Part shown: piece by piece, positions 1 through 44,519 of the stretch
Layout of the letters: every line of letters starts with the position of its first letter
How positions within the stretch are numbered: position 1 is the stretch's first letter
From: Bacillota bacterium
GTDB lineage: Bacteria > Bacillota > Sulfobacillia > Sulfobacillales > Sulfobacillaceae
Direction: 5' to 3'
DNA length: 44,519 bases
Assembly: GCA_021795465.1 (NCBI GenBank)
Contig: JAJYPK010000009.1
Location: forward strand, 1-44,519
Notes under the pieces: generated by a model
Told to the model about the DNA's origin: nothing
Databases searched by the model: none
The model's input: the letters and a program-made list of their open reading frames with translations, nothing else
Program-made: the position numbers and the translations under genes

Positions 1-2
1 CG

Positions 3-272
3 ATTTATGCGGCCAGCTTGGACGGGGTTCGCCGCAAACTGGTCTGTCCCGATCCCGTGATTAATCAGGATGCGTATGCCCTAACCGATGCGGTTTTGCT
101 ACCACGAACGCTTCATGAAGCACTCCAGGCGTTAAATCAGGATGAGGTGTTGGTAGAAATGCTGGGGGCGTCTTTTGTGGAAAGTTACACAGCCATTAAA
201 ACGGCCGAGTTGAATCGCTATGAAGATCATGTGAGTGACTGGGAAGTAAAGGAATATCGAGAACTCTTTTAA
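3..272 (+). CDS. Glutamine synthetase-type enzyme, C-terminal end (5' truncated)
   Basis: Only the last ~89 codons are in the window; the frame is open to the left edge. The residues match the C-terminus of the glutamine synthetase superfamily: an AASLDGVRRKL segment, a conserved P-x-P, an LP-x-TLHEALQAL helix, and the terminal VSDWEVKEYRELF end. The family ligates ammonia or an amine to the gamma-carboxyl of glutamate using ATP. The C-terminus alone cannot separate true GlnA from gamma-glutamyl-amine ligases (PuuA, IpuC type). The neighbouring APC permease and glutamine amidotransferase make the second possibility attractive, but this is inference. The next gene starts 17 bases downstream, so it is probably the first visible gene of an operon running to 2625. 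Confidence 0.85.
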   Translation: MYAASLDGVRRKLVCPDPVINQDAYALTDAVLLPRTLHEALQALNQDEVLVEMLGASFVESYTAIKTAELNRYEDHVSDWEVKEYRELF

Positions 273-289
273 AGGTGAGGAGGATTGCC

Positions 290-691
290 ATGAGTCTTGT
301 CGATGGGGTCGCGGAAAGTGAGGCCAAAGGTGTCGTCAAGGAGATCTATGACGCGATGAAAAGCGCCCGGGGGTGGGACCAAGTCCCCCTGATTTGGCGT
401 GCTATGGCACATAAGCCGGACTATCTTAAAGCTAACTGGGAGCGTTATCAGGCCATCATGATGGGAGGCGCCTTAGAACCGAAAGTTAAGGAAATGATTG
501 CCTTGTCGGTCAGTATGGTCAACCGGTGTAGTTACTGAATTGACAGCCATTCTTTCGCGTTGCGAAAGATGGGAATGTCCGATGAAGAACTCGTCGAGTT
601 GGTATCAGTAATTGACTTTTTCTCCGGGACCAACGTGTTCACCTCGGGGTTAAAGTTGGAGTTTGAAAAGCCAGGTAACGAGGAGGAATGA
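290..691 (+). CDS. AhpD/carboxymuconolactone decarboxylase-like selenoprotein (CxxU), UGA recoded at 536-538
   Basis: The frame from ATG 290 (ribosome site GTGAGGAGG just upstream) meets TGA at 536-538, then continues uninterrupted to a TGA at 689-691, giving 133 residues if the internal UGA is read. The AhpD family active site is EX11CXXCX3H, a thiol relay that reduces peroxides or disulfides. Here Glu, 11 residues, Cys (527-529), Ser, Tyr, TGA, three residues and His fit this exactly, with TGA replacing the second Cys. The residues after the TGA (ALRKMGMSDEEL and onward) are typical of the family, so the stop is not the gene end. A SECIS-like hairpin follows at 547-572. The last codons overlap the ribosome site of the next gene, as in a normal operon. 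The alternative is a recent nonsense mutation of TGT/TGC or a sequencing error. SelA, SelB, SelC and SelD are not in the window. Confidence 0.82.
547..572 (+). promoter_or_regulatory. Candidate bacterial SECIS element for UGA recoding
   Basis: Eight bases after the in-frame TGA (536-538) the mRNA can form an 11-bp hairpin. CCAT (547-550) pairs with ATGG (569-572), T551 is bulged, and CTTTCGC (552-558) pairs with GCGAAAG (562-568) around the loop GTT (559-561). The apical loop begins with G and lies 20 bases from the UGA. As I know them, bacterial SECIS elements are placed in this way: directly downstream, with a G at the start of the loop and, in E. coli fdhF, a bulged U needed for SelB binding. 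The pairing is read directly; SelB recognition is inference. Confidence 0.72.
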
Positions 692-694
692 TCG

Positions 695-1003
695 ATGAGC
701 CGTTTACAGCATGTGGTGTTGGTGAAATTTCCCCGTAGTTTGACCGAGGCCGAGGTAGAGTTTATTGACGATCTGTTGGGCCGTTGGAAGTCCGTCATCC
801 CGGGCATTGAGTCTTATCATTGGGGATTGGATGTCAGCGGGCGCAGTCGCGGTTACCAATGGGGCTTGGTGATGGAGTTTGAAAACGCGGCGGTGGCAGC
901 GGCTTATCAACCACACCCTTTACACCAAGAGTTCGCGCAATGGGTGGCAAAAGAGGACGGTGAAGTCTTGGCGTTTGACTTTCCCATTGCTGGGGGATCT
1001 TAA
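695..1003 (+). CDS. Dabb-domain (stress-responsive A/B barrel) protein
   Basis: A 102-residue single-domain protein starting at ATG 695, three bases after the selenoprotein stop, with its ribosome site GAGGAGG inside the end of that gene. The sequence has the Dabb ferredoxin-like pattern: an N-terminal strand HVVLVKF, a helix with LTEAEVEFIDDLL, a PGIESYHWG strand, a YQWGLVMEFENA strand and an H-P-LHQEF helix. Dabb proteins are small dimeric barrels; some act as cyclases or decarboxylases in natural-product or catabolic pathways, but most have unknown substrates. Tight coupling to the selenoprotein suggests a shared pathway. No specific reaction can be named. Confidence 0.8.
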   Translation: MSRLQHVVLVKFPRSLTEAEVEFIDDLLGRWKSVIPGIESYHWGLDVSGRSRGYQWGLVMEFENAAVAAAYQPHPLHQEFAQWVAKEDGEVLAFDFPIAGGS

Positions 1004-1032
1004 CGCGAAAACACGTGAAGGAGGACAGATTT

Positions 1033-2625
1033 ATGAGTGCACCAACCCCATCGAAAGCATCCGCTATCAAACCGGCCTACCATAAAGAGCTAGGGTTTTG
1101 GACCGTGGTGTTTTTAGCGACGGGAGGAATTCTCGGACCGGCTGTCGGATTCACCCCGATTTCCGTGCTAGCCTTAGCGGGACCTGCGGGGATTCTTTCG
1201 TGGATTATCGCTTTTGCCTTAATGTTGGCGGTGGCCATGTCCTATGTAGAGCTTGGTACGATGTGGCCCAGGGCCGGAGGGGTGGCATATTATCCCGCCA
1301 AAAGTAGTGGACCTATTGTGGGCACGATGAATGCCTGGGGCTCCCTGGTTGGCTATGCGTTGGCGGTTCCGTCGATCGTAGTGGCATTTACAGAATATCT
1401 CAGTTACTGGTTTCCCGGCCTCTTTCATAACGGGGTATTGACCTCGGCCGGCATTGCCGTCTCGGTGTTCGTTCTCTTGGTGATTTTCTTCATTAATACC
1501 TTAAGGATTCGGTATATGGGGCAGTTGAACAACTTCTTTACGGTTTTGACTATCGTCGGCCTTTTGGTCGTCAGCATCGCCTTATTCGGACACTTCAATC
1601 CTCAAAATCTTAGCCATTTTCATGGATTCATGCCGTTCGGAACCAATGGTCTCTTTCTAGCGATTGCCGCCACCATTTATGGTTATGGTGGGTTTCGACA
1701 ACCGATTGATTATGCAGAAGAGGTGCGCGATCCCGGTAAGACCATCCCCAAAGCGGTGTTTATTACGATGGTCATTACTTTGGTGGTGTACTTTATCGAA
1801 AGCCTGTCGTACGTGGGCGCCATCCATTGGGGGGGAATGGGAGTCGGTGTGGGAAATTGGAGCAAACTCAGTGGGCTCGCCTATCCCTTTGTCTCTGAAG
1901 CGGGAGCGCTAGGCCTTCCAATGGTAGGATTAATCGCTATGTTGACTATGCTGATCGCGTCATTTAAAGACGGGTACATTTACTTTGGGGGAGCTAGTCG
2001 GATCGGATATACCTTGGGACGCTATGATGGATATCTGCCGTCTGTGTTCACGAAGTTGACAGCGAGCGGAATTCCCTTGCCATCGGTCATCCTCACGTTG
2101 GTGGTGTCTACGATCTATATCGTACTCTTGCCGTCATTCGCGTCCCTGTTCCCGTTGGTGGCCAGTGCCCTCTTGCTGTCCTATGCTCCGGGCCCCCTAA
2201 GTCTCGCCATCTTCCGGGTGAAGTATCCCAACCAACCGCGTCCCTATCGACTGCCATGGATGAAGGTGTTGGCGCCGGTTGCTTTTGTGGTATCGAGTCT
2301 GATGATATTTTGGTCGGGATGGGCGTCTGTACGGATCCTGATTCCTTCGGTATTCGTGGGCCTGTTGCTCTTGTTCTTCTATGCGCGCCGGCGTCGCATT
2401 ACGCGCCAGGATGTTGTGCTAGGCATTTGGTTCCCGGTTTACCAACTGCTGATTATGGTAATTTCCTACATGGGGAGCGCGAATTTCGGAGGGCATAACC
2501 TCATTCCTGCCCCCTGGGATAGCGTGACCATGGTTGTGCTGTCGGTAATCTTCTACTACTGGGGATTAGCATCAGGCCTGCGCTATCAGAGTGAGGGCGT
2601 TTTCGACGAAGAACACGTATCTTAG
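1033..2625 (+). CDS. APC-superfamily amino acid/amine permease
   Basis: A 530-residue polytopic membrane protein with about 12 hydrophobic helices. The N-terminal ELGFWTVVFLATGGILGPA segment, followed by GPAGILSWIIAF and the E-x-G-x-x-WPRAGG motif, is the usual start of APC (amino acid-polyamine-organocation) transporters, which take up amino acids or amines by proton or sodium symport or exchange. A GTG at 1015 is in frame but lies in the ribosome site AAGGAGG, so ATG 1033 is the likely start. It is the last gene of the rightward operon with the glutamine synthetase-type enzyme and selenoprotein, and is followed by a strong hairpin at 2639-2670. It probably imports the substrate that the upstream ligase modifies; the substrate is unknown. 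Confidence 0.85.
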   Translation: MSAPTPSKASAIKPAYHKELGFWTVVFLATGGILGPAVGFTPISVLALAGPAGILSWIIAFALMLAVAMSYVELGTMWPRAGGVAYYPAKSSGPIVGTMNAWGSLVGYALAVPSIVVAFTEYLSYWFPGLFHNGVLTSAGIAVSVFVLLVIFFINTLRIRYMGQLNNFFTVLTIVGLLVVSIALFGHFNPQNLSHFHGFMPFGTNGLFLAIAATIYGYGGFRQPIDYAEEVRDPGKTIPKAVFITMVITLVVYFIESLSYVGAIHWGGMGVGVGNWSKLSGLAYPFVSEAGALGLPMVGLIAMLTMLIASFKDGYIYFGGASRIGYTLGRYDGYLPSVFTKLTASGIPLPSVILTLVVSTIYIVLLPSFASLFPLVASALLLSYAPGPLSLAIFRVKYPNQPRPYRLPWMKVLAPVAFVVSSLMIFWSGWASVRILIPSVFVGLLLLFFYARRRRITRQDVVLGIWFPVYQLLIMVISYMGSANFGGHNLIPAPWDSVTMVVLSVIFYYWGLASGLRYQSEGVFDEEHVS

Positions 2626-2638
2626 AATGACCCTGATC

Positions 2639-2670
2639 TGGGTGGGGTGCGTGCAAACGCTCCCCACCCA
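2639..2670. terminator. Long hairpin between convergent genes, GNRA-type tetraloop, no U-tract
   Basis: TGGGTGGGG (2639-2647) pairs perfectly with CCCCACCCA (2662-2670). A T:T mismatch follows, then GCGT pairs with ACGC around a GCAA loop. The 32-base structure lies between the permease stop at 2625 and the convergent amidotransferase stop at 2690, so it could end transcription from both sides. No run of T follows on either strand, so classic intrinsic termination is uncertain. Confidence 0.55.
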
Positions 2671-2689
2671 TCCCTAGGGCGCTGGATGG

Positions 2690-3373
2690 CTAAGGCATTA
2701 AGAGGCTTACGCCAACGGGAAGCCGTGTAATGGTGTGCGCAGACGGAAAAATCGTGTCAAAGATAAAATGATCCGGGCTATGCAGACTGGTCGCGGCCAA
2801 GTGGACGGTCCCCACCGAGAACGTATAGAGAAAATTCTCCGGGTTGCCCGCGTAGACGGCCAATCTTCCCTCCGTATCCAGAGCCATTAGATTGGCCTTT
2901 CCCTCTAAGAGGCGATGGGTTTCTTTTAGACTTTCCTCAAGGGAAAGCCCTTGGGACAGTTGGTCGCGGCATAACAGAAAGCCAACCTCGCTGTCAGAGG
3001 TTCCTTGCAATTCCGACTGATACGCGGCCACGTATTCTCGGTATCGGGCAAAATATCCGTTATGAGCAAAGGCCCATCGTGCGTCCGGGGATTGGTATGG
3101 TTGCGCATTGAGGTGGCCAATGGTCGACATGCGACTGGGTCGACGGAGATGAATAAATCCTCGGGTCAGGAGCAGGCCCCGAAGGGCATCCTCTGCCGTG
3201 GGGTCTTGGCGGATGCCAAGGACGGATCGATAACGGAAGAGGCGGTTCCCATCGGTCCAGGTGATGCCCCAACCGAAGCTGGCCAGTCCATATTGATCCA
3301 AAAGGCGACTCCAGTTCAATACATCCTGGATTTCAACCGGGTTGCCCGAGGTAATCGCTAGCATTTCACACAC
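2690..3373 (-). CDS. Class II (Ntn-type) glutamine amidotransferase-like protein, YafJ/EgtC type
   Basis: A 227-residue protein beginning M-C-E-M-L, so Cys2 becomes the N-terminal nucleophile after Met removal, the hallmark of class II glutamine amidotransferases. The GWG strand, the RPSRMSTIGHLNAQP region, the WAFAHNGYF segment and the TSDSEV motif correspond to the conserved glutamine-binding parts of this fold. Stand-alone members such as EgtC hydrolyse gamma-glutamyl amides rather than feeding a synthase. Beside a glutamine synthetase-type ligase and an amine permease, a role in removing a gamma-glutamyl group is plausible but inferred. Start is GTG 3373 with AGAGGGGA upstream. It is convergent with the permease and divergent from the IclR gene. 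Confidence 0.75.
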   Translation of the reverse strand: MCEMLAITSGNPVEIQDVLNWSRLLDQYGLASFGWGITWTDGNRLFRYRSVLGIRQDPTAEDALRGLLLTRGFIHLRRPSRMSTIGHLNAQPYQSPDARWAFAHNGYFARYREYVAAYQSELQGTSDSEVGFLLCRDQLSQGLSLEESLKETHRLLEGKANLMALDTEGRLAVYAGNPENFLYTFSVGTVHLAATSLHSPDHFIFDTIFPSAHTITRLPVGVSLLMP

Positions 3374-3606
3374 AGTCCAAAGTCCCCTCTACGTAGTGTT
3401 GTTATGGGTTCATAGGATGGCCGACCCAGCATTTGGAATCTAGAATCCACATTGTTGGAACCCCGGTTAAGCTGCAATCACTTGCTCGACGAAACCGTCG
3501 ATTCCTTATTATTCTCTATAGAGTTCGATCTTTCCTGCTCCCGGTGCAAGAATGGTTAAAGAGCTCGCGGCCAATAAGCAGGAGTTACGATCATCATCGC
3601 GAATTA

Positions 3607-3637
3607 TATAATGGAACGACATTTCCATTTTGAAATG
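3607..3637 (+). promoter_or_regulatory. Promoter -10 with overlapping inverted repeats, candidate IclR operator
   Basis: The 3374-3664 interval separates two divergent genes and holds no convincing gene. TATAAT at 3607-3612 is a good -10 box; the -35 (around 3585, TTACGA) is poor. Directly over and after it are two inverted repeats: ATGGAA/TTCCAT (3611-3616 and 3623-3628) and CATTTC/GAAATG (3620-3625 and 3632-3637). IclR-family regulators often bind AT-rich palindromes in their own promoter, so autoregulation is likely but inferred. Confidence 0.5.
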
Positions 3638-3664
3638 ATGACAATGCAGTGAGGACGATTAGCG

Positions 3665-4402
3665 ATGAGAATTGTTCAAGACGTCGAGAAGCATGGATCT
3701 TCCGTTAAAGGGTTGGAACGTGGACTAGACGTACTCGATTATCTCTTTACGGTACCCGAGGCGCCGTTGCATGCGATTGCCGAAAAAACCGGCATTCCCC
3801 CGTCTACGGTACATCGTTTGTTATCGTCGCTAGAGTTCAAGGGTTATGTAGTCGCCCGACAAGGCGTGTACCAGTTAGGGATCAAGGGGCTTTGGTTTAC
3901 CTTGGCGCGAGAGCCTATCCGTAAGATTTTGGAAGAAGTCTCGGACAGGGTAGGAGAAACCGCGAATTTTGCCATTTTGGTACAACGCGAGATGGAATTC
4001 ATTGAGCGATCGGTGTCGGATCATCCATTGGCGTTCGTGGTTTCGGTGGGGTCCCGGGTGCCGTTGTATTGTAGCGCTCTGGGAAAAGCGGTTTTGGCGA
4101 ATCGTTCGGATCTTTTGGAAGGATTGACGCTGACATCGCATCGAGGATCCGGTGCAATCGACCCGATCGAATTCCATGCCGAGCTGGAAGTGGCTCATCA
4201 GCGGGGTTTTGCGTTCGATAATCAAGAGTTCGTTGAAGGCGTGTTTTGTATTGCGGTTCCCGTGTTTGGACGCATGGGAATGGCCGTGGGAGCGGTGTCT
4301 GTCTCAGGACCGGTCGTGCGGTTTTCCCGAGATAAGGCCATACAAATTGCGCCTTATCTGAAGACGGTGGGCGAGCAAGTGACCCAATTGCTGCAGAACT
4401 AA
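3665..4402 (+). CDS. IclR-family transcriptional regulator
   Basis: A 245-residue protein with an N-terminal winged helix-turn-helix (about residues 15-75; LHAIAEKTGIPPSTVHRLL is the HTH), followed by the GAF-like IclR effector domain with the typical SRVPLYCSALGKAVLA segment and a GVFCIAVPVFG segment near the end. IclR proteins sense small organic acids and control catabolic operons. It starts at ATG 3665 behind GAGGACG and is the first gene of a tight operon (gaps of 16, -11, 3 and 14 bases) with two cupins, an aminotransferase and an SDR, so it most likely controls that pathway. The ligand cannot be told from the sequence. Confidence 0.9.
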   Translation: MRIVQDVEKHGSSVKGLERGLDVLDYLFTVPEAPLHAIAEKTGIPPSTVHRLLSSLEFKGYVVARQGVYQLGIKGLWFTLAREPIRKILEEVSDRVGETANFAILVQREMEFIERSVSDHPLAFVVSVGSRVPLYCSALGKAVLANRSDLLEGLTLTSHRGSGAIDPIEFHAELEVAHQRGFAFDNQEFVEGVFCIAVPVFGRMGMAVGAVSVSGPVVRFSRDKAIQIAPYLKTVGEQVTQLLQN

Positions 4403-4418
4403 CAAAGGATGGTGTCGC

Positions 4419-4862
4419 ATGGCAGAGGAAAATGCTGGGGGATATTTTAAGGGGCCGGCTTCGCGGGTGGTCGAGGTATCTGACGAGCAATTACCGCAGT
4501 TTCTACAAATCGATCAGTTGCCGATCAATATGGTTAGTGCGGGTGTGGGGTTAAAACCCGTATTCGGATCGAACCTGATGCTCTCGTTTGTGTATATGAA
4601 GCCGCATTCGGAGGCGTCGCTGCACGCGCATCCGGAAGAGCAAATTGGCTTGGTACTCGAAGGGGAGTATGAATTTGAGTTAAATGGCGTCCGGAAGATG
4701 ATCGGGAAAGGGGATGTCTATATCGTGCCACCCAATGTTCCACATGGTGCCTACACCTACGAGAAATCTTGTGTGGCGCTCGACATCTTTGCACCCCCGA
4801 GGACGGGTTATAAAGAAATGATTGCGGCAGCGAGAAAGGTGATGCAATTCGATGGCGAATAG
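4419..4862 (+). CDS. Small single-domain cupin protein (first of two in the operon)
   Basis: A 147-residue cupin. Motif 1 reads H-A-H-P-E-E-Q followed by GLVLEGEYEFELNG, giving two His and a Glu as metal ligands; motif 2 reads GDVYIVPPNVPHGAY and supplies the third His. Such proteins act as isomerases, dioxygenases or ligand-binding proteins with a bound divalent metal. Its last 11 bases overlap the aminotransferase start. The second cupin of the operon (6576-6980) has the same metal motif and the same D-x-FxPPR-x-G-x ending, so the two are probable paralogues that may form one two-cupin enzyme. Substrate unknown. Confidence 0.82.
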   Translation: MAEENAGGYFKGPASRVVEVSDEQLPQFLQIDQLPINMVSAGVGLKPVFGSNLMLSFVYMKPHSEASLHAHPEEQIGLVLEGEYEFELNGVRKMIGKGDVYIVPPNVPHGAYTYEKSCVALDIFAPPRTGYKEMIAAARKVMQFDGE

Positions 4863-5817
4863 CGGATCGGGGCCGACGGCCCGACAAGAAATTGACCAAG
4901 GCGTGGTTTTCTTTCGTGACCAACTACGGCCCTTTAGTGAAGCCAACGTAAGCATCGCGACCCATGCCCTCAATTATGGGACGGGATGCTTTGAAGGAAT
5001 TCGAGCGTACTGGAATGCGGATCACGAGGAACTCTATATCCTCAAAGGGAGAGAGCACTACGAGAGATTTTTGCGATCCGCCCGCATCTTAAAGATTCAA
5101 GTACCCTATGACGTGGATGGGTTGATGCATTGGACCCGAGCGATGTTGGCCGCCAACGAATATCGGCAAGATGTGTATATCCGTCCTCTCGCCTTTAAAG
5201 GGGCTGCCATGATTAAGGTGACGCTGTCGGGAGTACGCGATGACCTAGGCATATTTGCGGCCCCGATGGGTGATTACGTGAGGACGGAAGGGCTAAGGGC
5301 CACCGTTTCGAGTTGGGTCCGCATTGCGGACAACATCATTCCTTCGCGAGCCAAAGTGACGGGGGCGTATATCAACGCGGCCTTAGCCAATGACGATGCC
5401 ACACAAGATGGGTACGATGAGGCCATCATGTTGTCTCAAGATGGACAAGTGGCCGAAGCTAGTTCGTCCAACCTATTTATTGTCCGCCAGGGTGAACTCA
5501 TTACGACCCCCGTGACGTCAGATATCCTGGAAGGGATTACCCGCAACGTGGTATTTCAAATGGCTAAGCATCGCGGGTATTCCTACATTGAACGTCCAAT
5601 TGATCGCACGGAGCTCTATGTGGCCGATGAAGTGTTCTTGTGTGGAACCGGGGTGCAACTGGCTGGGGTGACAGAAATCGATCACCGCCCGGTTGGTACC
5701 GGAGTTATGGGTCCGATTACGAAGGACTTGCAACAACTGTACTTCGGTGCGGTACGCGGTCAGGACCCGACTTATAAAGATTGGCTCACACCGGTGTATG
5801 GGAAGGGAGGCACCTAA
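4852..5817 (+). CDS. Branched-chain-type (class IV, IlvE-like) aminotransferase
   Basis: A 321-residue PLP enzyme of fold type IV. The N-terminal HALNYGTGCFEGIRAY segment, the Schiff-base lysine (K168 in SRAKVTGAYINAALA), the VAEASSSNLFIV motif, the TSDILEGITRNVV phosphate-binding segment and the DEVFLCGT segment all match IlvE. The C-terminal end is also IlvE-like, so the enzyme is full length. It transfers the amino group between 2-oxoglutarate and branched-chain or related amino acids. Its place among cupins and an SDR under an IclR regulator suggests a dedicated pathway rather than general valine/leucine synthesis. It overlaps the preceding cupin gene by 11 bases, so the two are translationally coupled. 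Confidence 0.85.
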   Translation: MANSGSGPTARQEIDQGVVFFRDQLRPFSEANVSIATHALNYGTGCFEGIRAYWNADHEELYILKGREHYERFLRSARILKIQVPYDVDGLMHWTRAMLAANEYRQDVYIRPLAFKGAAMIKVTLSGVRDDLGIFAAPMGDYVRTEGLRATVSSWVRIADNIIPSRAKVTGAYINAALANDDATQDGYDEAIMLSQDGQVAEASSSNLFIVRQGELITTPVTSDILEGITRNVVFQMAKHRGYSYIERPIDRTELYVADEVFLCGTGVQLAGVTEIDHRPVGTGVMGPITKDLQQLYFGAVRGQDPTYKDWLTPVYGKGGT

Positions 5818-5820
5818 GCC

Positions 5821-6561
5821 ATGGATCTCGGATTAACTAACGAAGTCGCGATTGTGACCGGGGGGTCTCGTGGTATTGGTCGCGCCATCGTGAACACCCT
5901 GCTCGAAGAAGGAGTCAAAGTTGCGACGGGGTGTCGCCATCCCGAAGACGTCAAAGATTGGCCCAATCGGCCCGAACAACTGATGATAAATGCGTTGGAC
6001 GTGACCAAACCGGAGAGTATTGAGGCATTCGTGGACGAAGTGACGCAGCGGTGGGGCACGATTGACATGCTTGTCAATAACGCTGGGAAGGCTTATCCAG
6101 GGTCGTTTGCTGACTTGTCCGACGAAGCCTGGCAGAGTGATATCAATGTCAAACTCTTGGCACAGGTGCGGATGACACGGAGTGTGCTCAAGAACATGGC
6201 GCCAGGGGGGCGCGTCGTCAACCTGTCGGCCGTCTTCGGCAAAGAACCAGACCCAAGGTTTTTCGCTTCGAGTGTGAATCGGGCGTCATGCACGTCGTTT
6301 ACCAAGACACTGGCGAAGGAAGTCGCGGCACGTGGGATTCGTGTCAATGCGGTGAGTATTGGGTTTGTGTATTCGGGCCAATGGGAAGGGCGCCCAGACG
6401 CATACTTCGCGGACATGGTCGAACGATTTGGTGTGCCGCTTAAACGGTTTGGGCGCCCGGAGGAAGCTTCTGCGGCTGTCGCGTTTTTGCTATCGCATCC
6501 AGCATCGTACTTGACAGGGGTGGTCCTGGATGTCGACGGTGGCATGGCTAAATACTTATAA
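5821..6561 (+). CDS. SDR-family protein lacking the YxxxK catalytic pair
   Basis: A 246-residue Rossmann-fold protein with the SDR cofactor motif TGGSRGIG (about residues 13-20), the NNAG motif, a conserved Asn in the INVKLL helix and a typical C-terminal LTGVVLDVDGG. Ser136 (NLSA) is where the catalytic Ser belongs. The position of the catalytic Tyr is Ser150 and that of the Lys is Arg154, and residues 137-165 contain no Tyr at all. NAD(P) binding is therefore likely, but ordinary carbonyl/alcohol oxidoreduction is doubtful; it may do a different reaction or have a structural role. Start ATG 5821 follows GGGAGG, three bases after the aminotransferase stop. Confidence 0.85.
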   Translation: MDLGLTNEVAIVTGGSRGIGRAIVNTLLEEGVKVATGCRHPEDVKDWPNRPEQLMINALDVTKPESIEAFVDEVTQRWGTIDMLVNNAGKAYPGSFADLSDEAWQSDINVKLLAQVRMTRSVLKNMAPGGRVVNLSAVFGKEPDPRFFASSVNRASCTSFTKTLAKEVAARGIRVNAVSIGFVYSGQWEGRPDAYFADMVERFGVPLKRFGRPEEASAAVAFLLSHPASYLTGVVLDVDGGMAKYL

Positions 6562-6575
6562 GGAGGCGCGCTTTC

Positions 6576-6980
6576 ATGACCATTGACCGGAGCTATTTTA
6601 AGGATCATACCGTATGGGATGGGACCTATCCCTATCCTCCCGAGTTCAAACACATGCCAGACCTTGCCGGACTAGAAGCCGCACCGGGTGTCCTATTGCG
6701 GCCGTTTTGGGGAGAGCGCCTCATGGCCAGTTATGTCACGTTCGCGCCGGACTCGATCGCCCCTCTTCATCAGCACGACCAAGAACAACTCAGTCTGGTG
6801 CTAAAGGGGCGTCTCTTCTTTACCGTGGGTGATCAATCGCAATGGATGGATGTCGGGGATGTCGTATCGATTCCACCTGGGGTACCCCATTCGGCCACCG
6901 CGGGACCAGACGGAGCGCTTGCGGTGGACATGTTTTCCCCACCCCGAGAAGGATTTCAGCGAGCATCAGACTCTAAGTGA
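6576..6980 (+). CDS. Small single-domain cupin protein (second of two in the operon)
   Basis: A 134-residue cupin with motif 1 H-Q-H-D-Q-E-Q followed by LSLVLKGRLFF and motif 2 GDVVSIPPGVPHSA, so the full three-His/one-Glu metal site is present. It starts at ATG 6576 behind AAGGAGG and is the last gene of the IclR operon. Both cupins share the pattern of an N-terminal strand ahead of a GV-x-LRP/KP segment, the double-stranded beta-helix, and a FSPPREGF or FAPPRTGY tail. It probably acts on the same or a sequential substrate as its paralogue at 4419-4862. Confidence 0.82.
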   Translation: MTIDRSYFKDHTVWDGTYPYPPEFKHMPDLAGLEAAPGVLLRPFWGERLMASYVTFAPDSIAPLHQHDQEQLSLVLKGRLFFTVGDQSQWMDVGDVVSIPPGVPHSATAGPDGALAVDMFSPPREGFQRASDSK

Positions 6981-7218
6981 GAAGAGGTTCGCTACTCCGT
7001 CGATGGGCATCCGAGGATAAAAAGATCTGGCGGCGGGCAGTTGAAATATCGGAGTTGCCATAACCAATGTCGCGGATCGTAAGTTCGCCCCAGATATCTA
7101 AGTATGCTTGGGGCGGACCTATAGTCCGCGCATGGTGTACGATGTTCTGACCCATCAAGTAGAAGATCTTTACGGGGGTTAGGCGGTGACCTTCGGTGTG
7201 TGGCGTAGATAGTTGCAA
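6973..7218 (-). CDS. Doubtful ORF, possible fragment of an unrecognised gene
   Basis: An 81-codon minus-strand ORF with a TTG start overlaps the end of the cupin gene by 8 bases. The stretch PQAYLDIWGELTIRDIGYGN looks protein-like, but I recognise no family and there is no clear ribosome site. The frame remains open upstream only to about 7254. It may be a gene remnant or chance. Confidence 0.2.
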   Translation of the reverse strand: MQLSTPHTEGHRLTPVKIFYLMGQNIVHHARTIGPPQAYLDIWGELTIRDIGYGNSDISTARRQIFLSSDAHRRSSEPLLT

Positions 7219-7532
7219 CCAAGATGTGGGCCAGGGGCCCGTCCCAAAACGTTAATCTTCACGGCTGTTTTGGTCAAGTTGGCGAGTGCAGCGAGTGCAT
7301 AGAACAATATGCCGAGAATCCGAATATCTGTCACGTTATGCTGGTTCTGGCAGAGGCATGTAGTGAATAGCTTCCTGATTCCAACCTGGTTAATCGCTGG
7401 GAGTGTTCATAGCTCCACGCTTCAACGTCTTGAATCGAGTAGTCGCCCGTTGGGTTTTAAGGTTTCCAGGTAAAAGCTACCAGGTGCCCGTTCCGTCGAT
7501 TTGGAGTCGAAGCTATCGAAAGGGAGGACGTC
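6981..7532. other. Intergenic interval with inverted repeats and no firm gene
   Basis: Apart from two doubtful ORFs I see no gene here. GCGGAC (around 7113) and GTCCGC (around 7124) form a perfect 6-bp inverted repeat around CTATA. It is nested beside a longer arm in which GTTCGCCCCA (from about 7085) pairs with TGGGGCGGAC. These could be the transcription end of the cupin operon or debris of a mobile element. The final 30 bases carry the AGGGAGG ribosome site of the next gene. Confidence 0.4.
7224..7370 (+). CDS. Possible 48-residue cysteine-rich small protein
   Basis: ATG 7224 opens a 48-codon frame ending at TAG 7368-7370. It has five cysteines (C15, C22, C25, C36, C46), including a C-x-x-C, spaced in a hydrophilic stretch with a PNIC turn, which could bind zinc or iron. 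There is no good Shine-Dalgarno sequence upstream. It lies in an otherwise empty 550-base interval. It could be a genuine small metal-binding protein, the C-terminal end of a decayed gene, or chance. Confidence 0.25.
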   Translation: MWARGPSQNVNLHGCFGQVGECSECIEQYAENPNICHVMLVLAEACSE

Positions 7533-8125
7533 ATGGGCAGGAACAACGATAGACAAACCTATCACTTGCAACCACGGCCTCACAATATTCCTCTAACGGT
7601 AAAAGAGATTGACACGATACTTCGGGCGGCGGATGAATTGGTTGGTCGCGGCGGACGTCATCTTTTGACCAAAATACTTAAAGGTTCCAAAGACAAACGG
7701 GTATTACAACATGATCTAGACAAAAATCCATGTTATGGGGTGTGGCACGACTTGCCATCCCAAGATGTGCTGGCCGCGATTGATCGGGCTATCGTGGACC
7801 GGTTTCTTAGCGTGGTCTATTCGGGGCAACTTCCTGTGTTGATTTACACGGACTTCGGTTGGGAACGCGAGCGTCGTCTGAGAATTGAAGAATTCTTAGA
7901 GGAATGGACTGACTGGGTAACAAACGGAGTCACCCCCGCGTCGATGGAATACCTCAAGGACCGTGACCGCCAGTAATCTTTGAATTCCTAGAATGGGTAA
8001 GAGGCACAGGAGATCTGCGGTTTATCCCGCTATTGGAGCAGTGGGCCACGGTCGACTATAAAAAGGTGCGAGCCCGGATTCACCACGTGATTGCAGATTT
8101 GCTCGATCGGCCCATCCCGCGTTAG
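7533..8125 (+). pseudogene. RQC-minor-type DNA-binding protein, frameshifted near 7965-7976
   Basis: The first frame (7533-7976, 147 codons) has an RQC-like winged-helix pattern: LTVKEIDTILRAADELVGRG, a KILKGSKDK segment, a short YGVWHDL strand, and a wing reading LPVLIYTDFGWE. It resembles the RQC-minor-1 family of small Firmicute DNA-binding proteins. After the TAA at 7974-7976, another frame (from about 7967) continues with protein-like sequence (FEFLEWVRGTGDLRFIPLL, then VDYKKVRARIHHVI) to TAG 8123-8125. Full-length relatives, as I remember them, carry such a helical tail, so a one-base shift has split the gene. A sequencing error is possible; no slippery heptamer is visible. Start ATG 7533 follows GGGAGG. 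Confidence 0.6.
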
Positions 8126-8254
8126 CATACTTTGGAGGATACCGCTTCAGGATGGCGCAAGTCGGGTGTTCAGCCGACCGCCATGCTCGTGATTTGAAAT
8201 TTAAGTGCCCTCAAAGCTTTGGGGATGACGTCCTCCCCTTGTCGAGTGGTTCCG

Positions 8255-8413
8255 TTACGCTCGCTCCACCAGTCGCTGCAACGCATCGACCGATTCGAGT
8301 GCGGAAACCTCCGGCAGTACCCGCAGTATTTGCTCCTCGGCGATGGTTGCCGGGAACGCTCCGAAGCGGACTATGCGGACGGGGACTCCCGAAGACGTGT
8401 GCATAAAGAACAT
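8255..8413 (-). pseudogene. Possible C-terminal remnant of a Rpn/DUF4351-like protein
   Basis: The last ~52 codons of a minus-strand frame read as one plausible helical domain (VRFGAFPATIAEEQIL, then VLPEVSALESVDALQRLVER). This recalls the C-terminal tails of Rpn/DUF4351-type proteins (often an RFG-x-x-P motif followed by a leucine-rich helix). Upstream codons in the frame do not look like protein. This is a weak assignment in a region that is otherwise decayed. Confidence 0.25.
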
Positions 8414-8532
8414 TCTGCTGACTTCCGTCCGCGCTCTTGCTTGGACAGGAGGGCAGCCACGAGCGACGGATAAACAGTCCAATGCCTTACACACCTCCCG
8501 ATTCCTACCAGGCTCGGGGGGCCTGACGAACC

Positions 8533-8705
8533 TATGACGAAAACCGATCGCAAGTCCGTACCCAGGAAGGCCCGCGAGTGATGGCCACGCTACGCAATAC
8601 CGCCATTGGGTTGCTCCGCTTCTCAAGCTACCCAATATTAGTCGAGCTGTGAAGCATCTGGACCGTCGTCCCGAACACATCGCCGCCCTCGCGGACCGTC
8701 ATTGA
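8533..8705 (+). mobile_element. ISAs1-like transposase, C-terminal remnant (frameshifted)
   Basis: The frame at 8533 reads YDENRSQVRTQEGPRVMATL and continues RNTAIGLLRFSSYP. This matches the end of ISAs1-type (H-repeat associated) DDE transposases, where a DEDRSRVRTG-x-APRVMATLRN motif is standard. After SSYP a one-base shift moves the match into another frame (NISRAVKHLDRRPEHIAAL) that ends at TGA 8703-8705. The N-terminal two thirds of the transposase and recognisable ends are missing, so this is an inactive fragment. Confidence 0.6.
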
Positions 8706-9058
8706 CAGACCGTTGTCGCAATGTCGGTTCCATTACTTTGTCGTTACCTTGGTAATCTGCCCTAGGATGATGCCTAGATCGAGGCCGCTGTCCTCAGCTC
8801 CCGGTAGCCATCCCCACGTCGGGTTTGCGTCGAACGGATACAGGATCCGGTTGAGGAATTATAGGGGGCATTCGTACACTAAGAGGTGGACCTGACTCCA
8901 CCCCTTGTGCTGAAAATCTTCACTATCACAATGGCCTCCGATCAACTCTCCTCCGCCGACAAGTGAAAAATCTAGGATCAATCACGTATTCCCGATTCCC
9001 CATTTGAAGCCAAACACACCCCCCGCCCGCCAACCCGATCGGAGCTGCACCTTACCGA
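8706..9058. other. Non-coding interval downstream of the minus-strand ABC/ECF operon
   Basis: No gene recognised. A near-perfect inverted repeat, AAGAGGTGGA against TCCACCCCTT around CCTGAC (about 8880-8905), lies downstream of the operon end at 9059 and might act as its terminator, although it has no clear U-tract. Confidence 0.35.
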
Positions 9059-9727
9059 TTATCGCTCCATTCTCCCGATGGTCAGGTTGCTACCTGACAC
9101 AGGGCTCATACGAATCGGCGCCGGCAAGTCCTCTGGGTCAGCATCCGCCAACACAGCCAGTTTAGGCCATACTAGAGCTGTGGTTCCCGACAAAACGCCG
9201 GCCAGCAATGTCTGTACCAGCACACGCCCTTCCGCATCGAGCGCCTCGAACGGACGATCGACCATCCAGACAACCGGGGACATGAGTAAGCTTGTGGCCA
9301 AGAGCACGCGACGCTGGTATCCTTCCGATAATGTGCCGATGCGTTGACGGGCCACCGGGCCCAATCCCCACCGAGCCATCTCTCGCACCACGGCCCGCTC
9401 GGGTTTCGACACTTCCCACAATGCCGCCATCCACTGAAGCGCGGACTCCACCGTCATCGCTCGCGCGTCCCAACGCGCTGCTGGGCAATATCCGCGAACC
9501 GCCCGATACTCGTCCAACACGGCCCCGCGCAAGGGATTCCCGTCCCAAATCACGCGGCCCTGGTCGGCTCGCCGTAGTCCCGCCAGCACTTCCAGTAGCA
9601 TTGTCTTACCACTGCCGCTCGGACCGCCAATGACGGCGACCCCCGGATCCAGCGCGAACGTGGCAGATTCCCATACGTGGCGGCCGCCAATTCGGCACGT
9701 GATGCACTCTACAACCAGCGATGCCAT
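9059..9727 (-). CDS. Degenerate ABC-type ATPase subunit (last gene of ECF/ABC operon)
   Basis: A 222-residue nucleotide-binding domain. Walker A is intact (GGPSGSGKT) and the signature region is LSEGYQRR. Three catalytic features are changed. The Q-loop reads GYCPAARWD with no Gln. The Walker B motif ends VVWMVDRP, so the catalytic Glu is Arg. The H-loop reads TALVWPKL with no His. It may therefore bind ATP but hydrolyse poorly, as in the non-catalytic half of asymmetric ABC transporters, with the competent partner perhaps the ATPase at 14630-15553. The longer upstream frame is a shadow; ATG 9727 follows the previous stop by five bases. Confidence 0.75.
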   Translation of the reverse strand: MASLVVECITCRIGGRHVWESATFALDPGVAVIGGPSGSGKTMLLEVLAGLRRADQGRVIWDGNPLRGAVLDEYRAVRGYCPAARWDARAMTVESALQWMAALWEVSKPERAVVREMARWGLGPVARQRIGTLSEGYQRRVLLATSLLMSPVVWMVDRPFEALDAEGRVLVQTLLAGVLSGTTALVWPKLAVLADADPEDLPAPIRMSPVSGSNLTIGRMER

Positions 9728-9732
9728 CGGAC

Positions 9733-10500
9733 TCACACCACCCGCAGGCGTGCCCAAATTCCGGAGACAAGCACCAAGACACTGCCTGCGACCCAGACCC
9801 ACGCCGCCACCGGGATTGTGGTCACCGGCTGCAGCCATCCAGGCGACAGCGCCCCGAGGCCAACAACCAACAAGGAATCCGCGGCGGCCAGGAATCCGAT
9901 AAGTACCGTGCCGGTGCGGGGAGACCATGAACGGCTCGTCACCCAAAGGATCGCACCGCCCGCGAGGGCAAAGGGCACCCACCACACCAGCAGGGCTTTG
10001 AGCCCTACGCCGGCCAATCCCGTGGTCGCGATGATCGCCATAATTCCGAGGTTAAGTGCCCCCAGGCCGATGGCCTGCCACGCCCGAGTTTGCCATGGTT
10101 GTAACGGCGCTGCGGCCATCAGCCGACCCAACGCGCCGGTCCGCCACCCCGTCGGGCCGACCCACGCGACGACCGCCATCCACGGCGCGAGCACCGCCCA
10201 CACGACCAGCGATCCGACCGGCGCTCCCAGTGTGTGCGCGACCATACTGATCAACAGACCCGCGACCCATAGTACCAGCGACCCACCAAGGTACGCCATC
10301 GGCTGCAAGCGGGCTTGAAGCCATGCCACCCGCATGCCGGCCCACGGGTCACGCGTAACTCGCCGGTCGATGCGCGACATCAGAGCGGATTCCAAGCGCT
10401 CCGACTGACGCGCGGTCAGCCCCGGTGTCTCATGGCGTGCGAGAGTTTCGATCTCTTCCACGTTCAGGCTGAGTGGCGCCCACTTGTCCTGGTGACTCAT
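9733..10500 (-). CDS. Membrane protein coupled to the ECF sigma factor, probable anti-sigma factor
   Basis: A 255-residue protein starting at ATG 10500, overlapping the sigma factor stop as ATGA. The first ~75 residues are hydrophilic and charged (LSLNVEEIETLARHETPGL, then ERLESALMSRIDRR). They are followed by about six hydrophobic helices beginning near MAYLGGSLVLWVAGLLISMV. A cytoplasmic N-terminal segment ahead of membrane helices, encoded directly after an ECF sigma gene, is the usual layout of a membrane anti-sigma factor, but I see no known zinc-binding (HxxxCxxC) motif. An alternative is an ABC-2-like permease half. The 122 codons upstream in the same frame are antisense-like shadow. 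Confidence 0.65.
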   Translation of the reverse strand: MSHQDKWAPLSLNVEEIETLARHETPGLTARQSERLESALMSRIDRRVTRDPWAGMRVAWLQARLQPMAYLGGSLVLWVAGLLISMVAHTLGAPVGSLVVWAVLAPWMAVVAWVGPTGWRTGALGRLMAAAPLQPWQTRAWQAIGLGALNLGIMAIIATTGLAGVGLKALLVWWVPFALAGGAILWVTSRSWSPRTGTVLIGFLAAADSLLVVGLGALSPGWLQPVTTIPVAAWVWVAGSVLVLVSGIWARLRVV

Positions 10501-11111
10501 CGCTGTCCCTCCTGTCGTGCAATCACCTCTGCCAATTGCCGGTACGCCCGGGAAAGCCGGGTTTTCACGGTGCCCGTCGGAATGCCCAAGATTTGTCCCA
10601 CACGCTCGACCGGCTGGTCCGCGAAATAATGGAGCCCGACCGTCAGACGCTGTTCGGGGGATAAGGTGGCCAGGGCCCGGCTCACCATATCCACGTCCGC
10701 TACCCGCTCCATCGGCTGAAAATCCCGGGAGACCCGGTGCTCCCAATCGGGTGGCAAGCCCGGGTGCTCCCGAACTCGACGCACATGGTCCCGTACCAGA
10801 TTCACCGCGATACGGTAGACATACGCGATACGGGTGTCTTGCGGCAACCGCTCCCCTTGGCGCCATAGCCGAAAAAACGTGTCCTGTAACAGGTCTTCGG
10901 CCAACTCGCGCTGCTTGGTGAGGCCGTAAAGATACCGGTAAATCGGGTCACGATGGCGCCGGAACAGCAGGGCTAAGGCCTCTTTCTGGCCCGCTCGCAC
11001 TGCCGCCAATAATGCGCCATCACTCATTTCGTCAAGGCTACCTACGCGATCCGCCACGCTCTTATCCCTTCGCTCATCCTCTTCCCTTAGCATAACAGAG
11101 ACGCGGCTCAT
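10497..11111 (-). CDS. ECF-type RNA polymerase sigma factor
   Basis: A 204-residue sigma factor with region 2 (about residues 28-105: ALLFRRHRDPIYRYLYGL, then the core-binding AEDLLQDTFFRLWR motif) and region 4 (about 145-195: LATLSPEQR, then VGQILGIPTGTVKTRLSRA as the -35-binding HTH). Regions 1.1 and 3 are absent, as in extracytoplasmic function sigma factors. ATG 11111 overlaps the preceding permease stop as ATGA; ATG 11093 is a possible later start. It lies inside the operon it may control: a GAACC-N16-CGTTA element precedes the first gene at 15575-15600. The signal is presumably sensed by the membrane proteins alongside it. Confidence 0.9.
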   Translation of the reverse strand: MSRVSVMLREEDERRDKSVADRVGSLDEMSDGALLAAVRAGQKEALALLFRRHRDPIYRYLYGLTKQRELAEDLLQDTFFRLWRQGERLPQDTRIAYVYRIAVNLVRDHVRRVREHPGLPPDWEHRVSRDFQPMERVADVDMVSRALATLSPEQRLTVGLHYFADQPVERVGQILGIPTGTVKTRLSRAYRQLAEVIARQEGQR

Positions 11112-13180
11112 GGCCGAACCACCGCATGGCGCACAAAATGATCAATAGTGGTCCATGTCGGCCACTGCCCACGCTTGACCAGCGTCAGAAACTCCCGCCA
11201 CACCGGCCCCCGCCGGTACACCGGCCCCCGCCGGTACACCGGGATAGCCGCCAGTTGATTGAACAGCGGTGGAATGTGCTGAAGACCGAATTTTCCTGAT
11301 GCAAACGCGGGCCGATATGTGGGGAACGTCAGCCAACTCTGCTCCATGGTCAATACGACCGCTTGGGCCGGCCGCTGGTAATGAGGAAGCGCTGTCCATT
11401 GCTCCGGCATCAGCCAGGTGGATGACCACTGCGACCAGAATCCCGCGAGCTCGCTCGAATTGAGCTCAGGCCCCATTTGTTGGTAGACCTTGTGCATGGT
11501 CTGGAGTAATCCCAGGGCCCCAGGTCCCCATGCGAAGGTCGACAGCCGGAGCTCGTTCGGGTTACCCAGTGCCATTAACGGGACACCATCCCACCATGGG
11601 AAGGACACAACGGTTGCCCGCCGAGATCCCGCAAAGAGCCTCGCTTCCTGGCGCAACGAGGGACGTCCAGCCGACACGATTAAGCCACTGTCCGTCGGTA
11701 TATTGGCATTGGGCGACCACCGATCCGACTGCCACACGCTTGACGCCGTCGACCCGGACCAGAGCGTCAGCCCCGGCAATGTCACGGGCGTGAACCGCCC
11801 GGCTAAAACCTCCAATCCCGTTGTCATGCGCCACCGAGCCTTCCGACTGGTTCCATTGCCTACATTCGTCAGGACGGTTCCTGGTCCCCGATGGGTCACT
11901 TGGAGTCCGTATCGGGCAATCGGCGGGCGGTAAGGGTGTGCCACCTCTTGCCCCGTCAAGGGATACCAGCCTCCGCCGTCGAGCAACGCGCCGGTCCCAT
12001 TGGCAAAGCTTGCGACGGCGGGAGCCATGAATCCGCCCGCCACACTCACGGGGTTGCCTTGGTACTGAACCGTCATAGCTTCATGGGTGCGGGAAACGTA
12101 TAGCCAGCCGCTGGCTGTCCGGCGCGTAGCCACGGTGCGACCACCAATGGATACCCGCACGATTGTCAAGTGCGGGTTGAGCCATAGCGCTGTGATGCCT
12201 GCAGACCGGGGCCAGACGGTGGCCGTCGCATGGATGCCATCGCGGAGCCCCACAGTAAGGTTGACGTGTTCCTGACGGAGACCTTGGTGTGCCAGTGAGC
12301 CCGCTGCGGAAGGCGTCGCGCTCACACGGCTGAACCCTACCATCGGCTCCAAAACGCCCCATGACAACGCCCCCGCTAGGACTACGGTGCCTACGAGCAC
12401 CGCACGCACCCGCCGCGACGGCCCCAACTGCTTCCACAGGGCCACGCCCACCGCGAGCACCATCCCCACCAGCATCAATAGTCCCGTTCGATGGGCGAGG
12501 GCGGCATACGGCCCGAATCCCCACACATCCGTGCCTTTCTCCACAAAGTACCCCCAGGGATCGGTTACCAGGACGCTCGTCATAATCACCCGTCCTAAGG
12601 GGCCTCCACGCCACTGGATCTCACCGAGCACAAAATTGCCGAGGAAACCGAGAAGGGGCAAGGCAAAGGCCGTCATTCCGGACCATACGCCGGGGAGCAA
12701 GGCCCGCCACGCCATGCCCCAGGCCAGCATCAGCACGTTTGTGGATCCGAACACCAATCCGGCCGCCAGCCCGTGCGAGAGAAGACCGCCAAGAGGGCCG
12801 CTGTGCCATGCCGGCACGGCCGCCGTGAGGACCACGGTCGAGACCACCGCTCCCCCCAAACCGAGCAAACCCGTGAAAGCCGCCTGCACCATCCACACCC
12901 CGAGACGGCCCGTCGACCATGACCGTTTGAGCGCCCCGACTTCGATGGGCTCGTCGTCGGCCACCAACTGCAGGCCTACATAGATCCAGAGGAAAGGGCA
13001 AAAGGGAAGCACCGCAACCCACACGGCAAAATTGACAAGCGGCGGAGGCCCCATAAAATGAGCGACAACAAGGGCCCCCAAGAGCGGCACCACGACAGAA
13101 GCTAACACCAGCCACCACACCAAGCGCGTCCGCATTAATTGCGCGCCCCAACGCCGCGCTTCCGCTTCAAATACCATCAT
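11108..13180 (-). CDS. Large ABC-2-like permease with C-terminal ectodomain (M1-like but without HExxH)
   Basis: A 690-residue protein. The N-terminal ~285 residues hold about seven hydrophobic helices in an ABC-2 layout, beginning LVWWLVLASVVVPLLGALVV. The remaining ~400 residues are soluble, rich in Gly, Trp and beta-type sequence (DGGGWYPLTGQEV, then a YGLQVTHRGPGTV strand), and have no membrane helix, so they probably face outside. Annotated ABC-2/M1-aminopeptidase fusions have this order, but neither HExxH nor GAMEN is present, so any relation is to a non-catalytic, binding version. ATG 13180 overlaps the upstream stop as ATGA; an in-frame GTG at 13189 is less likely. Near the C-terminus the six-residue unit VYRRGP occurs twice. 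Confidence 0.65.
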   Translation of the reverse strand: MMVFEAEARRWGAQLMRTRLVWWLVLASVVVPLLGALVVAHFMGPPPLVNFAVWVAVLPFCPFLWIYVGLQLVADDEPIEVGALKRSWSTGRLGVWMVQAAFTGLLGLGGAVVSTVVLTAAVPAWHSGPLGGLLSHGLAAGLVFGSTNVLMLAWGMAWRALLPGVWSGMTAFALPLLGFLGNFVLGEIQWRGGPLGRVIMTSVLVTDPWGYFVEKGTDVWGFGPYAALAHRTGLLMLVGMVLAVGVALWKQLGPSRRVRAVLVGTVVLAGALSWGVLEPMVGFSRVSATPSAAGSLAHQGLRQEHVNLTVGLRDGIHATATVWPRSAGITALWLNPHLTIVRVSIGGRTVATRRTASGWLYVSRTHEAMTVQYQGNPVSVAGGFMAPAVASFANGTGALLDGGGWYPLTGQEVAHPYRPPIARYGLQVTHRGPGTVLTNVGNGTSRKARWRMTTGLEVLAGRFTPVTLPGLTLWSGSTASSVWQSDRWSPNANIPTDSGLIVSAGRPSLRQEARLFAGSRRATVVSFPWWDGVPLMALGNPNELRLSTFAWGPGALGLLQTMHKVYQQMGPELNSSELAGFWSQWSSTWLMPEQWTALPHYQRPAQAVVLTMEQSWLTFPTYRPAFASGKFGLQHIPPLFNQLAAIPVYRRGPVYRRGPVWREFLTLVKRGQWPTWTTIDHFVRHAVVRP
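11201..11242 (-). repeat. 18-bp tandem direct repeat within the large permease gene
   Basis: CACCGGCCCCCGCCGGTA occurs twice in succession (11201-11218 and 11219-11236) and CACCGG starts a third copy. The unit length is a multiple of three, so it adds a repeated VYRRGP block without breaking the frame. It includes the palindrome CCGGT-AC-ACCGG. Replication slippage is the simplest origin. Confidence 0.85.
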
Positions 13181-13908
13181 ACGTCCCACCCCTGTTTCCG
13201 ATTGTAATGAGCCACCGCCGTCGCCGCCGCCCAGAACAGCACCCCGAGACCCACTGTCAGGAGATCCGTGTGCTGTAGCCCTCCGCTTCGGGGGTAGGTG
13301 GTCGCCGGCGTGAGCATGAGGAGCGCCACTGGATGCGGAGGCCGGATTGACACGAGATTCTCAGCCCCAAATGAGACCACCATCCACAGGATCCCAGTCG
13401 CCAAACCCGCGAAGGGCTGTCGGGTGATTTCGCCCGTAAAGACCTGCAAGCCGGTAATCGCTATTGCACCGGGCAGGAGCCACCAAAGTATAGGCGCTGG
13501 ACCCACCAGTAAACCCACCGCAGAAGGCAGTGCCGATCCGACCATCGTGACCCCGACGGCAACCCCGATCATGACAACGAACCAATGAGCGGATCGGGTC
13601 CCTGTCGCGTCCGGAAACGCGGCCATCAGGGCTCGGCGGTGCTGCAACAAGGTCTGCTGACCAACTAGCGTCACGACGACAGCCGCTATCGGCACAGCCA
13701 ACCCCAATACCGTCGCGGCTACGTGGGCTGCCGTGTGATGAACGGCCACGAGTGTTACCATCGCCGCTGCGGGCACCTGGGTGTTCCCGCCGCTGCGGGA
13801 CACCAGCCAGACAGCCGCAGATCCCACGCCAGCGGCCACGATCGCAGGCGACCGGCATACCTGATGCAAGACCCCACGACCGGCGGTGAACCACGACGGC
13901 CCGGTCAT
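13177..13908 (-). CDS. Polytopic membrane protein of the ABC/ECF operon (ABC-2-like subunit 2)
   Basis: A 243-residue hydrophobic protein starting at ATG 13908, which overlaps the preceding stop as ATGA. It has about six predicted helices, among them VTLVAVHHTAAHVAATVLGL and FAGLATGILWMVV, and a QHRRALMAAFPDATGT loop. The upstream protein (13905-14633) has a matching HHRRALFAAYPVSALQ loop, so the two are diverged paralogues, as expected of two permease halves. Beyond that no family is recognised. The apparent long frame upstream of 13908 is a shadow of the neighbouring gene. Confidence 0.65.
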   Translation of the reverse strand: MTGPSWFTAGRGVLHQVCRSPAIVAAGVGSAAVWLVSRSGGNTQVPAAAMVTLVAVHHTAAHVAATVLGLAVPIAAVVVTLVGQQTLLQHRRALMAAFPDATGTRSAHWFVVMIGVAVGVTMVGSALPSAVGLLVGPAPILWWLLPGAIAITGLQVFTGEITRQPFAGLATGILWMVVSFGAENLVSIRPPHPVALLMLTPATTYPRSGGLQHTDLLTVGLGVLFWAAATAVAHYNRKQGWDV

Positions 13909-14633
13909 GCGACATCCCGTCCTTGCGCGCGTGCGCGTCCCATCATCCAACCGGCGCCGCCCCAGAGCACCATGGCTACCCCCAGGGTCACTGCACTGTT
14001 TGCCCACGTCTCGCCGCTTGAGCCGTAAGCATCCGAGTAGAACAGCACCTGCAGGGGCAACGGTGCCACCGCGTATTCCATTGCCGCGATGGATGCCCCC
14101 GCCCAAGTCCATGCGGCCAGGAGTCCTGGCCACGGGCTTCGGAACACCTCCGCTGTCAACGCCGCCAGCCCCCCTAACGCCAGCATGCTGGGCCAGACCA
14201 TCGCCATCAAGGTCCATGGCGCCATGGTCCAACCGGCAATCCACGGCACGAGGTCTGCGACGATGAGCAAAGCCGCATCGAGTCCAGCCACCACGGCCCA
14301 TTGAGCGGCCACCATTTGCAGTGCGCTGACGGGATACGCGGCAAAGAGTGCGCGTCGATGATGGGTCAGATCATGCGCCAGTCCAATGATGAGCACCACG
14401 CCGGCCACCGGCAGGATCACCGTGACCAGGTCTGCGACCAGGTGAAGTGCCACCCAATGCCAGTCGGATGGCCAGACCCAGGCAATGGGCCAGCCGGGGC
14501 GATGACTCGCTCGCACGCGTAACAATAGCCCCACCATGAGCACAAGGCCCAGTGAAGTACCGAGTCCCCATCGCGTCGCCCTGGCCCGACTCCACATGGC
14601 CGAGATCCTTGTAGCCCATGAGTGCCCAATCAT
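13905..14633 (-). CDS. Polytopic membrane protein of the ABC/ECF operon (ABC-2-like subunit 1)
   Basis: A 242-residue protein with about six hydrophobic helices (for example LGTSLGLVLMVGLLLRV, and LVADLVTVILPVAGVVLIIG). ATG 14633 overlaps the ATPase stop as ATGA. The HHRRALFAAYPVSALQ motif between helices is shared with the next gene (QHRRALMAAFPDATGT) and suggests gene duplication. Following directly after an intact ABC ATPase, it is most simply the membrane partner of an ABC-2-type exporter. The substrate is unknown. Confidence 0.65.
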   Translation of the reverse strand: MIGHSWATRISAMWSRARATRWGLGTSLGLVLMVGLLLRVRASHRPGWPIAWVWPSDWHWVALHLVADLVTVILPVAGVVLIIGLAHDLTHHRRALFAAYPVSALQMVAAQWAVVAGLDAALLIVADLVPWIAGWTMAPWTLMAMVWPSMLALGGLAALTAEVFRSPWPGLLAAWTWAGASIAAMEYAVAPLPLQVLFYSDAYGSSGETWANSAVTLGVAMVLWGGAGWMMGRARAQGRDVA

Positions 14634-15553
14634 CGGAGGGCCTCTATAGCGCGGAACCCCGTTAACGCCAAGTATCCGTCGCTCAGCGTGGGTGCAGCCG
14701 CCGCTACGTCCATGTCATCAGGTTCGGGGGCGACCTCCGTGAGCAGTCGCACGACGACCTGGTCCGCGCGGACTTGGACATTGGCCACCAGCGGCGCGCC
14801 GGGATCGCGCTGTCGGGCCGTCCACGTGGGGGCCATCCCTGACCAGCGGGCGCTGTCCATCGTGACGAGGTAAACATGGCCAGTGGCCCGGTCAGCGATT
14901 TCGTGGGGGGTCCCTCGTGCGAGGATTTTACCCTGATGCATGACGAGAATGTGAGTGGCAAGTTGTTCGAGATCCGTCACGAGGTGCGTAGACAGCAGAA
15001 TGCGGCCGTGCCCGGAGACCATACTCACCAGGTTCAAAATGCGGATGCGTTCTTCCGGGTCGAGCCCCGCGCTAGGCTCGTCCAGGATCAGGAGTTCGGG
15101 ACGGTTGATTAGGCTCTGGGCCAGTCCGATTCGCTGCCGCATCCCGCCTGAATACTGCCCTAACCGGGTCCGGGCCTGGGGGTCCAATCCGACCTGTTCC
15201 ATGAGTCGCGCCGCTTCGGCTAGCGCAACGCGCCATGGGGCCACGCCCTTTAAGGCACACGCATAGGCGAGAAACTCGCGTCCTGTCTGGTGGTCATAGA
15301 GACCGAACTGCTGCGGCAAATAGCCGAGGCGTCGACGAATCTCGGTCAAATCACCGGGTCCATTCAACGGGCCATAGTGCACCTGCCCGGCCGAAACAGG
15401 CAACACCGTGGCAAGAATCTTTAAGAGTGTAGACTTCCCGGCCCCATTTTGACCCAGTAAGCCGGTGATGCCGGGCGGTAACTGAAGGGAGACGTCGTCC
15501 ACCACCGCTCGCCGGCGATAGGTCTTGCTCACGCATTCTGCTCTTAACTCCAT
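14630..15553 (-). CDS. ABC transporter ATP-binding protein (catalytically complete)
   Basis: A 307-residue ATPase of the ABC-2/DrrA-like exporter type. Walker A GQNGAGKST, Q-loop GYLPQQ, signature YSGGMRQR, Walker B LLILDEPSAGLD and H-loop LLSTH are all intact. The C-terminal ~90 residues form a beta-rich accessory domain common in this class. It is the first gene of the seven-gene minus-strand operon, with GGAGGTC just before ATG 15553. It should energise the following permease subunits and perhaps pair with the degenerate ATPase at 9059-9727. Confidence 0.88.
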   Translation of the reverse strand: MELRAECVSKTYRRRAVVDDVSLQLPPGITGLLGQNGAGKSTLLKILATVLPVSAGQVHYGPLNGPGDLTEIRRRLGYLPQQFGLYDHQTGREFLAYACALKGVAPWRVALAEAARLMEQVGLDPQARTRLGQYSGGMRQRIGLAQSLINRPELLILDEPSAGLDPEERIRILNLVSMVSGHGRILLSTHLVTDLEQLATHILVMHQGKILARGTPHEIADRATGHVYLVTMDSARWSGMAPTWTARQRDPGAPLVANVQVRADQVVVRLLTEVAPEPDDMDVAAAAPTLSDGYLALTGFRAIEALR

Positions 15554-15574
15554 CTGATCGACCTCCTAATGCAA

Positions 15575-15600
15575 TAACGAAAAACACCGATGACCGGTTC
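15575..15600 (-). promoter_or_regulatory. Candidate ECF-sigma promoter of the ABC/ECF operon
   Basis: Read on the minus strand, GAACC (15596-15600) is followed after 16 bases by CGTTA (15575-15579), close to the common ECF pattern GAAC-N16/17-CGT. Transcription would start near 15568, giving a very short leader that still contains the GGAGG ribosome site. If used, the sigma factor at 10497-11111 would activate its own operon. This was read by eye and not tested against chance. Confidence 0.4.
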
Positions 15601-15867
15601 ACTGGTGTGAGAAGTTTTCTTGATTGAGCGGAATTGCCATGAAGGAACTTATTCCACTGGGAGACCAACCGACCCCCGGTGGACGTCGTTGTCTAGAATC
15701 GGCGGCCTTAAGTCAGTCAGTAAAGGACCGAACTACTTCTACGCTTCATATAGCCCAGGCTCCGTATGTCAATTTATGTCATTTATGGATCTAAGAAGAG
15801 AACTTCTCGGGCAATAGTCGGAATAGTCCGCAAAGGATTGCCGCCGTGTGTGTCGAATAACGTATAG

Positions 15868-16114
15868 ATGAACACACCGATGACCGCGAACGTCCCGACC
15901 ACGAAAAATCCGGACTATTACCCGCGAAATGGCACCGCCGTGGCGGATACGTTGATGCCCTGGGACCCCTGCCGGGCGCGGATTGCGCCGAGTGCGGTGC
16001 TGTTGATGCTCGTCATCAACGTCCTGACGTACCGGACGCCCCTCTACAAACTGGAAGAGTGGGCGGCGTCCTTACCTTTAGGCCTGCTCTGGGGGGAGGC
16101 CCTGGACGCGTTTT
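15868..16114 (+). mobile_element. IS1634-like (DUF4277) transposase, N-terminal remnant
   Basis: ATG 15868 opens a frame with MPWDPCRARIAPSAVLLMLV, then INVLTYRTPLYKLEEWA and a LGLLWGEALDA segment. This matches the DUF4277 N-terminal domain of IS1634-type transposases (A-x-x-x-NVL-x-x-x-PLY-x-x-EEW). The similarity stops around 16114, where the sequence switches to resolvase-like coding in another frame, so only about 80 codons survive. 15601-15867 before it holds no gene I can support. Confidence 0.6.
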
Positions 16115-16268
16115 GGAAGACTTGGCCGATTCTCTCGGTAATGGGGGCTTCGCGGAGTTTGAGGGCTCCCTCATTCGAGAACGCCAACGGGAAGGGGTTG
16201 CCCTGGCCAGACAACGGGACGCGTACCATGGCCGCACTACGCTCTACCAATACTTGCGCACGCAGTAG
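16115..16268 (+). pseudogene. Serine resolvase/invertase remnant with internal deletion
   Basis: In the frame ending at TAG 16266-16268, GGFAEFEGSLIRERQREGVA followed by LARQRDAYHGR matches the end of the catalytic domain and the E-helix of serine recombinases (LAEFERELIRERQREGI). It then jumps to TTLYQYLRTQ, which resembles the last helix of the C-terminal HTH (ATLYRYLR). The DNA-binding segment between is missing, and the first ~120 residues with the catalytic Ser are absent. It is non-functional and fused to transposase debris. Confidence 0.6.
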
Positions 16269-16311
16269 ACCCTTGCCCATAAAACACCCCAAGAAGGCCG
16301 GGTCCTAAGAG

Positions 16312-16533
16312 GTGACCAACCGAGCGCGACAGCACATTTGGAATAAGTCGCGCGGCCGCTACTGATATTGCGGCATTGCCCGACCGGCCAAGGGATGGCA
16401 TGCCGACAATTTTCGCCTCCTGCGCCGCAACTGGTGGGAGAGCACCGCCCTCAATCCCGAGAACGACACCGCAGATAACCTGGTGCCCACGTGCCCGTCC
16501 GCCCGGGTTGACATGGTGTCATCATACGAGTAA
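16312..16533 (+). pseudogene. Degenerate HNH endonuclease with in-frame stop
   Basis: The frame from GTG 16312 to TAA 16531-16533 reads RARQHIWNKSRGRY, TGA (16363-16365), YCGIARPAKGWHADNFRLL and later ENDTADNLVPTCPSAR. This is the layout of HNH endonucleases: a first Cys-x-x-Cys, WH-x-DH, then NL-x-P-x-C-x-x-CN. Here the first Cys is Tyr, the following position is TGA (probably a former TGG), the WHADH His is Asn, and the final Cys-Asn is Ala-Arg. With four key positions lost it is clearly decayed. Confidence 0.55.
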
Positions 16534-16797
16534 CGGAAAGGAAAATACCATAGAGTCTCAAAGGTAAACACGGTGCGGTTTTCACGAAAAACGAGCCTAG
16601 GAACGTGTCCACAAATTATTCGGAGGAGTTCGCGCTCCTAAATGTTCCCGTTATGAGCACGTACGGCACGCGACTTCGCTTTCCTGCCACATGGAAATTT
16701 GTTCGATACCTCAAACGATTTTTCCCATCCGATGTCGAATGCTTCCCAGAGTCAGAACGGGCGACAGGGTTACACGGAAAATTCCCGGAGGTGTTGT

Positions 16798-17091
16798 ATG
16801 CAGTTTCGGACCAAAGTAACACACGATCACACGTTTCTCCTGCCACCGCGGGTGGATGAATGGATCCCTGCGGGCCACATGGCCCGGATTGTTAATGAGG
16901 CCGTCGATTGGATGGATCTCACCACCCTCGAAAGCGCCTTTCACAAGACCGGGGAGGGCGCCCACGGTCTACCCGGCAACCTCAGCGACCATGTCTTAAC
17001 GGAACTTCCTCCCCGTGGTGTGCCTCGCACCACGTTAATCGGTCGACTGTTATACAGAGGAAATATGCCATATCATTGTGAAAGACAATGA
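16798..17091 (+). mobile_element. IS1182-like transposase, N-terminal remnant
   Basis: ATG 16798, behind GGAGGTG, begins MQFRTKVTHDHTFLLPPRVD and continues EWIPAGHMARIVNEAVDWMD. This is the common N-terminus of IS1182-type transposases (FLLPP-x-x-x-x-W-x-x-x-H-x-x-R-x-x-x-E-x-x). Similarity runs to KTGEGAHG near 16970; after that the sequence is not transposase-like. 16534-16797 before it contains nothing I can name. Confidence 0.6.
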
Positions 17092-17105
17092 TTATCGAGT
17101 ATCTT
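17073..17105 (+). promoter_or_regulatory. MarR-type operator palindrome and promoter before marR-arsN genes
   Basis: TCATTGT (17073-17079) and ACAATGA (17085-17091) form a perfect 7-bp inverted repeat around GAAAG, 43 bases before the MarR start. TTGTGA within it (17076-17081) and TATCTT (17100-17105) could be -35 and -10 boxes 18 bases apart, which would place the palindrome over the -35. Autorepression by the adjacent MarR protein is the natural inference. Confidence 0.6.
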
Positions 17106-17133
17106 AATTGTATTACGAACGAGGAGGCGTACC

Positions 17134-17643
17134 ATGCCAGACACTCCCATACATCTGCTTCGGACGATTGCGCGTCGCTTTTCTCAGCTTCAGCGTCGAA
17201 CGTGGGCTTGTTGTACGCCCGCCACGGAGACGCAGTGCTTAATCCTGACAGAACTTGAGCAACATCCGGGACTCTCCATTCGGGAATTGGCCTCGCGCAT
17301 CGGAAGTGATCCCCCGTGGGTAAGTCGGGTGGTAGAAGATCTGCGTGCTCAAGGGTGGGTGGAACGCCATCCCGACCCCGAGGACCGTCGTCATGTTCAG
17401 GTAAGACTGACCGATGCCGGGGCGCGCGAAGCAACCCAGCTACAAGAAGCCCTCAATCTTCAGGCCGAGGAGCTCCTGTTGCAGTTACCCTCCGAGAGGC
17501 ACCTCGCGACGATGCAGGCTTTGGCTTGGCTAGCGGATGCCTTGGATCCCCTGTCGGGTCAACGGTTGTCAAATTCGACTGCACCGTGGGCGGACCGCCT
17601 CGTGATGAGGGATTCTTCTTCCGGGGAGAAGGTGAAAGACTGA
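17134..17643 (+). CDS. MarR-family regulator with clustered cysteines
   Basis: A 169-residue MarR protein. The winged helix spans about residues 35-110: LSIRELASRIGSDPPWVSRV is the HTH and the wing contains HPDPEDRRHVQVRLTD. Cys26, Cys27 and Cys35 lie in the N-terminal helical part (WACCTPATETQC). A CC-x-T-x-x-QC pattern occurs in a MarR subgroup and could bind thiophilic metalloids or sense oxidation. ATG 17134 follows GAGGAGG. Its stop overlaps the start of the double acetyltransferase, so the two are co-translated and this protein is the likely regulator of that gene. Confidence 0.85.
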   Translation: MPDTPIHLLRTIARRFSQLQRRTWACCTPATETQCLILTELEQHPGLSIRELASRIGSDPPWVSRVVEDLRAQGWVERHPDPEDRRHVQVRLTDAGAREATQLQEALNLQAEELLLQLPSERHLATMQALAWLADALDPLSGQRLSNSTAPWADRLVMRDSSSGEKVKD

Positions 17644-18575
17644 TGATCGTATCCATTGACGTCTTACTGAGTCCCGATTCGGACATAGTATCTTTGCTCG
17701 AGGAGGCGGCTTTACCCCGTCCAGATAACTCTCCCATGACTTTCTGGAAACTCGTTCAAGGACAGTCCTTTGTGGGTGCTGTGGGGGCGGAGTCATGGGG
17801 TACGGTGGCATTGTTGCGGTCATTGGTAGTGAGGTCCCAAGCACGTCGACAAGGATTTGCGGCCCAGTTGGTCCGGGCCGCTCTGGAATCTCTTCAGCAA
17901 CGAGGTATTCGGGAGGTCTGGCTTTTTACGGAAACCGCGCATGACTACTTTTTGTCATGGGGATTTCACGACCACCCTCCATCGGATAGCCCCTACGTCA
18001 TCCAGACGTCCCAAGAGGGCCGGGGGGCATGTCCTGCTTCGGCGCGCGTCATGGCGTTGGATCTGACTCGCCCAGTCCTTTATATACGGCCTGCGCGCCC
18101 GAATGACGGGGTAGACATTGCCCGTATCTACAACCAGGGCATTCGGGATCGGTTGGCTACTTTGGAGACCCGAGAACGGACGCCGGAAGATCGTGTGACG
18201 TGGCTCACCGAGCGCTCCGCACGCTTTCCTGTGCTGGTGGCGGTCGATGCCCTAGGGGTGGTCGGATGGCTGTCGCTAAATCCCTATAGTCCACGAGACG
18301 CGTATCAATATGTAGCGGACGTGTCGATATACGTCGACCGGCGGACACGGCGAATGGGGGTGGGAGGGCGTCTCCTTCAAACGGGGTTGGCCGTAGCTCG
18401 TCGGCAGGGTTTCCATAAGCTTGTGTTGACTCTCTTTCCAGAGAATCAGGCGGCGCGGGCGTTATATCTTCGTCACGGGTTTCATAGTGTCGGGATTTTG
18501 CGGGAGCAGGGCTTGTTGGATGGTAGATGGCGCAATACCGAGATGATGGACGTGCTCTTGCCATCGCTCGATTAG
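17643..18575 (+). CDS. Fused double GNAT acetyltransferase, ArsN2-like plus ArsN1-like
   Basis: A 310-residue protein starting at ATG 17643, which overlaps the MarR stop. Residues ~1-137 form one GNAT domain with LLRSLVVRSQARRQGFAAQL (acetyl-CoA loop) and the tail CPASARVMALDL, the features of ArsN2 proteins. Residues ~143-310 form a second GNAT domain beginning IRPARPNDGVDIARIYNQGI. Its acetyl-CoA loop is RRTRRMGVGGRLL and it ends GRWRNTEMMDVLL, as in ArsN1/phosphinothricin-type acetyltransferases. ArsN1 acetylates the arsenic antibiotic arsinothricin; ArsN2 sits in arsenic operons with uncertain function. The fusion and MarR control suggest arsenical or phosphinothricin-like resistance. No other ars genes are visible here. 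Confidence 0.78.
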   Translation: MIVSIDVLLSPDSDIVSLLEEAALPRPDNSPMTFWKLVQGQSFVGAVGAESWGTVALLRSLVVRSQARRQGFAAQLVRAALESLQQRGIREVWLFTETAHDYFLSWGFHDHPPSDSPYVIQTSQEGRGACPASARVMALDLTRPVLYIRPARPNDGVDIARIYNQGIRDRLATLETRERTPEDRVTWLTERSARFPVLVAVDALGVVGWLSLNPYSPRDAYQYVADVSIYVDRRTRRMGVGGRLLQTGLAVARRQGFHKLVLTLFPENQAARALYLRHGFHSVGILREQGLLDGRWRNTEMMDVLLPSLD

Positions 18576-18975
18576 GTCGTCCGTAATTCTGAAGTCTCCT
18601 GAATCCGAACCATGATGCGGGACGAGGTGTCCTAGCACGAGGATTCAGTCCATCGGGTAGGACTTTCCATTCTGTTTGCTGCGACTGCTCTGATCAGAGT
18701 TACGTCGATTGTGGTCGCGTAGACTCACGGCGGTGGGTCAAATTGACACGGATGCGTGATTCAATTTTTATGATTTACGCCGAACGTCCGTCTGGTGTGT
18801 CATGGGATTGCCCTGATCACAATTATTTTTGTTGAGCCGCACTCAGCAGGAATCGTAAGATTAAAGGCGAATAGGTCTAGACGTATTGCCATAAGGTAGG
18901 GTGGGTTTTAACCTCCTGCAACTGCACGCTCTAGAGAGTTGTCCCAGGAGATCTACATAGATTAGGAGGGATTAT
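18576..18975. other. 400-base non-coding interval before the M1 aminopeptidase
   Basis: No gene seen. CTGAATCC (18599-18606) and GGATTCAG (18641-18648) form a perfect 8-bp inverted repeat just after the acetyltransferase stop and may help end its transcript. No convincing consensus promoter for the downstream gene was found by eye; its ribosome site is TAGGAGGG near 18963. Confidence 0.4.
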
Positions 18976-21531
18976 ATGAGTATGAGTGAACGTCCTCCCT
19001 ATCGACTGCCGCACACTGTAGTGCCCAGTCGATATCAGTTGGAAATTACTCCCGATTTGAATCAAGGCACGTTTCATGGCATAGCCCTCATTGATATAAA
19101 AGTTCGAGAGAATATCTCTGAGATGGTGCTTAACGCGTTGAATTTGACCCTTAACACGGTGCGTTTTAAAGATGGGAATGGGTCCGACATATCCGGCAGC
19201 GTTTCCTATAATGCTTCCGAAGAACAGGTAACTCTTCATTGGCCAAAGCCCCTCGCAACGGGAGATGGGGTGCTTGAGATTCACTATGATGGGGTGCTCG
19301 GTAACGACTTGCGGGGATTTTATCGAACCACGGTACAGGGCCCGGATGGCGACTCCATGATCATCGCGTCAACGCACTGTGAGGCAACCGATGCCCGCCA
19401 AATATTTCCGGGCTGGGACGAGCCCGAATTTAAGGCGGTCTTTGGAGTGACACTCATGGTGGATGCGGACCTCGTGGCGTTGTCGAACGCCCGAGAGGTT
19501 TCCAATGCCATTGACAACCAAGGCAAGCGTCGTGTGACCTTTGCCGATACGATCCCCATGTCCACGTATTTGGTGGCCCTGGTGGTTGGGCCCCTTGCAT
19601 TAGGGGATTCTCAATGGGTTGGAAAGACCCCGGTCCGGATAGCGGCTCGCCCGAGTTTGAGCCATCTTGCGGAGGTCGCGGAAGAGGCCGCTGTCGACAC
19701 CTTGCGATTTTTTGAAGAGTATTTTGGGATTCCTTATCCTGGGGATAAGATGGACCATGTGGCGGTACCGGATTTTGCTGCCGGTGCCATGGAAAACCTC
19801 GGCTGTGTTATTTACCGAGAAGAGTTGTTGTTAATCGATCGAGAGCGATCCTCACCGATGGAACGCGCCAATGTGGTGGCCACGATTGCTCACGAAACGG
19901 CCCACATGTGGTTTGGCGATTTGGTGACCATGCGCTGGTGGAATGGGATCTGGCTCAATGAAGCATTTGCGACGTTTATGCAATTATTAGCGACCGATGC
20001 ACTCCATCCCGAATGGGATATATGGACCATCTTTAGTCACGGACGCGGTTATGCCTTACACGTTGACGGGTTGGTCTCGACCCGACCCATTGAATATCCC
20101 GTGGGACGACCCGTTGAATCTTGGGGCATGTTTGACGTACTCACCTATCAAAAGGGTGGAGCCGTATTACGAATGCTCGAACAATTTTTAGGGCCCGATG
20201 TGTTTCGGCAGGGCATTCGCCAATATCTCGAAAAACACCGATATCACAACACCGAGACGAGCGATTTATGGGACGCCCTCGAGGCGGCCTCAGGCCAACC
20301 GGTGCGGTCCATCATGGATTCTTGGGTGTTTCAAGAAGGTTACCCGCTAATTACGGCGACTTTGAGCACCGACCAACGCACGGTGACCTTGACGCAACGC
20401 CAATTTCGTTACCGCGGTGATGGAACCGGGCAATGGCAGGTGCCGATAACCGTCGGAATTCGCCGTAGCACGGGAGAACAAGAAACGGTTCGTTTGCTGT
20501 TGGGCGAGAGCCCGATTGAAATCCCTGTTCCCGCGGATATGGTGGCGCTACTGGCTAATCAAGGAGGCTGGGGATTTTATCGCGTGGCGTATGATCAAAA
20601 TCTCTGGCAACGCTTGGTCACACATTTTTCATGGCTAACCCCGATTGAGCGCTACGGCTTGGTGGATGATGTGTGGGCTGCGGTAGAGGCGGATGCGCTG
20701 CCACTCTCTCACGCCATCGCGCTGTGGAGAATGATGACAGAAGAGGAAGACCCCGACGTGTGGGGTGCGGTCACTCCAGGTTTATCTCTCTTGCATCGCA
20801 TATCCGATGCATCGAGCCGCCCTGCGCTACAATCCTTGATTCAAGACATTGCAGGCCCGATGTTTCGAAAGTTGGGATGGGAGCCGGGATCGCATGAAGA
20901 TGTGAGGCTAGGACGTCTACGGGCCTTATTAATGCAGCTCCTGGGGACTACCGGCGGCGATGCGGGGGTTCGGGAAGAAGCGCGACGGCGATGGCTCTCA
21001 CATGTGCAAGGGCAAGAACAGGCACCGGCCGAATTACTGACGGCGCTGGCTGCAGTGGCTGCCGTTGCGGGGGGATCCAGGGAGTGGGAATTGATGTACC
21101 ACCAGTTCAAGAATCCAACCAATCCGCAAGAGGAGTCGCGCTATTTGGATGCATTGGCTCGGTTCACTAAGCCCGAAGAGATTCATCGAACCCTGGAAGT
21201 CTACCAGTCTTCAGAAGTTCGGGTTCAAGATGGCGCGTTCGCTATGGGGCAACTTTTGAGCAATTCCGATGCCGAGCGTCTCGCGTGGGAAAGCATCGAG
21301 GTCAATTGGGACCGAATGCTTCAAAAGTACCCTCATGCCATGGTGCAATATTACACGCAACCGATTGCGACGATTGTGGACGATGCATTGGCCGACCGCA
21401 CGGTGGCTTGGCTTGATGCCCATCCGGTGGAAGAGGTGGCCCGATTCACGCGGCAGACCAAAGAGACGCAAGGTATCAACCGTGCCCTCGCCCAACGGAT
21501 TAAAGAGCACTTAGCAGAATGGTTAGGATAA
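18976..21531 (+). CDS. M1-family zinc aminopeptidase
   Basis: An 851-residue gluzincin aminopeptidase. The N-terminal beta domain (about 1-205) ends in YLVALVVGPL. The catalytic domain has the exopeptidase motif GAMEN at 270-274, zinc site HETAH at 306-310 and third ligand Glu329 in WLNEAF. An ERAP1-type helical C-terminal domain follows from about residue 520. It removes N-terminal amino acids from peptides in the cytoplasm; there is no signal peptide. It appears monocistronic, transcribed toward the tRNA cluster. All catalytic residues are present, unlike the ectodomain of the large permease at 11108-13180. Confidence 0.92.
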   Translation: MSMSERPPYRLPHTVVPSRYQLEITPDLNQGTFHGIALIDIKVRENISEMVLNALNLTLNTVRFKDGNGSDISGSVSYNASEEQVTLHWPKPLATGDGVLEIHYDGVLGNDLRGFYRTTVQGPDGDSMIIASTHCEATDARQIFPGWDEPEFKAVFGVTLMVDADLVALSNAREVSNAIDNQGKRRVTFADTIPMSTYLVALVVGPLALGDSQWVGKTPVRIAARPSLSHLAEVAEEAAVDTLRFFEEYFGIPYPGDKMDHVAVPDFAAGAMENLGCVIYREELLLIDRERSSPMERANVVATIAHETAHMWFGDLVTMRWWNGIWLNEAFATFMQLLATDALHPEWDIWTIFSHGRGYALHVDGLVSTRPIEYPVGRPVESWGMFDVLTYQKGGAVLRMLEQFLGPDVFRQGIRQYLEKHRYHNTETSDLWDALEAASGQPVRSIMDSWVFQEGYPLITATLSTDQRTVTLTQRQFRYRGDGTGQWQVPITVGIRRSTGEQETVRLLLGESPIEIPVPADMVALLANQGGWGFYRVAYDQNLWQRLVTHFSWLTPIERYGLVDDVWAAVEADALPLSHAIALWRMMTEEEDPDVWGAVTPGLSLLHRISDASSRPALQSLIQDIAGPMFRKLGWEPGSHEDVRLGRLRALLMQLLGTTGGDAGVREEARRRWLSHVQGQEQAPAELLTALAAVAAVAGGSREWELMYHQFKNPTNPQEESRYLDALARFTKPEEIHRTLEVYQSSEVRVQDGAFAMGQLLSNSDAERLAWESIEVNWDRMLQKYPHAMVQYYTQPIATIVDDALADRTVAWLDAHPVEEVARFTRQTKETQGINRALAQRIKEHLAEWLG

Positions 21532-21651
21532 CGCCATAATCAGTTTTTATCCCAAAGAGGCGCCGCTTCGTCGTTCGATGGAGCGGTCCTTCTTGGTTTA
21601 GGGCGTCATACCGCTGGGTCGGGAGACACCGTGACACGTCGCGAACGCCGC

Positions 21652-21680
21652 TTGCAATTTTCCTCATCTCGTAGTATACT
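21652..21680 (+). promoter_or_regulatory. Sigma-A type promoter for the tRNA cluster
   Basis: TTGCAA (21652-21657) and TATACT (21675-21680) are separated by 17 bases, good matches to the housekeeping promoter. The first tRNA begins about 50 bases downstream, and no other promoter is obvious before the four tRNA genes. Confidence 0.65.
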
Positions 21681-21730
21681 TCGTAGCGTCCTCCAAGAGT
21701 TTTGGTGTGATGGAGGTCAAAATTTAATAC

Positions 21731-21808
21731 GGTGGATGTAGCTCAGCTGGTTAGAGCACCAGGTTGTGGCCCTGGGGGTCGGGGGTTCAAGTCCCCTCAT
21801 TCACCCCA
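21731..21808 (+). tRNA. tRNA-His (GTG), with encoded CCA
   Basis: The cloverleaf is complete: acceptor GTGGATG pairs with CATTCAC, the D arm has GCTCAGCTGGTTAGAGC, the anticodon loop reads TTGTGGC with anticodon GTG, and the T arm contains GGTTCAAGTCC. An extra G at 21731 opposite C73 is the tRNA-His identity element. CCA is encoded at 21806-21808. Confidence 0.97.
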
Positions 21809-21844
21809 AATTTCACCCCCGGGATAACCGGGATTTTTTCTCTC

Positions 21845-21920
21845 GCGCCCGTAGCTCAGTGGATAGAGTGACGGACTTCGAATCCGCAGGTCGTAGGTTC
21901 GAATCCTACCGGGCGCACCA
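21845..21920 (+). tRNA. tRNA-Arg (TCG), with encoded CCA
   Basis: Acceptor GCGCCCG pairs with CGGGCGC. The D arm has GCTCAGTGGATAGAGT, the anticodon loop reads CTTCGAA (anticodon TCG, reading CGA), and the T arm is GTAGGTTCGAATCCTAC. It ends A-CCA. Confidence 0.97.
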
Positions 21921-21923
21921 TTC

Positions 21924-22007
21924 GCGAGGGTGATGGAATGGCAGACATGCGAGACTTAGGATCTCGTGCCGTAAGGCGTAAGGGTTCAAGTCCCTTCCCT
22001 CGCACCA
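21924..22007 (+). tRNA. tRNA-Leu (TAG), with encoded CCA
   Basis: Acceptor GCGAGGG pairs with CCCTCGC. The anticodon loop reads CTTAGGA (anticodon TAG, reading CUA), and a long variable arm (TGCCGTAAGGCG) marks it as a class II tRNA. The T arm GGTTCAAGTCC and terminal A-CCA are present. It starts four bases after tRNA-Arg. Confidence 0.97.
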
Positions 22008-22013
22008 TCATAC

Positions 22014-22088
22014 GCGGAAGTAGCTCAGTGGTAGAGCATCGCCTTGCCAAGGCGAGGGTCGCGGGTTCAAATCCCGTCTTCCGCTCCA
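22014..22088 (+). tRNA. tRNA-Gly (GCC), with encoded CCA
   Basis: Acceptor GCGGAAG pairs with CTTCCGC. The D arm has GCTCAGTGGTAGAGC, the anticodon loop reads TTGCCAA (anticodon GCC), and the T arm is GCGGGTTCAAATCCCGT. It ends T-CCA. It is the last of the four clustered tRNAs, and a terminator follows immediately. Confidence 0.97.
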
Positions 22089-22093
22089 ATTTC

Positions 22094-22120
22094 AGAGGCG
22101 AGGGTTGCGCCTCTCGTTTT
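22094..22120 (+). terminator. Intrinsic terminator of the tRNA cluster
   Basis: AGAGGCG (22094-22100) pairs perfectly with CGCCTCT (22108-22114) and is followed by CGTTTTG. It begins six bases after tRNA-Gly, so it fits as the end of the tRNA transcript. Confidence 0.8.
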
Positions 22121-22121
22121 G

Positions 22122-22149
22122 TTGCAGAGCAGAATACGCGTGCTATAAT
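22122..22149 (+). promoter_or_regulatory. Promoter of the tig-clp operon
   Basis: A perfect -10 TATAAT (22144-22149) lies 16 bases after a partial -35 TTGCAG (22122-22127), directly after the tRNA terminator and 40 bases before the trigger factor start. No CtsR heptad repeat was noticed around it. Confidence 0.7.
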
Positions 22150-22188
22150 GGGTTGAATTGTAACGGGTTAGGGGAGGATCAACAAGGT

Positions 22189-23496
22189 ATGGAAGTGGCA
22201 TTAGAACGGCTACCAAATTCGGTCGCCAAAGTTTCGGTTACGATTGACATGGCTGATGTGTCGGCCGCTATGGATGCGGCCTTTCGAACGGTGGCGTCGC
22301 GGTACAACATTGCAGGATTCCGGCGCGGGAAAGTTCCCCGGCCCATTTTCGAGCGAATGGTTGGCCGTGATGTACTGCTCAAAGAGGCTGCCCAAAAACT
22401 TGTGGAAAAGCGTTACGTGGAAGCCTTGAAAGAAGCTGCCGTTGAACCCGTCGCGGAACCACGCATTAATATTGTTACTCTCGAAGATGGATCGCCTTTT
22501 GAATTTGCCATTGAGGTGGAGTCCAAGCCCGAAATTACGTTGGGAGATTACACGGATCTTCTGGCGGAACCTTTGATTGAACGCGATGTCACCGACGAAG
22601 ATATTGAGGCGGAATTAGGGTCTCTAGCACGTGACCAGGCACAAATCGTGCCGGCCGACGAAGAACCGGTATCGTTGGGAAACCACATTACGGTTAAACT
22701 CCGAGGATATTTAGAGGATGATGAATCGGACGAGCCCTTTGTCGATGACGAGTCCTTTGCCATCGAGGTAGGCAGCGGAACCGTCGTGGAGGGACTAGAA
22801 CCTCAATTGATTGGGCTCAACGTCGGTCAATCCCAAACCATTCGGCTGACATATCCAGAGTCCCACCCGGACGTTTCGCTGGCGGGCAAAGACGTTCGTT
22901 TCGAGATTGAAGTCCTAGAAAATCGGCGTTCTGAAGTACCGCCGGTGGATGATGATTTGGCCAAGGGCCTGGGCTTGGAGTCTTTGCAGGAATTGCGGGA
23001 GCGCGTGGCGAATACCGTAAAGAACCGAATTGAGAGCCAAGCCAGGGATGAACGATTGGCTGAGATTCTGGGTAAACTAAAAGAGCGCGTGGCAATGGAG
23101 TTGCCAGAAACTTTGGTTACGGATACGATGCAAAATCAACTGCAAGAACTTCAGAATAGGTTAGCGCGCATGGGAGCCTCCTTGGACGAGTACCTTGAAA
23201 GCCGCCAGATGCAACTGCCGGAACTCCAAGCGGAATTGCGGCCGCAGGCAGAAGAACGCGTCAAGGATCAATTGCTGCTCGAAGCGGTTGCCAAACAAGA
23301 GACCATGACGGTAACCGACGACGAGGTCGTTGCATCGATACGACCGCTGGCCGAGATGTATAAGCAGCCTCTCGCGAATATCATCAAGTTATTTCGGGAT
23401 CGCGGCGAATTTAACGCCTTGCGAGAAAATATTTTGTTATCCAAGGCTAGCGAATATCTCGCTGGGGTGAAGCCAGACGCGGCTGACCCATCGTAA
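22189..23496 (+). CDS. tig: Trigger factor, ribosome-associated chaperone and peptidyl-prolyl isomerase
   Basis: A 435-residue protein with all three trigger-factor domains. The N-terminal ribosome-binding domain has IAGFRRGKVPRPIFERMVG (the family signature is GFRxGKxP). An FKBP-type isomerase domain (about 155-245, with GNHITVKLRGYLEDD) follows, then the helical C-terminal chaperone arm. It folds nascent chains at the ribosome exit. ATG 22189 follows GGGGAGG; the open frame extends further upstream to 22105, but that part crosses the terminator and promoter. Directly upstream of clpP and clpX, as in many bacteria. Confidence 0.95.
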   Translation: MEVALERLPNSVAKVSVTIDMADVSAAMDAAFRTVASRYNIAGFRRGKVPRPIFERMVGRDVLLKEAAQKLVEKRYVEALKEAAVEPVAEPRINIVTLEDGSPFEFAIEVESKPEITLGDYTDLLAEPLIERDVTDEDIEAELGSLARDQAQIVPADEEPVSLGNHITVKLRGYLEDDESDEPFVDDESFAIEVGSGTVVEGLEPQLIGLNVGQSQTIRLTYPESHPDVSLAGKDVRFEIEVLENRRSEVPPVDDDLAKGLGLESLQELRERVANTVKNRIESQARDERLAEILGKLKERVAMELPETLVTDTMQNQLQELQNRLARMGASLDEYLESRQMQLPELQAELRPQAEERVKDQLLLEAVAKQETMTVTDDEVVASIRPLAEMYKQPLANIIKLFRDRGEFNALRENILLSKASEYLAGVKPDAADPS

Positions 23497-23517
23497 GCTT
23501 TTACGGGGAGGAAGAAT

Positions 23518-24156
23518 ATGAGTTATTTGGTGCCTATGGTGGTCGAACAGACCAACCGCGGCGAACGGTCGTACGATATCTATTCACGATTATTGAAAGA
23601 ACGAATCATCTTTTTAGGGAGTGCCATTGATGACGATGTCGCCAATCTGGTTGTGGCACAGCTTCTATTCCTGGAAAGTGATGATCCGGAGCGGGATATA
23701 CAGATCTATGTGAATTCCCCCGGAGGTTCTGTCAGTGCGGGACTTGGTATCTACGACACGATGCAGTACATTAAGCCTCAAGTTTCTACGACGTGCGTAG
23801 GCATGGCCGCAAGCATGGGAGCCTTGTTACTGGCCGGTGGGTCTCCGGGCAAGCGATTTGCCCTACCCAATGCTCGCGTAATGATTCATGAACCTTGGAT
23901 TAACAACCTCGGTGGAAAGACGACGGATGTTGAAATTCAAATGAAGGAACTCTTGAGAAGCCGGGAAGCATTGGCTAAAATATTGGGACACCACACGAAC
24001 CATTCAGTGTCGCAAATTTTAGAAGAAACCCAACGTGACTACTGGATGACTGCAGAAGAGGCCCGTGCATATCATTTAATTGATGAAGTGGTGGCGCCAC
24101 GGACGCGTGTGACAGGGGATAAGGACGCGTCGACCGAGAAAGATTCCCACGATTAG
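23518..24156 (+). CDS. clpP: ATP-dependent Clp protease proteolytic subunit
   Basis: A 212-residue serine protease. The catalytic triad is Ser99 (GMAASMGA), His124 (MIHEPW) and Asp174 (TQRDYWM). The N-terminal [19 protein letters not shown] and the oxyanion segment [10 protein letters not shown] are canonical. The His motif has Glu rather than the more usual Gln in MIHQP, and the Asp motif is RDYWM instead of RDNFM, small departures seen in some paralogues. ClpP forms a tetradecameric chamber fed by ClpX, whose gene starts 61 bases downstream. ATG 23518 follows GGGGAGG. Confidence 0.95.
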
Positions 24157-24217
24157 GGTGGGAAATCACGGTAATTCATCTCAATGTTCGCATGGGGCCG
24201 GATAAGGGGGGGCATGT

Positions 24218-25498
24218 ATGTTCAAGTTCACTGATGAAAAAGGGCAACTCAAATGCTCATTTTGCGGCAAATACCAGGATCAGGTCAAACGTCTGATTGC
24301 CGGTCCCGGAGGTGTCTATATTTGTGATGAGTGCGTTGAACTTTGCTCTGAGATCATTGAAGAAGAGCTAAGTGATGACGTCGAATTTGAACTCAAGGAC
24401 ATTCCAAAGCCCCAAGAAATCCGGTCGATTCTGGATCAGTATGTCATCGGTCAGGACCGTGCTAAAAAAACGTTGTCCGTGGCCGTTTACAATCACTACA
24501 AGCGGATTAACCTCGGAAACAAAGTGGATGATGTTGAACTACAAAAGTCCAATATCTTGATGCTGGGGCCGACCGGTTCGGGGAAGACGCTTTTGGCGCA
24601 GACGCTGGCCAAGATCCTCAACGTACCGTTTGCGATCGCGGATGCCACCTCTTTAACCGAAGCGGGATATGTCGGAGAAGACGTGGAAAACATTCTCTTG
24701 AAACTCATCCAAGCCGCTGACTACGATGTCGAGAAGGCCGAAAAAGGTATCGTGTACATCGATGAAGTCGACAAAATTGCCCGGAAATCTGAAAACCCAT
24801 CAATTACACGAGACGTTTCGGGTGAGGGCGTTCAGCAGGCGTTGCTGAAGATTCTCGAGGGCACGGTGGCGTCGGTTCCACCGCAGGGTGGCCGTAAACA
24901 CCCGCATCAAGAATTCATTCAGATCGACACCACCAATATCTTGTTTATTGTGGGTGGAGCCTTTGATGGCATCGACAAACTTATTAAGAGCCGCATTGGC
25001 CGTAAGGGCCTAGGCTTTAACGCGGAAATTCAATCCCGCGCGGACGGCAACATTGGGGATGTTTTAGCCAAAATTATGCCGGAAGACCTATTGAAATTTG
25101 GGTTGATTCCGGAGTTTGTGGGCCGATTACCCGTGACCGTGACCTTGGACGCGTTGGATGAGCCGGCGTTGGTGCAGATTCTTACGGAACCGCGAAACGC
25201 GTTGGTTAAGCAGTATCAAAAGATGCTTTTAATGGACAACGTGGAGCTCGAGTTTAAAGAAGAAGCGGTCAAAGCGGTAGCGCGTGAGGCGATGCGGCGG
25301 AATACTGGAGCGCGTGCTTTGCGGGCGATCATTGAGGATATCATGTTGGAAGTGATGTACGACATGCCGAGTCGTACAGACATTGCCAAATGCGTGGTGA
25401 CGCGAGAAGTGATCGAAAACCATGAGGAACCTCTTTTAGTGACGACCCAAGATCGCGCGAAGCCACGGTCCAAGAAACAAAAAGAAGAGACCGCCTAA
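24218..25498 (+). CDS. clpX: Clp protease ATP-binding subunit ClpX
   Basis: A 426-residue AAA+ unfoldase. The N-terminal zinc-binding domain has C13-x2-C16 and C35-x2-C38 (KCSFCGK and ICDECVE). Walker A is GPTGSGKT (117-124), Walker B is [10 protein letters not shown], sensor and pore segments follow (including the GYVG pore loop, residues in AGYVGEDVE), and the IGF-type ClpP-binding loop is IGRKGLGFN here. It unfolds tagged proteins and passes them to ClpP, encoded just upstream. A hairpin at 25520-25554 ends this transcription unit. Confidence 0.96.
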
Positions 25499-25519
25499 AT
25501 AGAGCACAACATTTTATAA

Positions 25520-25554
25520 CCAAGAGCTCCCGGGGCAGACCCGGGGGCTCTTGG
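25520..25554. terminator. Strong GC-rich hairpin after clpX
   Basis: CCAAGAGCTCCCGGG (25520-25534) pairs with CCCGGGGGCTCTTGG (25540-25554), 15 bp including one G:T pair, around a five-base loop GCAGA. No T-run follows, so it may need Rho or act as an mRNA-stabilising 3' end. Confidence 0.6.
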
Positions 25555-25708
25555 CGTCGGTGCCTAAACCCTGGGAATCCTGGGCATACTTTGGAAGAGG
25601 GTCCTCGTCCATGATTTGGTCATCAAATGCTGGACGCAATTGGGGACACTACGTGTGCGAGCCTCAACCGTTCCCAAGAAATCACGGTTCGCGGAAAGGA
25701 GGGTCGCG

Positions 25709-27409
25709 ATGAACTTTGCAAACATCGCCACCTTCATACAATTTTTCTTTGCGATAGTGATTGGTCTCTATTTCTGGAACCTGCTTAAATCGCAACAGGG
25801 CAACAAGGTCGCTGTGGAGCGAGATTCTAAAAAAGAGATTGAGAAACTTCGACGATTGCGCGCGATCCATCTCACCGAGCCCTTATCGGAAAAAACCCGA
25901 CCGAGTCGATTTGAGGAAATTATTGGGCAGGAGGATGGGGTGCGTGCCTTAAAAGCGGCCTTATGCGGGCCGAACCCCCAGCACGTTATTTTATACGGGC
26001 CTCCGGGCGTGGGAAAGACCGCGGCGGCCAGGCTGGTGTTGGATGTAGCAAAGAGCAACACGTGGAGTCCTTTTCTGCCGGATGCTAAATTTCTCGAATT
26101 GGACGCGACGACCGCGCGATTCGACGAGCGCGGGATCGCGGATCCCTTAATTGGGTCGGTGCATGACCCCATTTATCAAGGGGCAGGACCTTTGGGCATG
26201 GCTGGTGTACCACAACCTAAGCCGGGCGCGGTAACCAAGGCGCATGGTGGGATCTTGTTTATTGATGAAATCGGGGAATTGCATCCGATCCAAATGAACA
26301 AGTTACTAAAGGTTCTCGAAGATCGTAAGGTGTTTTTAGAATCGGCCTATTACAACTCGGAGGACAACAACATTCCGATTCATATTCAAGACATCTTTGA
26401 GAATGGTTTGCCAGCCGATTTTCGGTTGGTGGGGGCGACCACCAGGCAGCCTCAAGAGATTCCCCCAGCCATCCGTTCCCGATGCGTGGAGATTTACTTT
26501 CGGGGACTATTGCCCGAGGAAGTCTACACCATTGCCGCAAATGCGATAAAACGGATGGGGGTTGACGTCGAACGCGGAGCGTTGGATGTGGTGAAACAGT
26601 ACGCCACCAATGGGCGGGAAGCGGTCAATATGATCCAAATTGCGGCAGGGTTGGGACTGACGGAAAATCGACACGTCATCACCCAACCCGATGTGGAGTG
26701 GGTTATCCAGAGTGGGCATTATAATCCGCGACCAGAAAAGAAGGTCGGTGTCGAGCCCTTCGTGGGGATGGTGAATGGACTGGCGGTTTATGGACCTAAC
26801 ATGGGCACGGTGCTTGAGGTGGAAGCCGTGGCACATCCGGTGGTGAGTGGCGAAGGTCACCTCTTTGTGACTGGCGTGGTCGATGAGGAGGAAATGGGGG
26901 GAGCCAGCCGTACCATCCGACGTAAATCGATGGCACGTAGCTCGGTGGAAAATGTCTTGACCGTGCTTCAGCACCAGATGGGTCTTGATACGAGTCAATA
27001 TGACCTCCATGTAAATTTCCCCGGTGGGGTCCCGTTGGACGGACCGTCGGCGGGGGTCTCGATTGCCACCGCGCTCTTTTCGGCCATTACCCAAAAACCT
27101 TGTGACAATCGGTTAGCGATGACCGGCGAATTATCGATTCGTGGCTTCGTGAAGCCCGTAGGCGGGGTGGTGGCCAAGGTCCAAGCCGCCGCTCAGGCGG
27201 GTTGTAAACGGGTTTTGATCCCGAAAGACAACTGGCAAGAAATATTTAGCCAAATGGAGGTTCAAGTTATCACCGTGCAAACCCTCCGCGATGTTCTGAC
27301 GTTGGCAACCGAGTTTGATGAAGAGACTCACAGAGGGACCATGGTACCCCAAGTCGATTTGCTCACCGCTACTGCTAGCTCTGCCTCTATCCCGCAGGGG
27401 CAAGCCTGA
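25709..27409 (+). CDS. lonB: Membrane-anchored ATP-dependent protease LonB
   Basis: A 566-residue protein very like B. subtilis LonB. It has one N-terminal membrane helix (FIQFFFAIVIGLYFWNLL), Walker A GPPGVGKT, Walker B GILFIDEIGELH, and a C-terminal Lon proteolytic domain with the Ser447 (DGPSAG) and Lys490 (GGVVAK) dyad. In B. subtilis this protease is made in the forespore, which implies a spore-forming lineage here. The open frame begins at 25616, but AAAGGAGGG before ATG 25709 and the conserved N-terminus fix the start. It lies between clpX and lonA as in Bacillus. Confidence 0.95.
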   Translation: MNFANIATFIQFFFAIVIGLYFWNLLKSQQGNKVAVERDSKKEIEKLRRLRAIHLTEPLSEKTRPSRFEEIIGQEDGVRALKAALCGPNPQHVILYGPPGVGKTAAARLVLDVAKSNTWSPFLPDAKFLELDATTARFDERGIADPLIGSVHDPIYQGAGPLGMAGVPQPKPGAVTKAHGGILFIDEIGELHPIQMNKLLKVLEDRKVFLESAYYNSEDNNIPIHIQDIFENGLPADFRLVGATTRQPQEIPPAIRSRCVEIYFRGLLPEEVYTIAANAIKRMGVDVERGALDVVKQYATNGREAVNMIQIAAGLGLTENRHVITQPDVEWVIQSGHYNPRPEKKVGVEPFVGMVNGLAVYGPNMGTVLEVEAVAHPVVSGEGHLFVTGVVDEEEMGGASRTIRRKSMARSSVENVLTVLQHQMGLDTSQYDLHVNFPGGVPLDGPSAGVSIATALFSAITQKPCDNRLAMTGELSIRGFVKPVGGVVAKVQAAAQAGCKRVLIPKDNWQEIFSQMEVQVITVQTLRDVLTLATEFDEETHRGTMVPQVDLLTATASSASIPQGQA

Positions 27410-27432
27410 ATCACGTGGCGTGGTCCGAAGGC

Positions 27433-27464
27433 ACCGACGAGTCGGGTTGGCGAGACTCGTCGGT
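27433..27464. terminator. Hairpin between lonB and lonA
   Basis: ACCGACGAGTC (27433-27443) pairs perfectly with GACTCGTCGGT (27454-27464), an 11-bp stem with a ten-base loop, 24 bases after the lonB stop. There is no U-tract. It may separate the lonB and lonA transcripts or protect the lonB 3' end. Confidence 0.5.
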
Positions 27465-27531
27465 AGCCGGGGTTACTGGGATAATGGTACAATAAAGAAC
27501 TAATGCACGAATCTTGCTTGGGGGGTTGCTT

Positions 27532-29847
27532 ATGCCTCGCACAGAAATGCCGTTGCTCCCCTTACGGGGAGTGCTTGTGTTTCCCTTTATGGTCGTCCCA
27601 CTGGAAGTGGGTCGGGATCGAAGTTTGAAAGCCTTGGAGCAGGCGATGCTAGATGGGCGCGAACTGGTATTCGTAGCCCAGAAGGATACCCGGCTCGATT
27701 TGCCGGGTGTTGACGATCTCTATGACGTGGGGGTCATTGGGGAAGTTAAGCAACTCCTCAAGATGCCCAGCGGCGGATCCAAGGTGGTCGTGGAAGGACG
27801 CACGCGGGCAACGGTGCATCGGGTGGAAGACGCCGGGGAATATTTCCGCGCCGAAGTGGAAGAGGTCTCTGAAGAGGGGACCCTCACGGACGAAGTAGAA
27901 GCGTTGATGCATGCCGTGGTGGAACAATTCGAGGTGTACATAAAGAATACCAAGAAGATGCCGGGAGAAGCCTCTTTGAGCATGAACATCGAAGATCCCG
28001 GCCGTCTTGCCGATACCATTATTAGTTACTTGGATGTGAGGACCCCGGAAAAAGAAGAGGTTCTAGAAACGTTTGTGGTCGAGGATCGCCTCAACAAGGT
28101 TTCGGACATCCTTGCGCGCCAAATGGAGCTTTTGGAGATCGAGAAACGGATTAGTTTTCGGGTGCGCAAACAGATGGAGCGTACGCAAAAAGAGTACTAT
28201 CTGCGTGAGCAACTCAAAGCTATTCAGCGTGAATTGGGAGAGCGCGACGAACAGGCGTCCGAGATTGAAGAGCTGAGAGAACGCCTTAAAAACACGGAAA
28301 ACCTGCTCCCAGAGGTTTCAGAAAAAATAGAGCGCGAAATCGACCGTCTCTCCAAGATGTCTGGGATGGCGGCCGAGGCGGTGGTCGTCCGCACTTACGT
28401 AGACTGGCTCCTAAGTTTACCTTGGGGGACGGAAACCGATGAAAGGATTGAAGTCGAGGACGCTGAGGCCATCTTGGATGCAGATCATTATGGACTGAAG
28501 AAGGTCAAGGATCGGATCCTAGAATACCTTGCGGTGCGGCAACTAGCTCCAGAGCTTAAGGGCCCGATTCTTTGCTTGGTAGGCCCTCCCGGTGTCGGTA
28601 AAACCTCCCTGGCCCGGTCGATTGCGCGGGCCACCGGACGCAATTTTGTTAGAGTATCACTTGGCGGTGTACGCGATGAAGCCGAGATCCGAGGCCATCG
28701 ACGAACTTATGTCGGTGCGATGCCTGGTCGCATTCTTCAAGGAATGAAGCAGGCAGGAACGAAGAACCCTCTGTTTTTGTTGGATGAAGTGGATAAAATG
28801 GCGATGGATTTCCGAGGAGACCCGTCGGCGGCGTTACTGGAGGTGCTGGATCCCGAACAAAACAACCGATTTTCCGACCATTACATCGAGATCCCCTTCG
28901 ACTTGAGCCGGGTGATGTTCATCACCACCGCCAATGTGCTTCATACTATCCCTCGCCCTTTACTGGATCGTATGGAGACGATAGTCATCCCTGGGTACAC
29001 CGAAGAAGAGAAACTGCACATCGCCATGCAATACTTGTGGCCCAAACAATTGGCTGCCCATGGTCTCGAAGGGAAACCTGTAGAACTGAGTGGGGCAGCT
29101 TTACGAAACCTGATCCGTCACTATACCCGTGAAGCGGGGGTGCGCCAATTAGAGCGGGAATTGGGCACGGTGTGCCGCAAAGTAGCACGCGAAATCGTCA
29201 AGGGGCATCAGGGAAGGGTGCGGGTGACCGTAGGTAATCTTACGAAATATCTGGGTCATCAGAAGGTGCATCATCAGAATGCGGAATCGCAAAGTCAGGC
29301 CGGATTGGTCACGGGGCTTGCCGTCACGGAAACTGGCGGCGATGTGATGCCCATCGAAGTGACCACCATGGTTGGTAAGGGCCAATTGACGTTGACCGGC
29401 CAACTGGGGGACGTGATGCAAGAATCGGCGCGCGCAGCCTTTAGCTACATCCGTGCCAAAGCCGAAGCGTTAGGGGTCGAATCGACGTTTCACGAAAAAT
29501 GGGATCTCCATGTCCATGTTCCGGAGGGCGCCATTCCGAAAGATGGACCATCGGCGGGGATTGCGATGGCGACGGCCATGGTGTCGGCCTTGACAGGAGC
29601 ACCGGTCAAGGCGAACTTGGCAATGACCGGAGAGATTACGCTTCGCGGAAGAGTGTTAGCGGTGGGGGGCATTAAAGAAAAAACATTGGCAGCACACCGG
29701 GTCGGGATCAGGGAACTCATTCTTCCGAAGGATAATCAGCCAGACTTAGAAGAGCTACCTCATAACGTCAAGCGGGCGCTCGATATCCACTTGGTCACGG
29801 ATTTAGACCAAGTGCTGGCCTTGGCTTTGGAGTCACCTAGTGCCTAA
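27532..29847 (+). CDS. lon: ATP-dependent protease La (LonA)
   Basis: A 771-residue Lon protease. The N-terminal substrate-binding domain starts [20 protein letters not shown], followed by a coiled-coil ([19 protein letters not shown]), an AAA+ domain with Walker A GPPGVGKT (351-358), and a C-terminal protease domain with Ser674 (KDGPSAG) and Lys715 (GGIKEK). It degrades damaged and regulatory proteins in the cytoplasm. The start is ATG 27532 behind GGGGGG; the upstream TTG at 27514 lies before the ribosome site. The engB start overlaps its last codons, so both are co-translated. Confidence 0.97.
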
Positions 29848-30409
29848 ACGTAGCCCGATTGCCGCATCGGCGCTAGAATCCAAAGATATGCCTCGTGATG
29901 GGAAAATTGAAGTGGCCTTTATGGGGCGATCCAACTCGGGGAAGTCATCGCTCATCAATCGTCTGGTTGGTGCTAAGATAGCGCACACTAGTTCCACACC
30001 GGGACGCACGCAACGTATCAATTTTTTCCCCATGAAGGGATGGTATATCGTCGACCTTCCGGGGTTTGGTTATGCGAAAGTGTCTATGGCCCAGCGTGAG
30101 CGATTTGGTCAGGCCGTCGAGGCGTATTTGACCACGCGCCAACCATTAATCGGCGGTATCCTCATTCAAGACGTGCGACGTGACCCTCAAGAGGAGGAGA
30201 TGATGGTTAAACGATGGGCTTATGACCGCAATCTCTATTTGGCTGTGGTGGCGAGCAAGGTCGACAAATTGAATCAGACGGAGCGTAGAGAGCGAAAGGC
30301 ACGATTAGAGGAGTTGTACCAGGGAGCGGTATTTTTAGTCTCGAATCGTACGGGCGAAGGCATGGATCAAGTCAAAAACGCCATCCAAGGGTTAGGGTTG
30401 ACCCTCTAG
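29840..30409 (+). CDS. engB: Ribosome biogenesis GTPase EngB/YsxC
   Basis: A 189-residue TRAFAC GTPase. G1 is GRSNSGKSS (from residue 29), the switch region has [10 protein letters not shown]3 is DLPGFGYA, and G4 appears as SKVDK in [11 protein letters not shown]. It helps assemble the 50S subunit. GTG 29840 overlaps the lon stop by eight bases and gives an N-terminus of normal length; ATG 29888 would cut it too close to G1. Order lonA-engB is the same as in B. subtilis. It overlaps the convergent phosphatase gene by four bases. Confidence 0.94.
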
Positions 30410-30993
30410 CGCCAGTAGTAAGGGGTGGGTTCGCCATACCCGATGTGGGGCAGGCGCCGACCGCCGACCTGGCTCCTGCGTTGCATGAGATTTACCATGA
30501 GGAGTAAGAACCCAGCGTGCGATACCACAGCGAGGCGGGCTCTCGGTTGGCGATGTTGGGCGATGAATTGAATCGCAGATAGAGCTCGCTCGGCCGATCG
30601 GATTCGGCCTTCGGGCTCTTGGTTTTTGAACCAATGGTATCGCAGGTACGTCCACCAGACTTCTGTTGGCCATCGCCCGCGGAGAAATTTGGTGGAGTCG
30701 TCGGGAAGCCTTACCGGGATTTCGCGTAAGAGAGGACTCGTCACCACCTCGTGGTGCCGTGCAAACAAGTGGGCCGTGGCCAACGCCCGCGGGAGATCGG
30801 ACGAGATAATGACGTCGGGCTCAGGCCACTTCGCATAGAGAAGCCTAAGGCGGGTATCCTCTTGATCAGATAGTCCCGCGGCGTCGTAGGCGTCCAAATA
30901 TCGGTTAAATTCGTGACGATCCATCAAAGCAGGGTTGCGGGGTACGTTGGGACGTCCGTGCCTCATAACCCAAAAACGGTCCTGTTCGATCAT
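30406..30993 (-). CDS. Histidine phosphatase (phosphoglycerate mutase-like) family protein
   Basis: A 195-residue protein with the catalytic R-H-G at residues 11-13 (VMRHGRP), the VIISSDLPRALATA segment (conserved SDLxRAxxTA) and the second catalytic His in VVSHAGFLL. The family uses a phospho-histidine to hydrolyse phosphate esters or move phosphate. The substrate is not evident. It is convergent with engB and upstream (in transcription) of nothing else on its strand within 70 bases, so it may be monocistronic. Confidence 0.82.
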   Translation of the reverse strand: MIEQDRFWVMRHGRPNVPRNPALMDRHEFNRYLDAYDAAGLSDQEDTRLRLLYAKWPEPDVIISSDLPRALATAHLFARHHEVVTSPLLREIPVRLPDDSTKFLRGRWPTEVWWTYLRYHWFKNQEPEGRIRSAERALSAIQFIAQHRQPRARLAVVSHAGFLLLMVNLMQRRSQVGGRRLPHIGYGEPTPYYWR

Positions 30994-31070
30994 ACCTTAA
31001 AAAGTACCCATTTCACCAAGTCGCGTCAACCATGTGTGGCATCTCGTCCGTCACCGTCGGGGCCGGAGCG

Positions 31071-32009
31071 TTAGCCGATGCGCTGCATACCGGCCGTCGA
31101 CCGTGGATCGAGGGCGTCTCGAAGGGCATCCCCCACGAAGTTAATGGCTACCACGGCGATGGTAATGACGATCCCAGGGGCCAGAATCAATAACGGGTGA
31201 GTCACAATATAGCTCTCGGCGGAATCGAGCATGTTGCCCCACGAGGGTATTTGGGGTTGAAGGCCAAATCCTAAGAAGTCCAGCGAGGCCTCAGCTAGCA
31301 TCGCCCCGGCCACACCAAAGGCCGCAGAGACCCATACCGGCGCCATGGCACCGGGTAGGACGTGCTTAAAGAGGATTCGCCTGGTGCTAGCGCCCTGCGC
31401 TCGAGCCGCCTCCACATACTCGTTGGTCTTAAGGGATAGGACTTGAGAGCGGACAATACGGGATAATCCGGTCCAGCCGAAAAGACCGAGATAGAGAATC
31501 ATGAGACCCACTGATGCGTTGGATCCCGTTAAGTTCAGCACGATCAGGAGGAGGAAGATCGCAGGGAATGACATGACCAAGTCGACAAACCGCATCATGA
31601 TGCGGTCCCAAATGCCCCCTAAGTATCCCGCCGTGGCGCCATACACCACGCCAATGGATGTGGCAATCACCATGGATAGAAACCCCACGAGAAAGGAAAT
31701 GCGTCCTCCGTACATGAGACGTGCTAGGACGTCTCGTCCCAATTCATCGGTGCCAAGGGGGTGTGCCGCACTTGGGGGCAGTAGCACTTGCGTGAGATTC
31801 GGGGTGGTGGGGCTATAAGGAGTCAACAGGGGTGCGAAAATCGCTACGAGAAGCAAGAATACCAAAATCCCGAGCCCAATGAGGGCGAGTTTATGCCGTG
31901 AAAAGCGACGCCAAAAGCGACGCAATCCAGATGTTTGAACATCTCCCATCGGGTCTGTTGCTAATTCGTCTTCCAATGGAGGTACATTCGCGGTAGCCAA
32001 GAACCTCAC
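31071..32009 (-). CDS. Peptide/nickel-type ABC transporter permease, DppC/OppC family
   Basis: A 312-residue inner-membrane permease. The N-terminal RFSRHKLALIGLGILVFLLL helix is followed by HPLGTDELGRDVLARLMYG, the signature of DppC/OppC subunits, and the EAA loop EYVEAARAQGAS-x-RRI that contacts the ATPase. About six helices. It is the last gene of a minus-strand operon SBP-DppB-DppC, five bases after the DppB stop. GTG 32009 is the likely start, after AGTGAGG. Confidence 0.93.
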   Translation of the reverse strand: MRFLATANVPPLEDELATDPMGDVQTSGLRRFWRRFSRHKLALIGLGILVFLLLVAIFAPLLTPYSPTTPNLTQVLLPPSAAHPLGTDELGRDVLARLMYGGRISFLVGFLSMVIATSIGVVYGATAGYLGGIWDRIMMRFVDLVMSFPAIFLLLIVLNLTGSNASVGLMILYLGLFGWTGLSRIVRSQVLSLKTNEYVEAARAQGASTRRILFKHVLPGAMAPVWVSAAFGVAGAMLAEASLDFLGFGLQPQIPSWGNMLDSAESYIVTHPLLILAPGIVITIAVVAINFVGDALRDALDPRSTAGMQRIG

Positions 32010-32014
32010 CTCAC

Positions 32015-32968
32015 TTAATTATATTGGATGCGCGGATCTAAGAAACCATAGGCAAGGTCTGCGAGAAGATTACCAAGAATTAAGAGCGCAGCGCTAATGA
32101 GTAAAGCGGCCATTTGAATCGGGTAATCTCGGTCGTTTAAAGACGTTAGAAACAGGCGGCCCATGCCCGGCCATGCGAAGATTTCCTCGGTAATAACCGC
32201 CCCTCCAAAGAACGCGGGGAGGTCCATCCCAATAATGGTGACGATAGGCAGCAACGCATTTTTTAGGGCGTGTTTGAGGATGACGCGGCGTTCTTTCAGC
32301 CCCTTAGCTTTCGCAGTGCGAATATAGTCTTGGCGCACCACCTCAAGCAGTCCAGACCTCATGAAACGACTCCAACCTGCGAGGCTTCCCAGTCCAAGAA
32401 CCATGGTGGGTAGGATGAGATGGCGGATCAGTTCTAAAAATGACGGGGGATAAAACGCCGAATACATCCCAGCTACGGGAAGCCATCCGAGTTTTACGGC
32501 AAAGATCATTTGGAGCAACAAGCCAAAGAAGAAGCTCGGCATCGCCCAAGCAAAAAACGATCCAAAAGAAAACATGTAATCAAATAGCGAATATTGATGG
32601 GTAGCGGAGTAGATACCCAGCGGAATACCTAAACTCAGTGACACCAAAAAGGCTGAACCCATCAAGATCAGGGTGTTAGGAAGCCGTTGACCGATTAATT
32701 GGATGACGGGTTGGCCACTAAAGTAACTATATCCCCAGTTTCCATGTAGCAACGACCACAGCCATTTAAAGTATCGGACATACCAAGGCTGATCCAAGCC
32801 CAGTTGCTTGGCGAGTACGGCAATCTGCGATTGAGTAACATGCGGGTTGTGTAGGTATACCGCCAGAGGGCCCCCGGGCGTCAGGTTCATAATGAAATAG
32901 GTGACGATGGTCACCAAAAACAAGAGCGGAATGGCTTCCAAGAAACGTTGCAACGCGTATTTAGCCAT
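32015..32968 (-). CDS. Peptide/nickel-type ABC transporter permease, DppB/OppB family
   Basis: A 317-residue permease. It has the DppB start YALQRFLEAIPLLFLVTIV, the conserved MNLTPGGPL and LGLDQPWYVRYFKWL segments, and the EAA loop DYIRTAKAKGLKERRVILKH. It pairs with the DppC subunit downstream to form the membrane pore. An ATG at 32974 abuts the GGAGG ribosome site; the second ATG at 32968 has proper spacing and is preferred. No ATPase (DppD/F) genes are in the operon. Confidence 0.93.
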   Translation of the reverse strand: MAKYALQRFLEAIPLLFLVTIVTYFIMNLTPGGPLAVYLHNPHVTQSQIAVLAKQLGLDQPWYVRYFKWLWSLLHGNWGYSYFSGQPVIQLIGQRLPNTLILMGSAFLVSLSLGIPLGIYSATHQYSLFDYMFSFGSFFAWAMPSFFFGLLLQMIFAVKLGWLPVAGMYSAFYPPSFLELIRHLILPTMVLGLGSLAGWSRFMRSGLLEVVRQDYIRTAKAKGLKERRVILKHALKNALLPIVTIIGMDLPAFFGGAVITEEIFAWPGMGRLFLTSLNDRDYPIQMAALLISAALLILGNLLADLAYGFLDPRIQYN

Positions 32969-33049
32969 GGTCATCCTCCTTTCAAGAGGGCTGAGGGCGA
33001 CAGAATGACGTCGCCCTCAGGCACTCATCGTTATCATGTGGCGCTTTGT

Positions 33050-34657
33050 CTACTTTAAGGACCAATCCCATACGGGCGAGGTGCCAAACGTGGTTTGCAC
33101 ATACCCCTGCAAATTCTTTGAAATTGCCGTGTCCGTCTTATACCAGAATAAGAAGATGACGGGCAAGGTTTTTTGCTCGAGGAGTTGGATCTTGTCATAG
33201 ACCGCGCGGCGTGCAGGACGGCTCGATAGCGTGACACCCTGAGCCTGTAACGCGTTCATCTGAGGGTTCACATAACGCTCCCCATTTTCTTGGGGTGATG
33301 GCTGTAACGGGCTCTTCGGCACATACTTCGAGTTGAAGTCGATGGTGTTGTCGGGGAACACGCCTTGGCCCCAAGAGAAGATGAGAGCTTCGTCTTTGCC
33401 ATTGACCTGAGGGCCGGGGTTTTGAGGCGTGCCGTTACCAAAGACGATGGACCATCCGGCCGTATGCACGGGAGCATACACGCCGATTTGTTCCCACTCG
33501 TGGGAGACAACCTGAGCAATGTTGACTTCACTATGCGATGTGGCGCCCGTCCAAATCGGGATCTTGAGTTCTTTGCCATTCTTGTAGAGCCATCCCCCGG
33601 CACCTTTGGTGAAGCCTTGCGAGGCCAATAGCTGAGAGGCTTTGCTCAGGCTAAAGGTGCGATGCGGGACATTCGGATCATAGAAGTACCCTCCCGGAAC
33701 CTGGTCGCCGTGAGCGACCACCGCTTGGCCATGCATGATCTTGCTGACGATTTGTTGCTTCGGTGTCGCGTAGTCTAAGGCGCGCCGCACTACAACGTTT
33801 TTCAGGAAGTTATTCTCGTCCAGTTGGATCAGGTTATAGGTGGCTCCCAGCGGCTTAATGATGTTGTAGTTGTGTAGGGTGCCAATTTGGGAAATGTCTG
33901 TCGAGGGGATGCCCCCCATGGTTAATTTACCTGTGGCTAGCATGTTAAATTGGGTGTTGGTGTTCGGCACGATTTGCACGATAATCTTCTTAATATTCAC
34001 CGGCGGTCCCCACCAATGCGGATTCGGAGCAAAGGTGAGTTGCTGGTCTGTAACCCACTTGGTCATGACATAAGGTCCAGAGACGACGGGAGTGCCTTTG
34101 TCATAAATCCCGTGATTAATTTGGTTGGCGGTCCATTTATCGAAGATGTGTTTAGGTACGATGGTGGTGCCACCGACCGTGGAATAAAACGGGGCGTAGG
34201 GTCGGCTTAGATGAAAGACGACTTTGTGGGCGCCTTCAGCTACCACGCTTTTGACGTAATTCCAACCCGTGTTGTAAAGAATTTTGATCTTTGGATTGGT
34301 CATGTAGTGCCAGGTGTACACGACGTCGGCCGATGTGACCGGCTTACCGTCGGACCAGGTAGCCTTTGGGTTCAGGTTAAACGTGTAATTCAAGCCATTG
34401 CTTGAGACACTCCAACTCTTGGCAATACCGGGGGCCCAAGTGTCTTGGGGCGTCAAATACATGAGCCCCATATCCATCAAGGACGTCGGTGTATTGTCCA
34501 CAGCCAAGGCACCTAGAGCGGGAGTCAAGTTATCGGGATTTTGTCCAATCGCTTCAACGAGGGGAGTACTGCCAGTTGCCGAGGGGGCGCTTCCACAACC
34601 CGCCAAACCAGCTGACAGTAGGCCTGCCGCCGCAAGCGACACTGCCCATTTGTTCAT
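33050..34657 (-). CDS. Extracellular solute-binding lipoprotein, family 5 (peptide/nickel type)
   Basis: A 535-residue secreted lipoprotein. The signal peptide ends in the lipobox LAGC, so the mature protein is anchored by Cys. Family 5 features include the NLNPKATWSDGKPVTSADVV segment near residue 100 and the later LDYATPKQQIV helix. It binds oligopeptides or other solutes outside the membrane and hands them to the DppB/DppC permeases encoded next. The open frame reaches 34774, but GGGAGG before ATG 34657 and the signal peptide fix the start. Confidence 0.92.
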   Translation of the reverse strand: MNKWAVSLAAAGLLSAGLAGCGSAPSATGSTPLVEAIGQNPDNLTPALGALAVDNTPTSLMDMGLMYLTPQDTWAPGIAKSWSVSSNGLNYTFNLNPKATWSDGKPVTSADVVYTWHYMTNPKIKILYNTGWNYVKSVVAEGAHKVVFHLSRPYAPFYSTVGGTTIVPKHIFDKWTANQINHGIYDKGTPVVSGPYVMTKWVTDQQLTFAPNPHWWGPPVNIKKIIVQIVPNTNTQFNMLATGKLTMGGIPSTDISQIGTLHNYNIIKPLGATYNLIQLDENNFLKNVVVRRALDYATPKQQIVSKIMHGQAVVAHGDQVPGGYFYDPNVPHRTFSLSKASQLLASQGFTKGAGGWLYKNGKELKIPIWTGATSHSEVNIAQVVSHEWEQIGVYAPVHTAGWSIVFGNGTPQNPGPQVNGKDEALIFSWGQGVFPDNTIDFNSKYVPKSPLQPSPQENGERYVNPQMNALQAQGVTLSSRPARRAVYDKIQLLEQKTLPVIFLFWYKTDTAISKNLQGYVQTTFGTSPVWDWSLK

Positions 34658-34855
34658 CAGGGGATACCTCCCAAAACCATAGTAGTAAACACAAGAGTAT
34701 TCGCGGTGTGTTATGAAAATTCCTGCTTCCAAAGGTATGGACCACCGATCCAATTTGCGAAGATTCAGGTACAACCGAACCCTCGGGAAAGTACAAGGAT
34801 TTTTGGTGGTCGGGCACGAAATAGAACGCCTTATAGAGGGATTTTTGCGTATTTT

Positions 34856-35965
34856 TTAGATGAAGTTGAGGTCGTGGGTCCATGCCATCGGCAAGGACAA
34901 GCCCGGGTAGGGATTAAAGAGATACGGGGGTATCTCGGATAAAGTCAGTGCGAGTCCGGAGCCGTCGGGACCGGTGCCCCGCCACATTCCATCGCGGGAC
35001 TCGTTAAGATGCAGGTCCACTCCAAAATTTTCTCGAATGAGGGGGCGAAGGTTCGAGAACAGAGCCGACCCGTTGAGTACGCGGACGGTACCCTGTAGGG
35101 GAAGGATTCGGGTCTCTATCGCGTGGCTTCGAAAGGTATGGTTGAGCCATTTCAGGGAAGCTGGCACGTTCATCGTGAGCGTCTGGCCTCCGAATCGTTC
35201 CAAAATGTCGGTCAGGCTTGGAAGGATTGCAAGTAAAGACCCTCCCCATTCCATGATGGTGACCGCGTTGGGTTGTGCCAGGGACCGATATGCTACAGCA
35301 TAGCCTGCCAGGCTCCCGCTCGCTTCGATGGCAAAGAGCCTTTGGTCATAGCGGGGCCGTTGAAACCACAGCGCATTAAGCAACGTCGCCATATGATCGG
35401 CGCTACGGACAAACCGGCTCGGGTGTTTTTGATATAACGAGACCAAAGGAGAAGCCAGTAGAGCGCGATCCGCGTCGGCAACTTGGCGCACTCTAAGGTT
35501 GCCCACCGCCATGTGGGAACCAAGGCTTTGCCACCCGGTTTTTTCTCCGTTAGCCTCAATCATGATGCCCACGGACACGGCATTCAAACGTCGGTATAGT
35601 CCTCTCTCCCCTGAGATGAGAGCCAGGGGGATGTCCCTATCGTGGCCGTCTTCTAGGACCTGGCGTAAGATTTCAGTCGCGATCCCACGTTTTTCATAAA
35701 GGGGGTCAGTCGCCACACATCCGATCGACCAGACTTTAAGGGGATGGCCTGCTAGCAGCATGGTCTGGGGATATACGCCTACCATACTCACGACACGTTG
35801 GTCCAGCGTCACATAGTACAGGTGATCATGGTTTTGTGGCGCAAAAAGGTGAGGGAATTCGCGGTCCATGCCTTGGTGACAGGTGGGGTCGCGATGATAG
35901 ACCCGATTCAGCATTTCGAGCATGGCGGCCGTGTCTGCGGTGGTTTTTGGCTTTTGGATCATCAT
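34856..35965 (-). CDS. Eis-like GNAT N-acetyltransferase
   Basis: A 369-residue protein. The N-terminal GNAT domain has SIGCVATDPLYEKRGIATEI (acetyl-CoA loop, about residues 80-100) and continues ILRQVLEDGHDRDIPLALIS. A second GNAT-like half and an SCP2-like C-terminal domain, typical of Eis-type enzymes, give the long length. The short N-acceptor segment at the C-terminus (LNFI) is also Eis-like. Such enzymes acetylate aminoglycosides, peptides or lysines; the target here is not known. 198 bases separate it from the SBP gene, so it may or may not share that transcript. Confidence 0.75.
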   Translation of the reverse strand: MMIQKPKTTADTAAMLEMLNRVYHRDPTCHQGMDREFPHLFAPQNHDHLYYVTLDQRVVSMVGVYPQTMLLAGHPLKVWSIGCVATDPLYEKRGIATEILRQVLEDGHDRDIPLALISGERGLYRRLNAVSVGIMIEANGEKTGWQSLGSHMAVGNLRVRQVADADRALLASPLVSLYQKHPSRFVRSADHMATLLNALWFQRPRYDQRLFAIEASGSLAGYAVAYRSLAQPNAVTIMEWGGSLLAILPSLTDILERFGGQTLTMNVPASLKWLNHTFRSHAIETRILPLQGTVRVLNGSALFSNLRPLIRENFGVDLHLNESRDGMWRGTGPDGSGLALTLSEIPPYLFNPYPGLSLPMAWTHDLNFI

Positions 35966-36230
35966 GGTCCAGGGTCTCCTCGTTTCGTGCTGAACCTCGG
36001 GTCCGTCATCCCAGTATAGTGGAAGTTTAAAGATTAGGGACGGTCAGATTCCCATGCACTGAATTACCGGAGTTGATTAGGATAGAGAGACAGCTTTAAG
36101 TGCGACGAAAGGTTTTTCCAAAACTGCCAGAAGAAAGTCGGGCAGGATCCAAGCGATTTGAGAGGAGACTTGAGGATTGTTGTCGAATATCTTGTATGAT
36201 GTTTTTTGACGCTGGTGAGGTGACCGATGA

Positions 36231-36758
36231 ATGGTGTTGGCCCCGATAAAAAATTGTAGCCGTTTACGGCTATTAACGTACAAAGATCTCCATGTGATTG
36301 CCGGATGGGATAAGGACCCTGAAATTAATCGACTAACGGGGCGCGTGGCACGTGAAAATGATGAGCTAGATCAATGGTGGAACGACATCATGCGGGATCG
36401 ATCCCGCATGAATTTCGCTATTACCGACAACGAAGGAAATCTCATTGGCGATGTGGCCCTGGAGCAAATTATTTGGCGAACACGGGAGGCCGAGCTCCGC
36501 ATCTCCGTTGGCAACAAAGCCTACTGGGGACTGGGATATGGGACCGAAGCCGTAATGGAAGTGGTAGAGCTGGGATTTGTCGCGATGAACTTAGATCGTA
36601 TCTACCTGCGGGTTCAAGAGGATAATGTGAGGGCCATCCGGTCCTATACTAAGGCAGGCTTTCGCAAGGTGGCTAGATTGGTAGCCAACGGACGACTCGA
36701 GGGATCGGTGGATTTGGTTTTGATGCAGATGTTGCGTGATTCTCAAGCGGGCCAGTGA
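36231..36758 (+). CDS. RimJ/RimL-type GNAT N-acetyltransferase
   Basis: A 175-residue single GNAT domain. It has LRLLTYKDLHVIAGWDKDPE at the start, an ELRISVGNKAYWGLGYGTEA acetyl-CoA loop and the LRVQEDNVRAIRSYTKAGFR motif (RVxxxNxRAIxxYxKxGF), the features of RimJ/L-like acetyltransferases acting on protein N-termini, amino acids or antibiotics. The start at ATG 36231 follows GGTGAGG by a slightly long gap. It is divergent from the Eis-like gene and overlaps the convergent lipoprotein gene by 16 bases. Confidence 0.85.
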   Translation: MVLAPIKNCSRLRLLTYKDLHVIAGWDKDPEINRLTGRVARENDELDQWWNDIMRDRSRMNFAITDNEGNLIGDVALEQIIWRTREAELRISVGNKAYWGLGYGTEAVMEVVELGFVAMNLDRIYLRVQEDNVRAIRSYTKAGFRKVARLVANGRLEGSVDLVLMQMLRDSQAGQ

Positions 36759-37639
36759 GTCAGGGCCGCTTGTGCGAGTTTCACATTCACGCTGGTGGCG
36801 TAACTTGGCCAGGATTTCGCTGTGCCGAAGAGCGATTGGCCCCGCTGGTAGAGTGACTGCGTAATCACTACGGTATTAGGCCAGTAATGATAATGGAGGG
36901 CCTGGGCCAGGATACGCCCGGTTGTGGGCGTAGAAGGGCTAAGCAGCGACGCAATGACGTCTGGTTTGGTTGTATAGAGATACCATAAGGCGAGGTTGAT
37001 GGCGCTGACAAATGCCAGGGCATTTTTATTGACCCCGGTAATCACCGTGACGGGTATGGGACCGGTGGCGGCTCCAAGAAATGCGAGAATCGTGGTGTGG
37101 GGCACCACGTGTCTTAGTTGGTAATATTCGGTGAGTGATACGACAACCCAAGGCAGCGTGTTTTGCTGCCAGTGTTCCTTGATTTGTGAAATACCCAGCG
37201 CGGTAAGCGTCGTTGGGATGACATGGTGCTGAACCAAGACGGCTTTAAGGTAAGGGACCCAGGCCGCTTCGCTTCTCGCGTAAACCATGGGAAGGTGATT
37301 CAAGCTATACAAACGAAAATGTGGGTCGGGCAGCGGGCTAACGAGTAAAAGATCAGGTTTTTCCATCACCAGGCCATCGATGGGGTAATGGACGCCGGCA
37401 TTCTCTACACGAAGCGGGGCATCGTTGGGGGTGGACACCCAGTCGACATTTATGTGTTGTTGGCTGAAAAATCCTAGTCGTTCGGCGACCCGAAGGGGTA
37501 GCATCCCGAGGTTTTGAGGATGCTGCACGTAGACCCTGACGGTAGGATAGGACGCTTGGGGTCCGGGCTTGGGGGTGGTTCCACACGCGGCTAGCACACA
37601 TGACAAGAGTGCGCATGTGAAGATTTTTCGCAAAGTCAT
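36743..37639 (-). CDS. SsuA/THI5-like ABC substrate-binding lipoprotein (orphan)
   Basis: A 298-residue lipoprotein with signal peptide and lipobox LAAC (Cys19). The mature protein starts with a VRVYVQHPQNLGMLPLRVAE segment and a QHINVDWVSTP segment, the pattern of NMT1/SsuA-type binding proteins for sulfonates, thiamine precursors or nitrate. The usual second-domain GYP or helix features are weak, so the ligand is unclear. No permease or ATPase gene adjoins it. It is convergent with the GNAT gene and faces the groES promoter region on its other side. Confidence 0.7.
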   Translation of the reverse strand: MTLRKIFTCALLSCVLAACGTTPKPGPQASYPTVRVYVQHPQNLGMLPLRVAERLGFFSQQHINVDWVSTPNDAPLRVENAGVHYPIDGLVMEKPDLLLVSPLPDPHFRLYSLNHLPMVYARSEAAWVPYLKAVLVQHHVIPTTLTALGISQIKEHWQQNTLPWVVVSLTEYYQLRHVVPHTTILAFLGAATGPIPVTVITGVNKNALAFVSAINLALWYLYTTKPDVIASLLSPSTPTTGRILAQALHYHYWPNTVVITQSLYQRGQSLFGTAKSWPSYATSVNVKLAQAALTHWPA

Positions 37640-37876
37640 AGGAAGATCCCGCCCTGATTTCGATTAGATTCCGTTGACAAGCATATGAAAGGGACGAGGA
37701 GTTAAGACCTGGTTTCCTTGCGACCCACCCGATGATGGTGAATTTTGTGATGAAAAAGTGAGTGATGGTGGAGTCACGCTAGGATCGGCGTCAATTTAGG
37801 CGAAAAAGTAAGGATAGCAGAGAAAGTGGCGGTCCCGCTGATTTGCGGACTTGATGTATGGGACGCGAACAGAAAA
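37640..37876. other. Intergenic region between lipoprotein and groES
   Basis: No gene seen in 37640-37978. The right part contains the groES promoter (listed separately). I looked for a CIRCE element (TTAGCACTC-N9-GAGTGCTAA) by eye and found none. Confidence 0.5.
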
Positions 37877-37904
37877 TTGACAGCGAGCGTCCTTTAGATA
37901 TAAT
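37877..37904 (+). promoter_or_regulatory. Consensus sigma-A promoter of groES
   Basis: TTGACA (37877-37882) and TATAAT (37899-37904) are both perfect consensus hexamers with a 16-base spacer. Transcription would begin near 37911, leaving a leader of about 65 bases before groES. There is no CIRCE palindrome, so HrcA control, normal for groE operons in Firmicutes, is not evident here. Confidence 0.85.
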
Positions 37905-37978
37905 GTTAGTTGCCACGATAAAGTGGGTCCATAACTTTTGCAGTCCCATTTTAAGATGAGTCAAGGAGGAACGTTGCA

Positions 37979-38245
37979 ATGCAGGTGCAACCTTTGGGAG
38001 ATCGTGTTTTGGTGAAGTTAGTCAGTGAACAAGAGCGTACACAGAGTGGTATCTACATACCAGACACCGCTAAGGACAAGCCGCAAACTGGTCTCGTGGT
38101 TGCTGTCGGAGACAGCGAGGACGTCAAGGTGAAAAGTGGCCAAAAGGTGTTGTTTGCGAAATTTGCCGGGACAGAAATCAAGATTGGCAATGATGAGCAC
38201 TTGATTTTGTCTTCGGACGATATTCTTGCGGTTGTTCAAGATTAG
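37979..38245 (+). CDS. groES: Co-chaperonin GroES without adjacent groEL
   Basis: An 88-residue co-chaperonin (family length 90-100). It starts MQVQPLGDRVLVKLVSEQER. The mobile loop is TQSGIYIPDTAK, where IPD replaces the usual GIVLPD/IV-LP tripeptide, so GroEL contact remains plausible. The C-terminal strand LILSSDDILAVV is canonical. ATG 37979 follows AAGGAGG. The gene is normally followed by groEL; here it is followed by a T-box leader and valS, so groEL must be elsewhere. It may be a second copy used with a distant chaperonin. Confidence 0.9.
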   Translation: MQVQPLGDRVLVKLVSEQERTQSGIYIPDTAKDKPQTGLVVAVGDSEDVKVKSGQKVLFAKFAGTEIKIGNDEHLILSSDDILAVVQD

Positions 38246-38254
38246 ACTCCGTAT

Positions 38255-38510
38255 TATAATCACAGAAAATATGTAACCGATGACGGGAAAAACCAAGTGC
38301 CAGTTTGTTCAGAGAGTGGGGGGCGGTGTAATCCCCATCAAACGGGGCTTGGGGGTGGACCCCGAGGTTTTTGGTAGTGCCTAGCACAAACCAAAACGGG
38401 CAGCCCGTTACCGCGACGATGAGGTGTATCCAAAGCCTGGATGCGCGAATTAAGGTGGTACCGCGAAATGGTCCTTTTCGCCCTTAAGCGAAGAGGACCA
38501 TTTTCTGTTT
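38255..38510 (+). promoter_or_regulatory. T-box riboswitch leader controlling valS
   Basis: A -10 TATAAT (38255-38260) with a partial -35 TTGTTC 17 bases upstream starts the leader. The Stem I hallmarks CAGAGAG (AG-bulge) and GGCGGTGTAA (distal loop) are present. The antiterminator motif AAGGTGGTACCGCG is at 38452-38465 and matches the T-box consensus. It is followed by a terminator in which AAATGGTCCTTTTCGC pairs with GCGAAGAGGACCATTT (38466-38503). Uncharged tRNA, here presumably tRNA-Val given the downstream gene, would stabilise the antiterminator and turn valS on. I could not assign the specifier codon with confidence. Confidence 0.93.
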
Positions 38511-38560
38511 CGTGAAAACAGTTACCGAAACTCCAGCCACCATAGGAAAGGGAGTGCCAT

Positions 38561-41206
38561 ATGGAGTTAAGTTCACGGTACGATCCGCAATCTGTCGAGC
38601 ACAAATGGTATCAGGTTTGGGTCGAAGGCGGGTATTTTCGACCGCAAGGAAAGCCTGGGGCACCTGCTTTTAGTATTGCGATGCCACCGCCCAATGTGAC
38701 GGGAATTCTACACGTGGGGCATGCCCTAAACACGACGTGGCAGGACATTTTAGTTCGTTATCACCGGATGTTGGGGGATAACACCCTATGGATTCCGGGG
38801 ACTGATCACGCGGGTATCCACACCCAAATGAAGGTGGATGAACTCATCCGTCAAGAGGGATTGGACCGAAGGGCCATGGGTCGGGACGCCTTCATCGAAC
38901 GCGTCTGGCAATGGAAGGAGAAATACGGTGGAGAGATTCTCGACCAATTCGAACGCTTAGGGGCTTCCGTCGATTGGGATCGCCTTCGGTTTACGTTGGA
39001 TTCGGGGCTGTCTTCGGCGGTAACCGAAGTATTCGTCCGTCTTTACCAAGAGGGCCTGCTCTATCGGGGGCACTACATTACTAATTGGTGCGTCTCCTGC
39101 CGGACTGCGTTGTCAGATATTGAGGTGGAGCATGAGGAAGAATCTGGTCAGCTAACCTACATAGTCTATCCCATGGAAGACGGTGAGGGGGCCATAACGG
39201 TTGCCACAACCCGCCCCGAAACCATGCTAGGCGATACCGCCATCGCGGTTCATCCCGACGATCCACGATGGCACGGATATGTCGGCCGAATGGTGCGATT
39301 GCCTCTCATGGATCGTCTGATTCCGGTGGTTGCCGATGAGTATGTCGACCCCGCCTATGGAACCGGGGCCGTGAAGGTTACGCCCGCTCACGATCCGAAC
39401 GACTTTGCCATGGGGGAGCGCCATAGCCTTGAGAAATTAAAGGTCATTGGCGATGACGGCCATATGACGGAATTGGCAGGAGCCTTTCAGGGGCTCGAAC
39501 GCCTCATCGCGCGGAGAGAGGTCGTCCTACATCTCCGTCAATTAGGTCGGATCACAAAAGTCGAGGATATCACCCACTCGGTGGGTCACTGCGAAAAGTG
39601 CGGTTCGGTTATTGAACCGCTGTTATCGCTACAATGGTTTGTTCGCGTAGCACCCTTAGCCGAGGCGGCGATTAGCGCCGTCACGGAGGGCGACATCGCT
39701 TTTGTGCCGGACCGCTTCGAAAAAATCTACATGAACTGGATGACGAATATTCGCGACTGGTGTGTCTCGCGCCAAATTTGGTGGGGTCATCGGATTCCTG
39801 CCTATTATTGTGAGGACTGTGGCGAGGTCGCGGTGTCTCGAACGACACCGCATCAATGTGCGCGATGTGGCGGAAAGCTTTATCAAGACGAAGACGTCTT
39901 AGACACCTGGTTTTCGTCGGCCCTGTGGCCGTTTTCGACTTTAGGATGGCCGGATGCTACGGAGGATCTGAAAACATTTTATCCCACCTCGGTGTTATCC
40001 ACCGGCTATGACATTATTTTCTTTTGGGTCGCACGGATGATCATGCAAGGTCTTCATTTTACCGAACAAATACCCTTTAGAACCGTGCTCATGCATGGAT
40101 TGGTGCGTGATGAACTCGGACGCAAGATGAGTAAATCCTTAGGCAACGGAGTCAACCCCATGGATGTGGTCGATCAGTATGGAGCTGACGCGTTAAGAAT
40201 TGCTTTGGTCTTATCTTCGGCGCCCGGTAATGATCAGCGCTACAGTGCGGAACGGGTAGCCGCAGGCAGTCACTTTGCCAATAAGATCTACAACGCCACG
40301 CGATTTGTTTTAATGAACCTGAATGGGCATGAAATCGCTTGGAATGGCGATCCCGAATCCCGCCAGCACCCTGCTGACCGCTGGATCGTCGACCGCTTAA
40401 ACCTGGCGATCGGGTCCTTAACGGGGCATTTGAATCGGTTCGAATTCGGACAGGCCGCGCGAGTGGTCTACGATTTTCTCTGGGACGACTACTGTGATTG
40501 GTACATCGAATTGGCCAAAATCCGACTGCGCTCCAGCGATGATGCGGAGAAGAGCGCCGTTTTGGATACGTTGGTCAAGGTGGAGAGTGATGCGTTGAAG
40601 TTGTTGCATCCCTTTATGCCGTTCGTCACCGAAGAATTGTGGCAGGCACTGCCTCATGTCGGCGCGAGCATCGTGATTGCGGAATGGCCAAGCCCATGGG
40701 CTAACCAGAGTTTTCCGACCACGGCAGCCAGACATTTTGAGATGTTCCAAGGACTCGTCCGTGTCGTGCGCAACTTGCGAGCGGAGTTAGGGGTTGCACC
40801 GGCTCAACGGATTGACCTAGAAATTTGGGTTCAAACTGATGAGGTACGGGCTAGTTGGACCGAGATAAAGCCTCTTTTGCATGAGTTGGTCAAAGCGTCG
40901 TCCATTAGTTTGAAGCGCTTTGAGCCAGGTCTCGAAAAACCCCTTCATGCGTTGTCGGGGGTGACAGATGGCGCCGTGGTCTACGTCCCCTTAGAGGGAT
41001 TAGTGGACCTTGCGCGCGAGCGCTTGCGGGTTGAAAAAGCTTTGAGTGCCGCGGAGTCAGAGCTTTTGCGAATTCAACGTCAGTTGTCCGACGATAATTT
41101 CATCACCAGGGCACCCGAAGCCATTGTCAGCAAAACACGGCAAACCGGCGAAACGCTTGCGGCCCGCATCGCCCGGTTACAAGAGCGCTTGGAGGATTTA
41201 CTGTGA
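38561..41206 (+). CDS. valS: Valyl-tRNA synthetase
   Basis: An 881-residue class I aminoacyl-tRNA synthetase. The HIGH motif appears as HVGH (from residue 51, in PPNVTGILHVGHAL) and the KMSKS motif is KMSKS at 522-526. The editing (CP1) domain lies between with TTRPETMLGDTA, and a zinc-type knuckle CEKCGS is present. A C-terminal coiled coil (LARERLRVEKALSAAESELL) is the ValS-specific tRNA-binding arm. It charges tRNA-Val. Expression is under the T-box leader just upstream. folC overlaps its stop (GTGA). Confidence 0.97.
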   Translation: MELSSRYDPQSVEHKWYQVWVEGGYFRPQGKPGAPAFSIAMPPPNVTGILHVGHALNTTWQDILVRYHRMLGDNTLWIPGTDHAGIHTQMKVDELIRQEGLDRRAMGRDAFIERVWQWKEKYGGEILDQFERLGASVDWDRLRFTLDSGLSSAVTEVFVRLYQEGLLYRGHYITNWCVSCRTALSDIEVEHEEESGQLTYIVYPMEDGEGAITVATTRPETMLGDTAIAVHPDDPRWHGYVGRMVRLPLMDRLIPVVADEYVDPAYGTGAVKVTPAHDPNDFAMGERHSLEKLKVIGDDGHMTELAGAFQGLERLIARREVVLHLRQLGRITKVEDITHSVGHCEKCGSVIEPLLSLQWFVRVAPLAEAAISAVTEGDIAFVPDRFEKIYMNWMTNIRDWCVSRQIWWGHRIPAYYCEDCGEVAVSRTTPHQCARCGGKLYQDEDVLDTWFSSALWPFSTLGWPDATEDLKTFYPTSVLSTGYDIIFFWVARMIMQGLHFTEQIPFRTVLMHGLVRDELGRKMSKSLGNGVNPMDVVDQYGADALRIALVLSSAPGNDQRYSAERVAAGSHFANKIYNATRFVLMNLNGHEIAWNGDPESRQHPADRWIVDRLNLAIGSLTGHLNRFEFGQAARVVYDFLWDDYCDWYIELAKIRLRSSDDAEKSAVLDTLVKVESDALKLLHPFMPFVTEELWQALPHVGASIVIAEWPSPWANQSFPTTAARHFEMFQGLVRVVRNLRAELGVAPAQRIDLEIWVQTDEVRASWTEIKPLLHELVKASSISLKRFEPGLEKPLHALSGVTDGAVVYVPLEGLVDLARERLRVEKALSAAESELLRIQRQLSDDNFITRAPEAIVSKTRQTGETLAARIARLQERLEDLL

Positions 41207-42486
41207 AAGAGAATTGGTGGGAAGGATTAGAACGCGTGGCCATGCACCCCGGAGTGGATAGGATTCAAGCTTTATTGGCTAAACTCGGCGATCCGCAGAC
41301 CCGTTATCCCATCATTCATGTGGCTGGAACCAACGGCAAGGGCTCGACGGCATCCTTGGTGACAACCGCCTTGATGTCTCAAGGCCATCGCGTCGGTTTA
41401 ACTATTTCGCCGGATCTTGGACAGATTAACGAACGCGTGACAGTCAATCGCGTGCCGATTGACCCCGAACTGTGGGACCAGTTGGGTCAAGAGATTGAGG
41501 CGGCGGGACAGCCCCTCGATGATATTCCGACGTTTTTTGAAGCCGTGACCGCTTTAGCTTTCTTGGCATTTCATCGACAACGGGTAGATGTGGCGGTGGT
41601 CGAGGTGGGGCTCGGCGGCCGGCTCGACGCCACTAACGTGATTCCCACGCCCGTGTTGTCGATTATTACGCCGATTGCGTTTGATCACCAGGAACGTCTG
41701 GGGTCGACGATACAATCCATTGCGTGGGAAAAGGCGGGGATCCTGAAATCGGGAACACGTTTGGTCCTCGCCCAACAGCCATTTCCAGAAGCCCAGAGAG
41801 TGGTGAGGCTGCGTGCTGCAGAACTGGGAGTGTCGCTGGTCGAGCCTAAGATTTTTGGCACCCTGGACGGGAGCGGCGTGTCGTGGCGTGACACCGAGAT
41901 GGGTGAGGTGAGAGTACCACTTTTAGGGGCCTATCAGGTGGAGAACATTGCCACCGCTAGAGCGGCGGTCGGCGTTTTGGGAGAAATGGGATGGATTACG
42001 GATCCGACACGGGTAAGAGACGCATGGCGGGAGGCAAACTGGCCCGGGAGGTTTCAAATCGTCCAGAGAGATCCCCTGTGGGTCATAGATGGCGCACATA
42101 ACCCTCATGGCGTAGCCGGTTTGGTGCATACCTTGCGACGGGAACCGTGGAGCCAATACCGCTGGCATCTCATCTTTGGGGTGCTCAGCGATAAACCTGG
42201 GGGAGAGATGCTGGAGGCGCTTTTACCTTATGTTGAATCCGTTACCCTAACCCACGTGCCGTCTGATCGTGGAGCAGATCCCGCACCTCTTTTAGCACGG
42301 TTCAAATCCATGAAAGCCATGACCGTCGTGCGGGATCCCTTGGAGGCGGTGCGACGACGTCAAAGCATCGGTATGCTAGACAGGTCCACGGCCGTTCTGG
42401 TGTGCGGATCGCTGTCGTTGTTAAGTTATCTAAATCAGCAACGGGCATTTGGTGAAATTACGGACATTGTGGTTGAAAAGGCCTAA
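41203..42486 (+). CDS. folC: Folylpolyglutamate synthase / dihydrofolate synthase
   Basis: A 427-residue Mur-ligase-fold enzyme. It has the P-loop GTNGKGST (about residues 42-49), the flexible loop LTISPDLGQINERV, the conserved VVEVGLGGRLDATNV segment, the DHQERLGSTI stretch and the C-domain WVIDGAHNPHG motif. It adds glutamate to folates and, in many bacteria, to dihydropteroate. GTG 41203 overlaps the valS stop, so it is translated from the same message and shares its T-box control. The valS-folC pairing is common in Firmicutes. Confidence 0.95.
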   Translation: MKENWWEGLERVAMHPGVDRIQALLAKLGDPQTRYPIIHVAGTNGKGSTASLVTTALMSQGHRVGLTISPDLGQINERVTVNRVPIDPELWDQLGQEIEAAGQPLDDIPTFFEAVTALAFLAFHRQRVDVAVVEVGLGGRLDATNVIPTPVLSIITPIAFDHQERLGSTIQSIAWEKAGILKSGTRLVLAQQPFPEAQRVVRLRAAELGVSLVEPKIFGTLDGSGVSWRDTEMGEVRVPLLGAYQVENIATARAAVGVLGEMGWITDPTRVRDAWREANWPGRFQIVQRDPLWVIDGAHNPHGVAGLVHTLRREPWSQYRWHLIFGVLSDKPGGEMLEALLPYVESVTLTHVPSDRGADPAPLLARFKSMKAMTVVRDPLEAVRRRQSIGMLDRSTAVLVCGSLSLLSYLNQQRAFGEITDIVVEKA

Positions 42487-42620
42487 GATTTCCGGGGAAT
42501 TTGTCCATTTGTGGAAGCTTTTCGACAATTGCCCTCGAGATATGTCGATGGTATGCTGAACAGGACCCCGCATACATTCCGACGAAGAACGGCCTTAGCT
42601 TCGTCAACTGGGAGGTTTTC

Positions 42621-42884
42621 ATGCGTAATCGCCACCAAGGATTCACTATCGCGTTATTGTATGTGCTGATTGGAGCTATTGTCGGATCTGTGCTCGGTCA
42701 GTTGTTATCACCGCTGTGGCATCCTCTAGGCCGAGTGTTTTTTCGGCTGGGAAGTCCTTTAAATGTCCCCACAACTCTGAATCTTGGTGTGGTTGGGATC
42801 CAATTAGGCCTGTGGCTTTCTCTCAATTTGGGAGGAATTATCGGCTTGATTGGTGGATTTTATTGGTATCTAAGGCGAAAGTAG
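42621..42884 (+). CDS. DUF4321-type small membrane protein
   Basis: An 87-residue protein with two or three hydrophobic helices: IALLYVLIGAIVGSVLGQLL, then LGVVGIQLGLWLSLNLGGII. The end is YWYLRRK. It matches the small DUF4321 family found beside maf and radC in Firmicutes; function unknown. ATG 42621 is preceded by GGGAGG. The open frame begins at 42501, but the part before 42621 is not membrane-like and lacks a ribosome site. It is followed by maf after six bases, probably in one operon. Confidence 0.75.
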   Translation: MRNRHQGFTIALLYVLIGAIVGSVLGQLLSPLWHPLGRVFFRLGSPLNVPTTLNLGVVGIQLGLWLSLNLGGIIGLIGGFYWYLRRK

Positions 42885-42890
42885 GATGAA

Positions 42891-43454
42891 ATGGCATCAC
42901 TCGTACTCGCATCACAATCACCACGTCGGATTCGACTCTTAGAGAGACTAGGCCTAGAGTTCATAGTGGATCCTGCAGAGATGGATGAAACACCCAAATC
43001 CTGTGAGCAGCCCAATGCACTGGTGCGACGGTTGGCTGTTACCAAAGCCTTGATCGTTGGTCAGCGCCACCCAAATGCGTTAATCTTGGGTTCTGACACT
43101 ATTGTGGCCAAAGGTACGAGATTGTTTGGGAAACCACACACGTCCGATAGTGCAGAAGACATGCTGCGTAAACTATCGGGAACACGACACCAAGTCTATA
43201 CGGGTGTGGCGCTGTGGAATCCGTCGCAAGGGAAAGGTCATGTGAAAGTCGCGGTAGCGCACGTAACCTTTCGGGTGTTGTCAGCGTTGGAAATTCTGGA
43301 GTATGTGGCGAGCGGCGAACCGTTGGACAAAGCAGGAGCTTACGCGATTCAGGGACAAGCTGGTAAATGGGTGACCGCGTTTGAAGGAAATCTAGAGACA
43401 GTGATGGGATTGCCGACCGATGTGGTACAAAAACTTTTGCGCCATGGTGGATAG
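42891..43454 (+). CDS. maf: Maf-family nucleoside triphosphate pyrophosphatase
   Basis: A 187-residue Maf protein. The N-terminal LVLASQSPRRIRLLERLGLE (the SxSPRR substrate motif), the LGSDTIVAKGTRLFGKP motif, and the KAGAYAIQGQAGKWV segment near the C-terminus are diagnostic. The family hydrolyses non-canonical or canonical dTTP/UTP and may affect septum formation. A weak ribosome site (GTAGGATG) precedes ATG 42891. It sits directly before radC and mreB as in B. subtilis. Confidence 0.95.
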   Translation: MASLVLASQSPRRIRLLERLGLEFIVDPAEMDETPKSCEQPNALVRRLAVTKALIVGQRHPNALILGSDTIVAKGTRLFGKPHTSDSAEDMLRKLSGTRHQVYTGVALWNPSQGKGHVKVAVAHVTFRVLSALEILEYVASGEPLDKAGAYAIQGQAGKWVTAFEGNLETVMGLPTDVVQKLLRHGG

Positions 43455-43480
43455 AACCGGGAAAGTTCGGTGAAACGGGT

Positions 43481-44155
43481 TTGACGTACAAAGTAAAAGA
43501 TTTACCGTCAGACGAACGCCCACGGGAGCGCTTGGTAAAGCATGGGGCTAAGAGTCTTACCGATCGGGAAATCCTGGCCGTCCTGTTGGGAACCGGTTCT
43601 CCGGGGCAGTCGGTGTTGGAACTGGCCGGAGACCTATTGGTAGAGGGATGGACCGGGCTTTATCGCAAGTCGATAGATGAATTCCTGCAGGTCCGAGGAC
43701 TAGGGATTGCCAAAGCGTCGTTATTGGTTGCGGCGATGGAAATTGGGCATCGCCTGTCAAAGCAGCAGGTTGGAGGCATCATTGAGGGACCGGAAGACGC
43801 CGCCCTGCTGTTAGGAGACATGGTGAGCCTGGCGCAAGAAGAATTTCGGGTGATTTTACTCAACACCAAGGGTCGCGTGCTCACCATCGATACGGTGTTT
43901 CGGGGTGGACTAGACAGTGTGGAAGTATTTCCACGGGAGGTTTTTCAACGCGCCGTGTCGCGGCGGGCAGCATCAGTGATTGTGGCCCATAATCATCCCA
44001 GTGGGGATCCCGCGCCAAGTCCTGAGGACCGCAAATTAACGCGGCGCTTGGAAGAGGCCGGTGCCATAATGGGCATCGGGGTGCTCGACCATATTATCGT
44101 GGGCCGTTTGGGACACATTAGTTTGCATCAAGGTCAGACGACCAAATTGACTTAA
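43481..44155 (+). CDS. radC: RadC/DUF2466 JAB-domain protein
   Basis: A 224-residue protein. The N-terminal helix-hairpin-helix region (LPSDERPRERLVKHGAKSL) and IDEFLQVRGLGIAKA are followed by the MPN/JAB metal-binding domain with HNHPSGDPAPSPED (HxH-x7-D). Once thought a repair protein, its role is unsettled; the JAB fold suggests metal-dependent hydrolysis. No ATG or GTG is available near the conserved N-terminus, so TTG 43481 is chosen, with GGTGA ten bases ahead. It is between maf and mreB. Confidence 0.9.
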   Translation: MTYKVKDLPSDERPRERLVKHGAKSLTDREILAVLLGTGSPGQSVLELAGDLLVEGWTGLYRKSIDEFLQVRGLGIAKASLLVAAMEIGHRLSKQQVGGIIEGPEDAALLLGDMVSLAQEEFRVILLNTKGRVLTIDTVFRGGLDSVEVFPREVFQRAVSRRAASVIVAHNHPSGDPAPSPEDRKLTRRLEEAGAIMGIGVLDHIIVGRLGHISLHQGQTTKLT

Positions 44156-44171
44156 GGGGGACTTTTAACCC

Positions 44172-44519
44172 ATGAAAAGTATGTTTGCGGCCTTCACAAA
44201 AGATATGGGCATCGATCTGGGAACGGCCAACACGGTAGTCTTTGTCAAAGGTAAGGGAATTGTCTTGCAAGAACCTTCGGTTGTCGCCATTGATCAGATG
44301 ACGGGAGAAATTATTGCGGTAGGCCAAGAAGCGAAGCAGATGGTAGGTCGTACGCCGGGTAATATTCGTGCGGTACGCCCGCTCAAAGATGGGGTGATCG
44401 CCGACTTTGATACCACTCAGGCTATGCTAAAGTATTTCATTAAAAAGGCGAGCAATAACAACAGGTTGTTTCATCCGTTGGTCGTCATCGGGGTCCCGTC
44501 GGGAGTGACCGGTGTGGAA
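44172..44519 (+). CDS. mreB: Rod-shape determining protein MreB (3' truncated)
   Basis: ATG 44172 opens a frame of 116 codons that runs out of the window. It carries the bacterial actin start: [20 protein letters not shown] (phosphate 1 loop), then [40 protein letters not shown] and [16 protein letters not shown]. MreB organises cell-wall synthesis in rod-shaped cells; mreC and mreD would be expected outside the window. It follows radC by 16 bases behind a GGGGGAC ribosome site. Confidence 0.95.

Follow-up and report, generated by a model that had tools for sequence, protein, structure and literature searches.

The gene at positions 290-691 of the window (the whole stretch of 44,519 nucleotides that was analyzed) carries an in-frame TGA at the second position of a CxxC-type active site. 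The locus raises the questions of whether this TGA is translated as selenocysteine (Sec), acts as a stop or is an error, and of what the product might do among the genes that surround it.

The gene and its product

The features of the gene are listed below by their positions in the window.

277-284, forward strand: Shine-Dalgarno-like GAGGAGGA, ahead of the ATG at 290, read directly from the sequence
290-691, forward strand: predicted AhpD/CMD-fold selenoprotein gene (133 residues, Sec at residue 83, stop TGA at 689-691)
536-538, forward strand: in-frame TGA, predicted Sec codon for the second position of C-x-x-U, where four orthologs have a Cys codon
542-579, forward strand: predicted SECIS hairpin (GUU loop 559-561 on an apical stem formed by 551-558 and 562-569; distance to the UGA, 20 nt)

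Translation of 290-691 with TGA as U gave MSLVDG...SMVNRCSYUIDSHSFALRKMG...GNEEE, with a single internal TGA (536-538). The AhpD motif, which a preliminary description of this DNA had called complete apart from that TGA, was confirmed on the translation as E68-x11-C80-S-Y-U83-x3-H87, and these four positions were invariant in all eight Sulfobacillaceae sequences and present in the other orthologs too. The product matched PF02627 with 65.5 bits (cut-off, 23) over residues 43-122, spanning the TGA, and TIGR00778 (AhpD core) with 61 bits (cut-off, 27.8); both scores exceeded the curated cut-offs and place the protein in the CMD/AhpD superfamily. Against the peroxidase-related subfamily TIGR01926 it scored 68 bits versus a cut-off of 81.8, and is related to that subfamily without belonging to it. 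Because all curated NCBIfam cut-offs were missed except that of the generic AhpD core, no named selenoprotein model covers this protein.

Orthologs with TGA or Cys

Orthologs were searched for in 61 genomes, and named genomes were scanned in addition. Matches were found in seven genomes besides that of the window, of which six keep the TGA at this position and G025 has TGC, and the identity of these relatives to the window protein was about 66-75%. The TGA orthologs, seven including the window, came from five genera of one family, and near-complete assemblies were among their carriers (G016, 2 contigs; G029, 3 contigs). A Cys codon was found in four orthologs (G025, TGC; DX2.bin20, TGC; Alicyclobacillus mengziensis, TGT; Clostridiales PH28_bin88, TGC), and the same redox-active position is thus encoded by an in-frame UGA in seven genes and by TGC or TGT in four homologs. 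The alignment of orthologs, which the preliminary description had proposed as a check, gave TGA or Cys at codon 536-538 and a C-terminal tail common to all, the Cys frames being open to the same tail, and none of the TGA and Cys orthologs compared ended at the TGA. The C-x-x-U motif was also present in more distant Bacillota relatives (L071, L073, L087, L088 and L089), whose genomes have selA and tRNA-Sec.

Downstream of the TGA, nonsynonymous differences amounted to 0.12-0.21 per site and synonymous differences to 0.47-0.98, the latter being near saturation in most comparisons, and the rates were much like those of the upstream part. The frame past the TGA is under purifying selection. Its continuation to the TGA at 689, as described earlier, was borne out by the profile match that crosses 536-538 and by conservation of the downstream frame in relatives.

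Since the window derives from a draft genome (252 contigs, 3.58 Mb, completeness 100) and some close relatives encode Cys at the corresponding position, the TGA might be an assembly error or a recent nonsense mutation in a Cys gene. The occurrence of the same TGA in six other assemblies, including G016 and G029, makes a sequencing error untenable, and with the selection on the frame past the TGA and the Sec-specific hairpin with frozen codons described below, an artefact or pseudogene lesion is scarcely credible. Translation by the standard code gives merely an 87-aa ORF (275-538), as the preliminary description had expected of gene calling, and on that basis the TGA could be a functional stop that yields an 82-residue N-terminal product and leaves the downstream frame incidental. 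Such a product would be without the second position of the active site, His87 and roughly half of the CMD domain, whereas conservation is equally strong on both sides of the TGA and the Cys orthologs translate straight through the codon; termination at this TGA is thus extremely improbable.

In the phylogenetic tree, in which many other forks were unsupported, the Cys gene of G025 was nested inside the Sec clade (support, 91/88), and this position is consistent with a Sec-to-Cys change in G025.

SECIS hairpin

The hairpin 3' of the TGA has the core sequence CUUUCGC-GUU-GCGAAAG and a z of -3.9 (-3.4 when a longer piece was folded). Published criteria for a bSECIS are a loop of 3-9 nt with G in its first two positions, a stem of 4-16 bp, a spacing of 16-37 nt and an MFE of -7.5 or below (PMC13188914). 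The window hairpin lies within all of these limits, with a 3-nt loop (GUU), an 8-bp stem, 20-nt spacing and an MFE of -18 kcal/mol.

Because these generic criteria are permissive, more weight was given to synonymous codon usage. In codons 87-93 of the seven TGA genes, pairs with the same amino acid shared the same codon in 88% of cases versus 44% elsewhere (70 codons), which was the highest value of any sliding window in the gene and was reached in 0 of 100,000 random draws. The hairpin itself occupies codons 88-93, which are nearly frozen at synonymous positions in the TGA genes. For the seven TGA genes the hairpin z values lay between -1.6 and -3.9, and for the Cys genes, all four of which have lost the hairpin, they were 0.05, 0.54, 0.70 and 2.16. 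The freezing of these codons in TGA genes, together with the loss of the hairpin in Cys genes, indicates that the RNA is constrained only where Sec is encoded. The stem varies little and compensatory changes are nearly absent because all seven Sec genes belong to a single family; one stem change, A to G in L010, keeps the pairing as a G-U wobble.

Selenocysteine machinery

The genome of the window was searched for selA, selB, selD and tRNA-Sec, as had been suggested, and all four were found. The tRNA-Sec (anticodon TCA) scored 71.9 bits, above the Rfam threshold, and family searches gave 549 bits for selA, 346 bits for selB and 352 bits for selD (L047, G000:C203). The selD gene itself contains an in-frame TGA (SG-U-GCK) followed by a strong downstream hairpin, and a gene for formate dehydrogenase alpha in the same genome (L117, G000:C217; 677 bits, above the cut-off) has TGA in the usual place (CNRT-U-HAPS). 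With tRNA-Sec, selA, selB, selD and two further TGA-containing selenoprotein genes, this genome looks like that of a working Sec user. The formate dehydrogenase match lacks the first 45 profile positions, and a piece matching positions 1-50 is located elsewhere on the contig.

Among the TGA-bearing Sulfobacillaceae genomes, selA was found in 7/7, and a full tRNA-Sec was not found in G005 and G021 (both TGA form with selA), which are fragmented, incomplete MAGs. A pattern of Sec and Cys that simply follows the presence of the machinery was rejected, because G025 has the Cys form yet keeps selA and tRNA-Sec; the loss of Sec in that genome was thus no forced consequence of losing the machinery. 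G025 has two distinct full tRNA-Sec genes, L092 and L094, both with the TCA anticodon.

On these sequence data, UGA 536-538 is almost certainly a genuine Sec codon, and the case for a selenoprotein is very strong, about as strong as sequence alone allows. That 290-691 encodes a selenoprotein with redox chemistry at CxxU, the reaction being left general, is highly probable. In translation, SelB would bind the hairpin at 542-579 and bring Sec-tRNA(Sec) to the UGA at 536-538.

Further tRNA-Sec-like matches in eight Sulfobacillaceae genomes were rejected as second tRNA-Sec genes, because analysis with ARAGORN gave them a GCA (Cys) anticodon; they are tRNA-Sec-shaped with a long variable arm (L093, L095, L097, L098, L099, L100, L101 and L103 in G025, G004, G007, G015, G022, G013, G017 and G005, respectively). 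They resemble the selC* tRNA-Cys of anaerobes (PMC7609411) and, as tRNA-Cys-like genes by anticodon, have no bearing on the 290-691 gene; no such GCA-anticodon match was found in the genome of the window at E <= 1e-9. Partial tRNA-Sec copies of roughly 54-71 nt were also observed (L116, G000:C175:9135-9188; G025:C43; G012:C111 and C219), and these are possibly attachment-site remnants of integrative elements at selC.

Predicted fold and active site

A structure model was generated by AlphaFold2 using 24 family sequences, and an earlier model from eight sequences (pLDDT 69) was set aside as too weak. The model (pLDDT 92.5) has the all-helical AhpD core fold, and its top PDB match, with Z 16.6 and 2.2 A over 130 residues at 35% identity, was the AhpD core protein 2OUW from Rhodospirillum rubrum (profile match, E 5.7e-28). 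The two proteins are alike in size, full-length fold and the CSYC-x3-H motif, and differ in that 2OUW has Cys where the window protein has Sec. Further fold matches were the debrominase Bmp8 (6OHI, Z 7.9) and gamma-carboxymuconolactone decarboxylase (2AF7, Z 7.8). M. tuberculosis AhpD (1GU9, Z 6.0) has the Glu-Cys-Cys-His relay motif in the same order and spacing, and differs from the window protein in being longer, in its catalytic Cys and in being the physiological partner of AhpC.

The proton relay of M. tuberculosis AhpD consists of Glu118, Cys130, His132, Cys133 and His137 (PMC3141380). By spacing, E68 was mapped to Glu118, C80 to Cys130, U83 to Cys133 and H87 to His137. Koshkin et al. 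in 2003 reportedly found Cys133 to be the catalytic nucleophile, with Cys130 as the resolving residue. As U83 maps to the attacking Cys133, Sec would replace the catalytic and not the resolving Cys, so that the earlier wording 'resolving/second Cys' is right for the second position of CxxC and wrong for the role. Sec has a lower pKa and stronger nucleophilicity than Cys and helps most at the attacking residue.

By analogy with M. tuberculosis AhpD, selenol redox chemistry at CxxU is likely. C80-S-Y-U83 would form the redox pair of an all-helical AhpD/CMD-fold enzyme, in which E68 and H87 may relay a proton from the U83 selenol. The U83 selenolate would then attack a substrate, which we guess to be a hydroperoxide or some other intermediate that is reducible or electrophilic. 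C80 would resolve the product to give a Se-S bond that is reopened by a cellular thiol reductant. The presence of AhpD-fold proteins with other activities (Bmp8 and the decarboxylase 2AF7) among the fold matches, and the location of the gene in a catabolic cluster, allow for reductive or isomerizing chemistry on a pathway intermediate, comparable to that of Bmp8, in place of peroxide reduction. The E-C-C/U-H relay motif of peroxidase-active AhpD is kept in full, however, 2OUW as the nearest structure carries no activity assignment, and such a departure from peroxide reduction seems unlikely.

Gene cluster and possible role

The genes of the cluster around 290-691 are as follows.

3-272, forward strand: glutamine-synthetase-like ligase (GS1), C-terminal 89 residues, 76% identical to GS1 of L052, the rest lying beyond the contig edge
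695-1003, forward strand: Dabb (stress-responsive A/B barrel), separated by 3 nt from the selenoprotein stop codon
1033-2625, forward strand: APC-superfamily amino acid/amine permease (ORF from GTG 1015; ATG 1033 behind a Shine-Dalgarno-like sequence)
2690-3373, reverse strand: class-II glutamine amidotransferase-like gene (GATase; PF13230), candidate gamma-glutamyl hydrolase
3665-4402, forward strand: IclR-family regulator
4419-4862, forward strand: cupin 1
4852-5817, forward strand: class-IV (branched-chain type) aminotransferase, above the NCBIfam cut-off
5821-6561, forward strand: short-chain dehydrogenase/reductase (SDR)
6576-6980, forward strand: cupin 2

The eight Sulfobacillaceae loci all have the end of GS1 11-30 nt before the AhpD-like gene and the APC permease downstream of it, and in all of them a class-II GATase-like gene follows on the opposite strand. 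The run IclR-cupin-(aminotransferase)-SDR-(cupin) was present in 7/8 loci and was not found in the stretch of L054 examined. Alicyclobacillus and DX2.bin20 have this set in a different order, GATase-GS1-IclR-cupin-aminotransferase-SDR-AhpD(Cys)-cupin. The preliminary description had noted the adjacency of the GS-type enzyme, Dabb protein and permease, and this stands; these genes are not mere neighbors, the AhpD-like gene being a conserved member of a larger cluster.

The most parsimonious guess for the pathway of this cluster is that an amine or amino acid is imported, gamma-glutamylated, and oxidized or transaminated, and that the GATase releases glutamate; the AhpD-like selenoenzyme would act within this gamma-glutamyl-amine/amino-acid catabolic cluster. 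It might instead be a general antioxidant (a thiol/selenol peroxidase), linked to the cluster only by co-regulation or stress protection: AhpD-fold proteins have been described as peroxidases and antioxidant adaptors (PMC3141380), the 'stress-responsive' Dabb gene lies between the AhpD-like gene and the permease in 6/8 Sulfobacillaceae loci (none was found in L067 and L068), and PH28_bin88 keeps the gene without the cluster. On the other side, in Alicyclobacillus and DX2.bin20 the gene remains grouped with the aminotransferase, SDR, cupin, GS and GATase genes despite its moved position, which points to a role in the pathway. A general antioxidant is a real possibility at somewhat less than an even chance, and a dedicated role of the AhpD-like enzyme in the pathway of the cluster is plausible, at about an even chance. 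A fuller proposal, offered tentatively and rather doubtful as a whole, is that the selenoenzyme serves as a dedicated catalyst, rather than as an antioxidant, in an undescribed pathway of gamma-glutamyl-amine catabolism in acidophilic Bacillota, with Sec and Cys versions of the same step exchanged between related species. The cluster showed no oxidase that would be an obvious source of peroxide.

Comparison with known selenoproteins and pathways

AhpD-like and CMD-like CxxU selenoproteins have been tabulated (PMC13188914, PMC9312934), which agrees with the earlier statement that such proteins are known and makes the term 'new-type' too strong. The tabulated proteins (TIGR01926, PF02627, NF041047 and NF041238) share the fold family and the Sec position with the window protein, and the genomic context of the window gene differs from theirs. 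What is new here is a subfamily without a curated model, its association with a particular catabolic cluster and a clean natural comparison of Sec and Cys, in that the same gene in the same cluster has either Sec with a SECIS or Cys without one. Such a pair would allow a direct test of the advantage that selenium gives at a single active site. As standard gene calling truncates the gene, one enzyme of the catabolic cluster will be missed wherever the Sec form occurs. In the library that was searched, no paper on selenoproteins of Sulfobacillus was found, and a literature search gave no description of this gene cluster.

The Puu putrescine pathway and the GlnA4 ethanolamine pathway of Streptomyces (PMC6529630) share with the window cluster a GS-like ligase, an amine-type permease and a candidate gamma-glutamyl hydrolase, whereas AhpD, Dabb, cupins, the class-IV aminotransferase and SDR are additions of the window cluster. 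GS1 and a further GS-like gene (GS2) resemble gamma-glutamylputrescine synthetase, scoring 312 and 469 bits, respectively, against a model whose cut-off of 650 neither reaches. GS2 lies beside an amidohydrolase gene near the cluster in several relatives (L052:3972-6449 and equivalents), and is on the opposite strand in L057, L058, L067 and L068. Elsewhere in the window, four tRNA genes (His, Arg, Leu and Gly) are clustered at 21732-22088.
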